Assembly (NCBI RefSeq): GCF_019297855.1
Contig: NZ_CP079194.1
Location: 1,165,501 to 1,229,500, forward strand
Reading direction: 5' to 3'
From: Gymnodinialimonas ceratoperidinii
GTDB lineage: Bacteria; Pseudomonadota; Alphaproteobacteria; Rhodobacterales; Rhodobacteraceae
DNA: 64,000 nucleotides
The translations under genes and the position numbers were made by a program. The notes under the pieces were generated by a model, which saw nothing but the letters and a program-made list of their open reading frames with translations, was not told where the DNA came from and ran no database searches. Shown in pieces: positions 1-64,000 of this stretch (positions are counted from its first letter, which is position 1; every line of letters begins with the position of its first letter).

Positions 1-331
1 CACTGGCGGGCGCCACGCCGTCACGCGGGTGCGGGTGGTGGAAGCGCATGGGCCGGTGGCGCTGGTCTCGTGCCGGTTGGAGACGGGGCGCACGCACCAG
101 ATCAGGGTGCACATGTCGCACGCCGGGCACGCGCTGATCGGCGATCAGACCTACGGCGGCCGCCGCCGCGTCAGCGTCAAGGTGCCGGGCGCCGAATTGT
201 TGAACAATTTCCCGCGTCAGGCGTTACATGCAAAGACACTGGGGTTCGAGCATCCGGTCACCAAGGAGCCGATGAGCTTCGAGGCGCCGCTGCCCGAGGA
301 CTTTCGCGATTTGCTCGCTGCGTTAACCTGA
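1..331 (+). CDS. RluA-family 23S rRNA pseudouridine synthase, C-terminal part
   Basis: The 5' end lies outside the window; the frame is open from base 2 and ends with TGA at 329-331. The visible 109 residues are the end of an RluA/RluD-type catalytic domain: the segment ETGRTHQIRVHM is the conserved core motif after the catalytic aspartate (which would lie upstream), followed by GDQTYGG and a typical QALHA...F.HP closing segment. Such enzymes isomerise uridines in 23S rRNA (RluC/RluD) or rRNA and tRNA (RluA); which one cannot be told from this fragment. Neither the S4 domain nor the catalytic Asp is visible. It reads toward rpoH, 245 bases downstream. Confidence 0.9.
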   Translation, partial: TGGRHAVTRVRVVEAHGPVALVSCRLETGRTHQIRVHMSHAGHALIGDQTYGGRRRVSVKVPGAELLNNFPRQALHAKTLGFEHPVTKEPMSFEAPLPEDFRDLLAALT

Positions 332-475
332 TCGTAACAATCGCGGTCTATAGGAAGACCAGCCGCAGATGCCGCGTGTAACATGTGCGCAAATGCACGT
401 TACTGCGCGCGGGTTATGGTTGCTGTTCGTTTGCGCGAAGTTCATAACGGTGCCCTGAAATCGTAACGCCGATGG

Positions 476-505
476 CTTGAAATTAAGTTAATCGTATTTA
501 CATAC
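476..505 (+). promoter_or_regulatory. candidate promoter of rpoH
   Basis: CTTGAAA at 476-482 matches the -35 consensus of sigma-32 promoters and contains TTGAAA. The downstream element is weak in either reading (TTTACATAC around 497-505). The site lies 72 bases before the rpoH start. This is a single-motif guess. Confidence 0.25.
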
Positions 506-576
506 CTATCATACCGGACTGCGCACCAATGCGCCCGGCCCGCGAATACGGGACCAAAGCACGAGGGGAACCAGAT

Positions 577-1473
577 ATGGCCAACTATGCAAATCTTCCC
601 GCACCAACGCCCGAAGGCGGTCTGAACCGCTATCTTCAGGAAATCCGCAAATTTCCCATGCTGGAGCCGGAAGAAGAATACATGCTCGCCAAGCGGTGGG
701 TCGAGGATGAGGATACGGACGCGGCCCACAAGATGGTCACGTCGCACCTGCGTCTCGCCGCGAAGATCGCGATGGGTTACCGGGGCTACGGCTTGCCGCA
801 AGCCGAGGTGATCTCGGAGGCCAATGTCGGCCTGATGCAGGCGGTCAAGAAATTCGACCCGGAAAAGGGCTTTCGTCTTGCGACCTACGCGATGTGGTGG
901 ATCCGCGCCGCGATTCAGGAATACGTTCTGCGGTCTTGGTCGATGGTGAAGCTCGGCACGACCTCGGCGCAGAAGAAGCTGTTCTTCAACCTGCGCAAGG
1001 CCAAGGCCCGTATCGGCGCGCTGGAAGAGGGTGATCTTCGCCCCGAAAACGTGGAGCGGATCGCAAACGATCTGGGCGTGACCGAGAAGGAAGTGATCTC
1101 GATGAACCGCCGCATGTCCGGCGGTGACGCGTCGTTGAATGCGACGGTCGGCTCGGACGACGAGGGGTCCGCCCAATGGCAGGACTGGCTGGAAGACGAG
1201 GACGCCGATCAGGCAACCGATTATGCCGAGCGGGACGAATATCAGAGCCGCATGGCGCTGATGGAAGAGGCGATGGAAGTCCTCAATGACCGCGAGAAAG
1301 ACATCCTCACCCAACGGCGCTTGCAGGAGAAGGCCGTGACGCTGGAGGATCTTTCGTCGGTCTATGACGTCAGCCGCGAGCGTATTCGCCAGATCGAAGT
1401 GCGCGCGTTCGAGAAGTTGCAGAAACGCATGCGCGACCTTGCGCGTGAGCAGGGGATGCTCACCAGCGCCTGA
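577..1473 (+). CDS. rpoH: RNA polymerase sigma factor RpoH (sigma-32)
   Basis: This 298-residue sigma-70-family protein directs RNA polymerase to heat-shock promoters. The RpoH box, QKKLFFNLRKAK, is at residues 132-143 and separates it from other sigma factors. Region 2 (RLAAKIAMGYRGYGLP, then ANVGLMQAVKKFDP and ATYAMWWIRAAIQEY) and region 4 (LNDREKDIL ... VSRERIRQIE) are intact. I chose ATG 577, preceded by GAGGGGAA, over an in-frame ATG at 529. Rhodobacterales often carry two RpoH paralogues (RpoHI and RpoHII); I cannot say which this is. A terminator follows at 1513. Its likely targets in this window are hsp20 and groESL. Confidence 0.97.
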   Translation: MANYANLPAPTPEGGLNRYLQEIRKFPMLEPEEEYMLAKRWVEDEDTDAAHKMVTSHLRLAAKIAMGYRGYGLPQAEVISEANVGLMQAVKKFDPEKGFRLATYAMWWIRAAIQEYVLRSWSMVKLGTTSAQKKLFFNLRKAKARIGALEEGDLRPENVERIANDLGVTEKEVISMNRRMSGGDASLNATVGSDDEGSAQWQDWLEDEDADQATDYAERDEYQSRMALMEEAMEVLNDREKDILTQRRLQEKAVTLEDLSSVYDVSRERIRQIEVRAFEKLQKRMRDLAREQGMLTSA

Positions 1474-1512
1474 GTTCAGACAATGGGGCGGCCTTGGCGC
1501 CGCCCTCTCGAC

Positions 1513-1546
1513 AAGGCCCATGCGGATTGCCCGCGTGGGCCTTTTT
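1513..1546 (+). terminator. rho-independent terminator of rpoH
   Basis: AAGGCCCA at 1513-1520 pairs with TGGGCCTT at 1536-1543, and the T-run continues to 1546. A second GC-rich hairpin (GGGCGGC pairing with GCCGCCC, about 1486-1504) precedes it. Confidence 0.85.
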
Positions 1547-1615
1547 CATGTGTCGCCGCAAGCGGATGGTTCAATGCCGCTGGAAGCCCGGCGCGCATCG
1601 CGGTAGCGTCGCGCC

Positions 1616-2584
1616 ATGACACAGCATCTGACATGGGGTATCCTCGGGGCCTCTGGTTTTGCACGCAAAATCACCGCCCCCGCGATCCACGCCGCCCGCC
1701 GCACGCACCTGAAATCCATCGCCACGCGCGACCCGTCAAAGGCCGTTCCGTTCGAGGACCTTGTCCCCGGTCTGCGGGTCGAGAGCAGCTATGACGCGAT
1801 CCTCGCCGATCCGGAGATCGACGCGGTCTACATTCCGCTGCCCAACGCGCTCCACACCGAGTGGAGCCTGAAGGCGGCCGAGGCGGGCAAGCATGTGCTC
1901 TGCGAGAAGCCGATCGGACTGACGACGGACGACCTTGACCAGTTGATCGCGGCGCGGGAAGCCACCGGCCGCCTGATCGCCGAGGCATGGATGCCCGCCC
2001 ATCATCCACAGTGGCAGCGCACCCGCGCGTTGATTGCCGAGGGCGCGATCGGGCGGCTGCACCACGTCACGGGGACCTTCACCTATGCCCTTGGCGAGAC
2101 GCCGAATATCCGTCTGTCGCAGGCTCTGGGCGGCGGGGGGCTGCGCGATATCGGCGTCTACCCCATCGGCGCGTTCCGCCTTGCGACCGGGCTGGAGCCG
2201 GAGCCTCTCCACCTCGACATGGAGCGCGAGGAAGGGGTGGATACGAAAACCTGGGTCGCCGCCCGCGCGGGCGAGGTGCGGTTCGATTTCCACGTCTCCA
2301 TGCGCGCCGCACGCTATCAGCACATGATGTTTCACGGCACCGAGGGCACGCTGAGCCTGCCCGCGCCTTTCAACCCCGGTGTCTATGGCGAGGCCCGGAT
2401 CATCATCGCGCGCGAGGGCGCGGATGTTCAGGTGATCCGCTATCCCGGCATTGATCAATACGTGGCGCAGGTCGAGGCTGTCGCGGCCCATGTACTGGAC
2501 GGTGAGGGCTTTGCCTGCCCGCTGGAATTCTCGCGCGGGACCCAGGCCGTTCTGGATGCGATCTTTGACCGGGCGGAAGGCTGA
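1616..2584 (+). CDS. Gfo/Idh/MocA-family NAD(P)-dependent oxidoreductase
   Basis: A 322-residue protein. The N-terminal Rossmann fold starts at residue 7 with WGILGASGFA, and the family motif CEKPIGL is near residue 98, where the lysine helps position substrate. The C-terminal half is the usual alpha/beta substrate domain (GGGGLRDIGVYPI). Members oxidise or reduce sugars, inositols and other hydroxy compounds; substrate cannot be inferred here, and neighbours do not help. It lies alone between the rpoH terminator and a small membrane-protein gene. Confidence 0.88.
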   Translation: MTQHLTWGILGASGFARKITAPAIHAARRTHLKSIATRDPSKAVPFEDLVPGLRVESSYDAILADPEIDAVYIPLPNALHTEWSLKAAEAGKHVLCEKPIGLTTDDLDQLIAAREATGRLIAEAWMPAHHPQWQRTRALIAEGAIGRLHHVTGTFTYALGETPNIRLSQALGGGGLRDIGVYPIGAFRLATGLEPEPLHLDMEREEGVDTKTWVAARAGEVRFDFHVSMRAARYQHMMFHGTEGTLSLPAPFNPGVYGEARIIIAREGADVQVIRYPGIDQYVAQVEAVAAHVLDGEGFACPLEFSRGTQAVLDAIFDRAEG

Positions 2585-2653
2585 GCGCGCCCGGGCTGGT
2601 CGCCTGCAAATCGGCCGGTTATGCTTGCCCATCCCTTGCACGAGGACGCTTCC

Positions 2654-2959
2654 ATGGCCCGAAACGACGATGAAAACCTTGAAGGTCGCCTGAGCGGCGA
2701 ACAGCCCGAGACCGAGCAGGACTCGATCCTCGAGCGCTTGCTCTACGTTGTCCTGATCGCGGTGATGCTGAGCCTCGCCAACACCGTGTTGACCGCGATC
2801 ACGGTGGTCCAGTTCATCGTGATCGCTGTCTCCAAGGGCGAGCCGAACGAGCGTCTGGCCGATTTCGGCACCGATCTGGGCATCTGGATGGCCAAGGCCG
2901 CGCGCTATCAGTCGGCGGCATCAGACGTGAAGCCCTGGCCTTGGACCGATCTGGATTGA
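2654..2959 (+). CDS. DUF4389 family membrane protein
   Basis: A 101-residue protein with an acidic N-terminus, one long hydrophobic stretch (about residues 27-60, LLYVVLIAVMLSLAN...VVQFIVIAV) and the family's closing pattern LADFGTDLGIWMAKAARYQ...KPWPW. DUF4389 proteins are small inner-membrane proteins of unknown function. I prefer ATG 2654, which has GAGGA seven bases upstream, to ATG 2621. It is convergent with the dipeptidase gene, 16 bases apart. Confidence 0.75.
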   Translation: MARNDDENLEGRLSGEQPETEQDSILERLLYVVLIAVMLSLANTVLTAITVVQFIVIAVSKGEPNERLADFGTDLGIWMAKAARYQSAASDVKPWPWTDLD

Positions 2960-2975
2960 CGCGCGGCGCGCGGAG

Positions 2976-4163
2976 TCAGTTCAAGCGGGCCCGGAGCACG
3001 CGCAGCATGTTCTCGCCCATGACCGCGCGGATTTCCTCTTCGCTGGCACCAGCCCGCAGCAGCGCGTCGGTCAATGCCGCGAGCTCCGAGGTGTCGAAGC
3101 CGACGGCGACGGAGCCGTCGTAGTCCGACCCGAGCGAAACGTGGTCCACGCCCACGGCGTCGATCGCCGCCATGATGACGCGGGCGACGCCCTCGGGGCT
3201 GTCGTCGCAGGTCACATCGGCCCAATAGCCGATGCCGATCACCCCGCCGCCCTCATCCGCGCCGTTTGCCACGATGTCGCGCATCAGATCGTCGGGGAAG
3301 TTGCGATGCGCGTCGCAGGCCGACCGCAGGCCCGTATGGCTGACGATCAGCGGAATGTCGGTGGCCGCCAGCACATCGCGGGCGACCTGCGGCGAGGAAT
3401 GGGCGAGGTCGAGCACCATATTGCGCGCGACCACTTCCGCCACGACCTCTGCTCCGAAGGCCGAGAGGCCCGCGTCGCCGACCCCGTGAAGGGACCCTCC
3501 GAGCGCGTTGTCGAAGAAGTGGTGCAAGCCGATGACCCGGTAGCCCGCCGCCTCAAGCCGGTCGAGATTGGCGATATCGCCCTCAAGGGCGTGGGCGCCT
3601 TCGATCCCCAGAAGCCCGGCCACGACCGGCACCCCTTGCGAGCGCGCCTCCAGCACCGCGTCCAGATCCTCGGCGGTCGTCACGACGCGCAGCGCCCCCT
3701 CGGACTCCTCGGCGAAACCGTGAAGGCGTTCGGCTTGGTAGAGCGCACGCTCCGCAAGGCTATTCCATGTGCGCGGCGGCCAGAGTTGGGCGACGGCGAG
3801 TGTCGTGATGTTGTCGCGCGCCTCGGCGGTGTTCTCGTGATAATTCTGTCCGGCCGGGGATTTCGTTACCGCCGTGAAGACCTGCACGGCGACATTGCCC
3901 TCCAGCAGGCGCGGAATATCGACGTGGCCGATGGTGCTGCGATGGTTCAGATCGCGGTTCCAGAGCAAGCTGTCGGCGTGCCAGTCCCCGATGGTCAGGG
4001 AGCCGTGCAGCGCCAGAGCCTCTGGCGAAACCTCGTAGGGAGCCTCCCGCGTGACCGCGTTGCGTTGGGATTCCACGTAGCCCGGACCGAAGGCCAGAAA
4101 CGCCGCGATGCACACGATGACCAGCAGCAGTAACCGCCCGAGAAATTTACCAAAAACCCGCAT
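2976..4163 (-). CDS. membrane dipeptidase (peptidase M19, renal dipeptidase family)
   Basis: A 395-residue zinc dipeptidase. Residues 8-29 form an N-terminal membrane anchor or signal. Metal ligands expected for M19 enzymes are visible: H62 and D64 in DWHADS, E188 in GIEGAH, H255 in DLAHSS and H276 in VSHTG; GSDYDG lies near the C-terminus. The family hydrolyses dipeptides, including some D-amino-acid and dehydro-dipeptides. The signal segment places it facing the periplasm. The gene is alone on its strand. Confidence 0.92.
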   Translation of the reverse strand: MRVFGKFLGRLLLLVIVCIAAFLAFGPGYVESQRNAVTREAPYEVSPEALALHGSLTIGDWHADSLLWNRDLNHRSTIGHVDIPRLLEGNVAVQVFTAVTKSPAGQNYHENTAEARDNITTLAVAQLWPPRTWNSLAERALYQAERLHGFAEESEGALRVVTTAEDLDAVLEARSQGVPVVAGLLGIEGAHALEGDIANLDRLEAAGYRVIGLHHFFDNALGGSLHGVGDAGLSAFGAEVVAEVVARNMVLDLAHSSPQVARDVLAATDIPLIVSHTGLRSACDAHRNFPDDLMRDIVANGADEGGGVIGIGYWADVTCDDSPEGVARVIMAAIDAVGVDHVSLGSDYDGSVAVGFDTSELAALTDALLRAGASEEEIRAVMGENMLRVLRARLN

Positions 4164-4239
4164 ATCTTGAACCTCTCCTCAATCGTCGCCACGTTAAGGC
4201 CATGCGCAGGAGGCGCAAGTCTGACGTGGGGGATGTGAT

Positions 4240-4509
4240 ATGGCCGGAGGATGGGCAAAGGACGGCGCGGTCGGTGAGCAGATCGAAGCGTCGATCAATG
4301 ACGAACTGGCGCGGATGCGCGCGAAGGCGGCGCCGCAGGGCGAAAGCCGGACCCATTGCGCTGACTGCGAGGAGCCGATCCCCGAAGCCAGACGCGCGGC
4401 CATTTCCGGCGTGAAGCTCTGCGTTGACTGCGCCAGCGACAGGGACACCCGTCCCGAAGCGCGTGGTGGGTTCAACCGTCGCGGATCGAAGGACTCGCAG
4501 CTGAAGTAA
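4240..4509 (+). CDS. DksA/TraR-type C4 zinc-finger protein
   Basis: An 89-residue protein with a CADC...CVDC four-cysteine zinc finger (about residues 41-65) spaced as in DksA/TraR, preceded by a short helix (EQIEASINDELARMRAK). It is much shorter than full DksA (about 150 residues) and lacks the long coiled coil with its acidic tip, so it is closer to TraR/YbiI-like proteins. These bind in or near the RNA polymerase secondary channel; whether this one does is untested. The start is supported by GTGGGGGA at 4226-4233. It is divergent from the dipeptidase gene. Confidence 0.85.
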   Translation: MAGGWAKDGAVGEQIEASINDELARMRAKAAPQGESRTHCADCEEPIPEARRAAISGVKLCVDCASDRDTRPEARGGFNRRGSKDSQLK

Positions 4510-4526
4510 GCGCGGGGTGCGCGTCG

Positions 4527-5921
4527 CTATCCGGCGTTGCCGTCGGCGGCTTCCAATCGGGTGGCGGCGTCCCAATAGGGGGCCTCCAGCCGATATTTCA
4601 GCCCGTCCGGCGCGAATTCCAAGGTGGTCTCTCCGTTCAATTCCGAGGCAATCAACGTCTCGATCAACTGCCGCCCGAAGCCTTCGCGGGTGGGTGGCGT
4701 GATTGTCGCGTCGGATTGTTCGTCCCATGTCAGCACGAAGCGCGGCTCCGCCGTTTCGCTGCCCTCGATCCACCATTTCAGGCGCACGGTCCCGTTGTGC
4801 TTCAGCGCCCCGTATTTGATCGCGTTGGTCATCAACTCGAAGAGCGCGAGGGCCGTCATGGCGACCGACTGCGCGGGGAGCGAGATATCCGGCCCCTCCA
4901 CGCTGAGCCGGCTCTCGCCGTCGAAGCGACCGGTTGTCAATTTCACCACGTCGGTCAGGCTGGTGCTGTCCCAATTGTTGTCCACCAGAAGATCATGCGC
5001 GGCGGAAAGCGCGCTGATCCTGTCGATGAATTTCGTGGTTTCCGCCTTGGTGCTGGCAGAGCGGAAGGTCTGCCGCGCGATACCGACCACGACCGCGAGG
5101 TTGTTTTTCACGCGGTGGTTCAACTCGCGCATCATGATGTCGACTTGGTGCTCTGCCTGAACCTGCTTGGTGATGTCGCGGATCAGCAAGGAGAAATCGC
5201 ATGTCCCGTCGAGCGAGCGCTGATCCGGGATCGGGGTGACCGACAGATGCAGATGCCGTCCGTCCGGCGTCGCCTCCTTGAAGAAAACCGTCTCGTTCGA
5301 GGCGCAGGCCTCCTTGAGGTGCGGGGTCAGCCAGTCGGAGGTGTTCGAGACGTCCAGCAGGTCTTGCGCGGATTGGCCGGCTGCCGTCGCCTCATCAAGG
5401 CCGAACATGCGGACAGAGGCGGGGTTCCACCGCTTGATGGCGCCGTTTGCGTCGAGCCGCAGCACGGAAATCAGCGAGGATTCCACGATCGCAGCCAGTT
5501 CCTCCGCCCCGTCACGGGCGCGGCGCAACTCGGCCTCGTATTGCGCGCGCTCGGTGGTGTCGAGGGCGGTGAAGATGATCTCTTCCTCACCGGTGACTGT
5601 GTTCATCTCGAGGTTGCCGTTCAGCAGGATCGGCACGGTGCGGCCATCGGGATTCTTCAGGTTGCACTGAATCTCGCGCACGAAGCCCTGGATGTAGAGC
5701 ATCGGCAGCATATGCGTATCGCAATAGATGCGGCCCGCCACATCGAAGAGGTCCGACAGGCGCTTGCCGACGATCTCGCCCTGCTCCCGCCCACACCAGA
5801 GCGCGAAACGCGGGTTGCAATAGAGCACGCGCGCATCACGATCGGTCAGGACGACAGCACAAGGAGCCAGGCTGATAATACGACGGGCAGCTCCGGGTAC
5901 CAGCGTCAGTTCGTCCGTCAC
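4527..5921 (-). CDS. PAS-PAS sensor histidine kinase of the HWE/HisKA_2 type
   Basis: A 464-residue soluble kinase with no membrane segment. PAS domain 1 spans about residues 15-125 and PAS domain 2 about 140-255. The H-box RELNHRVKNNLAVV has phospho-acceptor H269, N366 lies in the N-box (FELMTNAIKYG), W399-x-E401 is the tryptophan/glutamate signature of HWE kinases, and a GFG follows at 414. In HWE kinases the N-box often begins with His; here it is Phe. The start is GTG and overlaps the stop of the upstream hydrolase gene by four bases (5918-5921), so the two are translationally coupled. No response regulator lies next to it. The partner hydrolase resembles RsbQ, which in Bacillus supports a PAS-domain sensor. 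Confidence 0.9.
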   Translation of the reverse strand: MTDELTLVPGAARRIISLAPCAVVLTDRDARVLYCNPRFALWCGREQGEIVGKRLSDLFDVAGRIYCDTHMLPMLYIQGFVREIQCNLKNPDGRTVPILLNGNLEMNTVTGEEEIIFTALDTTERAQYEAELRRARDGAEELAAIVESSLISVLRLDANGAIKRWNPASVRMFGLDEATAAGQSAQDLLDVSNTSDWLTPHLKEACASNETVFFKEATPDGRHLHLSVTPIPDQRSLDGTCDFSLLIRDITKQVQAEHQVDIMMRELNHRVKNNLAVVVGIARQTFRSASTKAETTKFIDRISALSAAHDLLVDNNWDSTSLTDVVKLTTGRFDGESRLSVEGPDISLPAQSVAMTALALFELMTNAIKYGALKHNGTVRLKWWIEGSETAEPRFVLTWDEQSDATITPPTREGFGRQLIETLIASELNGETTLEFAPDGLKYRLEAPYWDAATRLEAADGNAG

Positions 5922-6727
5922 CGGTTCGCTTGCTCGCGGCTCAGATAGGAGTCTATCGCCTGAATGGTCGCGTCAGGTGCCGTCAGGTGCGGGCAATGGC
6001 CGAAGGTGTCGATGACGTTCAGCGTGGCATTGGGGATCGTCTTTTCCATCCACTCACCCACCGACGTCGGCGCGAGCGCATCATTGGCGCATTGCAGGAT
6101 CAGTGTTGGTACGTCGATCTGGCTCATCTCGGCGCGTTTGTCGGAGAGGAAGGTGACCTCTCCGAAATGACGGGCGATATCGGGATCGGTGCGGCAGAAG
6201 CTTTGCGTCAGCATCTGGCTTGCGGGCCCTTCCGCCCCGTCTCCGGCGATGGTCGGCGCCATCTGCTCGGCCCACCCGAGGTAGTTCTGCTGCATGAAAT
6301 CGATCACCTGCTCCAGATCGGCACGGTCGAAGCCGCCGGTATACTCGGGCTGGTTCAGGAAGCAGGGCGAGGGGGCCACCATCACCACCGAACCGATCTT
6401 GTCAGGGGCCGCCACCGCGGCGAGGCCCGAGGTAATGGCGCTGACCGAATGGCCGACGAGGGTCGGTTTCTCCAGCTCCAGCGCGTCGCAGATCTCGATG
6501 ATGTCCTCGGCGTGCCGCTCCAGCTTCCCGTAGGACGCGTAATCATAGGCCGAAAGGTCGGACTGCCCGGCACCGGTCAGATCGAAGAGCACCACGCGGT
6601 GGCTCTCCTCGAAAGCCGGCGCCACGAATTTCCACATCGACTGGTCACAGCCGAACCCATGGGCAAATACAAGGACATGATCGCCGGACCCGAACGTCCG
6701 AACATTGTTTCGTTGCACGACAGACAT
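5918..6727 (-). CDS. RsbQ/KAI2-like alpha/beta hydrolase
   Basis: A 269-residue alpha/beta hydrolase whose length and motifs match the RsbQ/D14/KAI2 family: HGFGCDQSMW at 23-32, nucleophile S94 in GHSVS, D216 in CANDALAP, and a His in GHCPHLTAPD (H244). RsbQ in Bacillus subtilis is required for the PAS-domain phosphatase RsbP to respond to energy stress, probably by acting on a small hydrophobic ligand. The coupled PAS kinase downstream suggests the same arrangement with a different output module. The ligand is unknown. The start is ATG 6727. Confidence 0.88.
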   Translation of the reverse strand: MSVVQRNNVRTFGSGDHVLVFAHGFGCDQSMWKFVAPAFEESHRVVLFDLTGAGQSDLSAYDYASYGKLERHAEDIIEICDALELEKPTLVGHSVSAITSGLAAVAAPDKIGSVVMVAPSPCFLNQPEYTGGFDRADLEQVIDFMQQNYLGWAEQMAPTIAGDGAEGPASQMLTQSFCRTDPDIARHFGEVTFLSDKRAEMSQIDVPTLILQCANDALAPTSVGEWMEKTIPNATLNVIDTFGHCPHLTAPDATIQAIDSYLSREQANR

Positions 6728-6781
6728 TCAGACACCCCCGGATAAATGCAAAGCAAAGACGGTAGCGCTGCGATTATCCCC

Positions 6782-8608
6782 TTATTTCTCCATCGCTTCA
6801 AGTTCGTCGATGAAACTTTCGATCATGCTGAGGCCCTTGTCCCAGAATGCCGGGTCACTGGCGTCGAGGCCGAAGGGTGCCAGAAGCTCCTTGTGGTGCT
6901 TCGAGCCGCCCGCGCGCAGCATGTCGAAATACTTCTCCTCGAAGCCCTCCGAGCCTTCCGCGTAAACGGCGTAGAGCGCGTTCACGAGGCCGTCGCCGAA
7001 GGCATAGGCGTAGACGTAGAAGGGCGAGTGGACGAAGTGGGGGATATAGGCCCAGAAGGTCTCGTAGCCCTCCATGAAGTTGAAGACCGGCCCGAGGCTT
7101 TCCCCCTGCACCGACATCCAGAGCGCGTTGATATCGTCCACCGTCAACTCGCCGCCCCGCCGCGCCTCGTGCAGCTTGCACTCGAAGTCGTAGAAGGCGA
7201 TCTGGCGCACGACCGTGTTGATCATGTCCTCGACCTTGCCCGCGAGCATCACCTTGCGGGTTGCATCGTCCTTGGCCTCGGCGAGCATCTTGCGGAAGGT
7301 CAGCATTTCCCCGAAGACCGAGGCGGTCTCGGCCAGCGTCAGCGGCGTGGAAGAGAGCATCTCGCCCTGGCCGGCAGCAAGCCGCTGGTGCACGCCGTGG
7401 CCCAATTCATGCGCCAGGGTCATCACGTCCCGCGGTTTACCAAGGTAGTTGAGCATCACGTAGGGATGCACATCCGTGACGGTCGGATGGGCGAAGGCCC
7501 CGGGCGCCTTGCCCTCCTTCACGCCGGCGTCGATCCAGCCATCGGTGAAAAACGGCCGCGCCAGCTCCTCCATCCGGGGATCAAAGGCGGCATAGGCTTC
7601 CGAGACGGTGCGCCGCGCTTCTTCCCACCCGACGATGCGGTTTTCTTCCATCGGCAGGGGCGCGTTGCGGTCCCAGACCTCCAGCGTGTCGAGGCCGAGC
7701 CACTTGGCCTTGAGGTTGTAATAACGATGCGACAAGCGCGGATAGGCCGCAACCACGGCATTGCGCAGCGCCTCCACAACCTCGGGTTCCACGTGGTTGG
7801 CGAGGTGCCGGCTGGCCTGGGGCGAGGGCAGCCCGCGCCAGCGGTCGCCGATCTCCTTCTCCTTCGCCAGAGTGTTGTGGATCCGTGCGAAAAGCGGCGC
7901 CGTCTCCTCGAACTTCTCGGCCAGCGCCCGCGCACCCGCCTCGCGCCGCGCCCGGTCGCTGTCGGTCAGCAGGTTCAGCGTCGCTTCGATCCCCAGATGC
8001 TCGCCGTCGACCTCGAAGGTCAGCCCGGCAATCTGCTCGTCGAAAAGCTTGTTCCAGGCCGAGGCCCCGACGACCGAAGTATCATGCAGGAACTTCTCCA
8101 ACTCATCGCTCAGCTGGTAGGGCTTCATCGCCCGCATCCGGTCGAACACCGGCTTGTAGCGCGCCAACTCGTCGTTCTCCGCCATCATCGCCTCGTAATG
8201 GGCGTCCTCGATGCGGTTGAATTCCAGCGAGAAGAAGACCAGCGGCGTGGTGTAGGTGGTGATCTTGTCCTGCATGTCGGACATGAACTTGGCGCGCTCG
8301 CCGTCAGTCGTTTTCTGGTAATAGCGCAGCCCCGCGAAGGACATGATCCGGCCCGCGATCATGTCGATCTTCTCGTAGCGCAGGGTGCATTCCAGCAGAC
8401 CCGCCGCGTCCAGCTCGGCCAGCTTGCCCTCGTAATCGGCGGCGAAGGTGCGGCAGGCTTCCTCCAGCCAATCCAGATCGCGCTTCAACGCGGCCGCGTC
8501 CTGCCCCTCGTAGAGGTCATCGAGGTTCCACTCCGGCAACCCCTCCAACGGTGCGCCTCCAGAGTCGGTGGCGGCGTCACGGGCGGGAGATGGGAACGGC
8601 AGGCGCAT
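6782..8608 (-). CDS. pepF: M3-family oligoendopeptidase F
   Basis: A 608-residue cytoplasmic zinc metallopeptidase with the HELGHGVHQ motif and a distal glutamate in ETASVFGE, both typical of M3 thimet-oligopeptidase relatives. The N-terminal helical domain starts with LPEWNLDDLY, as in PepF proteins. It cleaves short peptides. The open frame extends upstream to 8668, but ATG 8608 has AGAGGA seven bases before it and gives the usual N-terminus. It is in its own transcription unit, 54 bases upstream of the hydrolase-kinase pair. Confidence 0.93.
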   Translation of the reverse strand: MRLPFPSPARDAATDSGGAPLEGLPEWNLDDLYEGQDAAALKRDLDWLEEACRTFAADYEGKLAELDAAGLLECTLRYEKIDMIAGRIMSFAGLRYYQKTTDGERAKFMSDMQDKITTYTTPLVFFSLEFNRIEDAHYEAMMAENDELARYKPVFDRMRAMKPYQLSDELEKFLHDTSVVGASAWNKLFDEQIAGLTFEVDGEHLGIEATLNLLTDSDRARREAGARALAEKFEETAPLFARIHNTLAKEKEIGDRWRGLPSPQASRHLANHVEPEVVEALRNAVVAAYPRLSHRYYNLKAKWLGLDTLEVWDRNAPLPMEENRIVGWEEARRTVSEAYAAFDPRMEELARPFFTDGWIDAGVKEGKAPGAFAHPTVTDVHPYVMLNYLGKPRDVMTLAHELGHGVHQRLAAGQGEMLSSTPLTLAETASVFGEMLTFRKMLAEAKDDATRKVMLAGKVEDMINTVVRQIAFYDFECKLHEARRGGELTVDDINALWMSVQGESLGPVFNFMEGYETFWAYIPHFVHSPFYVYAYAFGDGLVNALYAVYAEGSEGFEEKYFDMLRAGGSKHHKELLAPFGLDASDPAFWDKGLSMIESFIDELEAMEK

Positions 8609-8672
8609 GGGAAATCCTCTGGAAATAAGCATCGGCACAGATATGCGCCTGCGAGGGGGAGGTCTCAACCCA

Positions 8673-8736
8673 CCCCTTCATCTTTTCACAAATACCGGCG
8701 GGGTGTGGGGCAGCGCCCCACAAGCGCGTCAGCGCT
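8673..8736 (-). repeat. intergenic repeat element, copy A
   Basis: On the minus strand, directly after the stop codon of the gene ending at 8743, lie two hairpins (AAGCGC/GCGCTT and GTGGGGC/GCCCCAC) and then a segment ending in TATTTGTGAAAAGATGAAGG. Copies B (16011-16085) and C (44401-44441) share the TATxxxxCAAGATGAAGG-like tail. All three follow a gene stop on the sense strand. Confidence 0.55.
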
Positions 8737-8742
8737 TGAGCC

Positions 8743-9093
8743 TTACAGCTCCACTTCGCCGCTGTCATCCAACGTGGGGTCGAACTCCGGCGCGTCGGGG
8801 GACCGGCGGATGATGATATCGCCATTGGGCAGCCGCTCGGGCAACTCGTAGGACGTGACATCGTCCATCAACTCGCCCATGCGGTTCAGGAACGGCAGCA
8901 CCTCGTCCTCGAAATAGGGCCGCGCCTCTTCGATCATCGGACGCATCTCTTCCATCAGCCCTTCAAAGATCAACCGCGTGCCTTCGCCCAACAGGCCCAG
9001 GCCTTCGCTTACGTCACTGTCGTCCTGTGCGGCCGCGGGCGTCGCAATCGCGAGCGCGCCAGCCACGATGCCGATGGCAAATGCATGTTTCAT
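8743..9093 (-). CDS. small exported protein of unknown function
   Basis: A 116-residue protein with a clear Sec signal peptide (cleavage after ATPAAAQ, about residue 23). The mature part is acidic and helical (EGLMEEMRPMIEEARPYFEDEVLPFLNRM), followed by a short segment with a PNGDIIIRR pattern. I do not recognise a named family, though short AA-rich exported proteins of this kind are common in Rhodobacterales. Periplasmic location is inferred from the signal peptide. The downstream hairpins of repeat copy A may end the transcript. Confidence 0.75.
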   Translation of the reverse strand: MKHAFAIGIVAGALAIATPAAAQDDSDVSEGLGLLGEGTRLIFEGLMEEMRPMIEEARPYFEDEVLPFLNRMGELMDDVTSYELPERLPNGDIIIRRSPDAPEFDPTLDDSGEVEL

Positions 9094-9120
9094 ACGTTCA
9101 AGATGGGGGCTGCACCGGGC

Positions 9121-10137
9121 TCAGATCAAGTCCAGGCTGACCGGGAAGTGATCCGACGCCGTCAGCAGCGCCTCGCGCAGATCGGCGCGGCTCCAGCATT
9201 CGGGATCATCGAAGGGATGCCAGATATGCCAGCGCTGCGCCCGCGCGCGCAGGTTTGGAGAGACCATGACGTAATCCAGCAGCGCCTGCAGGTAGCGGTT
9301 TTCGTGCCGCTTGAAAAAGCGCGACGTCGTGGGGGCCGCGGACAGTTTCGATTGCAGGGCCTGCGCCGCATGCGGGTCGAACAGCCGCCGTTCCGGCGCG
9401 CCGTCACTGCCCAGTACGATCTCGAGCCCCGAGCGGCCGAACAGCGCCTCGTATTCATCCAGCCCCGGCCCGTCGTTGAGATCGCCCGCCACGATCAGCG
9501 CCTCGCCCGCGTCCAGATGCGCCTCGACCCGGCGGCGCAGCCAGATGCATTGCGCCAGTTGCTTGCGTCGGTTGGCAATCGCCATGCGCATCACGTCCGC
9601 GTCCGTCACCGCACCGTGAGGTGCCTTGGATTTCACATGGGTGCCGATCAGCCGGATCGGACCCACCGGAGTATCCAGCGCGGCCTCCAGCGGGGGTTTC
9701 GAGAACCGGACAAGGTCTTCCTGCGCGTCGATGTCGAGATCGATCGCGAATTCGCCGTCGAAACGCGGCGCGCCGGCATCGCGCGGATCGTGGCGGGCCG
9801 AGAGCACATCGGGATCGAAAAGCAGCATCAGTTCCTGCTGCGTGTCGTTCGGAAAACCCACCAGGACCTCCCGCGCGCGGATACCCGCATGGGCGGCGAA
9901 ATTGCGCAGGGCAATGGAGCCATCGCGGCCCCGGCTGGTGTCCGGTGCTTCCACGATCAGAACCGCGTCGGCGTCCAGGGCCTGAAACACCGTCGTCAGC
10001 GCATCGATCTGAGCTTGCCGCGTCACGTTCCATCGGCCGGACCATCCATCGTCGCACAGCAGCGTGCCGGCGTCGTCGAACAGCTTGAAGAACCACTCCA
10101 CGTTGTAAGTGGCGATCCGAAACGGGCGCTGAGCCAT
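9121..10137 (-). CDS. endonuclease/exonuclease/phosphatase-fold protein
   Basis: A 338-residue protein with family motifs in order: RIATYNVEWF near the N-terminus, E in LIVEAPD, GTHVKSK, AGDLND and a terminal SDHFPVSLDL. These provide the metal site and catalytic His/Asp of the fold, which includes DNA repair nucleases, sphingomyelinases and phosphatases. No signal peptide is seen with the start chosen here, ATG 10137, one base after the stop of the upstream J-domain gene. Substrate is unknown. Confidence 0.85.
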   Translation of the reverse strand: MAQRPFRIATYNVEWFFKLFDDAGTLLCDDGWSGRWNVTRQAQIDALTTVFQALDADAVLIVEAPDTSRGRDGSIALRNFAAHAGIRAREVLVGFPNDTQQELMLLFDPDVLSARHDPRDAGAPRFDGEFAIDLDIDAQEDLVRFSKPPLEAALDTPVGPIRLIGTHVKSKAPHGAVTDADVMRMAIANRRKQLAQCIWLRRRVEAHLDAGEALIVAGDLNDGPGLDEYEALFGRSGLEIVLGSDGAPERRLFDPHAAQALQSKLSAAPTTSRFFKRHENRYLQALLDYVMVSPNLRARAQRWHIWHPFDDPECWSRADLREALLTASDHFPVSLDLI

Positions 10138-10138
10138 G

Positions 10139-10846
10139 TCAGGCCGGTTCCCGGCGGCTGCTCTGGATTTCTTCCCATGCACGGTTGATCGCCTGCATCC
10201 GCTGCTCGGCCATCCGGACCGCTTCCTCCGGCACGCCGCGCGCCATCATCTGGTCGGGGTGCATCTGCCGGACTTCCGCCCGGTAGCTGGCGCGGATCTC
10301 GTCCAGTGGCGCTTCGGGATCGACGCCCAGAACCGAGTAAGGATCAAGCGGAAGGTCCGGCACGAAGCGCGCGCGCAGGCGGCGGAAAGCGACCTCGTCC
10401 ATGCCGAAAATCTCGGCCACACGGGACAGGAACGCATCTTCTGCCGGATGATAATCCCCGTCAGCCGTGGCGATGTGAAAGAGCCCCTCCATCAGGTCGC
10501 AGAGCACACTGTCCGCGCCGCAGGGCTTGCCTTCAACCTTGAACATGCCCGCGATCCGGCGGGCGTATTGCTCGAACCCGGCCACGTCCTCACGAGCCAT
10601 GTTGAAGACCCGCGCGGCGGCGGGTTCATCATCGGGGGGGATGTGGAAGACGCGACGAAAGGCCGTCACTTCATCCCGCGTCACCAGCCCGTCCGCCTTG
10701 GCCATCTTCGCCGAAAGCGCGATCACCGCGATGGTGAAGGCGACCGTGCGTTCGGGCGGCGTACGCAGGCGTCCGAAGACTTCCGACAGGCTTTCCCCCT
10801 GGCGGAGGGCTTCCAGGGCTTCGGATATGCGGGTCCACAGTGACAT
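10139..10846 (-). CDS. TerB/DjlA-like protein with C-terminal J domain
   Basis: A 235-residue protein. Residues about 30-145 are a TerB-like helical domain with the paired acidic pattern seen in DjlA proteins (AKADGLVTRDE ... ATADGDYHPAED). Residues about 168-232 are a J domain with the DnaK-activating HPD tripeptide in RQMHPDQM. DjlA in E. coli has an N-terminal membrane anchor; this protein has none, so it is probably cytoplasmic. It likely acts as a specialised DnaK co-chaperone. It is followed by the nuclease-fold gene with one base between. Confidence 0.88.
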   Translation of the reverse strand: MSLWTRISEALEALRQGESLSEVFGRLRTPPERTVAFTIAVIALSAKMAKADGLVTRDEVTAFRRVFHIPPDDEPAAARVFNMAREDVAGFEQYARRIAGMFKVEGKPCGADSVLCDLMEGLFHIATADGDYHPAEDAFLSRVAEIFGMDEVAFRRLRARFVPDLPLDPYSVLGVDPEAPLDEIRASYRAEVRQMHPDQMMARGVPEEAVRMAEQRMQAINRAWEEIQSSRREPA

Positions 10847-10925
10847 GCCGCCAGCTTAGCCATTGAAGCCGCGATGGGGCAGGGGAAAAGCGCCGGATTA
10901 CAGATAATTCACATAAGTTTGCGTG

Positions 10926-11396
10926 TCACAGGAGCTTCTGCATCAGCACGAGATCAATGAATCGCCCGAACTTGTGCCCGACCTGCGCCAGATGCCCGAC
11001 CCTCGAGAAGCCCATGGCATCATGGAAGGCGAGACCATGGGCGTTCTCGCCCGAAACCCCGGCGATCAGCGTGCGATGGCCCGCCGCGCGCGCGTGATCT
11101 TCGACCGCGCCGAGAAGGGCGCGGCCCAGTCCACGGCCACGGGCAGCTTCGGAAAGGTATATCGCGTGTTCCTGGCTCAGCCGGTAACCATCGCCGCCGC
11201 GAAACTGCGCATAGGTCGCGAAGCCCAGGGTCCGGGCCCCGTCGCGGGCGACGAATACGGGCTGCGAAGCGATGAGATCGGCGATCTGGTCAGGCGTTTT
11301 CAGGGTCGACGTGAAGGTGATCGCGGTCTCGGCAATGACCTCGTTCCAGAGCGTGAGAACGGCGTCCCTGTCTGAAAGCGATGCCCGCGTGATCAC
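10926..11396 (-). CDS. GNAT-family N-acetyltransferase
   Basis: A 156-residue acetyltransferase with the acetyl-CoA binding motif A (RGRGLGRALL) at about 86-95 and motif B (NAHGLAFHDAMGFSRVG) after it. The overall form is like phosphinothricin/methionine sulfoximine acetyltransferases (Pat/MddA type), but substrate is not certain. I use GTG 11396, which overlaps the stop of the upstream VOC gene as GTGA. Longer in-frame starts would run antisense through that gene. Confidence 0.85.
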   Translation of the reverse strand: MITRASLSDRDAVLTLWNEVIAETAITFTSTLKTPDQIADLIASQPVFVARDGARTLGFATYAQFRGGDGYRLSQEHAIYLSEAARGRGLGRALLGAVEDHARAAGHRTLIAGVSGENAHGLAFHDAMGFSRVGHLAQVGHKFGRFIDLVLMQKLL

Positions 11397-12007
11397 AGGG
11401 TCACGTCGCCCGTGGGCGTGGCCAACACGGCCTCGATCCGCGCCGCCTCGGCAGGGATGATCGAAACGCGCGGGTCGGACATCAGCGGTCCTAGCGCAGC
11501 GCGAAGGGCCGCGGCCTCGGGCGCATGCAATCGAAGCTCTTTCAGGCGCACGCCGGTATCGCGCAGGCGCGGCGCGGGATGAGCGTCGTCGTGCCACTGG
11601 ATCAGGGCGGGAAACAACCCGCCGAAGGGCAGCTTGCCATCCTCGGGGATCGCCATGGACCAGCGCAGATCGCCCCGTTGAAGCTTCCACGGAACGCCGA
11701 TGCCCTCGGGCGCTGCGGCAATCGCGGCCTCGATGTCCGGGCAACGGCAGATCCAGTTCGTCACCCGTGTGGCGCCGCGGAAGTTGTCGAGGTTGAACCA
11801 GCGCGGCTGATCGGGGCCTTCCGCGGCGGGATTGACCGCGATGACCTCGAAATATTCCTCCGGCCCGAAGGAGAGCAGGCGATTGTGCGTGCCCATGTCA
11901 GGATGCTCTCCCCCCGGCAAAAGGGGCTGGCCAAGAGCGGTTTCGACGTCCTGGACGCCGCGGGCGAGGGTCTCTGCAGAGACGGCGATGTGATCGAAGG
12001 TCAGCAT
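11393..12007 (-). CDS. VOC-superfamily protein (glyoxalase-like domain)
   Basis: A 204-residue protein starting MLTFDHIAVSAETL, followed by GTHNRLLSFGPEEYFEVIAVNP, the pattern of the glyoxalase_3-type domain in the vicinal-oxygen-chelate fold. The metal-type residues would be His6 and the Glu of YFEVIAV. Reaction is unknown. The start is ATG 12007; the open frame continues upstream but would overlap the divergent cyclo-ligase gene. It is coupled to the GNAT gene by a four-base overlap. Confidence 0.82.
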   Translation of the reverse strand: MLTFDHIAVSAETLARGVQDVETALGQPLLPGGEHPDMGTHNRLLSFGPEEYFEVIAVNPAAEGPDQPRWFNLDNFRGATRVTNWICRCPDIEAAIAAAPEGIGVPWKLQRGDLRWSMAIPEDGKLPFGGLFPALIQWHDDAHPAPRLRDTGVRLKELRLHAPEAAALRAALGPLMSDPRVSIIPAEAARIEAVLATPTGDVTL

Positions 12008-12083
12008 GGGCGTAGTCGTAACTGATGCGGGCGGGGTCGGAAAGCGCCTAGCCAAACTCGGGCGATGCGCGTTTGATGCGCCC

Positions 12084-12662
12084 ATGATCCAGGACCGTAA
12101 AGCCACCGCCCGCGCGCAAGCCTTCGCGGCCCGCAAACAAGCCCATGCAGAGGCCTCGGCCATCGTGCCCTCGGCGATTTCCCATCTGCTCGCGAGCATT
12201 GGACAGCCGGAAGGCCGGATCATCGCCGGTTACATGGCGATGCGGACCGAGCTTTCGCCGCTGCCCGCCATGGTGGCGCTCCACGCGGCCGGTGCGCGGC
12301 TTTGCGTGCCGATCATTGAAGCCAAGGGGCAACCTCTTGCGTTTCAGGAATGGACCCCGGAGAGCGAGATGATCCCCGGTCCCTTCGGCGCCTCGGTTCC
12401 CGCGCGGGGTGCTTGGCTGACACCTGACACGCTGATCGTGCCGCTGGTGGCATTTGACGCGCGGCTGAACCGGCTGGGCTATGGCGGCGGCTTCTACGAC
12501 CGCACGCTGGAGCGCCTGCGCGCCGCCGCGCCGACGCGGGCCATCGGTTTCGCCTACGCGGCGCAGGAGCTGCCCGAAGTGCCGCAGGAGCCGACCGATC
12601 AGCCGCTGGACGCGCTGATCACCGAGAACGGCCCCCTTGCCGCCGGGGCGCCGCGCGCCTAA
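12084..12662 (+). CDS. 5-formyltetrahydrofolate cyclo-ligase
   Basis: A 192-residue enzyme that converts 5-formyl-THF plus ATP to 5,10-methenyl-THF. The diagnostic motif RLGYGGGFYDRTL is at about residues 130-142, and the N-terminal K-x-x-AR-x(6)-R-K pattern is present. ATG 12084 gives a normal-length protein; an upstream in-frame ATG at 12006 would overlap the divergent gene. It is followed after nine bases by the phosphoesterase gene, a frequent pairing in Rhodobacterales. Confidence 0.93.
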   Translation: MIQDRKATARAQAFAARKQAHAEASAIVPSAISHLLASIGQPEGRIIAGYMAMRTELSPLPAMVALHAAGARLCVPIIEAKGQPLAFQEWTPESEMIPGPFGASVPARGAWLTPDTLIVPLVAFDARLNRLGYGGGFYDRTLERLRAAAPTRAIGFAYAAQELPEVPQEPTDQPLDALITENGPLAAGAPRA

Positions 12663-12671
12663 GCCGTCTTC

Positions 12672-13475
12672 ATGCGTATACTTTTTCTTGGCGATGTGAT
12701 GGGCCGCGCGGGACGTGCGGCGATAACGGGGCGATTGGCGCAACTGCGCGCTGATTGGAAGCTCGATTTTGTCGTGGTGAACGGCGAGAACGCGACCTCG
12801 GGGATGGGGTTGTCGGGCGCCCATGCCAAGGCGCTGCTCGATGCAGGTGCCGATTGCCTGACCCTTGGCGATCACGCTTTCGACCAGAAGGACATGCTGC
12901 AGTACATCGAGAGTGAGCCGCGGATCATCCGGCCGCTCAACTTCTCGAAATCCGCGCCGGGCAAGGGCGCACGGCTCTTCGACGTGAAGGGGCGCAAGAT
13001 CCTCGTGGCGCAGGCGCTTGGGCAGGTCTTCATGAAGCGGCCGTTCGATGATCCCTTCTCTGCCCTCGAGGGGGCGTTGAAGACCCTTGGCGGACAGGCG
13101 GCCGTGCGGATCATCGACATCCACGCCGAGGCCACCTCCGAGAAGATGGCCGTCGGGCACTTCTGCGATGGCCGCGCGAGCCTTGTCGTGGGCACCCATA
13201 CCCATGTGCCGACGGGGGACGCGATGATCCTGCCCGGCGGCACCGGTTACATGACCGACGCGGGCATGTGCGGCGATTACAACTCGGTCATCGGCATGGA
13301 CAAGGTCGAGCCCTTGCGTCGCTTTATCACCGGGATGCCGAAGGACCGCTTCAACCCGGCGACCGGCGAAGCGACGCTTTCCGGCGTGATGGTCGAAACC
13401 GACGACCAGACCGGCAAGGCGCGCACGATCACACCGATCCGCGAGGGTGGGCGGCTTCAGACCTCGACACCTTGA
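12672..13475 (+). CDS. TIGR00282-family metallophosphoesterase (YmdB-like)
   Basis: A 267-residue protein with calcineurin-like metal motifs: LFLGDVMGRAGR at the start, VNGENATSGMGL, TLGDHAF, DIHAEATSEK and VGTHTHVPTGD. The Bacillus relative YmdB is a 2',3'-cyclic-nucleotide phosphodiesterase that affects biofilm and RNA turnover; the Rhodobacterales members are uncharacterised as far as I know. It is probably co-transcribed with the cyclo-ligase. Confidence 0.9.
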   Translation: MRILFLGDVMGRAGRAAITGRLAQLRADWKLDFVVVNGENATSGMGLSGAHAKALLDAGADCLTLGDHAFDQKDMLQYIESEPRIIRPLNFSKSAPGKGARLFDVKGRKILVAQALGQVFMKRPFDDPFSALEGALKTLGGQAAVRIIDIHAEATSEKMAVGHFCDGRASLVVGTHTHVPTGDAMILPGGTGYMTDAGMCGDYNSVIGMDKVEPLRRFITGMPKDRFNPATGEATLSGVMVETDDQTGKARTITPIREGGRLQTSTP

Positions 13476-13596
13476 ACGAGAGCTGATCAGGCGCGCTCTG
13501 CCACGCTTCAGGCCTCATTTTCATGGGCTTTTCCGGGTGCAGCCACGCCGCGCTGCAGCTTGACACACCCCCTCACGGTAAGTTTACGCTACGGAA

Positions 13597-13617
13597 ACCC
13601 CGCCTGACGGGCGGGGT
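13597..13617. other. GC-rich hairpin upstream of the small exported protein gene
   Basis: ACCCCGCC at 13597-13604 pairs with GGCGGGGT at 13610-13617. No T-run follows on the plus strand. It is in the 238-base gap 13476-13713, whose second half is noticeably AT-richer than the surroundings. It may end the phosphoesterase transcript. Confidence 0.45.
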
Positions 13618-13713
13618 CGAAAATGATTACTCGGCACTTGCGATCTCTGACAATTTCGCGGTCGAGACCCCTTCGGCCTTTATTCTCGAACAGCAATATT
13701 AAGGATCAAAAAA

Positions 13714-14061
13714 ATGCTTACTTCTTTCAAAATTCCCGCTCTCGCCCTGACCCTCGCGCTCGGCGCGGCCCCCGCGTTTGCACAGGAAACCGTGGAACTG
13801 GTGACGGGTATCGGCTTCGGCGAGACCCAGGTCGAAGCGACGCAGAATTCCGTGCGCGCATGGATCATCGAGGGCACGCGGCTCTATGGGTCTGCGGATT
13901 TCAACACGGCCCTGCGCGGCTCGATCGATTGCAATCAGACCCCCACGACCGGTGGCGGGGAAGGGGGCGCGACGACGCTGGGTGTCGGTGTCTCGGGCGA
14001 TGCGACGGGCGAATGGGCCTGCACGGTGACCGGCCTGCCTTTGAGCGCCATTCCCCAGTAA
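13714..14061 (+). CDS. small exported protein with C...WxC pattern
   Basis: A 115-residue protein with a Sec signal peptide (cleavage after APAFAQ, about residue 23). The mature part begins TGIGFGETQVEATQNSVRAW, then has two cysteines (about residues 73 and 102, the latter in GEWACTVTGLP). This Gly-x-Gly / alanine-helix / Cys / W-x-C layout recurs in short exported alphaproteobacterial proteins, but I know no function for it. A disulfide in the periplasm is likely. A strong terminator follows at once, so it is probably a single-gene unit. Confidence 0.75.
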   Translation: MLTSFKIPALALTLALGAAPAFAQETVELVTGIGFGETQVEATQNSVRAWIIEGTRLYGSADFNTALRGSIDCNQTPTTGGGEGGATTLGVGVSGDATGEWACTVTGLPLSAIPQ

Positions 14062-14088
14062 TCGCGCTTCGTCAGCCAACATCATTCC

Positions 14089-14118
14089 TGCCCCGCCACC
14101 CACTTTGGCGGGGCATTT
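14089..14118 (+). terminator. rho-independent terminator
   Basis: TGCCCCGCCA (14089-14098) pairs perfectly with TGGCGGGGCA (14106-14115) across a seven-base loop, followed by TTTCT. It separates the small exported protein from the transporter gene. Confidence 0.85.
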
Positions 14119-14184
14119 CTGTTGCAGGCCCCCGCGGGTTTCGCCAAGGTTGTCGGCACGGCATTCCGACCGGCGTGGACCCAC

Positions 14185-15966
14185 ATGCTCGATCTTCCCC
14201 TCTCCCAGACCGGCGAAGGTCTCCTGACCCTCGCGATCCTGCTGATCATGTTCGCGATGTTCCTTTGGGAGCGCTGGCCGACCGAGGTCGTGGCCATCGG
14301 CGGCACCGCCACGTTGCTGATCCTGGGGCTGTTGCCCTACGGTCGCGCGGTCGAGGTGCTGTCGAACCCCGCGCCCTGGACCATCGCGGCGATGTTCATC
14401 GTCATGGGCGCGCTGGTGCGCACCGGATCGCTCGACCGGCTGACCAAGTTCGCCGAGGCCAATGCCAAGGCGCGGCCTGCCCTGGCCATCGCCAGCCTGC
14501 TTGCCTTCGTCGCCATTGGCTCGGCCTTCATGAACAACACGCCCATTGTCGTCATCATGATCCCGGTTTTCGTGCAGATCTCGAAAATTCTCGGCAAGTC
14601 GCCCTCGAAGTTTCTGATCCCGCTGAGCTATGCCGCGATCATGGGGGGCACGCTGACCCTGATCGGCACCTCGACGAACTTGCTGGTGGACGGAGTCGCG
14701 CGGGCGCGCGGGTTGGAGCCGTTCAGCATTTTCGAGGTCACGCCCATCGGCCTCGTCGTCGTGGCTTGGGGCATGATCTACCTGATGTTCGTGGGCCGCT
14801 ACCTTCTGCCGGACCGCGCCTCGATGGCGTCGCTTCTGGGCGGCAACAGGTCCCGGCCGAAGTTTTTCACCGAGGTTGCGGTGCCCCAGGGCTCGGCGCT
14901 GGTCGGGCAGGGGGCACTTGAGGTCGATCTGTTCCGCCGCGACGGTGTGCGGCTGATCGACGTGCTGCGCGGTGACGCCTCGCTGCGCCGGGACCTGAAA
15001 GCGGTGGTGTTCGAGCCCGGAGACCGCGTGGTTCTACGCACCGACATGGCGGAGGTGCTGGGGCTTCAGGCCTCCAAGGAGCTGCGCACCGTGGACAAGC
15101 TGAGTCAGGTAGCGACGGCGACGGTGGAGGTGCTGATCACGCCGGGCTGCCGGATGATCGGACGCTCGCTCGGCAACCTGCGCCTGCGGCGGCGCTACGG
15201 TGTCTATCCGCTGGCGGTGCATCGGCGGAACCAGAACATCGGCTCGCAACTCGACGATCTGGTGGTGCGGGTGGGCGACACGCTGCTGCTGGAAGGTGAT
15301 CCGGCGGACATCCAGCGGCTGGCGGCGGACATGGACCTCGTCGACGTCACCCATCCCTCGGAGCGCGCCTACCGTCGGGGCAAGTCGCCGATCGCGGTGG
15401 CAGCCATGGCGGGGATCGTGGTGCTGGCGGCCTTCAACGTGGCGCCGATCCTCGCGCTGGCGGTGGTGGCCGTGGCGGTGGTCCTGCTGACCGGCTGCAT
15501 CGACGCGGAGGAGGCGTTCTCCTTCATCGAGGGGCGCCTGCTGGCGCTGATCTTCGCCATGCTCGCCGTGGGCGCAGCGCTGGATCACACCGGGGGGATC
15601 TCACTGCTCGTGGGGGCCATGGCGCCTTGGCTGGAAGGCGCGCCGACCTGGGTACTGCTCTTCGCGGTCTATTACACCACATCGGTGCTGACCGAGCTGG
15701 TCTCCAATAACGCCATCGCCGTGATCATGGCGCCCATCGCCATCGCGTTGGCGCAAGCCACGGGCGTCGACCCAAGGCCGCTGGTGATCGCCGTGATGAT
15801 CGCGGCCTCCGCCTGTTTCGCGACGCCCATCGGCTACCAGACCAACATGCTGGTCTACGGTCCGGGCGGTTATGCCTTCAGCGATTTCCTAAAGGTGGGC
15901 GTGCCGTTGAACCTGTCCCTCGGCATCGTGGTCTGCCTCGCGATCCCGCTGTTCTGGCCGCTTTAG
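14185..15966 (+). CDS. SLC13/DASS-type anion permease with RCK_C (TrkA-C) domains
   Basis: A 593-residue membrane protein. Two blocks of about five hydrophobic helices flank a soluble central region (about residues 215-395) that holds two TrkA-C/RCK_C-like segments (DGVRLIDVLRGD... and TPGCRMIGRSLGNLRLRRRYGVYPLAVHR). The permease motifs FMNNTPIVVIMIP and IGTSTNLLVDG in the first half and VSNNAIAVIMAPI and ATPIGYQTNMLVYGPGGY in the second are those of divalent anion:sodium symporters (sulfate or dicarboxylate). Substrate is not determined. I use ATG 14185; a TTG at 14122 would start just after the terminator hairpin. Confidence 0.9.
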   Translation: MLDLPLSQTGEGLLTLAILLIMFAMFLWERWPTEVVAIGGTATLLILGLLPYGRAVEVLSNPAPWTIAAMFIVMGALVRTGSLDRLTKFAEANAKARPALAIASLLAFVAIGSAFMNNTPIVVIMIPVFVQISKILGKSPSKFLIPLSYAAIMGGTLTLIGTSTNLLVDGVARARGLEPFSIFEVTPIGLVVVAWGMIYLMFVGRYLLPDRASMASLLGGNRSRPKFFTEVAVPQGSALVGQGALEVDLFRRDGVRLIDVLRGDASLRRDLKAVVFEPGDRVVLRTDMAEVLGLQASKELRTVDKLSQVATATVEVLITPGCRMIGRSLGNLRLRRRYGVYPLAVHRRNQNIGSQLDDLVVRVGDTLLLEGDPADIQRLAADMDLVDVTHPSERAYRRGKSPIAVAAMAGIVVLAAFNVAPILALAVVAVAVVLLTGCIDAEEAFSFIEGRLLALIFAMLAVGAALDHTGGISLLVGAMAPWLEGAPTWVLLFAVYYTTSVLTELVSNNAIAVIMAPIAIALAQATGVDPRPLVIAVMIAASACFATPIGYQTNMLVYGPGGYAFSDFLKVGVPLNLSLGIVVCLAIPLFWPL

Positions 15967-16010
15967 GTCCTTGCGCCGCGGACGCTGGATGTGACCGGTC
16001 GAGGGCAGTA

Positions 16011-16085
16011 GGGGGCCAGCCCCCTCTGCGCATCCTTGGGGATGCGCAACACCCCCGGAGTTGTATCGGCCAAGATGAAGGGAGC
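16011..16085 (+). repeat. intergenic repeat element, copy B
   Basis: It lies between the two convergent SLC13 genes. GGGGGC/GCCCCC is followed by a perfect nine-base stem (TGCGCATCC at 16027-16035, GGATGCGCA at 16040-16048), then CCCCCGGAGTTGTATCGG and CCAAGATGAAGGGAGC. The tail is almost identical to copy C (GAGTTGTATTTGCCAAGATGAAGG split at 44416-44439). Confidence 0.7.
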
Positions 16086-16093
16086 GGGGGCTG

Positions 16094-17869
16094 TCAGAGG
16101 GGCCAGACGATGAGGATCGTGGGGATCGATACGGCGATGACGATGATTTCGAGCGGCAGGCCCATGCGCCAGTAATCGCCGAAGCCATAGCCGCCCGGGC
16201 CCAGGATCAGCGTGTTGTTCTTGTGGCCGATGGGCGTGAGGAAGGCGGCGGAGGCCGCGACGGCAACGGCCATGAGGAAGGGGTCGGGCGAGACGCCGAG
16301 GCTCTGGGCCATGGTGATGCCGACGGGGGCGGCGACGATGGCGGTGGCCGTGTTGTTGAGCACGTCGGACATGGTCATGGTGACCACCATCAGGATCGTG
16401 AGGATCGCCCAGGGCGGCATGCCTTGGGTGAGGGAGACGAGGGAATTGGCGATGAGTTCGGTGCCGCCGGAGCTGTCGAGGGCCGCGCCGAGGGGGATCA
16501 TCGAGCCCAGAAGGACGACGACCGGCCATTCGATGTGGTCGTAGATCTCGGACAGGGGCAGGATCTTCAGGAGCACGTAGCCGACGGCGACGATGCCGAG
16601 AGCGATGGGCAGGTAGAGGATGCCGAGCGAGGCGGCGATGACGGCGGCAGCGAAGAGGCCGATGGCGGCCCAGGTCTTGCTGTCGTTGGTGACCTTAAGG
16701 CCGCGATCCGCGAGGGTCAGGCCGCCCAACCATTTCACCACGTCGTCGGCTGTCTCGGAGGGAGCGAGGAGCAGCAGGATGTCGCCCGGTTGCACCATGG
16801 TTTTGCGCAGCCGTTCCGTGATGCGCGTGCCCTTGCGGGCGATCCCCATCAGCGTGGTGCGATGGCGCCAGGAAAGACCGACGCTTTCGGCGGTCTTGCC
16901 GACGATGCGGGCATCCTGGGGGACGACCATCTCGATGAAGCTGACCCCGTCGCCGAGAGCATCGGCGGTGGCGTCATCGGTCTCGGCGGTTTCGAGGTTC
17001 TTGCCGACGCGGAACTCGTCGAGTGCCTCCGGGGTGGCCTCGAGAACCAGCACATCGCCGTGCCTGAGCAACAGGTTGCGGCCGGTGCCGAAGCGGCGTT
17101 TGCCATCGCGCAGGACGCCGAGAATGGCGACGTCGGCCTCTTCCGCGTCGCCCTGCAGGTCGCGCAGGCGCGTGCCGTCGAGCTTGCTGTCCTCGGGCAG
17201 GCGCAGCTCGGCGATGTAGGGGGCGAGGGCCTCGAGCTGGTCGCCGCCGACGCCGCTGTCGCGGTTCGGGATCAGGCGCCAGCCGATCAGCGCGACGAAG
17301 GCGAGGCCGGCCACCGCCGCGACGCCGCCCACGGGCGCGAAATCGAACATCCGGAAGGGCGCGCCCAGTTGATCCTCGCGGATCGTGGCGATGATGATGT
17401 TGGGCGGCGTACCGATCAGCGTGACCATGCCGCCGAGGATCGTGCAGAAGCTGAGCGGCATCAGCGACAGACCCGGTGAGCGATCGGATTTGCGCGCGGT
17501 GGCGATATCCACCGGCATCAGGAGCGCGAGGGCGGCCACGTTGTTCATGAAGGCCGAGAGCACGCCGCCGACAGCACCCATGATGGTGATATGGGCGCCG
17601 AGCGAGCGAGAGGCATCCACCAGCGTCCGGGTGATCAAGAACACCGCCCCCGACCGCACGAGGCCCGCTGAGACCACCAGAACCAGCGCCACCACCAGCG
17701 TTGCCGGATGGCCAAAGCCCGCGAAGGCGTCCGAGGCCGGAACGACGCCCAGAACGGTGCCCACCATCAGCGCGGCGAAGGCCACCATGTCATAGCGGAA
17801 CTTGCCCCAGAGCAGCAGGCCGAAGACGGCGGCGAAGAGGGTGAAGAGGATGATCTGATCGGTTGTCAT
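16094..17869 (-). CDS. SLC13/DASS-type anion permease with RCK_C domains, second copy
   Basis: A 591-residue paralogue of the convergent gene upstream, with the same layout: permease half (FMNNVAALALLMPV, IGTPPNIIIA), two RCK_C segments (about residues 210-385), permease half (VLNNTATAIVAAPVG, LTPIGHKNNTLILGPGGYGFGDY). Sequence divergence between the two is high, so this is an old pair, not a recent duplication. Sulfate, thiosulfate, dicarboxylate or arsenite have been reported for relatives; nothing here fixes the substrate. It is transcribed alone, divergent from yebC. Confidence 0.9.
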   Translation of the reverse strand: MTTDQIILFTLFAAVFGLLLWGKFRYDMVAFAALMVGTVLGVVPASDAFAGFGHPATLVVALVLVVSAGLVRSGAVFLITRTLVDASRSLGAHITIMGAVGGVLSAFMNNVAALALLMPVDIATARKSDRSPGLSLMPLSFCTILGGMVTLIGTPPNIIIATIREDQLGAPFRMFDFAPVGGVAAVAGLAFVALIGWRLIPNRDSGVGGDQLEALAPYIAELRLPEDSKLDGTRLRDLQGDAEEADVAILGVLRDGKRRFGTGRNLLLRHGDVLVLEATPEALDEFRVGKNLETAETDDATADALGDGVSFIEMVVPQDARIVGKTAESVGLSWRHRTTLMGIARKGTRITERLRKTMVQPGDILLLLAPSETADDVVKWLGGLTLADRGLKVTNDSKTWAAIGLFAAAVIAASLGILYLPIALGIVAVGYVLLKILPLSEIYDHIEWPVVVLLGSMIPLGAALDSSGGTELIANSLVSLTQGMPPWAILTILMVVTMTMSDVLNNTATAIVAAPVGITMAQSLGVSPDPFLMAVAVAASAAFLTPIGHKNNTLILGPGGYGFGDYWRMGLPLEIIVIAVSIPTILIVWPL

Positions 17870-18026
17870 GCGGCGACATTAGCCGGGCTGCCGTGCCGCG
17901 TCACCCGGATTGCGGCGCTGGTCCGGTGGCCTCCGGGGCGCGCTTGGAGCGGGGGCCATTGCGCGGGGGCGGCCTCGTGCCGTATATGACGCCGGAACCA
18001 CACGTCACACGAACCGGGAGAGACCC

Positions 18027-18794
18027 ATGGCAGGCCACTCAAAATGGGCGAACATCCAGCACCGCAAGGGCCGGCAGGACAAGCTGCGTGCGAAGGTGTT
18101 CTCGAAGATGTCCAAGGAAATCACCGTTGCCGCCAAGATGGGCGACCCGGATCCCGACAAGAACCCGCGCCTGCGTCTGGCGGTGAAAGAGGCGAAATCC
18201 GTCTCGGTCCCGAAGGACGTGATCGAGCGTGCGATCTCCAAGGCGACCGGTGGCGATGCGGAGAACTATGACGAGATCCGTTACGAGGGCTACGGCCCCA
18301 ATGGCGTTGCTGTGATCGTCGAGACGATGACCGACAACAAGAACCGGACGGCCTCGACCGTGCGGTCGACCTTCACCAAGAACGGCGGCAACCTCGGCGA
18401 GACCGGCTCGGTCGGTTTCATGTTCGACCGCAAGGGGCAGGTGACCTACCCGCTGTCCGTGGGCGATGCCGACACGGTGATGATGGCCGCGATCGAGGCC
18501 GGGGCCGAGGACGTGGAGACCAACGAGGGTGACGGCGACGAGGACCAGGGCAGCCACGTCATCTGGTGCGCTGACACGGACCTCAACGACGTCTCCAATG
18601 CGCTGGAGGCCGAGCTGGGCGAGAGTGAATCCACCAAGCTCGTGTGGCGTCCGACGACGACGACCGAGCTGGGGCTGGAGGACGCGCAGAAGCTGATGAA
18701 ACTCATCGAAGCGCTGGAAGAGGACGACGACGTCCAGACGGTCACCGCCAACTTCGAGATTTCCGACGAGGTGATGGCGCAGCTTTCCGAATAG
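18027..18794 (+). CDS. YebC/PmpR-family protein
   Basis: A 255-residue protein opening with [18 protein letters not shown], the family's invariant N-terminus, and carrying [14 protein letters not shown] and [11 protein letters not shown] further on. YebC-type proteins were long annotated as transcription regulators; more recent work ties family members to ribosomes stalled on proline-rich stretches. ATG 18027 is preceded by GGGAGAGA. The longer open frame from 17910 is not needed. Confidence 0.95.
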
Positions 18795-18829
18795 GTCCGG
18801 CGCGGATTCCATCGAATTGATTTCATTGA

Positions 18830-18855
18830 TCGCGTCGCCCTCGGGCGGCGCGATT
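18830..18855 (+). terminator. hairpin after yebC, probable terminator
   Basis: ATCGCGTCGCC (18830-18840) pairs with GGCGGCGCGAT (18845-18855) with one G-U pair across a CTCG loop. TGCGTTT follows; the T-run is short. Confidence 0.6.
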
Positions 18856-18932
18856 GCGTTTGAGGCATTGCAGGTCTGCGTCATGCCGATTGCGGTTGTA
18901 GCCTCCGTGCCGGAGTGCTTCTTTACGCGGAC

Positions 18933-19904
18933 ATGGAAACGCCTGTCCCCTCGCCACAAACCAGCCCGCCCGAGAGCCGCCCCGGTTGGGGCATCTTCTG
19001 GATGCTGCTGACCGGCCTGTGCTTCGTCGCCGTCACCGCGACCGTGAAGATGGTGGGTGACGATGTGCCGGCGATCCAGTCGGGCTTTCTGCGCTACGTG
19101 CTGGGCCTCGTGTTCCTGATCCCGATGCTGCCCTCGGTGCGTCGCGCGCCGGTGGACCGGGGACTTGCGGGGATCTTGTTCGCGCGCGGTGCGGCCCATG
19201 CCCTTGCGGTATCGCTGTGGTTCTTCGCCATGACCCGCATTCCGATCGCGGATGTCACGGCGCTCAACTACCTCAACCCCGTCTACGTGATCCTGCTGGC
19301 GGTGCTGTTCCTTGGGGAGCGTCTCGGCCCCAACCGGATCGCCGCCGTCGCCGTGGCCTTCATCGGCACCTTCGTGATCATCCGTCCCGGCTTCCGAGAG
19401 ATCGACCTCGGCCATGTGACGATGTTGTTCACCGCCATCGCCATGGCGGGCAGCTACTTCCTCGCCAAGCTGGCCTCGCAGCGGGTCAGCGCCGAGGTCG
19501 TCGTCTTCTACCTGTCACTGGTGGTGCCCGCGCTGCTGGCGCCGGCGGCGTGGTACGTCTGGGTGCCGGTGGCCTGGGTCGACGTGGGCTGGCTGTTTCT
19601 CTGCGCCTTCTTCGCCACCATGGGCCACTACATGATGACCCTCGCGTTCCGCGCCGCGCCGCTGGCCACCACGCAGCCGGTCACCTTCCTGCAATTGATC
19701 TGGGCCACCGCCCTTGGTGTCTTCGTCTTCGGGGAGCCCGCGGATATCTACGTGATCGCGGGCGGCGGAATGATCATCGCGGCGGTCAGCTACATCACCT
19801 GGCGTGAAGCCGTGCTTGCGCGCCGCCGCCGGCGGGTGGCCACCGAGGCGCGCGAGGCAGAGGCTCAGGCCGAGGGTGCGTCGCCGCTTTCCAGCCGGTC
19901 TTGA
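18933..19904 (+). CDS. EamA/DMT-superfamily permease
   Basis: A 323-residue protein with about ten hydrophobic helices in two EamA repeats, e.g. GIFWMLLTGLCFVAVTATVKM at the start, NYLNPVYVILLAVLFLGERL in repeat one and TQPVTFLQLIWATALGVFVFGE in repeat two. These are drug/metabolite exporters or importers; substrate is unknown. The start is uncertain: ATG 18933 has no strong ribosome site, and a GTG at 18915 is in frame. Its 3' end overlaps that of the convergent CoxG gene by 40 bases. Confidence 0.88.
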   Translation: METPVPSPQTSPPESRPGWGIFWMLLTGLCFVAVTATVKMVGDDVPAIQSGFLRYVLGLVFLIPMLPSVRRAPVDRGLAGILFARGAAHALAVSLWFFAMTRIPIADVTALNYLNPVYVILLAVLFLGERLGPNRIAAVAVAFIGTFVIIRPGFREIDLGHVTMLFTAIAMAGSYFLAKLASQRVSAEVVVFYLSLVVPALLAPAAWYVWVPVAWVDVGWLFLCAFFATMGHYMMTLAFRAAPLATTQPVTFLQLIWATALGVFVFGEPADIYVIAGGGMIIAAVSYITWREAVLARRRRRVATEAREAEAQAEGASPLSSRS

Positions 19905-20326
19905 AACCGCTCAAAAAACTGGTCTGCCATCTTGGTGGCGAAGCTGTTGACGAGACGCGAGCCCAATTGCGCAATCTTGCCGCCCACCTTGGCATCCACG
20001 TCGTAGGTCAGCTCGGTGCCGCCGTCGGGGTGGTCGGCGAGGTGCACCTTCGCCGCGCCCTTGGCGAAGCCTGCGACGCCGCCCTTGCCTTCGCCCGCGA
20101 TGGTGTAGCTTTCGCCCGGAACCACGTCCGAAAGGGTCACGCCGCCTTTGAAAGTGGCCTTCACCGGGCCGACCTTCTGCTTGACGGTCGCCTCGAACCC
20201 CTCCTCCGGCGAGCCGGTCAGCTCTTCGCAGCCGGGGATGCAGGCCTTGAGGGTTTCGGCGTCGTTGAGCGCCTCCCAAACCTGCATGCGGTCGGCGGCG
20301 ATGTGGCGGCTGGCGTGAAGTTCCAT
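19865..20326 (-). CDS. CoxG/SRPBCC-family protein
   Basis: A 153-residue protein of the START/SRPBCC fold. It starts MELHASRHIAADRMQVWEAL and has CIPGCEELTG and TYDVDAKVGGKIAQLGSRLV, the pattern of carbon-monoxide-dehydrogenase subunit G (CoxG). In CO oxidisers CoxG anchors CODH to the membrane or helps deliver quinone; stand-alone copies without cox genes, as here, are common and unassigned. GGGAGA precedes the ATG. It sits just downstream of pccR on the same strand. Confidence 0.85.
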   Translation of the reverse strand: MELHASRHIAADRMQVWEALNDAETLKACIPGCEELTGSPEEGFEATVKQKVGPVKATFKGGVTLSDVVPGESYTIAGEGKGGVAGFAKGAAKVHLADHPDGGTELTYDVDAKVGGKIAQLGSRLVNSFATKMADQFFERFQDRLESGDAPSA

Positions 20327-20423
20327 GAGTTTCTCCCTGTTTCGGCGCAGCTTACGGGCCGCGCGGGGATTGGCAATGGGCTAGCCCCTCTCGAAACCGA
20401 GAAAAAGCCGCAGGCCCTGTGCG

Positions 20424-21818
20424 TCATTGCGCAACTTCGTAGGGCAGCGTCCCGCGCCGGTTCGGGTTCACCACCAGTTGCCGTTCCAACGGCGGCACGG
20501 CGCGCTGGTGGCAATGGCGGCGTTCGCAGATGCGGCAGGAGATCCCGATGGGCTGAAACGCCGTGTCGCGGTCCAGATCGAGGCCGTCGGCATAGACGAG
20601 AGAGCCCGCGTGCCGCACCTCGCAGCCGAGCGAAATTGCATAGCGCCGGGTCGGCCGCCCCCAGGCGCCGCCGGACTTTGAGACGTCACGGGCAAGGATG
20701 ACATAGCGCGCGCCGTCCGGTGTTTCGGCCAGCTGGCGCAGGAAGCGGGCAGGGGCCTCGAAGGCCTGATGGACGTTCCAAAGCGGGCAGGCGCCGCCGA
20801 AGCGGGCAAATTGCAACCGTGTCGCAGAGTGGCGTTTGGTGACAGTGCCTGCCTGATCGACCCGGGCGAAGAAGAAGGGGATGCCCTTGGCGCCGGGGCG
20901 CTGCAGGGTCGAGAGCCGATGGGCAATCTGCTCGATCGAGGCGCCAAAGGTGATGGCGAGGCGTTCCAGATCGTGCCGGGTCTCGCGCGCGGCTTCGGCA
21001 AAGCGCGTGTAGGGCATGAGAACCGCACCGGCGAAGTAATTCGCCATGCCGATGCGGGCGATCTCGCGGGCGGTCTCGGATTGAAAACGGGCCAGATCGA
21101 GCGTCGCCTCGATCAACTGCTCCTGCCCCAGAAGCGCATATTGATGCAGCAGTTGAAACCGCTGCGTCTCGGGCGCGGCCTGCGGCGAGAGGGTGAGCGT
21201 TCTGGTCTGCGGCTCGTAGGCGCGCACGCCGTCGCCCGAAGCAAGGCGGAGGGTCACGCCCATGTCGGCCAGAACCGACTGCGTGTGTGCTGCCAGATCG
21301 CCGGTCGCGCGAGCGGCAAAACGCTCGGCGGCGCGGTCCACGGCGTCGATGTAATTATCGGTGTAATGGAAGAAATCGCGCACTTCCTCCCATGGCGAGG
21401 CCGTGGCGCTGCTCTGCTGGCCAAGGGCTTCATCCAGCGAGGCGAGCCGCTCCTGCGTCTGGCGATAGGCGCGGTGAAGTTCGAGGAAAGCATGGGCGAG
21501 CGTCGGCGCATTGGCCGAGACCAGACGCAGGTCGGCCAGTTGCGGCGCGGTTTCCGAGAACAGCGGATCGGCCAGCGCTTCGCGCATGTCCGACACGATG
21601 CGGTCGGCGTCGGAGGCGGAAAGCTCGGTCACGTCGACGCCGAAGTCCTGGGCCAGACCCATCAGCACGGCCGTGGAGAGGGGCCGGTTGTTGTTCTCCA
21701 TCTGGTTGAGATAGGGCAGCGAGACGCCAAGCTTGGCGGCGAAATCCTTCTGGGTCAGCCCGAGCCCGGTGCGCAAACTGCGCAGCTTCGCGCCCACGTA
21801 AAGTTTCTGAGTCGCCAT
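20424..21818 (-). CDS. pccR: PccR-type short-chain fatty acyl-CoA regulator (ScfR family)
   Basis: A 464-residue regulator. An N-terminal XRE helix-turn-helix spans about residues 5-62 (LTQKDFAAKLGVSLPYLNQMENNNRPLS, in two parts), then an ImmA/IrrE-like region with QRFQLLHQYALLGQE and NYFAGAVLMPY. The C-terminal domain carries CRICERRHCHQR, as in the RamB/PrpC-regulator group. In Rhodobacter sphaeroides the homologue PccR activates propionyl-CoA carboxylase and related genes when acyl-CoA is present. ATG 21818 follows AGGGAGG. A half-site of the PccR motif overlaps this ribosome site (21830-21837), which suggests autoregulation. Confidence 0.92.
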   Translation of the reverse strand: MATQKLYVGAKLRSLRTGLGLTQKDFAAKLGVSLPYLNQMENNNRPLSTAVLMGLAQDFGVDVTELSASDADRIVSDMREALADPLFSETAPQLADLRLVSANAPTLAHAFLELHRAYRQTQERLASLDEALGQQSSATASPWEEVRDFFHYTDNYIDAVDRAAERFAARATGDLAAHTQSVLADMGVTLRLASGDGVRAYEPQTRTLTLSPQAAPETQRFQLLHQYALLGQEQLIEATLDLARFQSETAREIARIGMANYFAGAVLMPYTRFAEAARETRHDLERLAITFGASIEQIAHRLSTLQRPGAKGIPFFFARVDQAGTVTKRHSATRLQFARFGGACPLWNVHQAFEAPARFLRQLAETPDGARYVILARDVSKSGGAWGRPTRRYAISLGCEVRHAGSLVYADGLDLDRDTAFQPIGISCRICERRHCHQRAVPPLERQLVVNPNRRGTLPYEVAQ

Positions 21819-21829
21819 CGCGCCCTCCC

Positions 21830-21859
21830 TTTGCAACTTCTGATTAGAATGTTTGCAAA
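21830..21859. promoter_or_regulatory. putative PccR autoregulatory operator
   Basis: TTTGCAAC (21830-21837) and TTTGCAAA (21852-21859) lie 22 bases apart start to start, in the gap between the MFS stop and the pccR start. The half-sites match the PccR motif, but the gap is 14 bases where the published arrangement has four. The first half-site touches the pccR ribosome site. Confidence 0.6.
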
Positions 21860-21873
21860 GTCAGGCGCAAGCC

Positions 21874-23091
21874 TCAGGTCTGGGCCACCTGCTGCTCGCG
21901 GCGGACCGTGTAGACGATCGAGAAGACCGACAGCAGCGAGGTGATCAGCATGATGATCACCAGCGGATAGGCACCGGTGCCTTCGGTCAATACCGCGCCT
22001 GCGAGCGCCGACATGGCCGCGCCGCCCAGAAGCATGATCGCGCCCCCAAGCCCGGACGCGGTTCCGGCCAGATGCGGGCGGACCGACAGCATGCCGGAGG
22101 TCGCGTTGGGCAGCACCATGCCGTTGCCGAAGCCCACGAAGGTCATGAAGCCAAAGAAGACGAAGGGTGTCTGGATGCCGAGGATCATGAAGATCAGCGA
22201 GAGTGTCATGCCGACGGCGGTGACGATGGTGCCCCAGAGGATCATCCCGTTGATGCCGACGCGCGTCGAATAGCGGCCCGATATGCCGTTACCGAAGAAA
22301 TAGCCCACTGCAGGCGCGCCGAAGTAGAAGCCCACCTGCGCGGCCGAGAGGTTGAAGACCTCGGAGCCCACATAGGGCGCGCCGCCGAGGTAGGAGAAGA
22401 ACGCCCCCGACGCAAAGGCCGCCGTTGCGCAGTACCCCCAGAAGCGGCGCGAGGTCAGAAGTTCGGGATATTCGGCGATCTGCTCGGGCAGGCTGGATGT
22501 GCTGGTGCGTGCCGTCTCGCCCAGATCGGCCCAGACCAGCGCGAGGATCGCCCCGCCAAGAAGGAGGAGGAGCCAGAAGTTGGCCTGCCATCCCATGGAT
22601 TGCTCCAGAACGCCGCCGATGCCGGGGCCGATCATGGGAACCACAGCCATGCCCATGGTGACATAGCCGATTTTCGAGGCGGCTTCCGCCTCTTCATGCA
22701 TGTCGCGGACAACGGCGCGGCCAAGGACGAGGCCGGTCACGATGACCGCCTGCATCATGCGGAAGAACAGGAAAACCTCGACCGTAGAGGCGGCGAGGCA
22801 GCCGATGGTGGCCAGCATGAACAAGGCCGTGCCGCCAAGGATGACGGGCCTGCGCCCGAAGCGGTCCGAGATCGGGCCGATGAGGATCTGGAGCACCGCG
22901 TTCACCAGCAGGTACAGGGAAACCGAAAGCTGCATCAGCCGGTAATCCGTCGCGAAGAAGTCGGTCATCGCGGGCAGGGACGGCAGGAAGATGTTCATCG
23001 ACAGGGCCCCGAGGCCCGTTACGAGGATCAGCGTAAAAATGTGCGGGGGCGTGGTGCGATCCAGAAACCGCGCCGGTTCGTGCGTGCTCAT
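21874..23091 (-). CDS. Bcr/CflA-type multidrug efflux MFS transporter
   Basis: A 405-residue protein with 12 predicted membrane helices and the MFS motif A (GPISDRFGRRPV) after helix 2. RAVVRDMHEEAEAASKIGY in the fourth-fifth helix region and GPGIGGVLEQSMGWQANFW are typical of the Bcr/CflA branch. It probably exports small molecules with proton antiport; substrate is unknown. ATG 23091 is chosen; the longer frame would overlap the pccB operator region. It lies upstream of pccR in the same direction, and PccR-like half-sites lie over its likely promoter. Confidence 0.9.
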   Translation of the reverse strand: MSTHEPARFLDRTTPPHIFTLILVTGLGALSMNIFLPSLPAMTDFFATDYRLMQLSVSLYLLVNAVLQILIGPISDRFGRRPVILGGTALFMLATIGCLAASTVEVFLFFRMMQAVIVTGLVLGRAVVRDMHEEAEAASKIGYVTMGMAVVPMIGPGIGGVLEQSMGWQANFWLLLLLGGAILALVWADLGETARTSTSSLPEQIAEYPELLTSRRFWGYCATAAFASGAFFSYLGGAPYVGSEVFNLSAAQVGFYFGAPAVGYFFGNGISGRYSTRVGINGMILWGTIVTAVGMTLSLIFMILGIQTPFVFFGFMTFVGFGNGMVLPNATSGMLSVRPHLAGTASGLGGAIMLLGGAAMSALAGAVLTEGTGAYPLVIIMLITSLLSVFSIVYTVRREQQVAQT

Positions 23092-23139
23092 ACTAATGGC
23101 GTATGGCGGATTTCCGGGAAGGTCCAGAGTGTGCACAGA

Positions 23140-23145
23140 TGTATA
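23140..23145 (-). promoter_or_regulatory. candidate -10 element of the MFS gene
   Basis: The minus strand reads TATACA here. A suitable -35 position falls on the tandem PccR half-sites at 23151-23166 (minus strand TTTTGCAAA). This is a reading by eye with a short spacer. Confidence 0.3.
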
Positions 23146-23150
23146 CCGCC

Positions 23151-23166
23151 TTCGCAAATTTGCAAA
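23151..23166. promoter_or_regulatory. abutting PccR half-sites
   Basis: TTCGCAAA (23151-23158) is followed without a gap by TTTGCAAA (23159-23166). The pair is nearer the MFS gene than the canonical site at 23179-23198. Confidence 0.55.
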
Positions 23167-23178
23167 ATGAGCCTCTCA

Positions 23179-23198
23179 TTCGCAAAGTGTTTTGCAAA
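23179..23198. promoter_or_regulatory. PccR operator of pccB
   Basis: TTCGCAAA (23179-23186), four bases (GTGT), TTTGCAAA (23191-23198). This matches the published PccR recognition motif of R. sphaeroides, TTTGCAAA twice with four bases between, at 15 of 16 positions. It is 84 bases before the pccB start codon. Confidence 0.85.
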
Positions 23199-23282
23199 TT
23201 TACTAGAAGCCACTGGAGCCGATCCCCGCTTCCGCATAGTTTGCCGCCAAGCGGCGAAGGCCCGCGGCGAAAGGGAGGCACC

Positions 23283-24815
23283 ATGACCGACATTCTCGAA
23301 GAGCTGAAGGAACGGCGCGCGCAGGCACATGCCGGCGGCGGCGAAAAACGCGTGGCCGCGCAGCACGCCAAGGGCAAGCTGACCGCGCGCGAGCGGATCG
23401 AATTGCTGCTCGATGAAGGCTCCTTCGAGGAATACGACATGTTCGTCGCGCATCGCACGACGGAATTCGGCATGGCCGCGAACCGCCCGCCGGGCGATGG
23501 CGTGATCACCGGGTGGGGGACCGTCAACGGGCGGCAGATCTATGTCTACAGTCAGGATTTCACCGTTCTGGGCGGCTCCGTCTCAGAAACCCACGGCCAG
23601 AAAATCTGCAAGATCATGGACATGGCCGTGCAGAACGGCGCGCCCGTGGTGGGCATCAACGACTCGGGCGGGGCGCGTATCCAGGAGGGCGTGGATGCCC
23701 TTGCCGCCTACGCCGAGATCTTCCGCCGCAACGTCGAGGCGTCGGGCGTGATCCCGCAGATCAGCCTCGTCATGGGTCCCTGCGCGGGCGGCGCGGTCTA
23801 TTCCCCCGCGATGACCGACTTCATCTTCATGGTGAAGGACACCTCCTACATGTTCGTGACCGGCCCCGATGTTGTGAAGACCGTCACCAACGAGGTCGTC
23901 ACCGCCGAGGAACTGGGCGGGGCCGCCACCCACACGCGGAAATCTTCCGTGGCCGATGCGGCGTTCGAAAACGATGTGGAGGCCATCGGAGAGGTGCGCC
24001 GCCTGATCGATTTCCTGCCGCTCTCCAACCGCGAGAAGCCGCCGGTGCGCCCCTTCTTCGACAGCCCCGACCGGATCGAGGAAAGCCTCGACACGCTGAT
24101 CCCCGACAACCCGAACCAGCCCTACGACATGAAGGAGCTGATCACCAAGGTCGCGGACGAGGGCGATTTCTACGAGATACAGGAGGATTTCGCTGCCAAC
24201 ATCCTGACCGGCTTCATCCGTCTGGAAGGGCAGACCGTGGGCGTCGTGGCCAACCAGCCGATGGTGCTGGCGGGCGTGCTCGACATCGACAGCTCGCGCA
24301 AGGCGGCGCGTTTCGTGCGGTTCTGCGACTGCTTCGAGATCCCGATCCTGACGCTCGTGGACGTGCCGGGCTTCCTTCCCGGCACCACCCAGGAATACGG
24401 CGGCGTCATCAAGCACGGGGCCAAGCTGCTCTTCGCCTACGGTGAGGCGACCGTGCCCCTCGTCACGGTGATCACCCGCAAGGCCTATGGCGGCGCTTAT
24501 GACGTGATGGCCTCCAAACACCTCGACGCCGATGTGAATTACGCGTGGCCCTCGGCCGAGATCGCGGTGATGGGCGCGAAAGGCGCGGTGGAGATCCTGC
24601 ACCGCTCCGACCTGGGCGACGCGGACAAGATCGCCGCCCATACCGCCGAATACGAGGAGCGGTTCGCCAATCCCTTCGTGGCGGCAGAGCGTGGCTTCAT
24701 CGACGAGGTCATCCAGCCCCATTCCACCCGCCGCCGGGTCTGCCGCGCCTTCGCCTCCCTGCGCCGCAAGCAGAAGCAAATGCCGTGGAAGAAGCACGAC
24801 AACATCCCGCTATGA
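23283..24815 (+). CDS. pccB: propionyl-CoA carboxylase beta (carboxyltransferase) subunit
   Basis: A 510-residue carboxyltransferase that moves CO2 from biotin to propionyl-CoA to give (S)-methylmalonyl-CoA. Signature segments: [31 protein letters not shown] (first oxyanion hole), FVTGPDVVK, the [15 protein letters not shown] loop, and [13 protein letters not shown] (second oxyanion hole). Length is standard for PccB. GGGAGG precedes ATG 23283; an upstream in-frame ATG at 23103 is before the operators and is unlikely. It works with PccA (27069-29111). Confidence 0.97.
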
Positions 24816-24875
24816 GTGCACTTCAAGGAACAATTGGCTCCGGCGTCTCGTTTTTCTTCCGTAAAGGAGATGACG

Positions 24876-25139
24876 ATGACCAAGGATCATGGACCGTCCG
24901 TGAAGGACGACGACACCTACGAAGCCCTGCGCGACGACGGCGCATCGAAGGAGAAAGCCGCGCGGATCGCGAATGCGCAGGCCTCCGACAGCCAGAACCC
25001 CTCGAAGAAGGGCGGCAAGGCGTCGCCTTACGAGGAGTGGACGAAGGACGAGCTCTACGACCGCGCACAAGAGCTGGACGTGGAGGGACGCTCGGACATG
25101 TCGAAGGACGAGCTGATCGAGGCGCTGCGCAACAACTGA
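24876..25139 (+). CDS. small charged protein with Rho-N/SAP-like C-terminus (DUF7218-like)
   Basis: An 87-residue, very hydrophilic protein. The first half (KEKAARIANAQASD) resembles the DUF7218 pattern; the second half (YEEWTKDELYDRAQELDVEGRSDMSKDELIEAL) is a helix-extended-loop-helix of the Rho N-terminal type, which can bind nucleic acid. AAAGGA precedes ATG 24876; an ATG six bases earlier is also possible. It lies 60 bases after pccB and may be read through from it. Its role is unknown. Confidence 0.8.
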   Translation: MTKDHGPSVKDDDTYEALRDDGASKEKAARIANAQASDSQNPSKKGGKASPYEEWTKDELYDRAQELDVEGRSDMSKDELIEALRNN

Positions 25140-25161
25140 TGCGACACGGCGGGGCGGCGTG

Positions 25162-25593
25162 ATGCGCCGCTCTGTCCTCATTCTCGCAGTTCTGGCCGCC
25201 GCAGCGGGCGCGGCCTTCTACGCGCTCCGCGGTGGCGAGGGCGCGGCCGAGGCGTTCTGCACCACGGACGAGGTGCTGCAAGCCCCCTCGGGCAATGCGC
25301 TGCGCCTCTGCGACGTGGTTTATGAAGTGCAACCATCGAACGAGGCATGGGTCGTGGTGCGCGTCACCGATCCCGACCTCGACAGCAACCAGACGCGGGC
25401 CGATCTTGGCGATCACGACTGGGCCTGTGAGACCTGGGGGCTGCCCGCTCTCGAGAAAGAGCCGCGCCCGACGCGCATCATCGTACAGATCATGGAAGAG
25501 CCCTTCGCGCGCGGTGAGCCTGCGCCGGGGATAACCCAATCCATCGAAGCCTATTCAGAAGAGAACGCGACCTGCATGTGGGAGCTTTTGTAA
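25162..25593 (+). CDS. exported protein, DUF6497-like
   Basis: A 143-residue protein with an N-terminal signal or anchor (SVLILAVLAAAAGAAFYAL). The C-terminal part has the pattern I associate with DUF6497: RIIVQIMEEPFARGEPAPGITQ then IEAYSEENATCMWE (a conserved Cys-x-Trp-Glu end). Function is unknown; location is probably periplasmic. ATG 25162 is preceded directly by an in-frame GTG. It is 22 bases after the small charged protein gene and probably co-transcribed. Confidence 0.68.
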   Translation: MRRSVLILAVLAAAAGAAFYALRGGEGAAEAFCTTDEVLQAPSGNALRLCDVVYEVQPSNEAWVVVRVTDPDLDSNQTRADLGDHDWACETWGLPALEKEPRPTRIIVQIMEEPFARGEPAPGITQSIEAYSEENATCMWELL

Positions 25594-25739
25594 TGCGACA
25601 ACAACATCTTGCGATGCGACATTCATGTAGACCTCGCAGTGATGCATTCGAGTCACAGGCCGAGCTATTTTGTGGAAAACTCTGTGGAGGGAAGCCCTTG
25701 CGCTGTAACGTGATCCTCAGCTGCAACAACGCAGCTGTA

Positions 25740-25798
25740 CCTCGGATCGTGCCCGGGTCTACGGGCTTCAGGTCAATAGGCCCGGTCACACCGCGAGG
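25740..25798 (+). ncRNA. candidate structured RNA helix
   Basis: CCTCGG pairs with CCG(c)CGAGG, then GTG-CCGGG pairs with CCCGG-CAC with one mismatch between the blocks, closing over a loop of about 23 bases. Base pairing is read by eye; no covariation was tested. Confidence 0.4.
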
Positions 25799-25908
25799 CA
25801 ATAAGAAGAAGAAATCGGCTCAGGCGGGATTGCAGACACCGTCCAAGCCGCAATGGCAAGTCCCACGGCGCAATCCCCCAGAGCGCCCGAGCAGGACCTC
25901 CCCTCTAA

Positions 25909-25959
25909 CCGGACGGGGCTTCGGCCGCGTCCGGTATATCCCCCTCCACATCAAGGGGG
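25909..25959 (+). promoter_or_regulatory. leader with UUCG hairpin and sequestered ribosome site
   Basis: CCGGACG (25909-25915) pairs with CGTCCGG (25928-25934), inside which GGC-TTCG-GCC forms a UUCG tetraloop. Next, CCCCC (25940-25944) can pair with GGGGG (25955-25959), the only Shine-Dalgarno-like sequence of the gene starting at 25967. Confidence 0.5.
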
Positions 25960-25966
25960 TCTCCCC

Positions 25967-26341
25967 ATGCTGAAACATCGCGGTTTTCCCGGTCGGCTTC
26001 CGTCGAGCGAGTACCAATTCGTCATCCGTCGCGACAACAAGGCGGGTGCGACGAAGCTGATCGCGCGGGAGCGTTACGCCGACCGTCGCCCGCCAGACCG
26101 CCGCGCGGACGCCGGTTTCATGGAGGCGCTCTGGCTCTACTTCGGTGAGGAGCCTTTCGAGCGCGGCAATCTGGACGCCGGGCGCCTGAGTTGGCTCTTC
26201 GGACGCGAGGTTGTGCCCGCGGAAGACCCCTTCGATCCCGAAAGCTACGAGGCGCTGTTGAAGATCGACGTCGACCGCGCGCGTGCGTCTTTCCCCGAGG
26301 CCTTTGACGGCACCGGTGTCTGGGACAACGGATCGGCATGA
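25967..26341 (+). CDS. protein of unknown family
   Basis: A 124-residue protein I do not recognise. It has no signal peptide and no membrane segment. It is rich in Arg, Asp and Glu, with aromatic clusters (EALWLYFGEEPFERG, LSWLFGREV) and a hydrophilic start (HRGFPGRLPSSEYQFVIRRDNKAG in two parts). Codon use is like that of the neighbours (G/C at third positions), so I think it is real. ATG 25967 follows AAGGGGG, which may be hidden in a hairpin. It lies between pccB and pccA on the same strand. Confidence 0.65.
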   Translation: MLKHRGFPGRLPSSEYQFVIRRDNKAGATKLIARERYADRRPPDRRADAGFMEALWLYFGEEPFERGNLDAGRLSWLFGREVVPAEDPFDPESYEALLKIDVDRARASFPEAFDGTGVWDNGSA

Positions 26342-26705
26342 TCCTGCCCGCGCCAAACGAAATTGAGCGGTCCGCCGCGCAGAGTGCAGGCCGTGCCACG
26401 CAGCCGCTTTCGCACGGGGCGAAAGCAGGCATGGTGCTCGTGTCGGCCTATGTCCCCAGTAACTTGTACCCGGCCGACGCTTACAAGACGTGTTACCCTT
26501 CCCCTATAAGGCGGTCGGTCGTTCAATCGGCGCGACCGCCTCTTTTTTTGCGCGAGAGAAGGGGGCTCTCGTGGACGATTGCGGAGCCTCTTTCCGCCGA
26601 AAATGAATTGGGGGAACTCGGGTCTTACGCAGGCACGGCACAACCTGTTATCCTGCCCGCGCGAGACTTCTCGCCATTGAGCATATCGACAGGAGACGCA
26701 TCAAA
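26342..26705 (+). other. 364-base gap: structured region ending in a terminator
   Basis: No credible gene. From 26406 to 26549 there are a GCTTTCGC/GCGAAAGC hairpin (26406-26426), GTCGGCC/GGCCGAC (26442-26478), an alternative helix GTAAC-TTGTA pairing with TACAA...GTTAC (26458-26496), and a strong terminator. The last 150 bases before the lipoprotein gene show no clear element. Confidence 0.5.
26510..26549 (+). terminator. strong rho-independent terminator
   Basis: GGCGGTCG (26510-26517) pairs with CGACCGCC (26533-26540); T then C precede a run of seven T's to 26549. TATAAG lies just before it (26505-26510). Confidence 0.88.
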
Positions 26706-26912
26706 ATGCGCACCAAGTTCACCATTACCGCCCTCTTCGCCGCGACACTTGCCGTGTCCGGTTGCTACATGTCCGACCTCGAACGCGCCGGTGTCGGCGC
26801 CGTTGCGGGCGGCGTCACGGCCGCGGCCGTTGGCGGTAGCGTCGCGACCGGCCTGCTTGCCGGTGCCGCTGTCGGCGCCGTCTGCGACGAAGTCACCAAC
26901 ATCTGCCGCTGA
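26706..26912 (+). CDS. small glycine-rich lipoprotein
   Basis: A 68-residue protein with a lipoprotein signal peptide (lipobox LAVSGC, cysteine at residue 20) and a mature part rich in Gly and Ala with GxxxG spacing (GVGAVAGGVTAAAVGGSVATGLLAG in two parts), ending in VCDEVTNICR. Short glycine-zipper lipoproteins of this type sit in the cell envelope; function is unknown. The gene lies between the terminator at 26549 and pccA. Confidence 0.75.
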   Translation: MRTKFTITALFAATLAVSGCYMSDLERAGVGAVAGGVTAAAVGGSVATGLLAGAAVGAVCDEVTNICR

Positions 26913-27068
26913 TTTTCGCGCGGGTCTGACCCGCGCGCAGTCCACCACGCTTGACCACCCGGGCCGCCGCGCCCCGGTGGTTTTTCGCGTTTCAACCCCA
27001 CGCAACACACCCGTTTCGCAGGCTCTCGTTCCGCAGGCCGCCACCATCCGCAGGGAAGGATAAACCCC

Positions 27069-29111
27069 ATGTTCAAGAAGCTCCTGATCGCCAACCGCGG
27101 AGAAATTGCGTGCCGCGTCATCAAGACGGCCAAGCGCATGGGCATCCCCACTGTCGCCGTCTACTCGGACGCCGATCGCAATGCGCTGCATGTGAAGATG
27201 GCCGATGAGGCCGTGCACATCGGGCCGCCGCCCGCGAACGAGAGCTACATCGTGATTGAGAAGATCATGCAGGCGATCCGCGACACCGGCGCCGATGCGG
27301 TTCATCCCGGCTACGGGTTCCTCAGTGAAAACATGAAGTTCGCCGAGGCCTTGGAGGCCGAGGGCGTGGCGTTCGTCGGCCCGCCCGCGACCGCGATCGA
27401 GCAGATGGGCGACAAGATCACCTCCAAGAAGATCGCGCAGGACGCGGGCGTCTCGACGGTGCCGGGGCATATGGGGCTGATCGAAGACGCGGCGGAAGCG
27501 ATCAGGATCTCGGGCGAGATCGGCTATCCGGTAATGCTCAAGGCCAGCGCCGGGGGCGGCGGCAAGGGGATGCGCATCGCATGGTCGGAAGACGAGGTGG
27601 CCGAGGGGTTTCAGGCCTCGAAGAACGAGGCCGCAAGCTCCTTCGGCGATGACCGCATGTTCATCGAGAAGTTCGTCACGCAACCGCGTCATATCGAGAT
27701 CCAGGTTCTCGCCGACAAGCACGGCAACGCGATTTACCTCGGTGAGCGCGAATGCTCGATCCAGCGCCGCAACCAGAAGGTGATTGAAGAGGCACCCTCG
27801 CCCTTCCTCGACGAGGCGACGCGCAAGGCGATGGGTGAGCAGGCCGTCAGTCTGGCCCAAGCCGTCGGCTATACCAGCGCCGGCACCGTGGAATTCATCG
27901 TCGACGGGGACCGGAATTTCTATTTCCTCGAGATGAACACCCGCCTGCAGGTCGAGCATCCGGTGACGGAGCTGATCACCGGCGTCGACCTGGTGGAGCA
28001 GATGATCCGCGTCGCCGCAGGAGAAAAGCTCTCCATGGCGCAGAAGGATGTGACGCTCACCGGGTGGGCGATGGAATCGCGGCTCTACGCCGAAGATCCG
28101 TATCGCAATTTTCTGCCCTCCATCGGTCGCCTGACCCGCTATCGCCCGCCGGCCGAGGTCGCTGCTGGCCCGCTTCTCGACACCGGCAAATGGCAAGGCG
28201 ACGCCGAGAGCGGCCCGACCGCCGTGCGCAACGATACCGGGGTTTACGAGGGTGGCGAGATCTCGATGTTCTACGATCCGATGATCGCCAAGCTCTGCAC
28301 CTGGGCACCGGACCGCGCGGGCTCGATCGAAGCGATGCGCGTGGCGCTCGACAGCTTCGAGCTGGAGGGCATCGGTCACAACCTGCCGTTCCTCTCTGCC
28401 GTGATGGACCATCCGAAGTTTGCCTCGGGCGACATCACAACCGCCTTCATCGCCGAGGAATACCCCGAGGGGTTCGAGGGCGTGAGCCTGCCGGAAGCCG
28501 AACTGGTCCGCGTTGCCGCGGCTGCCGCCGCCATGCACCGCGTCGCCGAAATCCGCCGCACCCGCGTGTCGGGGCGCATGGACAACCACGAGCGTCGGGT
28601 GGGCGCGGAGTGGGTCGTCTCGCTTCAAGATCAGTCCTTCGAGGCCTCGATCAAGGCCGACCACGACGGTTCGACCGTTGCCATCAACGGGAAAGAGATC
28701 CGCGTGGCCTCGGACTGGACGCCGGGCGATCAGCTGGCCCGCCTTACGGTTAATGACGCGCCGCTGGTGCTGAAGGTCGGCAAACGCCCCGGCGGCTTCC
28801 GCCTGCGCACACGTGGCGCCGATCTGCAGGTCTTCGTGCGCACGCCGCGGCATGCCGATCTGGCGGCTCTCATGCCCGAGAAGATCGCGCCCGATACCTC
28901 GAAGCTGCTGCTTTGCCCGATGCCCGGACTGGTCGTGAAGGTCGACGTGGAGGAAGGGCAGGAGGTGCAGGAAGGTCAGGCGCTTTGCACCGTCGAGGCG
29001 ATGAAGATGGAGAACATCCTGCGCGCCGAACGCAAGGGCGTCGTCTCCAAGATCAACGCGGGCGCTGGCGACAGCCTTGCGGTGGACGAAGTGATCATGG
29101 AGTTCGAATAG
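27069..29111 (+). CDS. pccA: propionyl-CoA carboxylase alpha (biotin carboxylase/BCCP) subunit
   Basis: A 680-residue subunit. The biotin carboxylase domain (residues about 1-450) has LIANRGEIACRVI at the start, the glycine-rich ATP loop KASAGGGGKGM, GERECSIQRRNQKVIEEAPS, and EMNTRLQVEHPVTE. A BT-type linker domain follows. The C-terminal biotinyl domain has VEAMKMEN with the biotinylated lysine at about 645. It carboxylates biotin with ATP and bicarbonate and pairs with PccB. It is 2.2 kb from pccB, with four small genes between them. Confidence 0.97.
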   Translation: MFKKLLIANRGEIACRVIKTAKRMGIPTVAVYSDADRNALHVKMADEAVHIGPPPANESYIVIEKIMQAIRDTGADAVHPGYGFLSENMKFAEALEAEGVAFVGPPATAIEQMGDKITSKKIAQDAGVSTVPGHMGLIEDAAEAIRISGEIGYPVMLKASAGGGGKGMRIAWSEDEVAEGFQASKNEAASSFGDDRMFIEKFVTQPRHIEIQVLADKHGNAIYLGERECSIQRRNQKVIEEAPSPFLDEATRKAMGEQAVSLAQAVGYTSAGTVEFIVDGDRNFYFLEMNTRLQVEHPVTELITGVDLVEQMIRVAAGEKLSMAQKDVTLTGWAMESRLYAEDPYRNFLPSIGRLTRYRPPAEVAAGPLLDTGKWQGDAESGPTAVRNDTGVYEGGEISMFYDPMIAKLCTWAPDRAGSIEAMRVALDSFELEGIGHNLPFLSAVMDHPKFASGDITTAFIAEEYPEGFEGVSLPEAELVRVAAAAAAMHRVAEIRRTRVSGRMDNHERRVGAEWVVSLQDQSFEASIKADHDGSTVAINGKEIRVASDWTPGDQLARLTVNDAPLVLKVGKRPGGFRLRTRGADLQVFVRTPRHADLAALMPEKIAPDTSKLLLCPMPGLVVKVDVEEGQEVQEGQALCTVEAMKMENILRAERKGVVSKINAGAGDSLAVDEVIMEFE

Positions 29112-29159
29112 ATCGATGACGCGTTCGGGCGCTCATATGACGGACGGTGCCGGGGCGGT

Positions 29160-29612
29160 TTACCTGCCTTGGCGCAGCTCTTCCTGTCGGAGCTGGAAGT
29201 TGTCGATCGCCCGGACGATTTCGCGCACGTCTCGCAGCGCGGGCCTGCGCAGGCCGACGGTTCCGTCCTTGGCCAACACGACAATGGAAAACCCCCGAGG
29301 CCTCAGCGCCGTGCGGATTTCGGATCGCGCGGCGGGGTCCGTGTCGTACAGGATCACGACGTCACGCTCCAGCAGCGCATCGGGGCGCTCGGCCAGAAGC
29401 TCCAACTGTTCGATGAACCGCGGGTCTGCTGGCGTGTCCGCGAAGACGATGATCGGACGCGCGATCCAGAGGAAATCATCCAGCGTCAGCCCCTCGGTCG
29501 AGCGCGGCTCCAATGGATCAATGGCGTCTTGCGGATCAACGGTGTCTTGCGCGTTTGCCCCGAAAGGCAAAAGGCACATCAGGGCAATCAATAGGGTTCG
29601 GTACACTGTCAT
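29160..29612 (-). CDS. DUF4174 exported protein
   Basis: A 150-residue protein with a signal peptide (cleavage after FGANAQ, about residue 22). The mature part has the DUF4174 pattern: WIARPIIVFADTPADPRFIEQLELL, ERDVVILYD, LRPRGFSIVVLAKDGTVGLRRP and a closing REIVRAIDNFQLRQEE. The fold is thought to be thioredoxin-like, without a CxxC here. Function is unknown. AGGAGA precedes ATG 29612. It is inserted antisense between pccA and the next plus-strand gene. Confidence 0.85.
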   Translation of the reverse strand: MTVYRTLLIALMCLLPFGANAQDTVDPQDAIDPLEPRSTEGLTLDDFLWIARPIIVFADTPADPRFIEQLELLAERPDALLERDVVILYDTDPAARSEIRTALRPRGFSIVVLAKDGTVGLRRPALRDVREIVRAIDNFQLRQEELRQGR

Positions 29613-29757
29613 CGGTTCTCCTGTCCTGACAGATATAATCGGCCTGACGCGCAATGCTAAGGTTTTCGCTATTTGGATCGGGGTGTTGACGGAATGTTCA
29701 TCGCCCGGACCGAAGAGAGGTGGGTCAGTCCTGCCCCCTCTGCGAAAGGTCCCGCCG

Positions 29758-30643
29758 ATGCATGTCATCCTCCACGTTGGTGCCCATCGAACCGCCACGA
29801 CGGCACTGCAACATCACATGGCCGAGCATCGTGGCCTGCTGTCGGACGCCGGCGTGATCTACTGGGGTCCGAAGATCACCCGTGGCGGGCTGTTCAGGGG
29901 CGCCATCGGGAACGTCGAAGGCGTTATGGCGTGGCAGGAGCGCCGCTTTTCCGGGCGGTGTGCCATGCGCGCGGATGCCGTGCGCAAGGCCGGGGCGACG
30001 CATCTGGTGGTCAGCGACGAGAACATGTTGGGCTCGCTGCGTGCGGCGCTCGAACATACGCGGCTCTACACCGACGCTGGACGCCGCGTCGCGGCTTATG
30101 CCCATGGCTTTGAGCGGCACAACGTGACCGTCGCACTCTGCGTCCGGGACTATGCCGATTGGTGGACCTCTGCCATGGCGTTTCGCCTGATGCGCGGCGG
30201 GCCGCTGCCCCATACCGAATTGCGCGAACATTTGGTGACCCAACCGCGCCGCTGGCGCCATATTGTCGAGGAACTGGCCCGCGTCCTGCCCCGCGCCCGG
30301 ATCGCGGTCTGGCGGTACGAGGTCTCTGCCGACGCGCCAGACCGGCTGGTTGAGGAATTGACGGGCATCAAGACCCCGCCTTCGACCGCCGCCCTCGAAA
30401 ATCGCCGCCCGACCACCGAAGTGCTGCATGACCTGATGGAAACCTGCGGCATCGACCCGGCTGAATTTCATTGGCCCGACGGGCAGTTCATGCCCTTCGC
30501 CCCCTACGAGGCAGAGGCGCTGGACGCCCAATATCAAGAAGACCTCGCCTGGCTTTCGACCGGGGCAGGGGGCTTTGCCGACTACTTTGACGCGCCTTTG
30601 GCAGAGACCGAAGCGCCGACAGCATATGGAAGAGGATACCCCG

Positions 30644-30672
<29 letters not shown>
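29758..30672 (+). CDS. sulfotransferase-like protein
   Basis: A 304-residue protein starting [21 protein letters not shown]: the HxGxxRTATT segment is a variant of the 5'-phosphosulfate (PAPS) binding loop of sulfotransferases. Further on, [17 protein letters not shown] fits the RDP-like 3'-phosphate motif region. The acceptor is unknown. The start is ATG 29758 with AAAGG before it; the open frame from 29116 is an extension antisense to the DUF4174 gene. Its 3' end overlaps the start of mcm by 29 bases in another frame, so translation may be coupled. Confidence 0.75.
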
Positions 30673-32773
<2,101 letters not shown>

Positions 32774-32793
32774 CGGGCCGGGAGGCCGGGGGC

Positions 32794-33240
32794 TCAGGTC
32801 CCCGGTTCGTCGATGATGTAGTCGTCCCAATCTTCCTCGTCGACTTCGAACTCCGGCACGGTGATGCCCCGCACGGAGACGCCGGCTTCGTGAACCGTAT
32901 CAGGGTCGCCCGAGATGAGAGGATGCCATGATTTCAATGGCTTGCCCTCATGCAGCAGGCGATAGGCGCAGGTCTCGGGCATGAAATAGGCCACGTCCTT
33001 CATCGTGTCGGGCGTCAGTTGGATACATTCGGGCACAAGCGTCTTGCGGATCTCATATTGCCCGCAGAGGCAGGTCTGATCGTCAAGCAACCGGCAGGCC
33101 ACGCGCGTGAGGGCGACCTCCTGCGTATCCTCGTCTTCCAGCTTGTTGAGGCAGCATTTGCCGCAGCCGTCGCACAGCGCCTCCCATTCTTCCGACGTCA
33201 TCTTCGTCGGCGGAATGCGTTCCCAGAACCTGTCCCTCAT
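32794..33240 (-). CDS. YcgN-family cysteine-cluster protein
   Basis: A 148-residue protein with CDGCGKCC near residue 24 followed by CRLLDDQTCLCGQY and later CIQL and CAYRLL, the conserved cysteines of the YkgJ/YcgN family (UPF0153/UPF0260). They are thought to bind a metal or iron-sulfur cluster. It begins MRDRFWERIPPTKMTSEEWEALC as usual for YcgN. Function is unknown. The ATG overlaps the stop of ribF by four bases, so the two are coupled. Confidence 0.9.
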   Translation of the reverse strand: MRDRFWERIPPTKMTSEEWEALCDGCGKCCLNKLEDEDTQEVALTRVACRLLDDQTCLCGQYEIRKTLVPECIQLTPDTMKDVAYFMPETCAYRLLHEGKPLKSWHPLISGDPDTVHEAGVSVRGITVPEFEVDEEDWDDYIIDEPGT

Positions 33241-34160
33241 CCGCGCAGCGCCGCGCGTGCGGCGAGGCTGTCCATATCCATCTGGGCGATCAGGTCTTGC
33301 AAACTGTCGAACTTCATCTCGCCGCGCAGGTAGGCCACGAGGCCGACAGATAGGTGAGCGCCATATAGATCGCCCGCAAAATCAAATAGATAGGTCTCGA
33401 GGTTCGGTTGCTCCAGCTCGAACATCGGACGGAACCCGAGGTTCGCAACGGCGCCGTAGCTGCCCGCATGGGGGCCATCGCGCACGTCGACGGTCACGGC
33501 GTAAACGCCCGGTTTCGGCACGTGCAGCCCGTCCAGACCCATGTTCGCGGTCGGGTAGCCAAGCTCTCGGCCGCGCTTTTCACCGTGCAGAACGGGCCCC
33601 TCGATCCGGTGCCAATGCCCGAGCATCGCCGCGGCGTCGGCGGGGCGCCCTTCGGTCAATGCCGTGCGGATCGCCGTGGAAGAAACCGCGCCAGTCTCGC
33701 CCTCCAGCAGATCGGCGATGGTCACGTCGAAGCCGTATTCGGCCCCCATCTGCTTCAGGGTGTCGGCGCTTCCGGTCCGGTCCTTGCCAAAGCGGAAGTC
33801 CGCCCCGACGACCGCGTGGCTGATCCCCAGGCTCGCGACCAGCACATCCCGCACGAATTCGACGTCGGACAAGCTCTTCAGGCGCGTGTCAAAGGGCAAT
33901 TCAGCCAGTAGATTAACGCCAAGTTTGCGCAATCGATTGGCCCGTGCCTCCGCGTTCATCAGACGAAACGGCGGCGCATCCGGCGCGAAGACCTGCCGGG
34001 GGTGCGGTTCAAAGGTGACGACGCCCAGAGGCGCGTCGAGCCGTTTGGCGAGGTTCAAGACGTGCTGGTGCCCGCGATGAACCCCGTCAAAGTTGCCAAT
34101 GGCGACCGATGCGCCTTTGTCGGCCGGCGCGGCATATTGGTGATCACGTAGAATTTTCAT
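33237..34160 (-). CDS. ribF: bifunctional riboflavin kinase/FAD synthetase
   Basis: A 307-residue enzyme that phosphorylates riboflavin to FMN and adenylates FMN to FAD. The N-terminal nucleotidyltransferase has AIGNFDGVHRGHQ and GADFRFGKDRTG; the C-terminal kinase has RGRELGYPTAN and ETYLFDF. Either ATG 34160 or a TTG nine bases upstream could start it; neither has a strong ribosome site. It precedes the YcgN gene on the minus strand. Confidence 0.95.
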   Translation of the reverse strand: MKILRDHQYAAPADKGASVAIGNFDGVHRGHQHVLNLAKRLDAPLGVVTFEPHPRQVFAPDAPPFRLMNAEARANRLRKLGVNLLAELPFDTRLKSLSDVEFVRDVLVASLGISHAVVGADFRFGKDRTGSADTLKQMGAEYGFDVTIADLLEGETGAVSSTAIRTALTEGRPADAAAMLGHWHRIEGPVLHGEKRGRELGYPTANMGLDGLHVPKPGVYAVTVDVRDGPHAGSYGAVANLGFRPMFELEQPNLETYLFDFAGDLYGAHLSVGLVAYLRGEMKFDSLQDLIAQMDMDSLAARAALRG

Positions 34161-34220
34161 GGAGTGCAATTAGTCCAGAGCGTCGGACCGTTGCAAGGTG
34201 AACAGCGGCGTCGCGGCCCG

Positions 34221-34664
34221 TCAGTCGAACTTTCCGGAAGGCGCCAATACCGTCGCCTCACCCTTCAGGACGACCGTTTCGCCCACCCGCGCCTCGGTCT
34301 TCAACTGCACGCGGCGCCGGGCATAGTCGATCGACAGGACCTCGACCCTGGCTTCCACCATATCGCCGGGCCGGACGGGCGCCATGAACTTGAGGGATTG
34401 GCCGAGGTAGACCGTGCCGTGGCCGGGAAGCTGTTCACCGATGACTGCAGAAATCAGCCCGGCGGTCAGCATTCCGTGGGCGATGCGACCTTCAAAGATC
34501 GTGTCCTGCGCATATTGGTCGTCCAGATGCACCGGGTTCCGGTCAGTCGACACCTCTGCAAACATCTCGATGTCCTGATCGGTGATGATCTTTTGCAGAG
34601 AGCGAGCCATGCCGACCTCCAGATCTTCGATGACGATCGTTCCCGTTGCGATGTTGTCGAGCAT
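34221..34664 (-). CDS. MaoC-like hotdog-fold hydratase
   Basis: A 147-residue protein with the hydratase-2 motif: AEVSTDRNPVHLDDQYAQ (catalytic Asp and His) then GRIAHGMLTAGLISAVIGEQLPG. MaoC-like (R)-specific enoyl-CoA hydratases act on short acyl-CoAs; the exact substrate is not known. GGAGGG seven bases upstream supports ATG 34664 over ATG 34679. It lies upstream of ribF, in the same direction, 60 bases away. Confidence 0.9.
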   Translation of the reverse strand: MLDNIATGTIVIEDLEVGMARSLQKIITDQDIEMFAEVSTDRNPVHLDDQYAQDTIFEGRIAHGMLTAGLISAVIGEQLPGHGTVYLGQSLKFMAPVRPGDMVEARVEVLSIDYARRRVQLKTEARVGETVVLKGEATVLAPSGKFD

Positions 34665-34773
34665 AGCGCGTCCCTCCATGACGCTTCTATACGCTCACGC
34701 AAGCCATTCTGCAATGCAGAAAGAAAGATTAGGCATCAAAAATGGCGATGCCCGCAATTAAATTTCGCGGTGA

Positions 34774-35646
34774 CTAGCGCAACATTCCGATGGCAAACGT
34801 CGGCTCCAGCTGCGCGCTGGTCAGGAATGACGCGAGTTTCGTTTCGTTCGGTTGGTGCTCGGTCCCGGTCTCGCCCCGCGCGAGTCCACCTGTAATGAAC
34901 AGTGTATCGATGTTCTCTCCGGTGCCGCCGGACACATCGGTGTTGATCCCGTCACCGATGGCCAGAATGCGATCGTCCGAGGCGGGTTTCCCGATCTGGA
35001 CCAGACGCCGACGCGCCAGATCGTAGATCGGCGGATGGGGTTTGCCGAAATAGAGGCTCTCTCCGCCCATCTCCGTGTAAAGCTGCGCCAAGGCGCCGGC
35101 GCACCAGATCCGCTCATCACCGCGATCCACCACGATATCGGGGTTGGCGCAGAGCAATTTCAGTCCGCGAGATTTGGCGAGAAGAAACTGCGGGCGCAGG
35201 TCCGCGGGATCCGCGTGAGGGTCGAAGGGGCCGGTGCAAACGATGCCTTCCGCCTCTTTCAGAGGCACGCGCGCGATGTCGACCGCGTCATCGACCATTT
35301 CCATTGGTGCAAAGAAGGATTCGTCCTGCGACTGGCCGATGTGCCAGACTTTTGTACCCACGGCGCCCCGTAGCATCGCGGCGCGGGCGCTGTCGCCGGA
35401 CGTGGCAATCACATCCCAACAATCGCGCGGCACGCCGATGCGGTCCAACTGCTTGGCAACGCTGGCGCGGGTGCGGGGGGAATTCGTAAGCAAGAGGACC
35501 GTGCCACCGCCGGCCTTGAAGCTGCGCAAGGCTTCGACGGCAGAGTCGAACGGGGTGATGCCGTCGTGCAAGCAACCCCAGAGATCGCAGAATACGGCGT
35601 CGTAATTGTCCGAGATGTCGGAGAGGGTGTCGATGATGCGGGTCAT
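34774..35646 (-). CDS. HAD-superfamily phosphatase, TIGR01459 type
   Basis: A 290-residue HAD hydrolase of subclass IIA. Motif I is DAVFCDLWGCLHDG, with the second Asp replaced by Trp-Gly as in this family (D-L-W-G). Motif II is LLTNSPR, the lysine motif is in YFGKPHPPIYDLA, and motif III is ILAIGDGINTDVSGG. It resembles NagD/PGP-type phosphatases; substrate is unknown. I use ATG 35646 with GGAG upstream. Confidence 0.88.
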   Translation of the reverse strand: MTRIIDTLSDISDNYDAVFCDLWGCLHDGITPFDSAVEALRSFKAGGGTVLLLTNSPRTRASVAKQLDRIGVPRDCWDVIATSGDSARAAMLRGAVGTKVWHIGQSQDESFFAPMEMVDDAVDIARVPLKEAEGIVCTGPFDPHADPADLRPQFLLAKSRGLKLLCANPDIVVDRGDERIWCAGALAQLYTEMGGESLYFGKPHPPIYDLARRRLVQIGKPASDDRILAIGDGINTDVSGGTGENIDTLFITGGLARGETGTEHQPNETKLASFLTSAQLEPTFAIGMLR

Positions 35647-35765
35647 GGGCGCTCCGGTGCTTGCTTCAAGAATGATGTAGGGCAAGCCTACGCCAGCGGC
35701 CAGACCTCATCAGTTTGAGCTTGGGGTTGAGCGGGAGGCGCGCACTCCCGGGGGAGGGTGGTTAA

Positions 35766-35792
35766 CGCAAGGCAGGCGCGACCCGCCTTGCG
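35766..35792. other. inverted repeat downstream of ppaC
   Basis: CGCAAGGC (35766-35773) pairs with GCCTTGCG (35785-35792). It follows the ppaC stop on the minus strand and lacks a T-run; it may be a terminator or processing hairpin. Confidence 0.45.
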
Positions 35793-35800
35793 CCGATCAG

Positions 35801-36724
35801 TCAGAGCGAAAGGTTGGGGATGATCTGCTTCTTCCGGCTCACGATACCGGGCAGCACAACCAGATCTCCGTCACCCGCCACGGTGGCGAAGCTTTTCTCT
35901 GCCACGGTGCGCACGAGGTCATTCGGGACGAGCAGCGTTGCCTCTTCATTGAGGATGTCGATCACGAACAGCAAAACCTGATCGGCGCCGTCTTCGGTGG
36001 CCACGACAGGCATCGCTTCCATCAAGCTTTCCTTGCGGGCCAGAACCGTCGCTGGCGAGGTTGTTTCAAGGACGGAGACGCGGAAGGACTTGCCGCCAAC
36101 CTCATAGGTCTTGCTGTCCATGCGCAGCAGCTCTGCTTCGGAGAAGCTAGACACGTCGGATTTCGCGGCGAACATCTCTGCGGCGTAGGCGCTGATGTCC
36201 ACGCCAAGCTCGGCGGCCAAGGCTTCGGCCACGGAACGATCCTCGGACGTGGTGGTGGGGGAGCGGAATTCGAGGGTGTCGGAGAGGATGCAGCTGAGCA
36301 TCGCGCCCTTGATGTTATCCGGCGCGTTTTTCAGGTCGTCGCCAATCATCTTGTGCATCAGCGTCGCGGTGCAGGCGAGCGGTTCGATCCGGATTTCAAT
36401 CGGACCTTTGGTCTCCAGACCGCCGACCAGCTTATGGTGGTCGATGATGCCTTGAATGTCCGCATCGTTGATCGTCGCGGGCAGTTCGGCGGGGTTGTTG
36501 GTGTCGACAATCACCACCGGCTGGCCCGGCTCGACCGTTTCGATGATGCGCGGCTTCTCAAGGTTCCAGCGTTCCAGCACGAAGGCGGCTTCGGTATTGG
36601 GCTCGCCCAGAAGGACAGCTTCGGCGGCCACACCTTTGATTTCAGACAGGTACCATGCCCAGATAAGGGGCGAGCCGGTGGAATCGGTGTCGGGGGACTT
36701 GTGGCCAAATACCAATGTGGTCAT
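35801..36724 (-). CDS. ppaC: manganese-dependent inorganic pyrophosphatase (family II)
   Basis: A 307-residue DHH-family enzyme that hydrolyses pyrophosphate. The N-terminal metal motif GHKSPDTDS, VIVDTN, the DHH motif in GIIDHHKLVGG, and the C-terminal substrate loop SRKKQIIP are all intact. Family II enzymes use Mn or Co and are faster than the common family I type; they are scattered in proteobacteria and known in Rhodobacterales. The gene stands alone. Confidence 0.96.
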   Translation of the reverse strand: MTTLVFGHKSPDTDSTGSPLIWAWYLSEIKGVAAEAVLLGEPNTEAAFVLERWNLEKPRIIETVEPGQPVVIVDTNNPAELPATINDADIQGIIDHHKLVGGLETKGPIEIRIEPLACTATLMHKMIGDDLKNAPDNIKGAMLSCILSDTLEFRSPTTTSEDRSVAEALAAELGVDISAYAAEMFAAKSDVSSFSEAELLRMDSKTYEVGGKSFRVSVLETTSPATVLARKESLMEAMPVVATEDGADQVLLFVIDILNEEATLLVPNDLVRTVAEKSFATVAGDGDLVVLPGIVSRKKQIIPNLSL

Positions 36725-36859
36725 GGGGCAAACCTTGCATGATGTGCTGAATTTGCCGCCCTTCTAGCCGCGAGCCTTGGCGTTGTCACGCCGATGGCAA
36801 TGCAATTGATAAATGCTGTCGTTTGGTGTGTCCGAGCAATCGCGATCTCCACGCAGATG

Positions 36860-38788
36860 CTAGAAATCCTTGAAGACGTCCGCCGGAGGCGCGTCCAGCG
36901 GAAGAGCCGCGGCTGAGACGCTCGCGCTCGGCACATAGGCGGCGACGTCGTCGTAGGCGTCTGGCGCGTGGCTCGTGTCAGATGGGGGGAGTGCCGTGGG
37001 GACCGCACCATTCATCCGAAACCGGGCGAGGTGAGACGCAAGACGGTCAGCCGCGTTGGTGAGGCTTTCGCTCGCGGCAGAGGCTTCCTCTGCCATTGCC
37101 GCGTTTCGTTGCGTGGCGGCGTCCAGCTCTCGGACGCCCGAATTGATTTCCGTGACGCCGATCGATTGCTCTTTCGCCGAGACGGCGATGTCGGAGACCA
37201 GACCGGCCACCTTGTCGACGCGTATGATGATGTCTCCGATGGAGTCGCCGGCTTTGCGGACCAGCTTACTGCCACTTTGCACCTGCTCGCTTGACGAGGC
37301 GATGAGGTCCTTGATTTCCTGCGCGGAGGCCGAGGAGTGTTGCGCCAAGGCGCGTACTTCAGAGGCGACCACGGCAAAGCCGCGGCCTGCTTCCCCCGCC
37401 CGCGCAGCTTCGACGCCGGCATTGAGGGCGAGGAGGTTGGTCTGGAACGCAATGTCGTCGATCACCGAGATGATCTGAGTGATTTGCTGCGAAGAAGCTT
37501 CGATTTCCGCCATGGCAGAGATGGCGTTTTCGACGATTTCGCCGGTACGCTTGGCCACGGTCCGGTTTTCATCCGTGGTGGCCTCCGCATCGGTGGCGTT
37601 GGCGGCCGTGGATTGGACGCTTTCGCTGAGTTGTTCGAGCGCCGAGGCGGATTCTTCCAGCGTGGCCGCCTGGCTTTCCGTCCGCGCGGAGAGGTCTTGC
37701 GACGAACTCGACATTTCACGGGCGTCCTGGTTCACCTCATCGGCGACGTCACGGATGGCCTCCACATTGTCGGAAAGGTTGTCGACCAGCATGTTGAATG
37801 TGGTTCGAAGCCCCTCATACTCGGCCGGGAAGGGGGCGTCAGGCTGGCTTTCGATCTGTTTGGTCAGATCCAGATTGCCGAGGCGCGCGAGCCCCTCGGT
37901 CAGCGCATCGACCACGAAGGCTTGGTCGCGCTGCTTCTCATGCTCTCGTTCGAGCCGATCAGCCTCCGACTTTCTGAGGTTTTCAATCTCGACCATCGAA
38001 GATTGCAGGACCGACAAACCTCTCGCCATGCGCCCTACTTCGTCATCGCGGTCCGCAAAAGCGAACTTTTGATCAAGTTCCCCCTCCGACAAGGCGACAA
38101 TGCTCCGCGTCATCGTGGAAAACGGGTCGAGCATACGGCGGACAATCAGGTAGGCGATCGTCATGAAACCGCCGAGGGTGCCGAAGATGAGCAGGAGTCC
38201 GTTTATGAAGACCGATTGCATGTGGTCGCTGAATGCATCCGTGGGCACGGCGGTGGCAATGGCGCCAATGACCGATCCCGTTTCGCTGAAGATCGGCAGG
38301 TAGAGGACGCGATACCCGAGCCCCGCCGCGAGCATGTTGCCGGTGTAGGTTTGTCCCGCAAGCACCGCCTCGAAGGCCGCGGGGCTGTCGTTTGTCATTT
38401 CCGCGACTTCTGCGGTTGCCGTGGCGCCGGCGAGGGTGCCGAAATTTTGCGCCGAGGGGTCGACGGTCAGGATCGTGGCACTGACGCCGAGCAGGTCGAC
38501 GGCTCGTTGCGCCAAGGAATTCGGTAAGCCGCTAGGCATGTCAGACCAGACAAATTGCTCGATCTGCCCATTCTCATCCATCGTGTAGCTGACGCCGTCA
38601 TATGCTTCCGCCGCTTCGCGCGCCACCATGCGGGCGCCGAGCCAAGTGTCGAGCGAGGCCCCTTTATCGAAGGTACGCCGGATCTCGCCGTGACCGATGA
38701 CGGCAACGGCTACGCAGAAGGTCGCGATCACGGCCCCCAAGGCAGCGATCAACTTGATACTCAGGCTCATCTGGCTGAGATATTTCAT
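36860..38788 (-). CDS. methyl-accepting chemotaxis protein
   Basis: A 642-residue receptor. A first membrane helix (about residues 11-33), a periplasmic sensor region (about 34-188), a second helix (VFINGLLLIFGTLGGFMTIAYLIV split around 190-212), HAMP, then a second HAMP-like segment and the signalling domain. The tip region (IDDIAFQTNLLALNAGVEAARAGEAGRGFAVVASEVR, in parts) is the conserved hairpin that binds CheA/CheW. No tethering pentapeptide is seen at the C-terminus. GGAGGTG precedes ATG 38788. No che genes are nearby. It is divergent from groESL. Confidence 0.95.
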   Translation of the reverse strand: MKYLSQMSLSIKLIAALGAVIATFCVAVAVIGHGEIRRTFDKGASLDTWLGARMVAREAAEAYDGVSYTMDENGQIEQFVWSDMPSGLPNSLAQRAVDLLGVSATILTVDPSAQNFGTLAGATATAEVAEMTNDSPAAFEAVLAGQTYTGNMLAAGLGYRVLYLPIFSETGSVIGAIATAVPTDAFSDHMQSVFINGLLLIFGTLGGFMTIAYLIVRRMLDPFSTMTRSIVALSEGELDQKFAFADRDDEVGRMARGLSVLQSSMVEIENLRKSEADRLEREHEKQRDQAFVVDALTEGLARLGNLDLTKQIESQPDAPFPAEYEGLRTTFNMLVDNLSDNVEAIRDVADEVNQDAREMSSSSQDLSARTESQAATLEESASALEQLSESVQSTAANATDAEATTDENRTVAKRTGEIVENAISAMAEIEASSQQITQIISVIDDIAFQTNLLALNAGVEAARAGEAGRGFAVVASEVRALAQHSSASAQEIKDLIASSSEQVQSGSKLVRKAGDSIGDIIIRVDKVAGLVSDIAVSAKEQSIGVTEINSGVRELDAATQRNAAMAEEASAASESLTNAADRLASHLARFRMNGAVPTALPPSDTSHAPDAYDDVAAYVPSASVSAAALPLDAPPADVFKDF

Positions 38789-38870
38789 CGGCACCTCCGG
38801 GAGATTCGCGCGCTGCTTTCCCGTCAGTGTTAGGGGCAAAACCTGAATCATCCGTTACCGTGACTCCTTC

Positions 38871-38899
38871 TTGACAGGCCGCAACGCGCTGCATATCTG
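38871..38899 (+). promoter_or_regulatory. groESL promoter
   Basis: TTGACA (38871-38876), 17 bases, TATCTG (38894-38899) is a good housekeeping promoter. The overlapping CTTGAC ... GCATATCT also partly fits the sigma-32 consensus. The predicted transcription start abuts the CIRCE-like element. Confidence 0.7.
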
Positions 38900-38906
38900 A
38901 ACGTCG

Positions 38907-38933
38907 TTGGCACTCACCCGATGTGAGTGACAG
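38907..38933. promoter_or_regulatory. degenerate CIRCE (HrcA operator)
   Basis: TTGGCACTC, nine bases, GAGTGACAG. Against the consensus TTAGCACTC-N9-GAGTGCTAA the left arm has one mismatch and the right arm three. Spacing and position just after the promoter are right. Confidence 0.7.
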
Positions 38934-38978
38934 TAAATCAGAGACACAGTCCCTAACCGGATAGAGGAGAGGCCAAAA

Positions 38979-39266
38979 ATGGCATTGAAACCGCTGCAAG
39001 ACCGCGTGTTGGTTCGCCGTGTTGAATCCGAGGAAAAGACCGCTGGCGGTCTGATCATCCCCGAAAGCGCGAAAGAAAAGCCCTCTGAGGGTGAAGTCGT
39101 TGCCTGCGGCGACGGCGCGCGCAAGGACTCTGGCGAGCTGATCGAAATGACCGTCAAGACCGGCGACCGCATCCTGTTCGGCAAATGGTCCGGCACGGAA
39201 GTGACGCTCGACGGCGAAGAGCTTCTGATGATGAAGGAATCGGACATCTTGGGCATCATCACCTGA
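38979..39266 (+). CDS. groES: co-chaperonin GroES
   Basis: A 95-residue protein, complete and of standard length, that caps the GroEL ring. It has [31 protein letters not shown] with the mobile loop (in parts), then [17 protein letters not shown] and KESDILGII at the end. It is first in the groESL operon, 66 bases before groEL. Regulation is probably by sigma-32/housekeeping promoter overlap and by HrcA at the CIRCE-like site. Confidence 0.98.
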
Positions 39267-39320
39267 GACGCTTGCGACCGTCGCAAGCCTCCGATCCCCG
39301 AAAACAACATCGAATTTTAA

Positions 39321-40973
<1,653 letters not shown>

Positions 40974-41012
40974 GCCAGCCTTCGCTGAGCGAGAATTGCC
41001 AATACGGCAGTG

Positions 41013-41037
41013 CAAAGGCCCCCTCGTGGGGCCTTTG
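41013..41037 (+). terminator. groESL terminator
   Basis: CAAAGGCCCC (41013-41022) pairs with GGGGCCTTTG (41028-41037) over a five-base loop. The U-tract is weak, but stem and position are right. Confidence 0.75.
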
Positions 41038-41092
41038 TCATGTCTGGCGGCACGGTCTTTCCTTTTGCCGATGCGCCTGACAGAAATCGACC

Positions 41093-42235
41093 ATGCACAA
41101 CGCGCCTCTCTCCCTCACGTTCTCGGATGCACAGATCCTGACCCCGGACGGGCTGATGGCGGGTGACTTGTCGATATCCGAAGGGTTCATCGGGCGCTCC
41201 TGCGGGCGCCGGATCAACGCGGACGGCTATCTGATCCTGCCCGGTATCATCGACCTGCACGGCGATGGGTTCGAGCATCACATGGCGCCGCGGCGGGGCG
41301 CGCAGTCGGAGCCGACCCAAGGGTTGCGGGCTGTCGAGGCGGAATTGGCGGCCAACGGCATCACCACCGCGATGCTGGCGCAATTCTTTTCGTGGGAAGG
41401 GGGGATGCGGGGGCCGGATTCTGCCGAGACTCTGATACGTGCCGTGGCCGACCATGACGCTGGCACCGATCTGCACATCCAGCTTCGTCTGGAAGTCGCC
41501 GTGTCGGACCTGTTCGACCGGGCGTCTGCCCTGATCGACGCGGCGCGCATCCGCTACGTCGTGCTCAATGATCACCTGCCGCACCGCGCGCTTGCTGCCG
41601 GGAAACGGCCACCGCGCCTTACGGGGCAGGCGCTGAAATCGGGCCGCTCGCCGGAGGCTCATCTGGCGATGTTGCAGGACCTCCACAAATCCATGCCCCG
41701 CGCAATAGCGGCGCTGGCCGAGCTGACCTCGGACCTCACAGCGAAGGGCGTGCGGCTTGGCAGCCACGATGACCGGACGTCCGAAGATCGCGCGCGCTTC
41801 CGGGCCTTGGGCGCAGATATTTGCGAGTTCCCCGAGACGCTCAAGGCCGCTGAGACGGCCCGCGCGGCGGGAGAGCCGATCATCATGGGGGCGCCGAACG
41901 TGGTGCGCGGCGGCTCTCACGACAAGAAGATCGCGGCTGCGGACCTGATCGCCAAGGATTGGGTGGATGCGCTTGTCTCGGATTACCATTACCCTTCGCT
42001 GCACCGCGCGGCCTTGAAGCTGTGGCAGGACGGGCTTCCGCTACAGCAGGCGTGGGGGTTGGTTTCCTCGGGCCCGGCGCGGGTCATGGGGTGGGACGAC
42101 CGGGGGCACTTGTCGCCGGGGCTGCGGGCTGATCTTGTGCTGATGCACGCTCAGACGCGCCGCATCGAGGGCGTGCTGTGTCACGGACGCGTCACGCATT
42201 TATCGGGTGAACTTGCAGCAAGGATGGTGGGCTGA
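41093..42235 (+). CDS. PhnM-like ribose methylphosphonate triphosphate diphosphatase
   Basis: A 380-residue amidohydrolase whose motifs match PhnM: LPGIIDLHGDGFEHHMAPR (metal His pair), EAELAANGITTAMLAQFFSWEGG, VLNDHLPH and VSDYHYPSLHRAAL. PhnM removes pyrophosphate from alpha-D-ribose 1-methylphosphonate 5-triphosphate in the C-P lyase pathway. No other phn gene is near, so this may be a stray paralogue with another substrate. The downstream permease begins one base after its stop. Confidence 0.88.
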   Translation: MHNAPLSLTFSDAQILTPDGLMAGDLSISEGFIGRSCGRRINADGYLILPGIIDLHGDGFEHHMAPRRGAQSEPTQGLRAVEAELAANGITTAMLAQFFSWEGGMRGPDSAETLIRAVADHDAGTDLHIQLRLEVAVSDLFDRASALIDAARIRYVVLNDHLPHRALAAGKRPPRLTGQALKSGRSPEAHLAMLQDLHKSMPRAIAALAELTSDLTAKGVRLGSHDDRTSEDRARFRALGADICEFPETLKAAETARAAGEPIIMGAPNVVRGGSHDKKIAAADLIAKDWVDALVSDYHYPSLHRAALKLWQDGLPLQQAWGLVSSGPARVMGWDDRGHLSPGLRADLVLMHAQTRRIEGVLCHGRVTHLSGELAARMVG

Positions 42236-42236
42236 C

Positions 42237-43106
42237 GTGCGTTTTTTGCTTTTGGTCTGCGTGGTCCTTGTTGCCTTCGCCTCGAACTCGATCCTGAACC
42301 GGTTGGCCGTGGGCAGCGGCGAGATCGACGCCCTGGTTTTCGCTGTCATCCGCGCCGTTGCGGGCGCCGTCACCCTCGCGGTTCTGGTCTTGGCGCGGCG
42401 CCGCAGCCTGCCGTTGTTCAAGCCCGCGCGGTTTGTAGGCGCCGGAAGCCTGACGCTTTATCTCGTCGGTTTCTCAATGGCTTATGTGCAGATGGACGCG
42501 GGCCTCGGCGCGTTGATCCTGTTCGGCGGCGTGCAGGTGACGATGTTCGCGGGCACGGTGTTGGGCGGAGAGCGCCCGCCCGCGCGCCGGTGGATCGGCG
42601 CGGCACTGGCTCTTGCCGGCCTCGCGTGGCTCAGCTGGCCCTCGGGGGCCGCGGCGCTGCCGGTGATTGCCGTAATCGCCATGTTGCTGGCCGCGGTGGG
42701 GTGGGGGATCTACAGCCTCGCGGGGCGCACCTCGACCGATCCCATGGCCGAGACCGGAGCGAATTTCATCTGGTCCGTGCCGCCGCTTCTGTTGCTGTCG
42801 ATGATGCGGCCAGCGCAAATCGACGGCATCGAGGCATCGACCTGGGGCATCATTCTGGCCGTTGTGGCCGGTGCGATCACTTCGGGCCTTGGCTATGCGC
42901 TTTGGTACTCGGTATTGCCGCGCCTCGGCGGGACCGTTTCGGCGCTGTTGCAACTGACCGTACCGATCATTGCCATGGTCGCGGGTGTCGTGCTGCTCGA
43001 TGAGTTGATCACCTGGCGCATGATCGGGGCGGGGGCGCTGACCCTCGGCGGCATCGCCTACGGTCTTGGCGTGTTTCAGAGGATGGCAGGCTCGAGAGCG
43101 TCGTAA
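42237..43106 (+). CDS. EamA/DMT-superfamily permease
   Basis: A 289-residue protein with ten hydrophobic helices in two EamA repeats (FLLLVCVVLVAFASNSILNRLAV at the start; TSGLGYALWYSVLPRLGGTVSALLQLTVPII, in two parts, in repeat two). Substrate is unknown. GTG 42237 follows GGTGGG and starts one base after the PhnM-like stop; a GTG at 42207 is also in frame. Its 3' end overlaps the convergent Nudix gene by 31 bases. Confidence 0.88.
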   Translation: MRFLLLVCVVLVAFASNSILNRLAVGSGEIDALVFAVIRAVAGAVTLAVLVLARRRSLPLFKPARFVGAGSLTLYLVGFSMAYVQMDAGLGALILFGGVQVTMFAGTVLGGERPPARRWIGAALALAGLAWLSWPSGAAALPVIAVIAMLLAAVGWGIYSLAGRTSTDPMAETGANFIWSVPPLLLLSMMRPAQIDGIEASTWGIILAVVAGAITSGLGYALWYSVLPRLGGTVSALLQLTVPIIAMVAGVVLLDELITWRMIGAGALTLGGIAYGLGVFQRMAGSRAS

Positions 43107-43531
43107 TGGACGCCGCCCTCCCAGGCGATCCGCTCGAGGCTGTCTGGTTTGACACGGACATGGGCCATCTCCTCGCGCGCGACAAGGCGGCGGTGGGTCA
43201 CGATGCCTTCGGGATCTTTCCAGTCCTGCGACAGGTCGCCTGACACCAGCGTGACGCGGAAATAGATGTCGACCTGGTGAAAGTTGCGCTTCCGGTCGTG
43301 GAATTCATTTACCAGACAGGGCGCGCCGACGGCGATCTCCAGCCCGGTTTCCTCGTGAAACTCGCGTTTCAGGTTGTCTTCCAAGGAGCTATGGGCATCC
43401 GCGCCGCCACCGGGCACGCACATCAGGTCGGACTTCCCCTCGGGCCAGGCATTAACCAAGAGCAGACGATCATCGATCATCAGGATGCCGCGCACAGCCA
43501 TGCGAATGGGGCGGGAGGAGGTTCTTGACAT
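43076..43531 (-). CDS. Nudix hydrolase
   Basis: A 151-residue protein with a Nudix box: GGGADAHSSLEDNLKREF then HEETGLEI, at about residues 41-67, which binds the metal and pyrophosphate of a nucleoside-diphosphate-X substrate. The substrate is unknown. It is convergent and overlapping with the EamA permease gene, and divergent from the lipase-like gene. Confidence 0.9.
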   Translation of the reverse strand: MSRTSSRPIRMAVRGILMIDDRLLLVNAWPEGKSDLMCVPGGGADAHSSLEDNLKREFHEETGLEIAVGAPCLVNEFHDRKRNFHQVDIYFRVTLVSGDLSQDWKDPEGIVTHRRLVAREEMAHVRVKPDSLERIAWEGGVHYDALEPAIL

Positions 43532-43588
43532 GGATAAACCTTACGTGACGGCGCGCAGAGGGCAAGACCTCTCGTCGGGAGGGTCGGG

Positions 43589-44332
43589 ATGGCCTATCTA
43601 GGGAGAATGAGATGGGCAATTGGCATTCTTCTGGGCCTGACGGTCACCGCTCCGGCGCAGGCCGATTGCGTCGTGTTGCTCCACGGTCTGGCGCGGAGTG
43701 AAACCTCGCTCTACGTGCTGGAGGAACGGCTGGAGGCGGAAGGCTACCAGGTCGAGAACCGAAGCTATCCCTCCACCCGTTCAGCGATTGCGGAGCTTGC
43801 CGAGACGGTCATCCCCCCGGCGCTCGCCCGATGTGGCACGCAGCGCGTGCATTTCGTGACCCACTCCATGGGCGGCATTCTGGCCCGCTACTGGTTGGGT
43901 GAGCATCCGATGCCGCATCTGGGGCGGGTTGTGATGTTGGCGCCGCCCAACGGAGGCACCGAACTGGTGGATGTACTGGGGCCGCTGGAGCCGTTCGAGT
44001 GGCTCAACGGCCCGGCGGGTCAGCAGCTTGGCACCGATCCCGAGACCTTGGTGAACCGCCTGGGCGAGGTGGACTTCGAGCTTGGCGTGATCGCGGGTAA
44101 CCGCACGCTGAACCCGATCTATTCCGCGCTCATTCCCGGGCCGGACGATGGCAAGGTGGGTGTGGATCGCACGGAGGTCGCGGGCATGGCGGATCATATC
44201 GTACTGCCGGTGACCCACACCTTCATGATGAACAGCCCGCTCGTCATCGCACAGGTCGAGGCGTTTCTGGAAACGGGTGCCTTTGATCATGACCTGAGCG
44301 TGATCGAGGCCATTGGTGAGTTGATCGAATAA
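43589..44332 (+). CDS. exported alpha/beta hydrolase (lipase-like)
   Basis: A 247-residue protein with a signal peptide ([19 protein letters not shown] within the first 25 residues), then [13 protein letters not shown] (oxyanion region) and the nucleophile elbow [13 protein letters not shown] with Ser about residue 93. The catalytic His is likely in PVTHTFMM. It resembles PGAP1-like and lipase class 2 proteins; it probably acts on esters in the periplasm. GGAGGG supports ATG 43589. Repeat copy C follows. Confidence 0.87.
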
Positions 44333-44400
44333 GGTTTGGTGCCTGGCGTACCAATCACAGCAGCAAAACCCGCGCCTTGGCCGCCGATGCAGGTGGCGTG

Positions 44401-44441
44401 CGAGAGCGCGGGATTGAGTTGTATTTGCCAAGATGAAGGAG
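44401..44441 (+). repeat. intergenic repeat element, copy C
   Basis: GCGCGGGATTGAGTTGTATT then TGCCAAGATGAAGGAGG. It matches copy B at all but two positions over the 26-base tail. It lies after the lipase-like gene, on the sense strand, and before purK (convergent). Confidence 0.7.
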
Positions 44442-44457
44442 GAGCCGTCGTACTGCC

Positions 44458-45522
44458 TCAGGCGGGACCGGTGACCTGGTTGATGTGGCCCATCTTGCGA
44501 CCCGCGCGGGTCTCCGCTTTCCCGTAGAGGTGTATCTGCACCCCTTTCTCGGCCGCCAGTGATGCGGCGCGGGTGACATCTTCACCGATGAGGTTCTCCA
44601 TGGTGACGTTTGCATGGCGACTGCCATCGCCGAGCGGCCAGCCCGTCACGGCGCGGATGTGCTGTTCGAACTGATCCACGGCGCAGCCTGCCTGTGTCCA
44701 ATGGCCGGAGTTGTGCACCCGCGGCGCGATCTCGTTCACGATCAGACCTTGGGGGGTGACGAAGAGCTCGACGCCGATCACGCCCACGTAATCCAGCGCG
44801 TTGAGGATTTTCGAGGCGATCAGGACGGCGTCGATGTTCAGGGATGACGGAACGGCAGCGGGGACCGTGGTCGTGTCGAGAATGCCGTCCTTGTGCAGGT
44901 TCTCTCCGGGATCGAAGGCGGCGACCGCGCCGTCCTGGCCGCGCGCGGCGATGACGCTGATCTCTTTCGAGAAAGCCACGAAGCCTTCGGCGATGGCGGG
45001 GGCGCCTTCGAGGGAGGCCAGCGCCGTCTCGGCGTCCTCGGGCGCCATTACGCGCGCCTGTCCCTTGCCATCATAGCCAAAGCGGCGGGTCTTCAGGATC
45101 GCGGGGGTGCCGGTAGTCTCCAACACCTCGTGGATATCGTCGCTCACCGGCGCATAGGGGGCGGTCTTCAGGCCGAGATCGCGCAGGAAGGCTTTTTCGA
45201 TCAGGCGATCCTGGCTGGTTTCGAGCGCCCGACGGTCGGGGAAGAGCGGGGTCGTCGCGGCGATGACATCGAGGGCCTCGGCGGGGATGTTCTCGAACTC
45301 GAAGGTGATGACATCGCAGGCTTGCGCGAAGGTGCGCAGCGCGTCGAGGTCGTCGTAGGGGGCTTGCGTCCAGGCCGTGGCGACCTCGGCGGCCGGCGCG
45401 CTGCCGGGCTCGAAGATATGGGTCTTGTAGCCGAGGTTCGCCGCCGCCATGGCGAGCATGCGTCCGAGTTGGCCACCGCCAAGAATGCCGATGGTGCTGC
45501 CGGAGGGGAGGGGATCAGTCAT
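44458..45522 (-). CDS. purK: N5-carboxyaminoimidazole ribonucleotide synthase
   Basis: A 354-residue ATP-grasp enzyme that carboxylates AIR with ATP and bicarbonate in purine synthesis. It has [12 protein letters not shown] at the start, [13 protein letters not shown] (ATP loop), and [18 protein letters not shown] 45522 lies inside the end of purE; the eight-base overlap implies coupled translation. The longer frame upstream would run through purE. Confidence 0.97.
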
Positions 45523-45997
45523 CGGAGGGCACCTCGGGGATCGACGCGCTGAGATCGGCGCGCCACTGGTCGAGGCGGGCGGCCAGGGCGGGGTCGCCAT
45601 TGGCGAGGATCGCGGCAGCCATGAGGCCCGCGTTCGCGGCCCCGGCCGCGCCGATTGCCATGGTCGCCACGGGGTAGCCCTTGGGCATCTGGACGATGGA
45701 GTAGAGGCTGTCGACGCCGGAAAGGGCTTTTGTCTGCACCGGTACCCCGATCACCGGCACGCGGGTCTTGGAGGCAACCATGCCCGGCAGATGCGCGGCC
45801 CCGCCGGCGCCTGCGATGATCGCCTTGAGGCCCGCGTCCGCCGCGCCCTTGCCGAAGTCCCAGAGCCTGTCGGGGGTGCGATGGGCCGAGACGATCCGCG
45901 CCTCGTAAGCCACGCCGAGCGCGTCGAGAATATCGGCGGCTTCCCGCATTGTGGGCCAGTCCGATTGAGACCCCATGATGATCGCGACCTGAACCAT
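45515..45997 (-). CDS. purE: N5-carboxyaminoimidazole ribonucleotide mutase
   Basis: A 160-residue enzyme that turns N5-CAIR into CAIR, the step after PurK. The class I PurE motifs [21 protein letters not shown] and [13 protein letters not shown] are intact. It is first in the purEK operon. Confidence 0.97.
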
Positions 45998-46054
45998 AAT
46001 CTCTCCGCCATTCGCCCTCAGGAAGCGCGCACTATAAGGCGCGCGGGCGGGGTC

Positions 46055-46273
46055 TCAAGCGATGATGTCGGGGGTAAGCTCGTCTTCGACCTGGGCGATG
46101 CGGTCTTTGAGCTTCAGTTTCTGGGTTTTCAGCCGTTTCAGGGTCAATTGATCGGGGTTGACCGATTCCTGCAGCGCTTCGATCGCGGCGTCCAGATCGC
46201 GATGCTCTCGGCGCAATACCCGCAATTGCACGGCCAGAACATCTTCGTGGTTCATCTCAGACGGCGCGTTCAT
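46055..46273 (-). CDS. DUF465 (YdcH-like) small protein
   Basis: A 72-residue all-helical protein: RVLRREHRDLDAAIEALQ then LKRLKTQKLKLKDRIAQVEDEL. This is the DUF465/YdcH heptad pattern, likely to form a helical hairpin or coiled coil. Function is unknown. Starts at ATG 46273 or, less likely, 46255. Confidence 0.88.
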   Translation of the reverse strand: MNAPSEMNHEDVLAVQLRVLRREHRDLDAAIEALQESVNPDQLTLKRLKTQKLKLKDRIAQVEDELTPDIIA

Positions 46274-46340
46274 TGGCGATATTTCCCCGATTCAGGAGAT
46301 CAACTTAGCGCCAATGTCTGCGGGCTCCAAGCCTCTCGCA

Positions 46341-46370
46341 CTTGAAGGGGCGGCGCGCGCATCCCATATT
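46341..46370 (+). promoter_or_regulatory. sigma-32-type promoter of hsp20
   Basis: CTTGAA (46341-46346), 16 bases, CCCATATT (46363-46370). It matches the sigma-32 consensus (CTTGAA ... CCCCATNT) well. It lies 75 bases before the hsp20 start. Confidence 0.8.
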
Positions 46371-46444
46371 CAGGTAACGGGGCCTTGCCGAATGCGGGAG
46401 GTCGGACCGTACCGCAGATCGCTTGCCTTGAGGATGTGCCTGAG

Positions 46445-46897
46445 ATGACGAAACTGACCCTTGCCTCCCACCCCTATCTTCTGGGGTTTGACCAGCTTGA
46501 ACGGCTGGTGGAGCGCACCGCCAAATCTGGAAACGAGGGCTATCCGCCCTACAATATCGAACAGCGCGGCGAGAATGCTTACCGCATCACGCTTGCCGTG
46601 GCGGGGTTTGCGGATGCTGACCTTTCGATCACGGTCGAGGATCGCCAATTGGTGATCCGCGGCAAGCAGGACGACGCGCAGGCCGACCGGGTGTACCTCC
46701 ACCGAGGGATCGCGACGCGGCAATTCCAGCGCTCTTTCGTGCTGGCTGACGGCGTCGACGTCGCAGGTGCCGAGATGGAGAACGGGCTTCTCCACGTCGA
46801 CCTGACCCGCGTGCTGCCCGATAGCGTCGTGCAGACGATCAAGATCCAGACCCGAGGCGCCGAGGCGCGCTCGATGAAAACCGGAGGCGACGAATAA
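46445..46897 (+). CDS. Hsp20/alpha-crystallin small heat-shock protein
   Basis: A 150-residue ATP-independent holdase of the IbpA type. The N-terminus MTKLTLASHPYLLGFDQLERL is the usual rhodobacterial form; the alpha-crystallin domain (about residues 38-130) has YRITLAVAGFADADLSI and the core ENGLLHVDLTR. The stop codon overlaps the next start by one base. The promoter at 46341 makes it a likely RpoH target. Confidence 0.95.
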   Translation: MTKLTLASHPYLLGFDQLERLVERTAKSGNEGYPPYNIEQRGENAYRITLAVAGFADADLSITVEDRQLVIRGKQDDAQADRVYLHRGIATRQFQRSFVLADGVDVAGAEMENGLLHVDLTRVLPDSVVQTIKIQTRGAEARSMKTGGDE

Positions 46898-47118
46898 TGA
46901 CACAGGAAGAAGTAACCACGACCGAGCAGAAGATCGTCTATATCCGTGAAGTCGCGGTCGATGACCTGCCGGAGGAAGTGCAAGAGCAGGCCGAGGGTCT
47001 GAAGACGCTCTATGCGATTGGCGGCGAAGACGGTGAGCAACTGGCGCTCGCCCGTGACCGCGAGCTTGCCTTCATCGTTGCGCGGCAAAACGGCATGGAG
47101 CCGCACAGCGTGCACTGA
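46897..47118 (+). CDS. DUF1150 protein
   Basis: A 73-residue protein with IVYIREVAVDDLPEEVQEQAEG and LYAIGGEDGEQLALARDRELAFIVAR (in parts), the DUF1150 pattern. It regularly follows hsp20 in alphaproteobacteria and is translated with it here (TAATG). Function is unknown. Confidence 0.93.
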   Translation: MTQEEVTTTEQKIVYIREVAVDDLPEEVQEQAEGLKTLYAIGGEDGEQLALARDRELAFIVARQNGMEPHSVH

Positions 47119-47126
47119 TCAACGGT

Positions 47127-47155
47127 CCCCTCGACGCGTGTGCGAGGGGTTTGTT
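47127..47155 (+). terminator. terminator of hsp20-DUF1150
   Basis: CCCCTCG (47127-47133) pairs with CGAGGGG (47143-47149), then TTTGTT. Confidence 0.8.
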
Positions 47156-47168
47156 CCGAGAGTAATTC

Positions 47169-47210
47169 AACGCCCCGTCTGGCCGGCACTCCGGCATCAG
47201 GCGGGGCGTT
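47169..47210 (-). terminator. hairpin overlapping the 3' end of the antiporter gene
   Basis: AACGCCCCG (47169-47177) pairs with CGGGGCGTT (47202-47210), with a nested GCCGG/CCGGC hairpin between. The antiporter stop codon (47197-47199) lies inside. It can serve either strand. Confidence 0.6.
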
Positions 47211-49104
47211 TTCCGTTGCGGATCGCCTCCATCTCGGGGGTCATCGTGCTCTCCATCTCTTCGCGCAACTTGGCGACCATGGCGATGTATTCGTCGTTCT
47301 CGTGGGCCGCGACGCCGACCTTGTGCACGGCTGCGACGGCGACCATCGCCTTTCGGTCGTGGGCGTTGAACGTATCCACCATTGCCTGCGCATCCTCCTT
47401 CGACAGGCCGAGCGCCTGAAACGCGGACCGTCCCATGCGCAGGGTGCTGTCATAGGTCTCGCGGATGATGTCGCGGCAGCCGTGATACCAGAGATCATAG
47501 ACATGATCGCGATCGATGGCGCGGGCGATGATGTGCAGATCGGGATAGGTCTTGTGCGCGTATTCCACGATTTGCGTGATGCTGTCGCGGTCGTCGATGG
47601 CAATGATCAGCACATCGGCATCGGCGATCCCGGCGGCGGCCAGAAGGTCGGGGCGGGTCGCATCGCCGTAGTAATTCTTGACGCCGAACTTCTGCATGAT
47701 CTCCAGCCGGCGGGCGTTGTAATCGATCACCGTTGAGTGGTGGCCTGCCGCCCGCAGCAATCGGTCAATCAAACCGCCGACGCGGCCGGCGCCGGCGATG
47801 ATGATCTTGGCATTCTCGGGCATCGGATCAGGGGCTCGGTCTTCGGACACGTTGAAGCGGGGTGCAATGACACGGTCGTAGAGGATGAAGAGCCCCGGCG
47901 TCAGCAACATCGACAGCGCGACGACCAGAAGTAGAAGATCCGAGAGCGCGGCCGACAAGACGTTGTTGGCGACGGTGAAGGACAGCAGCACGAACCCGAA
48001 TTCTCCTGCCTGCGCAAGGCTCAACGCCAGAAGCCAGCGGTCGGCACCGCGGATGCGGAAGACGAGGGAGAGGCCGAAGAGGATCGCCGCCTTCAAGACC
48101 ATGAGGCCCAGGGTCAGCGCCACGACGGTCGCGAGGTTCTCACCGAGCAGGGTGAAGTTGACGCCCGCGCCGACGGTCATGAAGAACAGCCCGAGCAGCA
48201 GGCCGCGGAAGGGGTCGATATCGGATTCCAGCTCGTGGCGATAGGCGGAGTTCGCCAGAACGACCCCTGCGAGGAAGGTCCCAAGCGCGGGCGAAAGCCC
48301 CACCAGCGACATCAGAAGCGCAATGCCGATGACCATCATCAGCGCCGTCGCCGTGAAGAGCTCGCGCAGGTTGGCGGCGGCGATGAAGCGGAAGAGCGGA
48401 CCGGTCAGAAGCGAGCCGCCGACCACCACGAAACCGACGGCGCCGAGGGTCACCAGTGCGGTCTGCCAGCCGTTCAGCCCGGCGGTGAGGCTCATCGAGG
48501 TGCCGTGATCATCCCCGGCGCCGTGATGCGCATCGTCACCCGCGAGAGGGTCGGCCCCGTGTGCGGCCTCGGTGCCCAAGTCCGCGAGTTCCGGCATCGC
48601 CAGCAGCGGCAGCAACGCCAGCATCGGGATCACGGCAATGTCTTGGGTCAGAAGGACCGAGAAGCTGCCTTGTCCGCCGTCGGACTTGAGAAGCCTTTTC
48701 TCGCCAAGGGTTTGCAGGACAATTGCCGTTGAGGACAGGGCGAAGACAAGCCCGATGGCCAAGCCAATCTGCCAGACCTGTCCAAGCGTCATGGCCACAG
48801 CCATGACGGCGAGCGTTGTCAGCAGGATCTGACCGCCGCCAAGCCCGATCAGCCGCGCGCGCATCTCCCACAGGGCCTTGGGTTGCAGCTCCAGCCCTAC
48901 GAGGAACAGCATCATCACGACGCCGAACTCGGCGAAATGCTGGATCGAGATCACGTCGACGCCCAACCAGCCGAGCACCGGAGAAATCACGATGCCGGCG
49001 ATCAGGTAACCGAGGACGGAGCCGAGGCCCAAGCGGCTGGCGATGGGCACGGCGATGACGCCCGCAATCAGGAAGATGAAGGAGAGGAGGAGGAAGTCGG
49101 TCAT
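47197..49104 (-). CDS. KefB-like monovalent cation:proton antiporter (CPA2)
   Basis: A 635-residue protein. The N-terminal part has about 12-13 membrane helices with SVLGYLIAGIVISPVLGW and LSPALGTFLAGVVLANS; the central loop between helices 6 and 7 is rich in His and Asp (DDAHHGAGDDHGTS). The C-terminal RCK_N domain (about 435-550) starts IIIAGAGRVGGLI and has the NAD site pattern; no RCK_C domain is obvious. It probably exports K+ or Na+ in exchange for protons. No KefG/KefF ancillary gene is adjacent. Confidence 0.92.
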   Translation of the reverse strand: MTDFLLLSFIFLIAGVIAVPIASRLGLGSVLGYLIAGIVISPVLGWLGVDVISIQHFAEFGVVMMLFLVGLELQPKALWEMRARLIGLGGGQILLTTLAVMAVAMTLGQVWQIGLAIGLVFALSSTAIVLQTLGEKRLLKSDGGQGSFSVLLTQDIAVIPMLALLPLLAMPELADLGTEAAHGADPLAGDDAHHGAGDDHGTSMSLTAGLNGWQTALVTLGAVGFVVVGGSLLTGPLFRFIAAANLRELFTATALMMVIGIALLMSLVGLSPALGTFLAGVVLANSAYRHELESDIDPFRGLLLGLFFMTVGAGVNFTLLGENLATVVALTLGLMVLKAAILFGLSLVFRIRGADRWLLALSLAQAGEFGFVLLSFTVANNVLSAALSDLLLLVVALSMLLTPGLFILYDRVIAPRFNVSEDRAPDPMPENAKIIIAGAGRVGGLIDRLLRAAGHHSTVIDYNARRLEIMQKFGVKNYYGDATRPDLLAAAGIADADVLIIAIDDRDSITQIVEYAHKTYPDLHIIARAIDRDHVYDLWYHGCRDIIRETYDSTLRMGRSAFQALGLSKEDAQAMVDTFNAHDRKAMVAVAAVHKVGVAAHENDEYIAMVAKLREEMESTMTPEMEAIRNGKRPA

Positions 49105-49178
49105 CGCTGCGGCCCCGCAAAAGTGTTCGGATCAGAGAACGCGAAACGGGGTTGCCAAGGCAAGGGCTTTGCGACGCC

Positions 49179-49892
49179 TCAGCAGACCGGAACGACGATG
49201 GCGTCCAGATCCACGCTCACGCCACGGGCGCGCAACTGCGCCACGACTTGCGCCTGCGTCGGGTCGATGTCCTCGCCGATGCGGCTGAGAGCGACCTCTT
49301 GCAGGTTCGGCAGGGTCAGAAGCGGGCGCAGGTCCATGCCGTCGGAGGCGCGTAGATCAAGGGCGCGCAGGCCGGGGTGCCCTGCAAGCGGCGAAAGGTC
49401 GAGCCCTTGCACGGAATTGACGACCAGCAGCCGATGCAAGGCAGGCATCTGAGCCACGAAGGAGAGGTCATCGAGGCCCGCCGACCCGACGGCCAATTCG
49501 CGCAAACGGGCCAGCCCGGCCACGGGGGCGAAACTTTGCGGCTCGAGGTATTGCGCGTGGAGCACCTCGAGGTTCGGGAAGGCGGCCAGCCCGTCGAGGT
49601 CCGTGACCTCGGTCATCCCCATGTGCAATTCGCGCAGCTGCGACATGGCGGCAAGCTCGGACAGGTCCGCGAAATCGGTGTAGCTGACCATCAGCGAGGT
49701 CACGTGCGCGAGGCCTGCCACAGCATTGTAATCGCGCATGCCGTAGCCATCGAGATTGAGCGTCGTGCAGGCTTCGGCCACGCAGGCGTCAAGCTGCATC
49801 TGTCCGTGATCGCGGCCGTCGGAGGAGGGCTGACACCCGGCAAGGGCGAGCATGCAAAGAGTGTGAATGGTGGCGGTGGTAGCGCGGAACAT
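49179..49892 (-). CDS. leucine-rich-repeat lipoprotein
   Basis: A 237-residue lipoprotein (lipobox LALAGC, Cys about residue 20). From residue 45 on it has leucine-rich repeats of about 20-23 residues (LSELAAMSQLRELHMGMTEV, LDGLAAFPNLEVLHAQYLEP, PVAGLARLRELAVGSAGLDD, LSPLAGHPGLRALDLRASDG, RPLLTLPNLQEVALSRIGED). This predicts a solenoid, outer-membrane or periplasmic. A Cys pair (VAEACTTLN and C-terminal VPVC) is present. Ligand is unknown. ATG 49892 is chosen; the longer frame has no coding character. Confidence 0.85.
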   Translation of the reverse strand: MFRATTATIHTLCMLALAGCQPSSDGRDHGQMQLDACVAEACTTLNLDGYGMRDYNAVAGLAHVTSLMVSYTDFADLSELAAMSQLRELHMGMTEVTDLDGLAAFPNLEVLHAQYLEPQSFAPVAGLARLRELAVGSAGLDDLSFVAQMPALHRLLVVNSVQGLDLSPLAGHPGLRALDLRASDGMDLRPLLTLPNLQEVALSRIGEDIDPTQAQVVAQLRARGVSVDLDAIVVPVC

Positions 49893-50026
49893 GACAGGCC
49901 CTTGATGTGCAGATCGAGCCATCAATCTGGTGCCTGAAAGGCTGCGGGCGCAATGGAGGAAAGCCTCCGCTTTCGCGACCAGCCTCCCCCACCGCGATAT
50001 GTCAACGGCCCCGATAGCGCGGCCGT

Positions 50027-51685
50027 CTACCCTCCGTCGCGCCAGCGGTTTGCGATGGGATAGCGCCGGTCGAGCCAGAACGCCCTTTGTGTCAGTCGCG
50101 CACCGGGAGCTGCCTGGAAGCGCTTGTATTCGCTGAGGTAGATCAGCCGCTCGATCTTTCGGACCCACTCGCGGTCGTATCCGGCCGCAACCACGTCGGC
50201 GACGCTGAGGTCCTTGTCGATCAGCATCTCCAGCATCACGTCGAGGTCCTCGTAGGGGGGCAGGCTGTCCTCGTCCTTCTGATCCTCGCGCAGCTCGGCG
50301 GTGGGCGGCTTGTCGATCACGCGGGGCGGGATCACTTCGCCCTCTGGGGCCAGCATCCAGTCGCGATGCTCGCGGTTGCGCCAGCGGCAGGTCTCGAACA
50401 CGCGGGTCTTGTAGAGATCCTTGATCGGATTGTAGCCCCCCGCCATGTCGCCGTAGATCGTGGCGTAGCCCACGGCGACCTCGGACTTATTGCCCGTTGT
50501 CAGCAACATGGAGCTGAATTTGTTGGAGAGCGCCATCAGCATCACCCCGCGCAGGCGAGACTGGATGTTCTCTTCGGTCACGTCCTCCTCCAGCCCCTCG
50601 AAGAGCGGCGCAAGCGAGGCGGTGACAGCTTCGCGCGCCGGCGTGATCGGGATGGTGTCGAGGCGCACGCCCAAGCGCGCAGCCACGTCGCGGGCATCCT
50701 CCAGCGAGGTTTCGGAGGTGAAGCGCGAGGGCAGCATCACGCAATGGACATTCTCGGGCCCGATGGCATCGGCGGCAATGCAGGCAACGATGGCGCTGTC
50801 GACCCCGCCCGACAGGCCTAGGACGACAGACTTGAAGCCCGTCTTTCGCAGGTAATCCCCAAGCGCCATGACCATCACCCGGTAATCGGCCTCGTATTCT
50901 TCCGGCAGATGCGCTTTTTCGCCTTCCTCGGCGATCCATCCCGCGTCCTCGCGGGTGAAATTGACGGTTGTCACGACCTCTTCGAACTGCGGCATCTGCA
51001 CGGCCAGCGCGCCGCCTTTGTTCAGCACGAAGGAGCCGCCGTCGAAGACCTGGTCATCCTGCCCGCCGACAAGGTTCAGGTAGGCCATCGGCAGCCCGGT
51101 TTCGACCACGCGGGACACGATCACCGATTGGCGCAGGCCCATCTTGCCGCGATGGTAGGGGGAGCCGTTGGGGCTGATCAGGATCTCGGCACCGGATTCC
51201 TCCAGCGTCTCGCAAACATCCTCGTACCAGGCATCCTCGCAAATCGGGAAGCCCACGCGTACGCCGTTGATGCTGACCGGCCCCTGCGGATCGGCGCTGT
51301 GGTAGTAGCGCACTTCATCGAAGACTTTGTAATTGGGCAAATGGTGCTTCAGGATCGTCGCCACCACCTTGCCGCCATCGCAGATGTAATAGGCGTTGAA
51401 CGGCTTGGTGCCGCCCCACATCGGCCCCCCGATGCCGAAGGCCGGACCGTCGGATAGCTCTTCTGCCAATTGGGTGATCACCCGCTGCACGTCCTCGGCA
51501 AAGGCCTGCTTCATGACAAGGTCTAGAAGCTGGTAGCCGGTGATGAACATCTCGGGGAAAGCGAGGAAATCACTGCCCTGCGCCTTGGCCTCGGCAAAAG
51601 CGCGGCGGACGAGGTCGGCGTTGCCCTCGAGATCACCGAGAGTAGCGTTGAGCTGTGCCAATGTCAGGCGAAAGGTGTCGGCCAT
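50027..51685 (-). CDS. nadE: glutamine-dependent NAD+ synthetase
   Basis: A 552-residue enzyme that amidates nicotinic acid adenine dinucleotide. The N-terminal glutaminase (nitrilase fold) has E45, K113 and C149 (FPEMF, ILKHHLP, GFPICEDAW). The C-terminal synthetase has the PP-loop LSGGVDSA at 291-298, and LTTGNKSEVAVGY and YGDMAGGYNPIKDLYKT. It is the last step of NAD synthesis. GGGAGG precedes ATG 51685. Confidence 0.97.
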   Translation of the reverse strand: MADTFRLTLAQLNATLGDLEGNADLVRRAFAEAKAQGSDFLAFPEMFITGYQLLDLVMKQAFAEDVQRVITQLAEELSDGPAFGIGGPMWGGTKPFNAYYICDGGKVVATILKHHLPNYKVFDEVRYYHSADPQGPVSINGVRVGFPICEDAWYEDVCETLEESGAEILISPNGSPYHRGKMGLRQSVIVSRVVETGLPMAYLNLVGGQDDQVFDGGSFVLNKGGALAVQMPQFEEVVTTVNFTREDAGWIAEEGEKAHLPEEYEADYRVMVMALGDYLRKTGFKSVVLGLSGGVDSAIVACIAADAIGPENVHCVMLPSRFTSETSLEDARDVAARLGVRLDTIPITPAREAVTASLAPLFEGLEEDVTEENIQSRLRGVMLMALSNKFSSMLLTTGNKSEVAVGYATIYGDMAGGYNPIKDLYKTRVFETCRWRNREHRDWMLAPEGEVIPPRVIDKPPTAELREDQKDEDSLPPYEDLDVMLEMLIDKDLSVADVVAAGYDREWVRKIERLIYLSEYKRFQAAPGARLTQRAFWLDRRYPIANRWRDGG

Positions 51686-51845
51686 GGTGCCTCCCATACG
51701 GATGTTGTGCCCGTCATATCAGGTTGGCGCGCGCGTCCAAGCGCCAAGCGGAGCCTCGGAAGGGTTAAAGAGATTGCGCCAACTGTCATCGTCACCTAGC
51801 TTTACGCTTGAAATGAACAACATCTCCGGTTGAGGGGGGCGAGCA

Positions 51846-53384
51846 ATGGCGTCACGGATTTTCGGAAGCCCACAAATTTTGGCAAGCGTCGCCGCGATGA
51901 TGATCGCCGGCAGCGCCGTGGCGCAGGAAACGGCGACACCCGACGCACCGACGCCGGACGCAAGCAGCGCTGCGGAAACCACGACGGACATCCAGCAGTA
52001 CGACAATGGCGGCATCTACGAGGGCGAGTTCCGCAACGGCGTCCAGCACGGTACCGGCACCTATCGCCTGCCCAACGGCTATACCTACACCGGCACCTGG
52101 GTCGATGGTGAGATCAGGGGCCAAGGCCGCGCCGTCTTCCCCGACCAGTCGATCTACGAGGGTGCCTTCATCGCCGGCCGGCCCCATGGCACCGGCACCA
52201 TCACCTTCGCCGACGGCTCCACCTATGAGGGCGATTGGGTCGAGGGCCGGATCGAGGGTAACGGGACGGCTGTCTATTCGAACGGCGTGACCTATACCGG
52301 CAGCTTCCGCAATGCACTGCACCACGGCACCGGCCTGATGACGGGTCCCGAAGGCTACCGCTATGAGGGCGAATGGGTCGACGGGGTGAAGCAGGGCACC
52401 GGCACGATCACCTATCCCGATGGCGCGACGTATACCGGCCAGTTCGACGGCGGCGTCCGCTCGGGCACGGGGCGGCTCGAGATGGCGGACGGCGTGATCT
52501 ACGAGGGCGAGTGGGCCGAGGGTCAGATCAATGGCCAAGGCACGCTGACGCAGCCCAACGGCGACGTCTACGTCGGTGCGCTGGTGAACGGTCAACGTCA
52601 AGGCGCGGGCCGCGTGACCTATGCCAATGGCGATGTCTACGAGGGCGCCTTTGCCGAGGATCGCCGCCACGGCGACGGCACGTTCACCGGGACCGATGGC
52701 TACGTCTACACCGGCAACTGGGTCGAGGGCCGGATCGAGGGCGAGGGCACGGTCACCTATCCCGACGGCTCGATCTACGTGGGCCAGTTCCGCAACGATC
52801 TCGCCCATGGTCAGGGCACGATCACCTATCCGGACGGCGCCTCCTATACGGGTGCCTGGGTCGACGGCGTGATCCAGGGGGCGGGCGTGGCGACTTACGC
52901 CAACGGGCTCGTCTACGACGGTCAGTTCCTCAACGCGCGCCAGCATGGCGAGGGCGTGATGAGCCATCCCGACGGTTACCGCTACGAGGGCCAGTGGGAA
53001 GACGGCCTGCGCCACGGTCAGGGTCAGGCAACCTACGCCGACGGCACGGTCTACGAGGGCAGCTTTGCCGCCGGTCAGCGCCAAGGCCAAGGCACGCTCA
53101 CCATGCCGGACGGGTTCACCTACACAGGCGAGTGGCAAGACGGTGAGATCAACGGCGCCGGCACGGCCACCTATTCCAACGGCGACGTCTATGAGGGCAC
53201 CTTCGTCAACGGTCGCCGCCAAGGCGCGGGCACGATGACCTATGCCTCTGGCGAGGTGCTGGAAACCCAGTGGGAGAACGGCTTGCCCTCCGGTGAAGCC
53301 ACGGACGCGCCAACCCCGGCCGAGACGCCGGATACCGGCGAAGTAGAGCCGGGCGCCGAGGATCCGACAGACACCGACGAATGA
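51846..53384 (+). CDS. exported MORN-repeat protein, 18 repeats
   Basis: A 512-residue protein. Signal peptide to about residue 26 (AGSAVAQ), a short Thr/Ala/Pro/Asp linker, then 18 tandem MORN repeats of exactly 23 residues from residue 58 to 471, each with Y-x-G-x-(W/F)...G-x-G...(D/N)G. A nineteenth, decayed repeat and an acidic tail rich in Thr, Glu and Pro end it. Repeats n and n+9 resemble each other (see the finding). MORN proteins form elongated beta sheets; the role of this periplasmic or exported one is unknown. The repeat starts are the Tyr at 58 + 23(n-1). Confidence 0.93.
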   Translation: MASRIFGSPQILASVAAMMIAGSAVAQETATPDAPTPDASSAAETTTDIQQYDNGGIYEGEFRNGVQHGTGTYRLPNGYTYTGTWVDGEIRGQGRAVFPDQSIYEGAFIAGRPHGTGTITFADGSTYEGDWVEGRIEGNGTAVYSNGVTYTGSFRNALHHGTGLMTGPEGYRYEGEWVDGVKQGTGTITYPDGATYTGQFDGGVRSGTGRLEMADGVIYEGEWAEGQINGQGTLTQPNGDVYVGALVNGQRQGAGRVTYANGDVYEGAFAEDRRHGDGTFTGTDGYVYTGNWVEGRIEGEGTVTYPDGSIYVGQFRNDLAHGQGTITYPDGASYTGAWVDGVIQGAGVATYANGLVYDGQFLNARQHGEGVMSHPDGYRYEGQWEDGLRHGQGQATYADGTVYEGSFAAGQRQGQGTLTMPDGFTYTGEWQDGEINGAGTATYSNGDVYEGTFVNGRRQGAGTMTYASGEVLETQWENGLPSGEATDAPTPAETPDTGEVEPGAEDPTDTDE

Positions 53385-53533
53385 CGCCGCCGCAGCTTTC
53401 ACCAGGATATGGCGGCTCGCGACGGAAGCTCGGCCAGTTCCCGCCGACGATCCGAAAACGCACATAAAAATCCCGGAACATCATCCGGGGCCATTCGTTT
53501 TCCTAGTACCGCAACAGCGAAAGGAGACGAACA

Positions 53534-53893
53534 ATGGCACTTGATAACCACACAGCTGATCCGCTCGTGAGTTCTGCCGATGTCAACGGCACGACTGTTT
53601 ACGGAAAAGACGGTAACCAGGTCGGCGAGATCGATCACCTGATGATCGACAAGCAGTCCGGCAAGGTATCCTATGCCGTGATGAGCTTCGGCGGCTTTCT
53701 GGGCCTCGGCGAGGACCACTACTCGGTCCCATGGGGCAAGCTGAACTATGACACGTCGAAGGGCGGTTTCGTGACCGACATCACGCAGGAGCAGCTAACC
53801 GGCGCGCCTGAACGTCCCAACGACTGGTACAACAACCGCGACTGGGAAAAACGCACCCACGATTATTACGCGGCACCCTACTACTGGATCTGA
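53534..53893 (+). CDS. PRC-barrel domain protein
   Basis: A 119-residue soluble protein whose central part (about residues 15-90) is a PRC barrel: DVNGTTVYGKDGNQVGEIDHLMIDKQSG (in parts), VSYAVMSFGGFLGLGEDHYSVPWG, LNYD, GGFVTDIT. The tail is aromatic (WYNNRDWEKRTHDYYAAPYYW). PRC barrels occur in photosynthetic reaction centre H subunits and in many small stress-linked proteins; this is of the latter kind. GGAG lies eight bases before ATG 53534. A terminator follows. Confidence 0.93.
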   Translation: MALDNHTADPLVSSADVNGTTVYGKDGNQVGEIDHLMIDKQSGKVSYAVMSFGGFLGLGEDHYSVPWGKLNYDTSKGGFVTDITQEQLTGAPERPNDWYNNRDWEKRTHDYYAAPYYWI

Positions 53894-53909
53894 CCTGCGG
53901 GCAGAGAAA

Positions 53910-53947
53910 GACCGGCCCTTGGCTTGACCAAGGGCCGGTCGCTTTTT
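53910..53947 (+). terminator. rho-independent terminator
   Basis: GACCGGCCCTTGG (53910-53922) pairs perfectly with CCAAGGGCCGGTC (53928-53940), then GCTTTTT. A 13-bp stem, the best in the window. Confidence 0.93.
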
Positions 53948-53959
53948 GTCTGGCGCAGC

Positions 53960-56035
53960 TTACGCGGCGATCAGGCCCATGGATTCCAGCTTCAGCAGAA
54001 CCTGCTGAGCGCAGTAATCCACATCCATACCCTCGGTATCGACGACAAGCTCGGCATTGGTCGGCTCTTCATAAGGGTCCGAGATGCCGGTGAATTCCTT
54101 GATCTTGCCTTCGCGCGCCAGCTTGTAGAGGCCCTTGCGGTCGCGGCGCTCGCATTCCTCGAGCGACGTGGCAACATGGACCTCGATGAAGGCACCGAAC
54201 TGCTCGATCTCTTCGCGCACAGCCCGGCGGGTCGCGGTGTAGGGCGCGATCGGCGCGCAGATGGCGATGCCGCCGTTCTTGGTGATCTCCGAGGCGACGT
54301 AGCCGATGCGGCGGATATTCAGGTCGCGGTGCTCTTTCGAGAATCCGAGTTCCGACGACAGGTTTTTGCGCACCACGTCACCGTCCAGCAGCGTCACCGG
54401 ACGCCCGCCTTGCTCCATCAGCTTGACCATGATCGCGTTGGCGATGGTCGACTTGCCCGAGCCGGAAAGGCCGGTGAAGAACACCGTGAAGCCCTGCTGC
54501 GAGCGCGGCGGCGAGGTGCGGCGCAGCTCTTCCACGACCTGCGGGAAGGAGAACCACTCGGGAATCTCCAGCCCTTCGCGCAGGCGGCGGCGCAGCTCGG
54601 TGCCAGAGATGTTCAGGATCGTGACGTCATCCTTGTCGGTGATCTCGTCGGCGGGCTCGTACTGGGCGCGTTCCTGGACGTAGACCATGTGTTTGAAGTC
54701 CACCATCTCGATGCCCATTTCCTCCTGATGCTCGCGGAAGAGGTCCTGCGCATCGTAGGGGCCGTAGAAATCCTCGCCGGCGGAGTTCTTGCCGGGGCCC
54801 GCGTGGTCGCGGCCGACGATGAAATGGGTGCAGCCGTGGTTCTTGCGGATCAGCCCGTGCCAGACGGCCTCGCGCGGGCCGGCCATGCGCATGGCGAGGT
54901 TCAGCAGGCTCATCGACGTGGTCGCGGCGGGGTATTGATCAAGCACCGCCTCGTAGCAACGCACGCGGGTGAAGTGATCGACGTCACCGGGCTTGGTCAT
55001 GCCCACAACGGGGTGGATCAGCAGGTTGGCCTGCGCTTCCTTGGCGGCGCGGAAGGTCAGCTCCTGATGGGCGCGGTGCAGCGGGTTGCGGGTCTGGAAG
55101 GCCACGATCTTGCGCCAGCCAAGCTTGCGGAAATAGGCACGCAGCTCGTTCGGTGTGTCGCGGCGGGCGCGGAAATCATAGTGGACGGGCTGCTGGATGC
55201 CGGTGATCGCGCCGCCCAGATAGATCGGGCCCGCGACGTTATGCAGGTAGTTCACCGCCGGATGGGCGAGGTCATCGGCGCCGTAGACCTTCTCGGCCTC
55301 GCGCGCCTTGTTCGGCGTCCACTTGTCGCTGATCGACAGGATCGCGAGGATCACGCCTTCGGCGTCCCGCAGCGCGATGTCCTGACCGGGCTCGATCCCT
55401 TCGGCGAAGGCCTCGGAGACGTCGAGCGTGATCGGCATCGGCCAGAGCGTGCCGTCGGCCATGCGCATGTTCTCGACCACGTTGTCGTAGTCCTCTTGCC
55501 CCATGAACCCCTTCAAAGGGTTGAAACCGCCGTTCATCAACAGTTCCAGATCGCAAACCTGCCGCGCGGTCAGGTCCCAGGAGGGCAGTTCGCCAGCCTC
55601 GACCTTCAGTTTCTGGGCGCTGTCATAGGAGACGTAGAGCTCCGGGATCGGAGCGTGGAGAGGGGCTGCCATATTCGTATTCCTGTCTTTCGAGAGCTTG
55701 GGAGAAAGCGCGCGGCCGGTCAGTTCGGCATGGAGCGCGTTATATTCATCAAATTTGCGGGCGAGAAACTTGTCGACCAACTGCGATTTCACTGCAGCGC
55801 CGCGAGGGGTCAGCGCGTAGCTGACCTTCTGCCGCCGGTCCGGGCTGTTGCGGTCCGACAATTGGACAAGTCCGGCCTCGGTCACCGCGCGTAGCAGCGC
55901 ATTGAGGCGCCCGAGGCTTATGCCCAGAGCCTGAGCCGTGACGCGCTGCGACCCCTCCGGCGCGAGATCAATCTGGCGCAGGAGGCGGAAGAGAAGATCA
56001 TCTTCCGGCAGTGTTACAGGGGCTGGCGCAGGCAT
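53960..56035 (-). CDS. MarR-like domain fused to bifunctional ATP sulfurylase/APS kinase
   Basis: A 691-residue open frame without a stop between its parts. Residues about 1-115 are a winged helix like the EPS-associated MarR family (LLFRLLRQIDLAPEGSQRVTAQALGISLGRLNALLRAVTEAGLV, in parts; YALTPRGAAVKSQLVDKFLARKFDEYNAL). From Met122 on it is a sulfate adenylyltransferase (QTRNPLHRAH at 314-323; GRDHAGPG at 408-415) and then APS kinase (P-loop GLSGSGKST at 522-530; DGDVVRKNLS). The enzyme part makes PAPS from sulfate and two ATP. Met122 (55672) has AGGA eight bases upstream, so a shorter enzyme-only product may also be made. An upstream TTG at 56080 is in frame but falls within the promoter. 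Confidence 0.93.
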   Translation of the reverse strand: MPAPAPVTLPEDDLLFRLLRQIDLAPEGSQRVTAQALGISLGRLNALLRAVTEAGLVQLSDRNSPDRRQKVSYALTPRGAAVKSQLVDKFLARKFDEYNALHAELTGRALSPKLSKDRNTNMAAPLHAPIPELYVSYDSAQKLKVEAGELPSWDLTARQVCDLELLMNGGFNPLKGFMGQEDYDNVVENMRMADGTLWPMPITLDVSEAFAEGIEPGQDIALRDAEGVILAILSISDKWTPNKAREAEKVYGADDLAHPAVNYLHNVAGPIYLGGAITGIQQPVHYDFRARRDTPNELRAYFRKLGWRKIVAFQTRNPLHRAHQELTFRAAKEAQANLLIHPVVGMTKPGDVDHFTRVRCYEAVLDQYPAATTSMSLLNLAMRMAGPREAVWHGLIRKNHGCTHFIVGRDHAGPGKNSAGEDFYGPYDAQDLFREHQEEMGIEMVDFKHMVYVQERAQYEPADEITDKDDVTILNISGTELRRRLREGLEIPEWFSFPQVVEELRRTSPPRSQQGFTVFFTGLSGSGKSTIANAIMVKLMEQGGRPVTLLDGDVVRKNLSSELGFSKEHRDLNIRRIGYVASEITKNGGIAICAPIAPYTATRRAVREEIEQFGAFIEVHVATSLEECERRDRKGLYKLAREGKIKEFTGISDPYEEPTNAELVVDTEGMDVDYCAQQVLLKLESMGLIAA
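55681..55684 (-). promoter_or_regulatory. internal ribosome site before the enzyme part
   Basis: Minus-strand AGGA, eight bases before ATG 55672. It could start a separate 570-residue ATP sulfurylase/APS kinase from the same mRNA. Confidence 0.55.
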
Positions 56036-56055
56036 CTTGGGCGAGTCCGGTATTT

Positions 56056-56069
56056 GTTCACGAATGAAC
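56056..56069. promoter_or_regulatory. operator 1 of the MarR-sulfurylase gene
   Basis: GTTCA-CGAA-TGAAC, an inverted repeat. It lies at the -10/start region of the predicted promoter, 21-34 bases before ATG 56035. It is the exact reverse complement of operator 2. Confidence 0.7.
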
Positions 56070-56096
56070 GCATGCCACAACGCGCGCCAATGTCAA
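56068..56096 (-). promoter_or_regulatory. promoter of the MarR-sulfurylase gene
   Basis: Minus strand TTGACA (56096 to 56091), 17 bases, ATGCGT (56073 to 56068). The -35 is perfect; the -10 is weak, as expected of a regulated promoter. Confidence 0.5.
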
Positions 56097-56104
56097 AGAA
56101 CTTT

Positions 56105-56118
56105 GTTCATTCGTGAAC
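56105..56118. promoter_or_regulatory. operator 2 of the MarR-sulfurylase gene
   Basis: GTTCA-TTCG-TGAAC, just upstream of the -35. Same palindrome as operator 1 in mirror orientation, 49 bases away. Confidence 0.7.
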
Positions 56119-56149
56119 GTAAAATTTTGTGTAAGTGTGCATAGCCGTC

Positions 56150-56177
56150 ACCCGGCCTCCCGAGGCAGAGGCCGGGT
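56150..56177 (-). terminator. trxB terminator
   Basis: ACCCGGCCTC (56150-56159) pairs with GAGGCCGGGT (56168-56177). It sits between trxB and the sulfurylase gene, both on the minus strand. The T-run is weak on this strand and better on the plus strand (TCTCTTTC). Confidence 0.65.
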
Positions 56178-56230
56178 CTCTTTCATTCGAACGTGTGGAG
56201 TTGGCGGCGCTCCACTAGAGCGCGCCGCAC

Positions 56231-57232
56231 TTACTCGGCAGCGCCGACGTCCACGGGAGCCGCGTAGACGCCAGCCTCCGCAGTGTCTTCGCCTTCCATT
56301 TCAGCCAGGAACTTCTCTGCATCCAGCGCCGCCATGCAACCCATGCCTGCGCTCGTGACCGCCTGGCGATAGACGTGGTCGGTCAAATCACCCGCGGCAA
56401 AGACGCCGGGGATCGAAGTCTTCGTCGTGCCGGCCTGCACCTTCACGTAGCCGCCGTTGTGCATCTCGAGCTGGTCCTTCACCAGCTCGGTCGCCGGCGC
56501 GTGGCCGATTGCGACGAAGAAGCCCTTGCAGGGGATCTCGGTGATTTCGCCGGTCTCGACATGTTTGGCACGAACGCCCTCCACACCGCGCGGGTCCGAC
56601 GTGCCGACAACCTCGGCCACTTCGTGATCCCACAGGACCTCTACCTTGGGGTTCTTGAACAGGCGATCCTGCATGATCTTCTCGGCGCGCAGGCTGTCGC
56701 GGCGGTGGATAAGCGTGACCTTGGAGGCGAAGTTGGTGAGGAACAGAGCCTCCTCCACCGCCGTGTTGCCGCCGCCGATCACGACGATCTCCTGACCGCG
56801 GTAGAAGAAGCCGTCACAGGTGGCGCAGGCGCTGACGCCGAAGCCCTTGAAGTGCTCTTCGCTCGGCAGACCCAACCACTTTGCCTGCGCGCCGGTCGCC
56901 AATACGACCGCATCGGCCGTATATGTCGTACCGCTGTCGCCCTGCGCCGTGAAGGGGCGCTTGGAGAGATCGAGAGACTGGATGTGATCGCCGATGATCT
57001 CGGTCCCCATCTCCTTGGCGTGGGCTTCCATCCGCACCATCAGGTCAGGCCCCATGACGGAGTTGTCGCCGGGCCAGTTCTCCACGTCGGTGGTGATCGT
57101 CAGCTGTCCGCCGGGCTGGATGCCTTGGACCAGAATAGGCTCGAGCATGGCGCGGCTGGCATAGACGCCCGCCGTGTAGCCAGCAGGGCCGGAGCCGATG
57201 ATCAGAAGGCGGGTGTGGCGGGTCTCGGACAT
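56231..57232 (-). CDS. trxB: thioredoxin reductase
   Basis: A 333-residue NADPH-dependent flavoprotein. FAD site [14 protein letters not shown], redox pair C136-A-T-C139 in ACATCDG, NADPH site [13 protein letters not shown], and the second FAD motif [15 protein letters not shown]. It recycles thioredoxin. The C-terminal 15-residue Ala-rich tail is longer than in E. coli. ATG 57232 is chosen; an upstream frame is antisense to lrp. Two 14-bp palindromes lie in its leader. Confidence 0.97.
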
Positions 57233-57263
57233 GGGTGTGGCTCTCCAGCGGCGATGTGACCTC

Positions 57264-57277
57264 AGGGATATATCCCT
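57264..57277. promoter_or_regulatory. perfect palindrome in the trxB leader
   Basis: AGGGATATATCCCT, a perfect 14-bp inverted repeat, 32 bases before the trxB start. Confidence 0.5.
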
Positions 57278-57308
57278 CCGCGCCCGGTGATTAAAGCCCC
57301 GCAAAACC

Positions 57309-57322
57309 CATGCAATTGCATG
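57309..57322. promoter_or_regulatory. perfect palindrome between trxB and lrp
   Basis: CATGCAATTGCATG, a perfect 14-bp inverted repeat, near the likely -35 of trxB. It is AT-rich at the centre, as Lrp-type operators often are. Confidence 0.5.
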
Positions 57323-57354
57323 TGACCTATTCCAATTCTTGCGCGATCGTGAAA

Positions 57355-57360
57355 TATAAT
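57355..57360 (+). promoter_or_regulatory. -10 element of lrp
   Basis: TATAAT, perfect. TTGCGCAA follows at 57360-57367 (a palindrome). The -35 is not clear. Confidence 0.55.
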
Positions 57361-57418
57361 TGCGCAAAGACCAAAGGCTGCGGTTCATTCGAAATCGCAC
57401 ATGCAGGGAAGACGACGA

Positions 57419-57919
57419 ATGCCTCAAACCAAACTGGATGAGATCGACCGGAAGATTCTGGCCGAACTGCAAGCCGATGGTCGGATGACCAATGTAGAAC
57501 TGGCCAAACGCGTCGGCATTTCCGCCCCGCCATGCCTGCGCCGCGTCCGCACCTTGGAAGAGGCCGGGTTCATCAAGGGCTATCATGCCGAGGTCGATGC
57601 GCGGCAATTGGGGTTCGAGGTTCAGGTCTTCGCGATGATCAGCCTCGCCAGTCAGGCGGAATCCGATCTCATGGCGTTCGAGCAGCGCTGCAACGACTGG
57701 CCCCTGGTCCGCGAGTGCCACATGTTGAACGGCGAGATCGACTTCATCCTGAAATGCGTGGCGCCCGATCTCTCGTCCTTCCAGAGCTTTCTGACGGGGG
57801 AGCTGACCTCAGCCCCGAACGTCGCGTCGGTGCGCACGTCGCTGGTGATCCGAGGGGCAAAGGACACCCCCGGCGTGCCGTTCGACGTGATGGAAGATCG
57901 CCTTGCGCAGATCGCCTGA
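57419..57919 (+). CDS. Lrp/AsnC-family regulator
   Basis: A 166-residue regulator. The N-terminal helix-turn-helix ([30 protein letters not shown], in parts, then [19 protein letters not shown]) and the C-terminal RAM domain ([33 protein letters not shown], in parts) are complete. Such regulators sense amino acids or related effectors. A divergent trxB-lrp pair is conserved in Rhodobacterales, but its targets are not established here. It is followed after three bases by the TPR-sulfotransferase. Confidence 0.93.
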
Positions 57920-57922
57920 GCC

Positions 57923-59935
57923 ATGGCTGCGCCTGACCTGACGGCCCTCTACAAGGAGGGGCTCGCCGCGCAGCAAGCCGGGAAAACCGACGCGGCACTG
58001 GCTATCTTCGACCGTATCCTGTCGCAGCGCGCGGACATTCCCGAGGTGCTCTTCCAACGCGCACGGTGCCTGATGGCGCGTGATCCGAAAGCGGCCGAGA
58101 AGGATTTCCGCGCAGCACTTCGGCGCAAGCCGAAAGAGGCCGCGATCTGGCAAGGTCTCCATAGCGTCCTGCGCGGCGGTGCGCGGGTGAAACTGGAGAA
58201 AGAGGCGTTCCGCGCGAAGATCACTCTCGGGTCCGAGGCCGATGCACGTCCGATCCTGCAGGCTCTGAAATCGGGCCGCGCCGACCAGGCTGAAATGGCA
58301 GCCGTGGCGCTCGGCAAGCGCGCCCCCGCGGCGTTCTGGCCCGCATATCTGTTGGGAGAGGCGCGCCTCGCGCTTTCGAAGCCCGCTGTCGCGCCGTTGG
58401 AAACAGCCGTCGCACGGGACCCGGATTATGTTCCCGCCCGACTGGCCTTGGCCCGCGCCTATGCTGGCGCGCAGAGACCTGCTCAGGCCGAGGCCACATT
58501 GGGCGATCTCGCGACGCCCGAGGCCACATTGATCCGAGCGCGGCTGTTCCGGGATACCGGCCGTCCGGAAGCCGCCGTCGAGGCCTTGCAATCGCGACCG
58601 CTCAAGGACGCGCGCGGAGCGGCTGAGCTGGCGCTGTCCTTGGCGCAACTGGGGAAAGGCGACGCCGCGCTTGACGCTGCGCGTGACGCCATCAAGGCAG
58701 GCGCCGCCACCGAACCTCTGCTACGCGCCACGGCCTTCGCACTGGAAGAGGCGGGCAATATCGCCGGCGCCGAGGCTGTCATCGACGAGGCTCTGAAGAC
58801 GCCAACCGCGACGCTCATGACCCACCGAGCACAGTTGCATCAATCGGCTGGTGAGTTCGCTGCGGCCGAGGCGGGTCTGATCGCTGCAATCGACGCGACC
58901 CCGACTCATGGCGAGGCCTACCGCGCCTATATGAACGGCCGCAAAATTACCGAGGACGACCCGATCCTGCCGCGCCTCGACGCCGTGTTGGAGCGCGCGG
59001 ACATCAAGGCACCCGACCGCGCGGCCTTGCATTTCGCCGCCGCGAAGGCGCGGGGAGACATGGGACAGCATGATGCTGTTTTCCCGCATCTCGATGTCGC
59101 TAACCGCTTGATGGGCAAGGCCTATCCCTACAATTTCGAAGCGGATCTGGCCGAAGCGCGGCTTCTGACGGCTGAGTGGAACACCCTCAAGGACGTTCCC
59201 GCACAAGGGCCGGTTGACCCGGTGATCTTCGTGACCGGCCTGCCGCGCAGTGGCACGACGCTGATCGAAACCATCCTCGCCGCGCACCCCGATGTTGGCG
59301 CCGGTGGCGAGATGCCGTTCCTCTCCCGCGCGCTGATGCCGGTGCTGGAGGCGCTGCGCCACGACACATTGTCACCCGACGCGCTAGCCACGGCGGGTCA
59401 GCGGTACCTCAGCGCTGCGCAGCGACGTACGGGAGGAGCTCGGGTCATCGCCGACAAGGCGATTGCCACGTTTTCCCGCATCGGCCATGCCGCCCGCGCG
59501 CTGCCGGGGGCGCATTTCGTGTTGGTGAAACGTGACCCTCGCGACACCGGCCTGTCGCTCTACCGCAACATGTTTCCGGAGGGCTTGCACCGCTACGCCT
59601 ATGATTTGCAGGCCATGGGAAAATACATTCGGCTTCACGACGCCGTGGTGGAATTCTGGCAGAAAGCGCTGCCCGACCGCGTGCATGTGGTGGAATACGA
59701 GGCGCTGACCGCTGAGCCGGAACCCCACATCCGGGCGTTGCTCGAGGCGGTGGATCTGCCGTGGAACGATGCGTGCCTTGCGCCAGAGGCGACGGGCCGG
59801 CGCATCCAGACGCTCAGCTTCGCGCAAGCGCGGCAGCCGATCGGAACCACGGCTGTGGCCGGGTGGAGGCGTCATGCGGAAGAATTGCAGCCGCTCATCG
59901 CGACGCTCGAGGCGGATATGGATCTGACGCTTTGA
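57923..59935 (+). CDS. TPR-domain sulfotransferase
   Basis: A 670-residue protein. Residues about 1-395 are Ala-rich helical repeats of TPR type (e.g. LYKEGLAAQQAGKTDAALAIFDRIL, in parts); residues about 430-665 form a sulfotransferase domain with the PAPS loop VTGLPRSGTTLIE and HFVLVKRDPRDTGLSLYRNMF (3'-phosphate motif). No signal peptide is seen. Such TPR-sulfotransferase fusions are frequent in Rhodobacterales; their acceptor (protein, sugar or lipid) is unknown. It is three bases after lrp and co-transcribed. Confidence 0.92.
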   Translation: MAAPDLTALYKEGLAAQQAGKTDAALAIFDRILSQRADIPEVLFQRARCLMARDPKAAEKDFRAALRRKPKEAAIWQGLHSVLRGGARVKLEKEAFRAKITLGSEADARPILQALKSGRADQAEMAAVALGKRAPAAFWPAYLLGEARLALSKPAVAPLETAVARDPDYVPARLALARAYAGAQRPAQAEATLGDLATPEATLIRARLFRDTGRPEAAVEALQSRPLKDARGAAELALSLAQLGKGDAALDAARDAIKAGAATEPLLRATAFALEEAGNIAGAEAVIDEALKTPTATLMTHRAQLHQSAGEFAAAEAGLIAAIDATPTHGEAYRAYMNGRKITEDDPILPRLDAVLERADIKAPDRAALHFAAAKARGDMGQHDAVFPHLDVANRLMGKAYPYNFEADLAEARLLTAEWNTLKDVPAQGPVDPVIFVTGLPRSGTTLIETILAAHPDVGAGGEMPFLSRALMPVLEALRHDTLSPDALATAGQRYLSAAQRRTGGARVIADKAIATFSRIGHAARALPGAHFVLVKRDPRDTGLSLYRNMFPEGLHRYAYDLQAMGKYIRLHDAVVEFWQKALPDRVHVVEYEALTAEPEPHIRALLEAVDLPWNDACLAPEATGRRIQTLSFAQARQPIGTTAVAGWRRHAEELQPLIATLEADMDLTL

Positions 59936-59991
59936 TCCCTGCGCGGAGCCAACGGGTTACCGCGCATCTCGACTGGCACCATTAAACACGA

Positions 59992-60022
59992 AAGCGAGAC
60001 CTGCCGTCGGGCGGTCTCGCTT
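59992..60022 (+). terminator. hairpin terminator
   Basis: AAGCGAGACC (59992-60001) pairs perfectly with GGTCTCGCTT (60013-60022). The T-run is short. The rest of the 219-base gap (59936-60154) shows no other element. Confidence 0.7.
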
Positions 60023-60154
60023 GGTGAAACGTGTGGTGGGTCGCCTTTTAGCGTCCCGGTGTGTCATTGCGCGGGGCGGCCATTCTAGCCGTGTCCGCGC
60101 AAGCTAGTTAATGCAGGGGCCTCGGGGTCATAATAGTCCGGGGGTCTGACTGCT

Positions 60155-60286
60155 TTACTCAGCAGCCGTCAGCAGTTGCGGCTTCTCCGCACGCCGTGCA
60201 GCCCGCGCTTTGCGAGACCACGGCAGGTCGATCTGCTCCTTCTTCGCTTCGTTCAAGACCGTTTCCATCCAGCGAGGCGTTTTCAT
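60155..60286 (-). CDS. 43-residue basic protein
   Basis: A 43-residue protein: MKTPRWMETVLNEAKKEQ then IDLPWSRKARAARRAEKPQ. It begins MKTPRW and has PW(S/E)R-x-AR, which I recall from many unannotated rhodobacterial short proteins. GGAG lies eight bases before the ATG. It is basic and helical. Function is unknown. The 295-base region upstream of it (60287-60581) holds no gene and is AT-richer. Confidence 0.68.
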   Translation of the reverse strand: MKTPRWMETVLNEAKKEQIDLPWSRKARAARRAEKPQLLTAAE

Positions 60287-60581
60287 GTTTTTTGCTCCAA
60301 ATTGCCGAGCGCTCAGAAGTGAGCTGTGTTGTTGCGTTGCAGCCAATCTGGCTCGGGTTTGGGTCAGTCTTGAGGCAAAATCGCTAACAGGCGATGAATC
60401 TTCTGGGCAATATTGGGGCAGGAAGACAGGCGAAATTGCGTTGTTTCGTTAGGCTCTTTCGAAAATCTGTCTCAAATTGTGGACATCTGAGGGCGAGGTG
60501 CGCCCCGATTGTGTCTGATTCAGAACCAATCGCGAAGTCGTGGGTGTGTTGTCTCGGGGCTAGTGCGGAATCGCGCGGTGC

Positions 60582-61325
60582 CTACAGACGGATCGCCGCG
60601 ATCAGGCGGCCGTAGTCGGCCTCCCCGTTGTGGGTCGCCCGGCGGTACGAATAGAAACGCTCCGGGTCGGAATAGGTGCAATGGCCTGTCCACTCGGCTT
60701 CTGCCACGCCGGCCGCGCGCAGACGGGCGAGGCCGAAACCCACCAGATCGAACTGGTATTTCCCCTCCGCGCCATTGGCAAAAAAGCGTGCATTGTCGGG
60801 GTCTTCATCGAGGAAGCGCTCGAAAAACTCCTCACCCACCTCGTAGGCGCGTTGGCTGATCGAGGGTCCGATGACCGCGCGGGTCTGACCCCGCTTTGCG
60901 CCCAGTTCCTCCATCTTGTCCAAGGTCGCCTCCAACACGCCGTCAACGGCGCCCTTCCATCCGGCATGCGCCGCACCGATGACGCCAGCGTCCGTATCGG
61001 CAAAGAGCACCGGCTGGCAATCGGCGGTCAGGATCGTCAGGGCCACGCCGCGATCGGCCGTGACCAATGCGTCGGCACGCGGGCGCGCGGAGGTATCCGC
61101 GATGACGGCGGTGGCGGAATGGATTTGGTGCACCCCTGCGAGCGCGTCGACCCCCATGACGTCGGCGACACGGGCGCGGTTCATCGCCACGACCTCCGCC
61201 TGATCGGAGGAGCCGGTGCCGCAATTCAACCCCCGGTAAATCCCCGTCGACGCGCCGCCCTGGCGGGTGAAGAACCCGTGGGTCACCCCGTCGAGCAGCG
61301 GAGAGGTGAGGGGCGAGAGGGTCAT
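60582..61325 (-). CDS. pgeF: PgeF-type purine nucleosidase/laccase-domain protein
   Basis: A 247-residue protein of the YfiH/PgeF family. Zinc-site motifs VHQIHS, LTADCQPVLF and AAHAGWKGAVDG are intact, and it opens with THGFFTRQGGASTG. Relatives have been called polyphenol oxidases; work on YfiH/LACC1 shows purine-nucleoside activities and, for E. coli, correction of a cell-wall precursor error. ATG 61325 overlaps the stop of midA by one base. Confidence 0.92.
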   Translation of the reverse strand: MTLSPLTSPLLDGVTHGFFTRQGGASTGIYRGLNCGTGSSDQAEVVAMNRARVADVMGVDALAGVHQIHSATAVIADTSARPRADALVTADRGVALTILTADCQPVLFADTDAGVIGAAHAGWKGAVDGVLEATLDKMEELGAKRGQTRAVIGPSISQRAYEVGEEFFERFLDEDPDNARFFANGAEGKYQFDLVGFGLARLRAAGVAEAEWTGHCTYSDPERFYSYRRATHNGEADYGRLIAAIRL

Positions 61326-62389
61326 CAACGAGGCTCCGGTGGATCGCTTGGGTCTAAGGCAGGGGGCGGGGGCGCGCCCTTTGGGGTCAACGCCAATACC
61401 TTGAACAGGGTCCCCATTTCATCGGGGTGCGTCAAGCGTCGGTGCGCGGCGACGTGTGCCTCCAGAGCGCTCCCCTCAAGACGCGCGGCCAACGCCTGCG
61501 CACGCGCCGTTATGCCGAGCCGTTCCAGAAAGACCCCCTGCGGGGTCAGGGCCGACGCCTGAACCTGCGCCGCCCGAGCAATCGGCTCGAAGGCCACATG
61601 GGCCGTCAGATCGGCGTTTCCGGGGTGGGTCAGGGGATCCGCGAAAGCGTGGTTTTCAAGCGCCTGAAAGGTGTCACCCCGGCTCTGCCAATCACCGTAA
61701 TCCACGATCAGGGCGGCGCCGCCCTGTGCCACGCGGCGGCCGATTTCTTCCGCGATAGCCTCGGCCGGCGCGCAGGTTTCCACGATCATGCCGGGCTTGA
61801 AGCCCTCGCGAACCTCCAACGGCGCGGGAGGGGCGAGGCCCCAGATCAGCGCGCCGTCGGACGCGCCCACCTGCCGCTCCTGCCAATCGCCGGCATCGTT
61901 CATCTGAAACTGGCGGATCGGCAGCGCGTCGAAGAATTCGTTGGCGATGAGGAGCATCGGCCCTTCCGGCACATCGCCGAGGCTGTCATGGAACTGCGGA
62001 TCGTAGCTTGCAAGCGCCTCCGACTGCACCGCGCGCAGGGTCGGAGAGGCCTCGACCAGATGCAGCTCAACGGCGTCGTGGAACCCCGGCACCGCTCGGG
62101 TCGCTCGCAGGACGTCGGCCATCAGGGTGCCGCGACCCGGGCCAAGCTCCACCAGCCGGACCGTGCCGCCGCCCTGATCCATCCACACCTGCGCCAACCA
62201 GAGGCCGACCAGCTCTCCAAACATCTGCGAGATTTCAGGGGCGGTGATGAAATCGCCCCGGCGCCCCAAAGGATCACGCGTGGCATAGTAGCCATACTGT
62301 GGGTCGTGCAGACACTCGGCCATGTAATCGGCAAGGGTCATCGGCCCCATCCGCGCAATGCGGGCGATCATGCGATCCTTGAGAGACAT
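61325..62389 (-). CDS. MidA/NDUFAF7-like SAM-dependent methyltransferase
   Basis: A 354-residue protein of DUF185/COG1565 type. Opening PMTLADYMAECLHDPQYGYY, motif I VELGPGRGTLMADVLRA, then LLIANEFFDALPIRQF and VDYGDWQSRGDTF. The mitochondrial homologue NDUFAF7 (MidA) methylates an arginine of complex I subunit NDUFS2; bacteria with complex I often carry it. ATG 62389 is two bases after the lgt stop. Confidence 0.92.
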   Translation of the reverse strand: MSLKDRMIARIARMGPMTLADYMAECLHDPQYGYYATRDPLGRRGDFITAPEISQMFGELVGLWLAQVWMDQGGGTVRLVELGPGRGTLMADVLRATRAVPGFHDAVELHLVEASPTLRAVQSEALASYDPQFHDSLGDVPEGPMLLIANEFFDALPIRQFQMNDAGDWQERQVGASDGALIWGLAPPAPLEVREGFKPGMIVETCAPAEAIAEEIGRRVAQGGAALIVDYGDWQSRGDTFQALENHAFADPLTHPGNADLTAHVAFEPIARAAQVQASALTPQGVFLERLGITARAQALAARLEGSALEAHVAAHRRLTHPDEMGTLFKVLALTPKGAPPPPALDPSDPPEPR

Positions 62390-62391
62390 CT

Positions 62392-63315
62392 TCAGCCCCC
62401 GATTTCCGCCGTTCTCCGACGCGTGCGCAGGATCAGCCAAAAGCCCACCAGCACCATCGGGATCGTCAGGATCTGGCCCATGGTCAGACCCACGTCGGGC
62501 GACAGCGCAAGGGCGAAGCCCACCGGGTTATCCGGGCTGGTGAAATGCTCATCGGGCTGACGGAAGAATTCGACGAAGAACCGCGAAGAGCCGTAGATCA
62601 GCAAGAACATCCCGGTGATTGCGCCCGGACGTTTCAGCCACCCGGCCTTGAAGGCGAGCGTCAGGACAACCGCCAGAAGCAGCGCGCCTTCCAGTGCGGC
62701 TTCGTAGAGTTGCGACGGATGGCGGGCGCAGACCGTCGCGCCGAGATAGTCCACCAACCCCTCCGGCCCCGTGCAATTCTGCGCTTCTGCGCCGGGGAAT
62801 ATGACGGCCCATGGCACGTCCGAGGCGCGGCCCCATAGCTCGGCGTTGACGAAGTTTGCCAATCGACCAAACAGCAGGCCGAAGCCCACGACCATCGCCA
62901 TCGCGTCCGAGACCTGTAGCGGTGGCGCCCTGTTGATCCGGCAGAAGATCAGGGCCGCGATGGTGACGCCGATCAACCCGCCGTGGAATGACATGCCCCC
63001 CTGCCAGACTTGCACGATCTGCAGAGGGTTCTCCAAATAATAGCCCGGTCGGTAGAAGAGGACATATCCCAAGCGCCCGCCGATGATCACGCCGAGGACA
63101 ACTGCCGTCAGCAGCCCTTCGACCTTTTGCGGCGGCATCGGTGGGGTGTTGCCGGGCCATAGCTCGGGCCGGGCGCAGGCGCGGACGATGATCCACCAGC
63201 CAATCCCCAACCCCGCCAGATAGGCCAACGCGTACCAGCGCAACGCGAAGGTGAAGCTGCCAAGCTCGATCGAGAACAATTCGGGCGATAGCGGCGGAAA
63301 GGGGATAGCAAACAT
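62392..63315 (-). CDS. lgt: prolipoprotein diacylglyceryl transferase
   Basis: A 307-residue inner-membrane enzyme with seven or more helices that puts diacylglycerol on the lipobox cysteine of prolipoproteins. It has MSFHGGLIG (catalytic His), the signature GRLANFVNAELWGR, and RHPSQLYEA. It serves the lipoproteins of the cell, including two in this window. First gene of lgt-midA-pgeF. Confidence 0.97.
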   Translation of the reverse strand: MFAIPFPPLSPELFSIELGSFTFALRWYALAYLAGLGIGWWIIVRACARPELWPGNTPPMPPQKVEGLLTAVVLGVIIGGRLGYVLFYRPGYYLENPLQIVQVWQGGMSFHGGLIGVTIAALIFCRINRAPPLQVSDAMAMVVGFGLLFGRLANFVNAELWGRASDVPWAVIFPGAEAQNCTGPEGLVDYLGATVCARHPSQLYEAALEGALLLAVVLTLAFKAGWLKRPGAITGMFLLIYGSSRFFVEFFRQPDEHFTSPDNPVGFALALSPDVGLTMGQILTIPMVLVGFWLILRTRRRTAEIGG

Positions 63316-63430
63316 GGCAGAGCCTCGCGGTCACATTTCCCCTTGGGTGCGGGGCTGTTGCGACGTTGTCAACCTTGATACCCTTAGCCTCCGCGCCCAT
63401 ATCAGTCACAACTTAATCAGGAGCCCGCCG

Positions 63431-63691
63431 ATGCAGACCCGTAACAAAGTAATGGATGACCTCAGCAAGCTGATGACCAACGCCATGGGTGTGGCCCAGG
63501 GTGCGAAGGACGAAGCTGAAACCGCGATGAACGGCATGATGGACCGCTGGTTGGCAAACCGGAACCTCGTGACCCGCGAAGAGTTCGACGCTGTCCGCGC
63601 CATGGCGCAGAAGGCGCGTGAAGAGAACGAGGCGCTCAAGGCCCGTCTGGACGCGCTTGAGAAGTCCGAGCCTAAGACTGATACTAAATAG
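63431..63691 (+). CDS. ubiK: UbiK/BMFP-type accessory factor
   Basis: An 86-residue helical protein: VMDDLSKLMTNAMGVAQGAKDE, then NLVTREEFDAVRAMAQKAREENEAL with a coiled coil (residues about 50-80). It matches the YqiC/UbiK family, which supports the ubiquinone-synthesis complex (UbiJ partner) and can fuse membranes in vitro. AGGAG lies seven bases before ATG 63431. It is divergent from lgt. Confidence 0.88.
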   Translation: MQTRNKVMDDLSKLMTNAMGVAQGAKDEAETAMNGMMDRWLANRNLVTREEFDAVRAMAQKAREENEALKARLDALEKSEPKTDTK

Positions 63692-63719
63692 ACAGTCTGC
63701 CACCATTATTCCAAGTTTA

Positions 63720-63749
63720 AGCCCGACCATTGCCATGGCCGGGCTTTTT
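63720..63749 (+). terminator. ubiK terminator
   Basis: AGCCCG (63720-63725) pairs with CGGGCT (63740-63745), with CC/GG continuing after one mismatch, and a T-run to 63749. Confidence 0.82.
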
Positions 63750-63782
63750 CATGACGGGACTCAGCACGCGGGGCTCGGCTTA

Positions 63783-64000
63783 ATGCTTTCTTTTTTAGCG
63801 CAAGTTTCAACCATCGTATTGATCGGCGCGTATGGGTGCATGATAGCCTTCGTTATTGTCGTAAGCACTGTTGCGATGAAACATAAGGAGAAGCTCGCGG
63901 AGGCGGAGCATGCTTTGGCTGAAGAAAAGGCGAAGAATGCCCGGCTGTTCTCCCACGGAGCGGACCTGATTCAACGTGTGGGTTGGCGAAAGCAGCGCCT
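63783..64000 (+). CDS. membrane-anchored protein, truncated by the window end
   Basis: The frame from ATG 63783 (MLSFLAQVSTIVLIGAYGCM then IAFVIVVSTVAMKHKEKLAE) is open to the window end (72 codons). It has one N-terminal membrane helix (about residues 5-32) then a charged helical stretch (KLAEAEHALAEEKAKNARL) that looks like a coiled coil. The ribosome site is weak. Family is not recognisable from this part. Confidence 0.5.
   Translation, partial: MLSFLAQVSTIVLIGAYGCMIAFVIVVSTVAMKHKEKLAEAEHALAEEKAKNARLFSHGADLIQRVGWRKQR

Follow-up and report, generated by a model that had tools for sequence, protein, structure and literature searches.

A winged-helix domain fused to ATP sulfurylase/APS kinase in the Rhodobacteraceae: a putative autorepressed enzyme with a conserved internal start

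The fused gene and its parts

The window, a 64,000-nucleotide stretch of the genome of Gymnodinialimonas ceratoperidinii, carries on its minus strand (53960..56035) a gene which, by translation and domain profiles, joins a winged-helix domain to an ATP sulfurylase and an APS kinase. The frame runs from an ATG at 56035 to a stop at 53960 with no internal stop codons and specifies a long form of 691 amino acids; an alternative in-frame TTG at 56080 would give a product of 706 amino acids. The genome is a single contig of 3.62 Mb in which the gene is present as one copy. On its 3' side a sequence scan revealed a hairpin resembling an intrinsic terminator (53910..53940), while its upstream neighbour is trxB (thioredoxin reductase, named by eye; 56231..57235, minus strand, start approximate), which adjoins the fused gene in 75 of 80 fused loci. 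Two other frames of the window, also named by eye, deserve mention. The first (57923-59935), near the sulfate-activating gene, combines TPR repeats with a sulfotransferase domain and is a possible user of PAPS; the second (51846-53384) is a 512-amino acid frame of repeated MORN-like units, and at 12 of the 80 loci a relative of it is found close to the fusion.

A previous reading made from the letters alone (the sequence-only reading) had claimed an in-frame fusion of a regulator domain to a complete sulfurylase/kinase, and this is confirmed by the 691-residue frame and its conservation in relatives. The fusion of winged helix and sulfurylase is real. Sequencing error or chance readthrough is ruled out by the single-contig genome and by in-frame recurrence across relatives. 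No hidden stop or frameshift, such as that reading had allowed for, came to light (the frame is open in 80/80 and 30/30 loci of relatives), nor are the two parts always separate genes, the fusion being present in 91 of the 394 family genomes.

The enzyme part (53960..55672, minus strand) comprises PUA-like, ATP sulfurylase and APS kinase domains (PF14306, PF01747, PF01583). Bifunctional ATP sulfurylase/APS kinases are marked by the active-site motif QxRNPxHxxH and the P-loop GxxxxGKS, and both are present in the translation as QTRNPLHRAH and GLSGSGKS. Residues 121-690 score 1047.5 bits against PRK05537, well over the curated cut-off of 669, and the enzyme is complete as read from its domains. 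This it shares with the bifunctional enzymes of the PRK05537 type, including the solved 1i2d and 2gks, from which the fused protein differs by about 120 extra N-terminal residues; the best-matching stretches of 36 solved relatives start at its residue 129 or later. Among the 120 proteins listed of 599 found, the names given by the source are those of the enzyme, apart from one hypothetical protein, and none is called a regulator. The sequence-only reading knew of no described sulfurylase with such a domain, and no description was found in the literature searched, most subscription journals lying outside it.

The winged-helix (MarR_EPS-like) domain occupies residues 11-106 (55718..56005, minus strand), as judged from TIGR04176, an AlphaFold2 model and PDB folds. 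In isolation it matches NCBIfam TIGR04176 (MarR_EPS) with an E value of 2.4e-23 and 82.2 bits (77.5 bits within the whole fused protein), just below the curated cut-off of 88 bits. The model matches 31/31 fused domains at E ≤ 0.001, but its weak matches say little since it also gives hits below its threshold in half of the control genomes (7 of 14). MarR_EPS regulators typically reside in exopolysaccharide loci, a placement not seen here, where trxB is the neighbour both in the window and in the 75 loci mentioned above. Thus, when the proposed EPS-associated MarR type was checked against the profile, the winged helix of MarR_EPS kind held up and full membership did not: because the domain lies below the cut-off and beside trxB, "EPS type" is the name of its domain family and not its role.

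The AlphaFold2 model of the N-terminal domain (mean pLDDT 82.5) displays the winged-helix order of elements, with a long helix at residues 77-106 followed by a low-confidence linker; the full-length model, of mean pLDDT 58.2, was not used beyond this domain. Among its best structural matches in the PDB, MarR-family repressors predominate and PadR-family folds follow closely, and the modelled domain is predicted to have a MarR-type winged-helix fold. A sequence profile compared with the PDB gave no more than weak matches to the MarR family, the best being CouR (E 0.036). The predicted recognition helix (residues 41-53; 55877..55915, minus strand; AlphaFold2 model and alignment) contains L41, G42, N45 and L48, which are invariant in 22 aligned rows, and is immediately preceded by S40. 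Values of dN/dS, rough because dS is high and near saturation, are 0.07-0.13 for the N-terminal domain (10 pairs with the window where computable), 0.04-0.11 for the enzyme part (11 pairs) and 0.25-0.98 (8 pairs) for the variable linker of low model confidence that connects them (residues 108-121; 55673..55714, minus strand). Judged by these ratios, the N-terminal domain is under purifying selection at the protein level.

Distribution and descent of the fusion

The 91 fused genomes among the 394 surveyed in the family (393 genera; counted by hand) consist of 90 with N-terminal domains of at least 145 bits plus genome G593, and their frames are 600 amino acids or longer, apart from a single frame truncated where its contig stops. 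Thirty of the 91 were read in detail, all 30 being in frame; the remainder of the count rests on open-frame length. Among 121 genomes the N-terminal domain (over 126 bits, hand count) was present in 22, the window's own included, with open frames of 690 amino acids or more save one cut by a contig end, and the fusion was present in every one of the 12 other congeneric genomes searched. A search of named genomes with the N-terminal domain, a query which favours close relatives, found 309 loci. In every one of the best 80 the domain continues without a frame break into the enzyme, L129 and L149 being truncated on the downstream side by the end of a contig. These 80 include Roseicyclus, Nioella, Roseovarius, Phaeobacter, Octadecabacter, Thalassovita, Jannaschia and Sulfitobacter. 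More distant relatives of the domain stand alone in the same family (59 listed rows, hand count), and those looked at lie in short open frames of 119-225 amino acids.

On a tree of the domain (41 fused rows, taken from the window and from alternate loci of the 80 named, with 26 stand-alone rows and locus L287) the fused N-terminal domains form one group, supported at 87/80 and not starred. On a tree of the enzyme (79 fused and 34 unfused rows, length having excluded L129, L149 and one of 35 unfused sequences) there are 19 changes of the fused label, four of which are forced by starred, that is well-supported, branches. The pattern points to repeated loss or transfer of the fusion, gain and loss being indistinguishable on the enzyme tree, and its simplest reading would be a single fusion event and, after it, numerous losses or transfers.

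In unfused genes the N-terminal domain and the upstream palindrome described in the next section are absent together. Since the two adjoin, and one deletion could remove both, the contrast between fused and unfused genes does not represent many independent tests; independent fused/unfused pairs on starred branches number four (p 0.125).

Locus L287 of genome G593 (666-2804) has a divergent winged helix which, through a longer linker, is in frame with sat-cysC; it possesses two perfect GTTCA-N4-TGAAC sites at a distance of 25 bp from each other, and an ATG with an internal AGGA of its own ahead of it. This is possibly an independent second fusion, and because on the domain tree it sits, on a long branch, next to the other fusions (93/80, not starred) a single origin may also account for it.

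A palindrome upstream of fused and stand-alone genes

Palindrome search revealed two perfect copies of the core GTTCA-N4-TGAAC upstream of the long-form ATG, both of which we predict to be operators. The proximal copy, GTTCACGAATGAAC in plus-strand reading (56056..56069), is separated from the ATG by 20 bases; the distal copy, GTTCATTCGTGAAC, again in plus-strand reading (56105..56118), is 49 bp from the first, start to start. The core is found upstream in 22/22 fused loci (the window's own included; 12 with two perfect copies), in 78 of the 80 named fused loci (17 with two) and in 30/30 fused loci of the family survey (2 with two), three sets which overlap. Paired perfect copies are mostly 49 bp apart (18/26 distances). 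The N4 spacers are of 36 different kinds among 94 distinct promoters, the commonest being TCCG (14), and some flanking positions are conserved too, such as the AT immediately before the palindrome. The exceptions are L129, which lacks a site and whose upstream sequence is unlike that of L107 despite a near-identical N-terminal domain, and L159, which has one mismatch in the palindrome and ATA as its internal codon. A consensus promoter of the sigma-70 type was looked for near the start and not found, so that overlap of the operator with the promoter is judged from position.

The palindrome, at one mismatch or fewer, is absent within 600 bp of all 35 sat-cysC genes from this family that lack the fusion (38 loci less L209, which is fused, and L229 and L234, which have no start motif), despite the presence of trxB upstream in 24 of 37 unfused loci. 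Among 19 stand-alone winged-helix genes of the family, from the 59 listed, a perfect N4 site lies upstream of 10 and is missing from 9, and these misses count against a simple rule tying site to domain. Six other stand-alone genes of the family have N4 (L026, L027), N5 (L029) or no site (L024, L025, L028). In five genomes of the class the relative exceeds the TIGR04176 cut-off, and a perfect N4 site is missing from all five: the spacing in L183 is N5, L179 and L180 differ by one mismatch, L182 by two, and L181 has none.

A class-wide subgroup of winged-helix proteins of about 220 amino acids is represented by 23 loci (L186-L208), all of which except L196 could be anchored. A perfect GTTCA-N5-TGAAC, mostly in two copies, stands upstream in 20 of these 22, the exceptions being L192 and L207; for spacings between 0 and 12 there was no site other than N5. 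These proteins, which probably constitute another autoregulated family to judge from their promoters, contain a PF13412 winged helix and, in the two scanned, a C-terminal half with no Pfam match. Over all loci the tally of spacings is 258 N4, 47 N5 and 0-3 other, a biased figure, some loci having been fetched by the N4 pattern and the loci overlapping; the 19 stand-alone genes and the subgroup just described are the cleaner tests.

Since the sites also stand upstream of stand-alone winged-helix relatives, the motif appears to travel with the domain family. On these comparisons the palindrome is most likely the domain's own operator and the gene that of an autorepressed enzyme, and it is very likely that the fused protein binds DNA with its own promoter as the main target. 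The proposal that the enzyme may also bind DNA is thereby strengthened.

A separate regulator might bind the palindrome in place of the N-terminal domain, for example the sulfide sensor SqrR of the ArsR family. The motif of SqrR is GTTC-N8-GAAC, with which GTTCA-N4-TGAAC is compatible. Passages of one paper describe SqrR as a Rhodobacter regulator of sulfur genes (PMC10451225), and GTTC-N8-GAAC was not found in the passages available of PMC9995734, PMC9143464, PMC10451225 and PMC10044876. We consider a separate binder improbable, given that none of the 35 unfused sat genes has the palindrome while stand-alone winged helices with no attached sat do, and that the spacing, N4 or N5, tracks the winged-helix subgroup.

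A wide regulon in this organism was considered and rejected, the whole genome holding four perfect sites of which two are at the fused gene. Of the others, one is close to a frame resembling an alpha/beta-hydrolase and one falls at the beginning of a surA-like gene (names by eye). The latter palindrome recurs from the window's genome (L080) in four congeners (L081, L082, L085, L086), and may reflect a coding constraint because its half TGAAC overlaps the start ATGAAC. Sites with one mismatch number 51 genome-wide against 12 for a reversed control; in the window alone, at up to two mismatches, 20 matches compare with a chance mean of 16.1, which is no excess, and the signal lies in the perfect sites. 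Elsewhere in the same genome (G000:C1:2009516-2009620) are two one-mismatch palindromes about 90 bp apart, and congeners (L089, L090, L091, L094, L098) have a cluster of GTTCA/TGAAC half-sites near prs-like, and in some H-type lectin-like, frames (by eye).

The internal start and the proposed regulation

Met122 (55670..55672, minus strand) lies at the head of the enzyme part and would begin an enzyme-only short form of 570 amino acids. Ahead of it a Shine-Dalgarno sequence AGGA (55681..55684, minus strand) is formed by the AGG codon of Arg118 and the next base. In 93 distinct junctions, out of 102 loci (22 + 80), the internal start codon is ATG in 87, GTG in five and ATA in one, every one of the five valines at this position being encoded by GTG. 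The Arg codon in the alignment column is AGG in 92 of the 93 and CGG in one (AGG 88, AGA 4 and CGG 1 if the last Arg before the enzyme is tallied instead), a synonymous identity of 0.98. By comparison AGG reaches 6% at most at 50 other conserved Arg columns, and in the enzyme part overall accounts for 8 of 3648 Arg codons. The AGG is 9 bases before the start in 85/93; for some of the other eight the script took an earlier or later Met. In the family survey AGGA with ATG or GTG occurs in 28 of 30 loci, the other two having a CGG codon and a TTG start, respectively.

The conservation of the AGG and of the start codon thus places a Shine-Dalgarno site within a coding frame under selection. The internal ATG with a ribosome site that had been pointed out at 55672 is therefore strongly conserved, and it is very likely, on this codon evidence, that the 570-residue enzyme-only form is made from it; the gene should make two proteins. 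AGGA, GGAG and GAGG are absent ahead of the long start in 22/22 loci (three starts uncertain).

The better ribosome site of the internal start, set beside the bare long start, would suit a winged helix that is a relic devoid of DNA binding, the internal start giving the sole functional product and the long frame being merely tolerated. Against such a relic, which strikes us as highly improbable, are a dN/dS of about 0.1, the invariant residues of the recognition helix, the frame open in every one of the 80 and 30 loci, and the retained operator. With low dN/dS in both the N-terminal domain and the enzyme, and a selected internal start, neither product resembles a relic.

From the fusion, the conservation of the operator and the selection upon the internal start we infer binding, repression and two cellular products, and regard it as probable that an autorepressing long form and an internally started bare enzyme make this gene a trigger enzyme of sulfate assimilation. 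The winged helix of the long form would bind GTTCA-N4-TGAAC at the gene's own promoter and repress it. The short form, initiated at the conserved internal ribosome site and start, would be the bare enzyme and probably provide the bulk of the activity. Known relatives of the enzyme part form oligomers. Because both forms share this oligomer-forming part, they may assemble into mixed oligomers in which the state or amount of the enzyme tunes repression.

How far the enzyme's state matters is where the explanations diverge. The main alternative to binding altered by a ligand is plain homeostatic autorepression, in which the long form represses independently of any ligand and the enzyme part supplies amount and oligomer. 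We hold this to be quite possible, if somewhat short of likely: all of the operator evidence fits it, and so does the linker, whose variability and weak constraint lend no support to a close coupling between domain and enzyme. It does leave the continued fusion of the domain unexplained, the best 80 of 309 N-domain loci all being fused, a figure to be read with the query's preference for the closest relatives and the existence of distant stand-alones. More tentatively still, the long form could sense occupancy by APS, PAPS or ATP, with the short form as anti-repressor and the long/short ratio fixing the set-point, such that one gene would encode enzyme, sensor, repressor and its own antagonist.

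BirA and NadR are trigger enzymes which repress their own genes. PutA doubles as proline dehydrogenase and as a repressor that acts directly on the put operon (PMC6978683). The fused protein resembles enzymes of the PutA type in combining a metabolic enzyme, complete to judge from its domains, with a putative DNA-binding repressor of its own gene; it differs in acting in sulfate activation, in its DNA-binding domain and in its conserved second start for an enzyme-only form. It would thus belong with the trigger enzymes, and the enzyme, the pairing of domains and the built-in second product would be new among them. With the MarR_EPS (TIGR04176) regulators it has in common the domain family, and the operator core found before part of the same-family stand-alones; unlike them it is fused to an enzyme, lies beside trxB and scores below the family cut-off (82.2 against 88), the stand-alones being in short frames. 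AerR of the related Rhodobacter capsulatus, as described in PMC6199135, is likewise a regulator with long and short isoforms, the latter being initiated internally at a ribosome site of its own, but AerR is a cobalamin-binding photoreceptor.

No account of the control of sulfate activation in the Roseobacter group was found in the literature searched, from which most subscription journals were absent. If the proposed autorepression is true, roughly a quarter of the sampled genomes of the family (91/394) would regulate sulfate activation through the enzyme itself. The analysis also predicts GTTCA-N4 or N5-TGAAC to be the operator of a winged-helix regulator family with fused and stand-alone members, and provides what would be a clean, conserved case of one gene giving regulator and enzyme by means of a start codon selected inside its coding frame.
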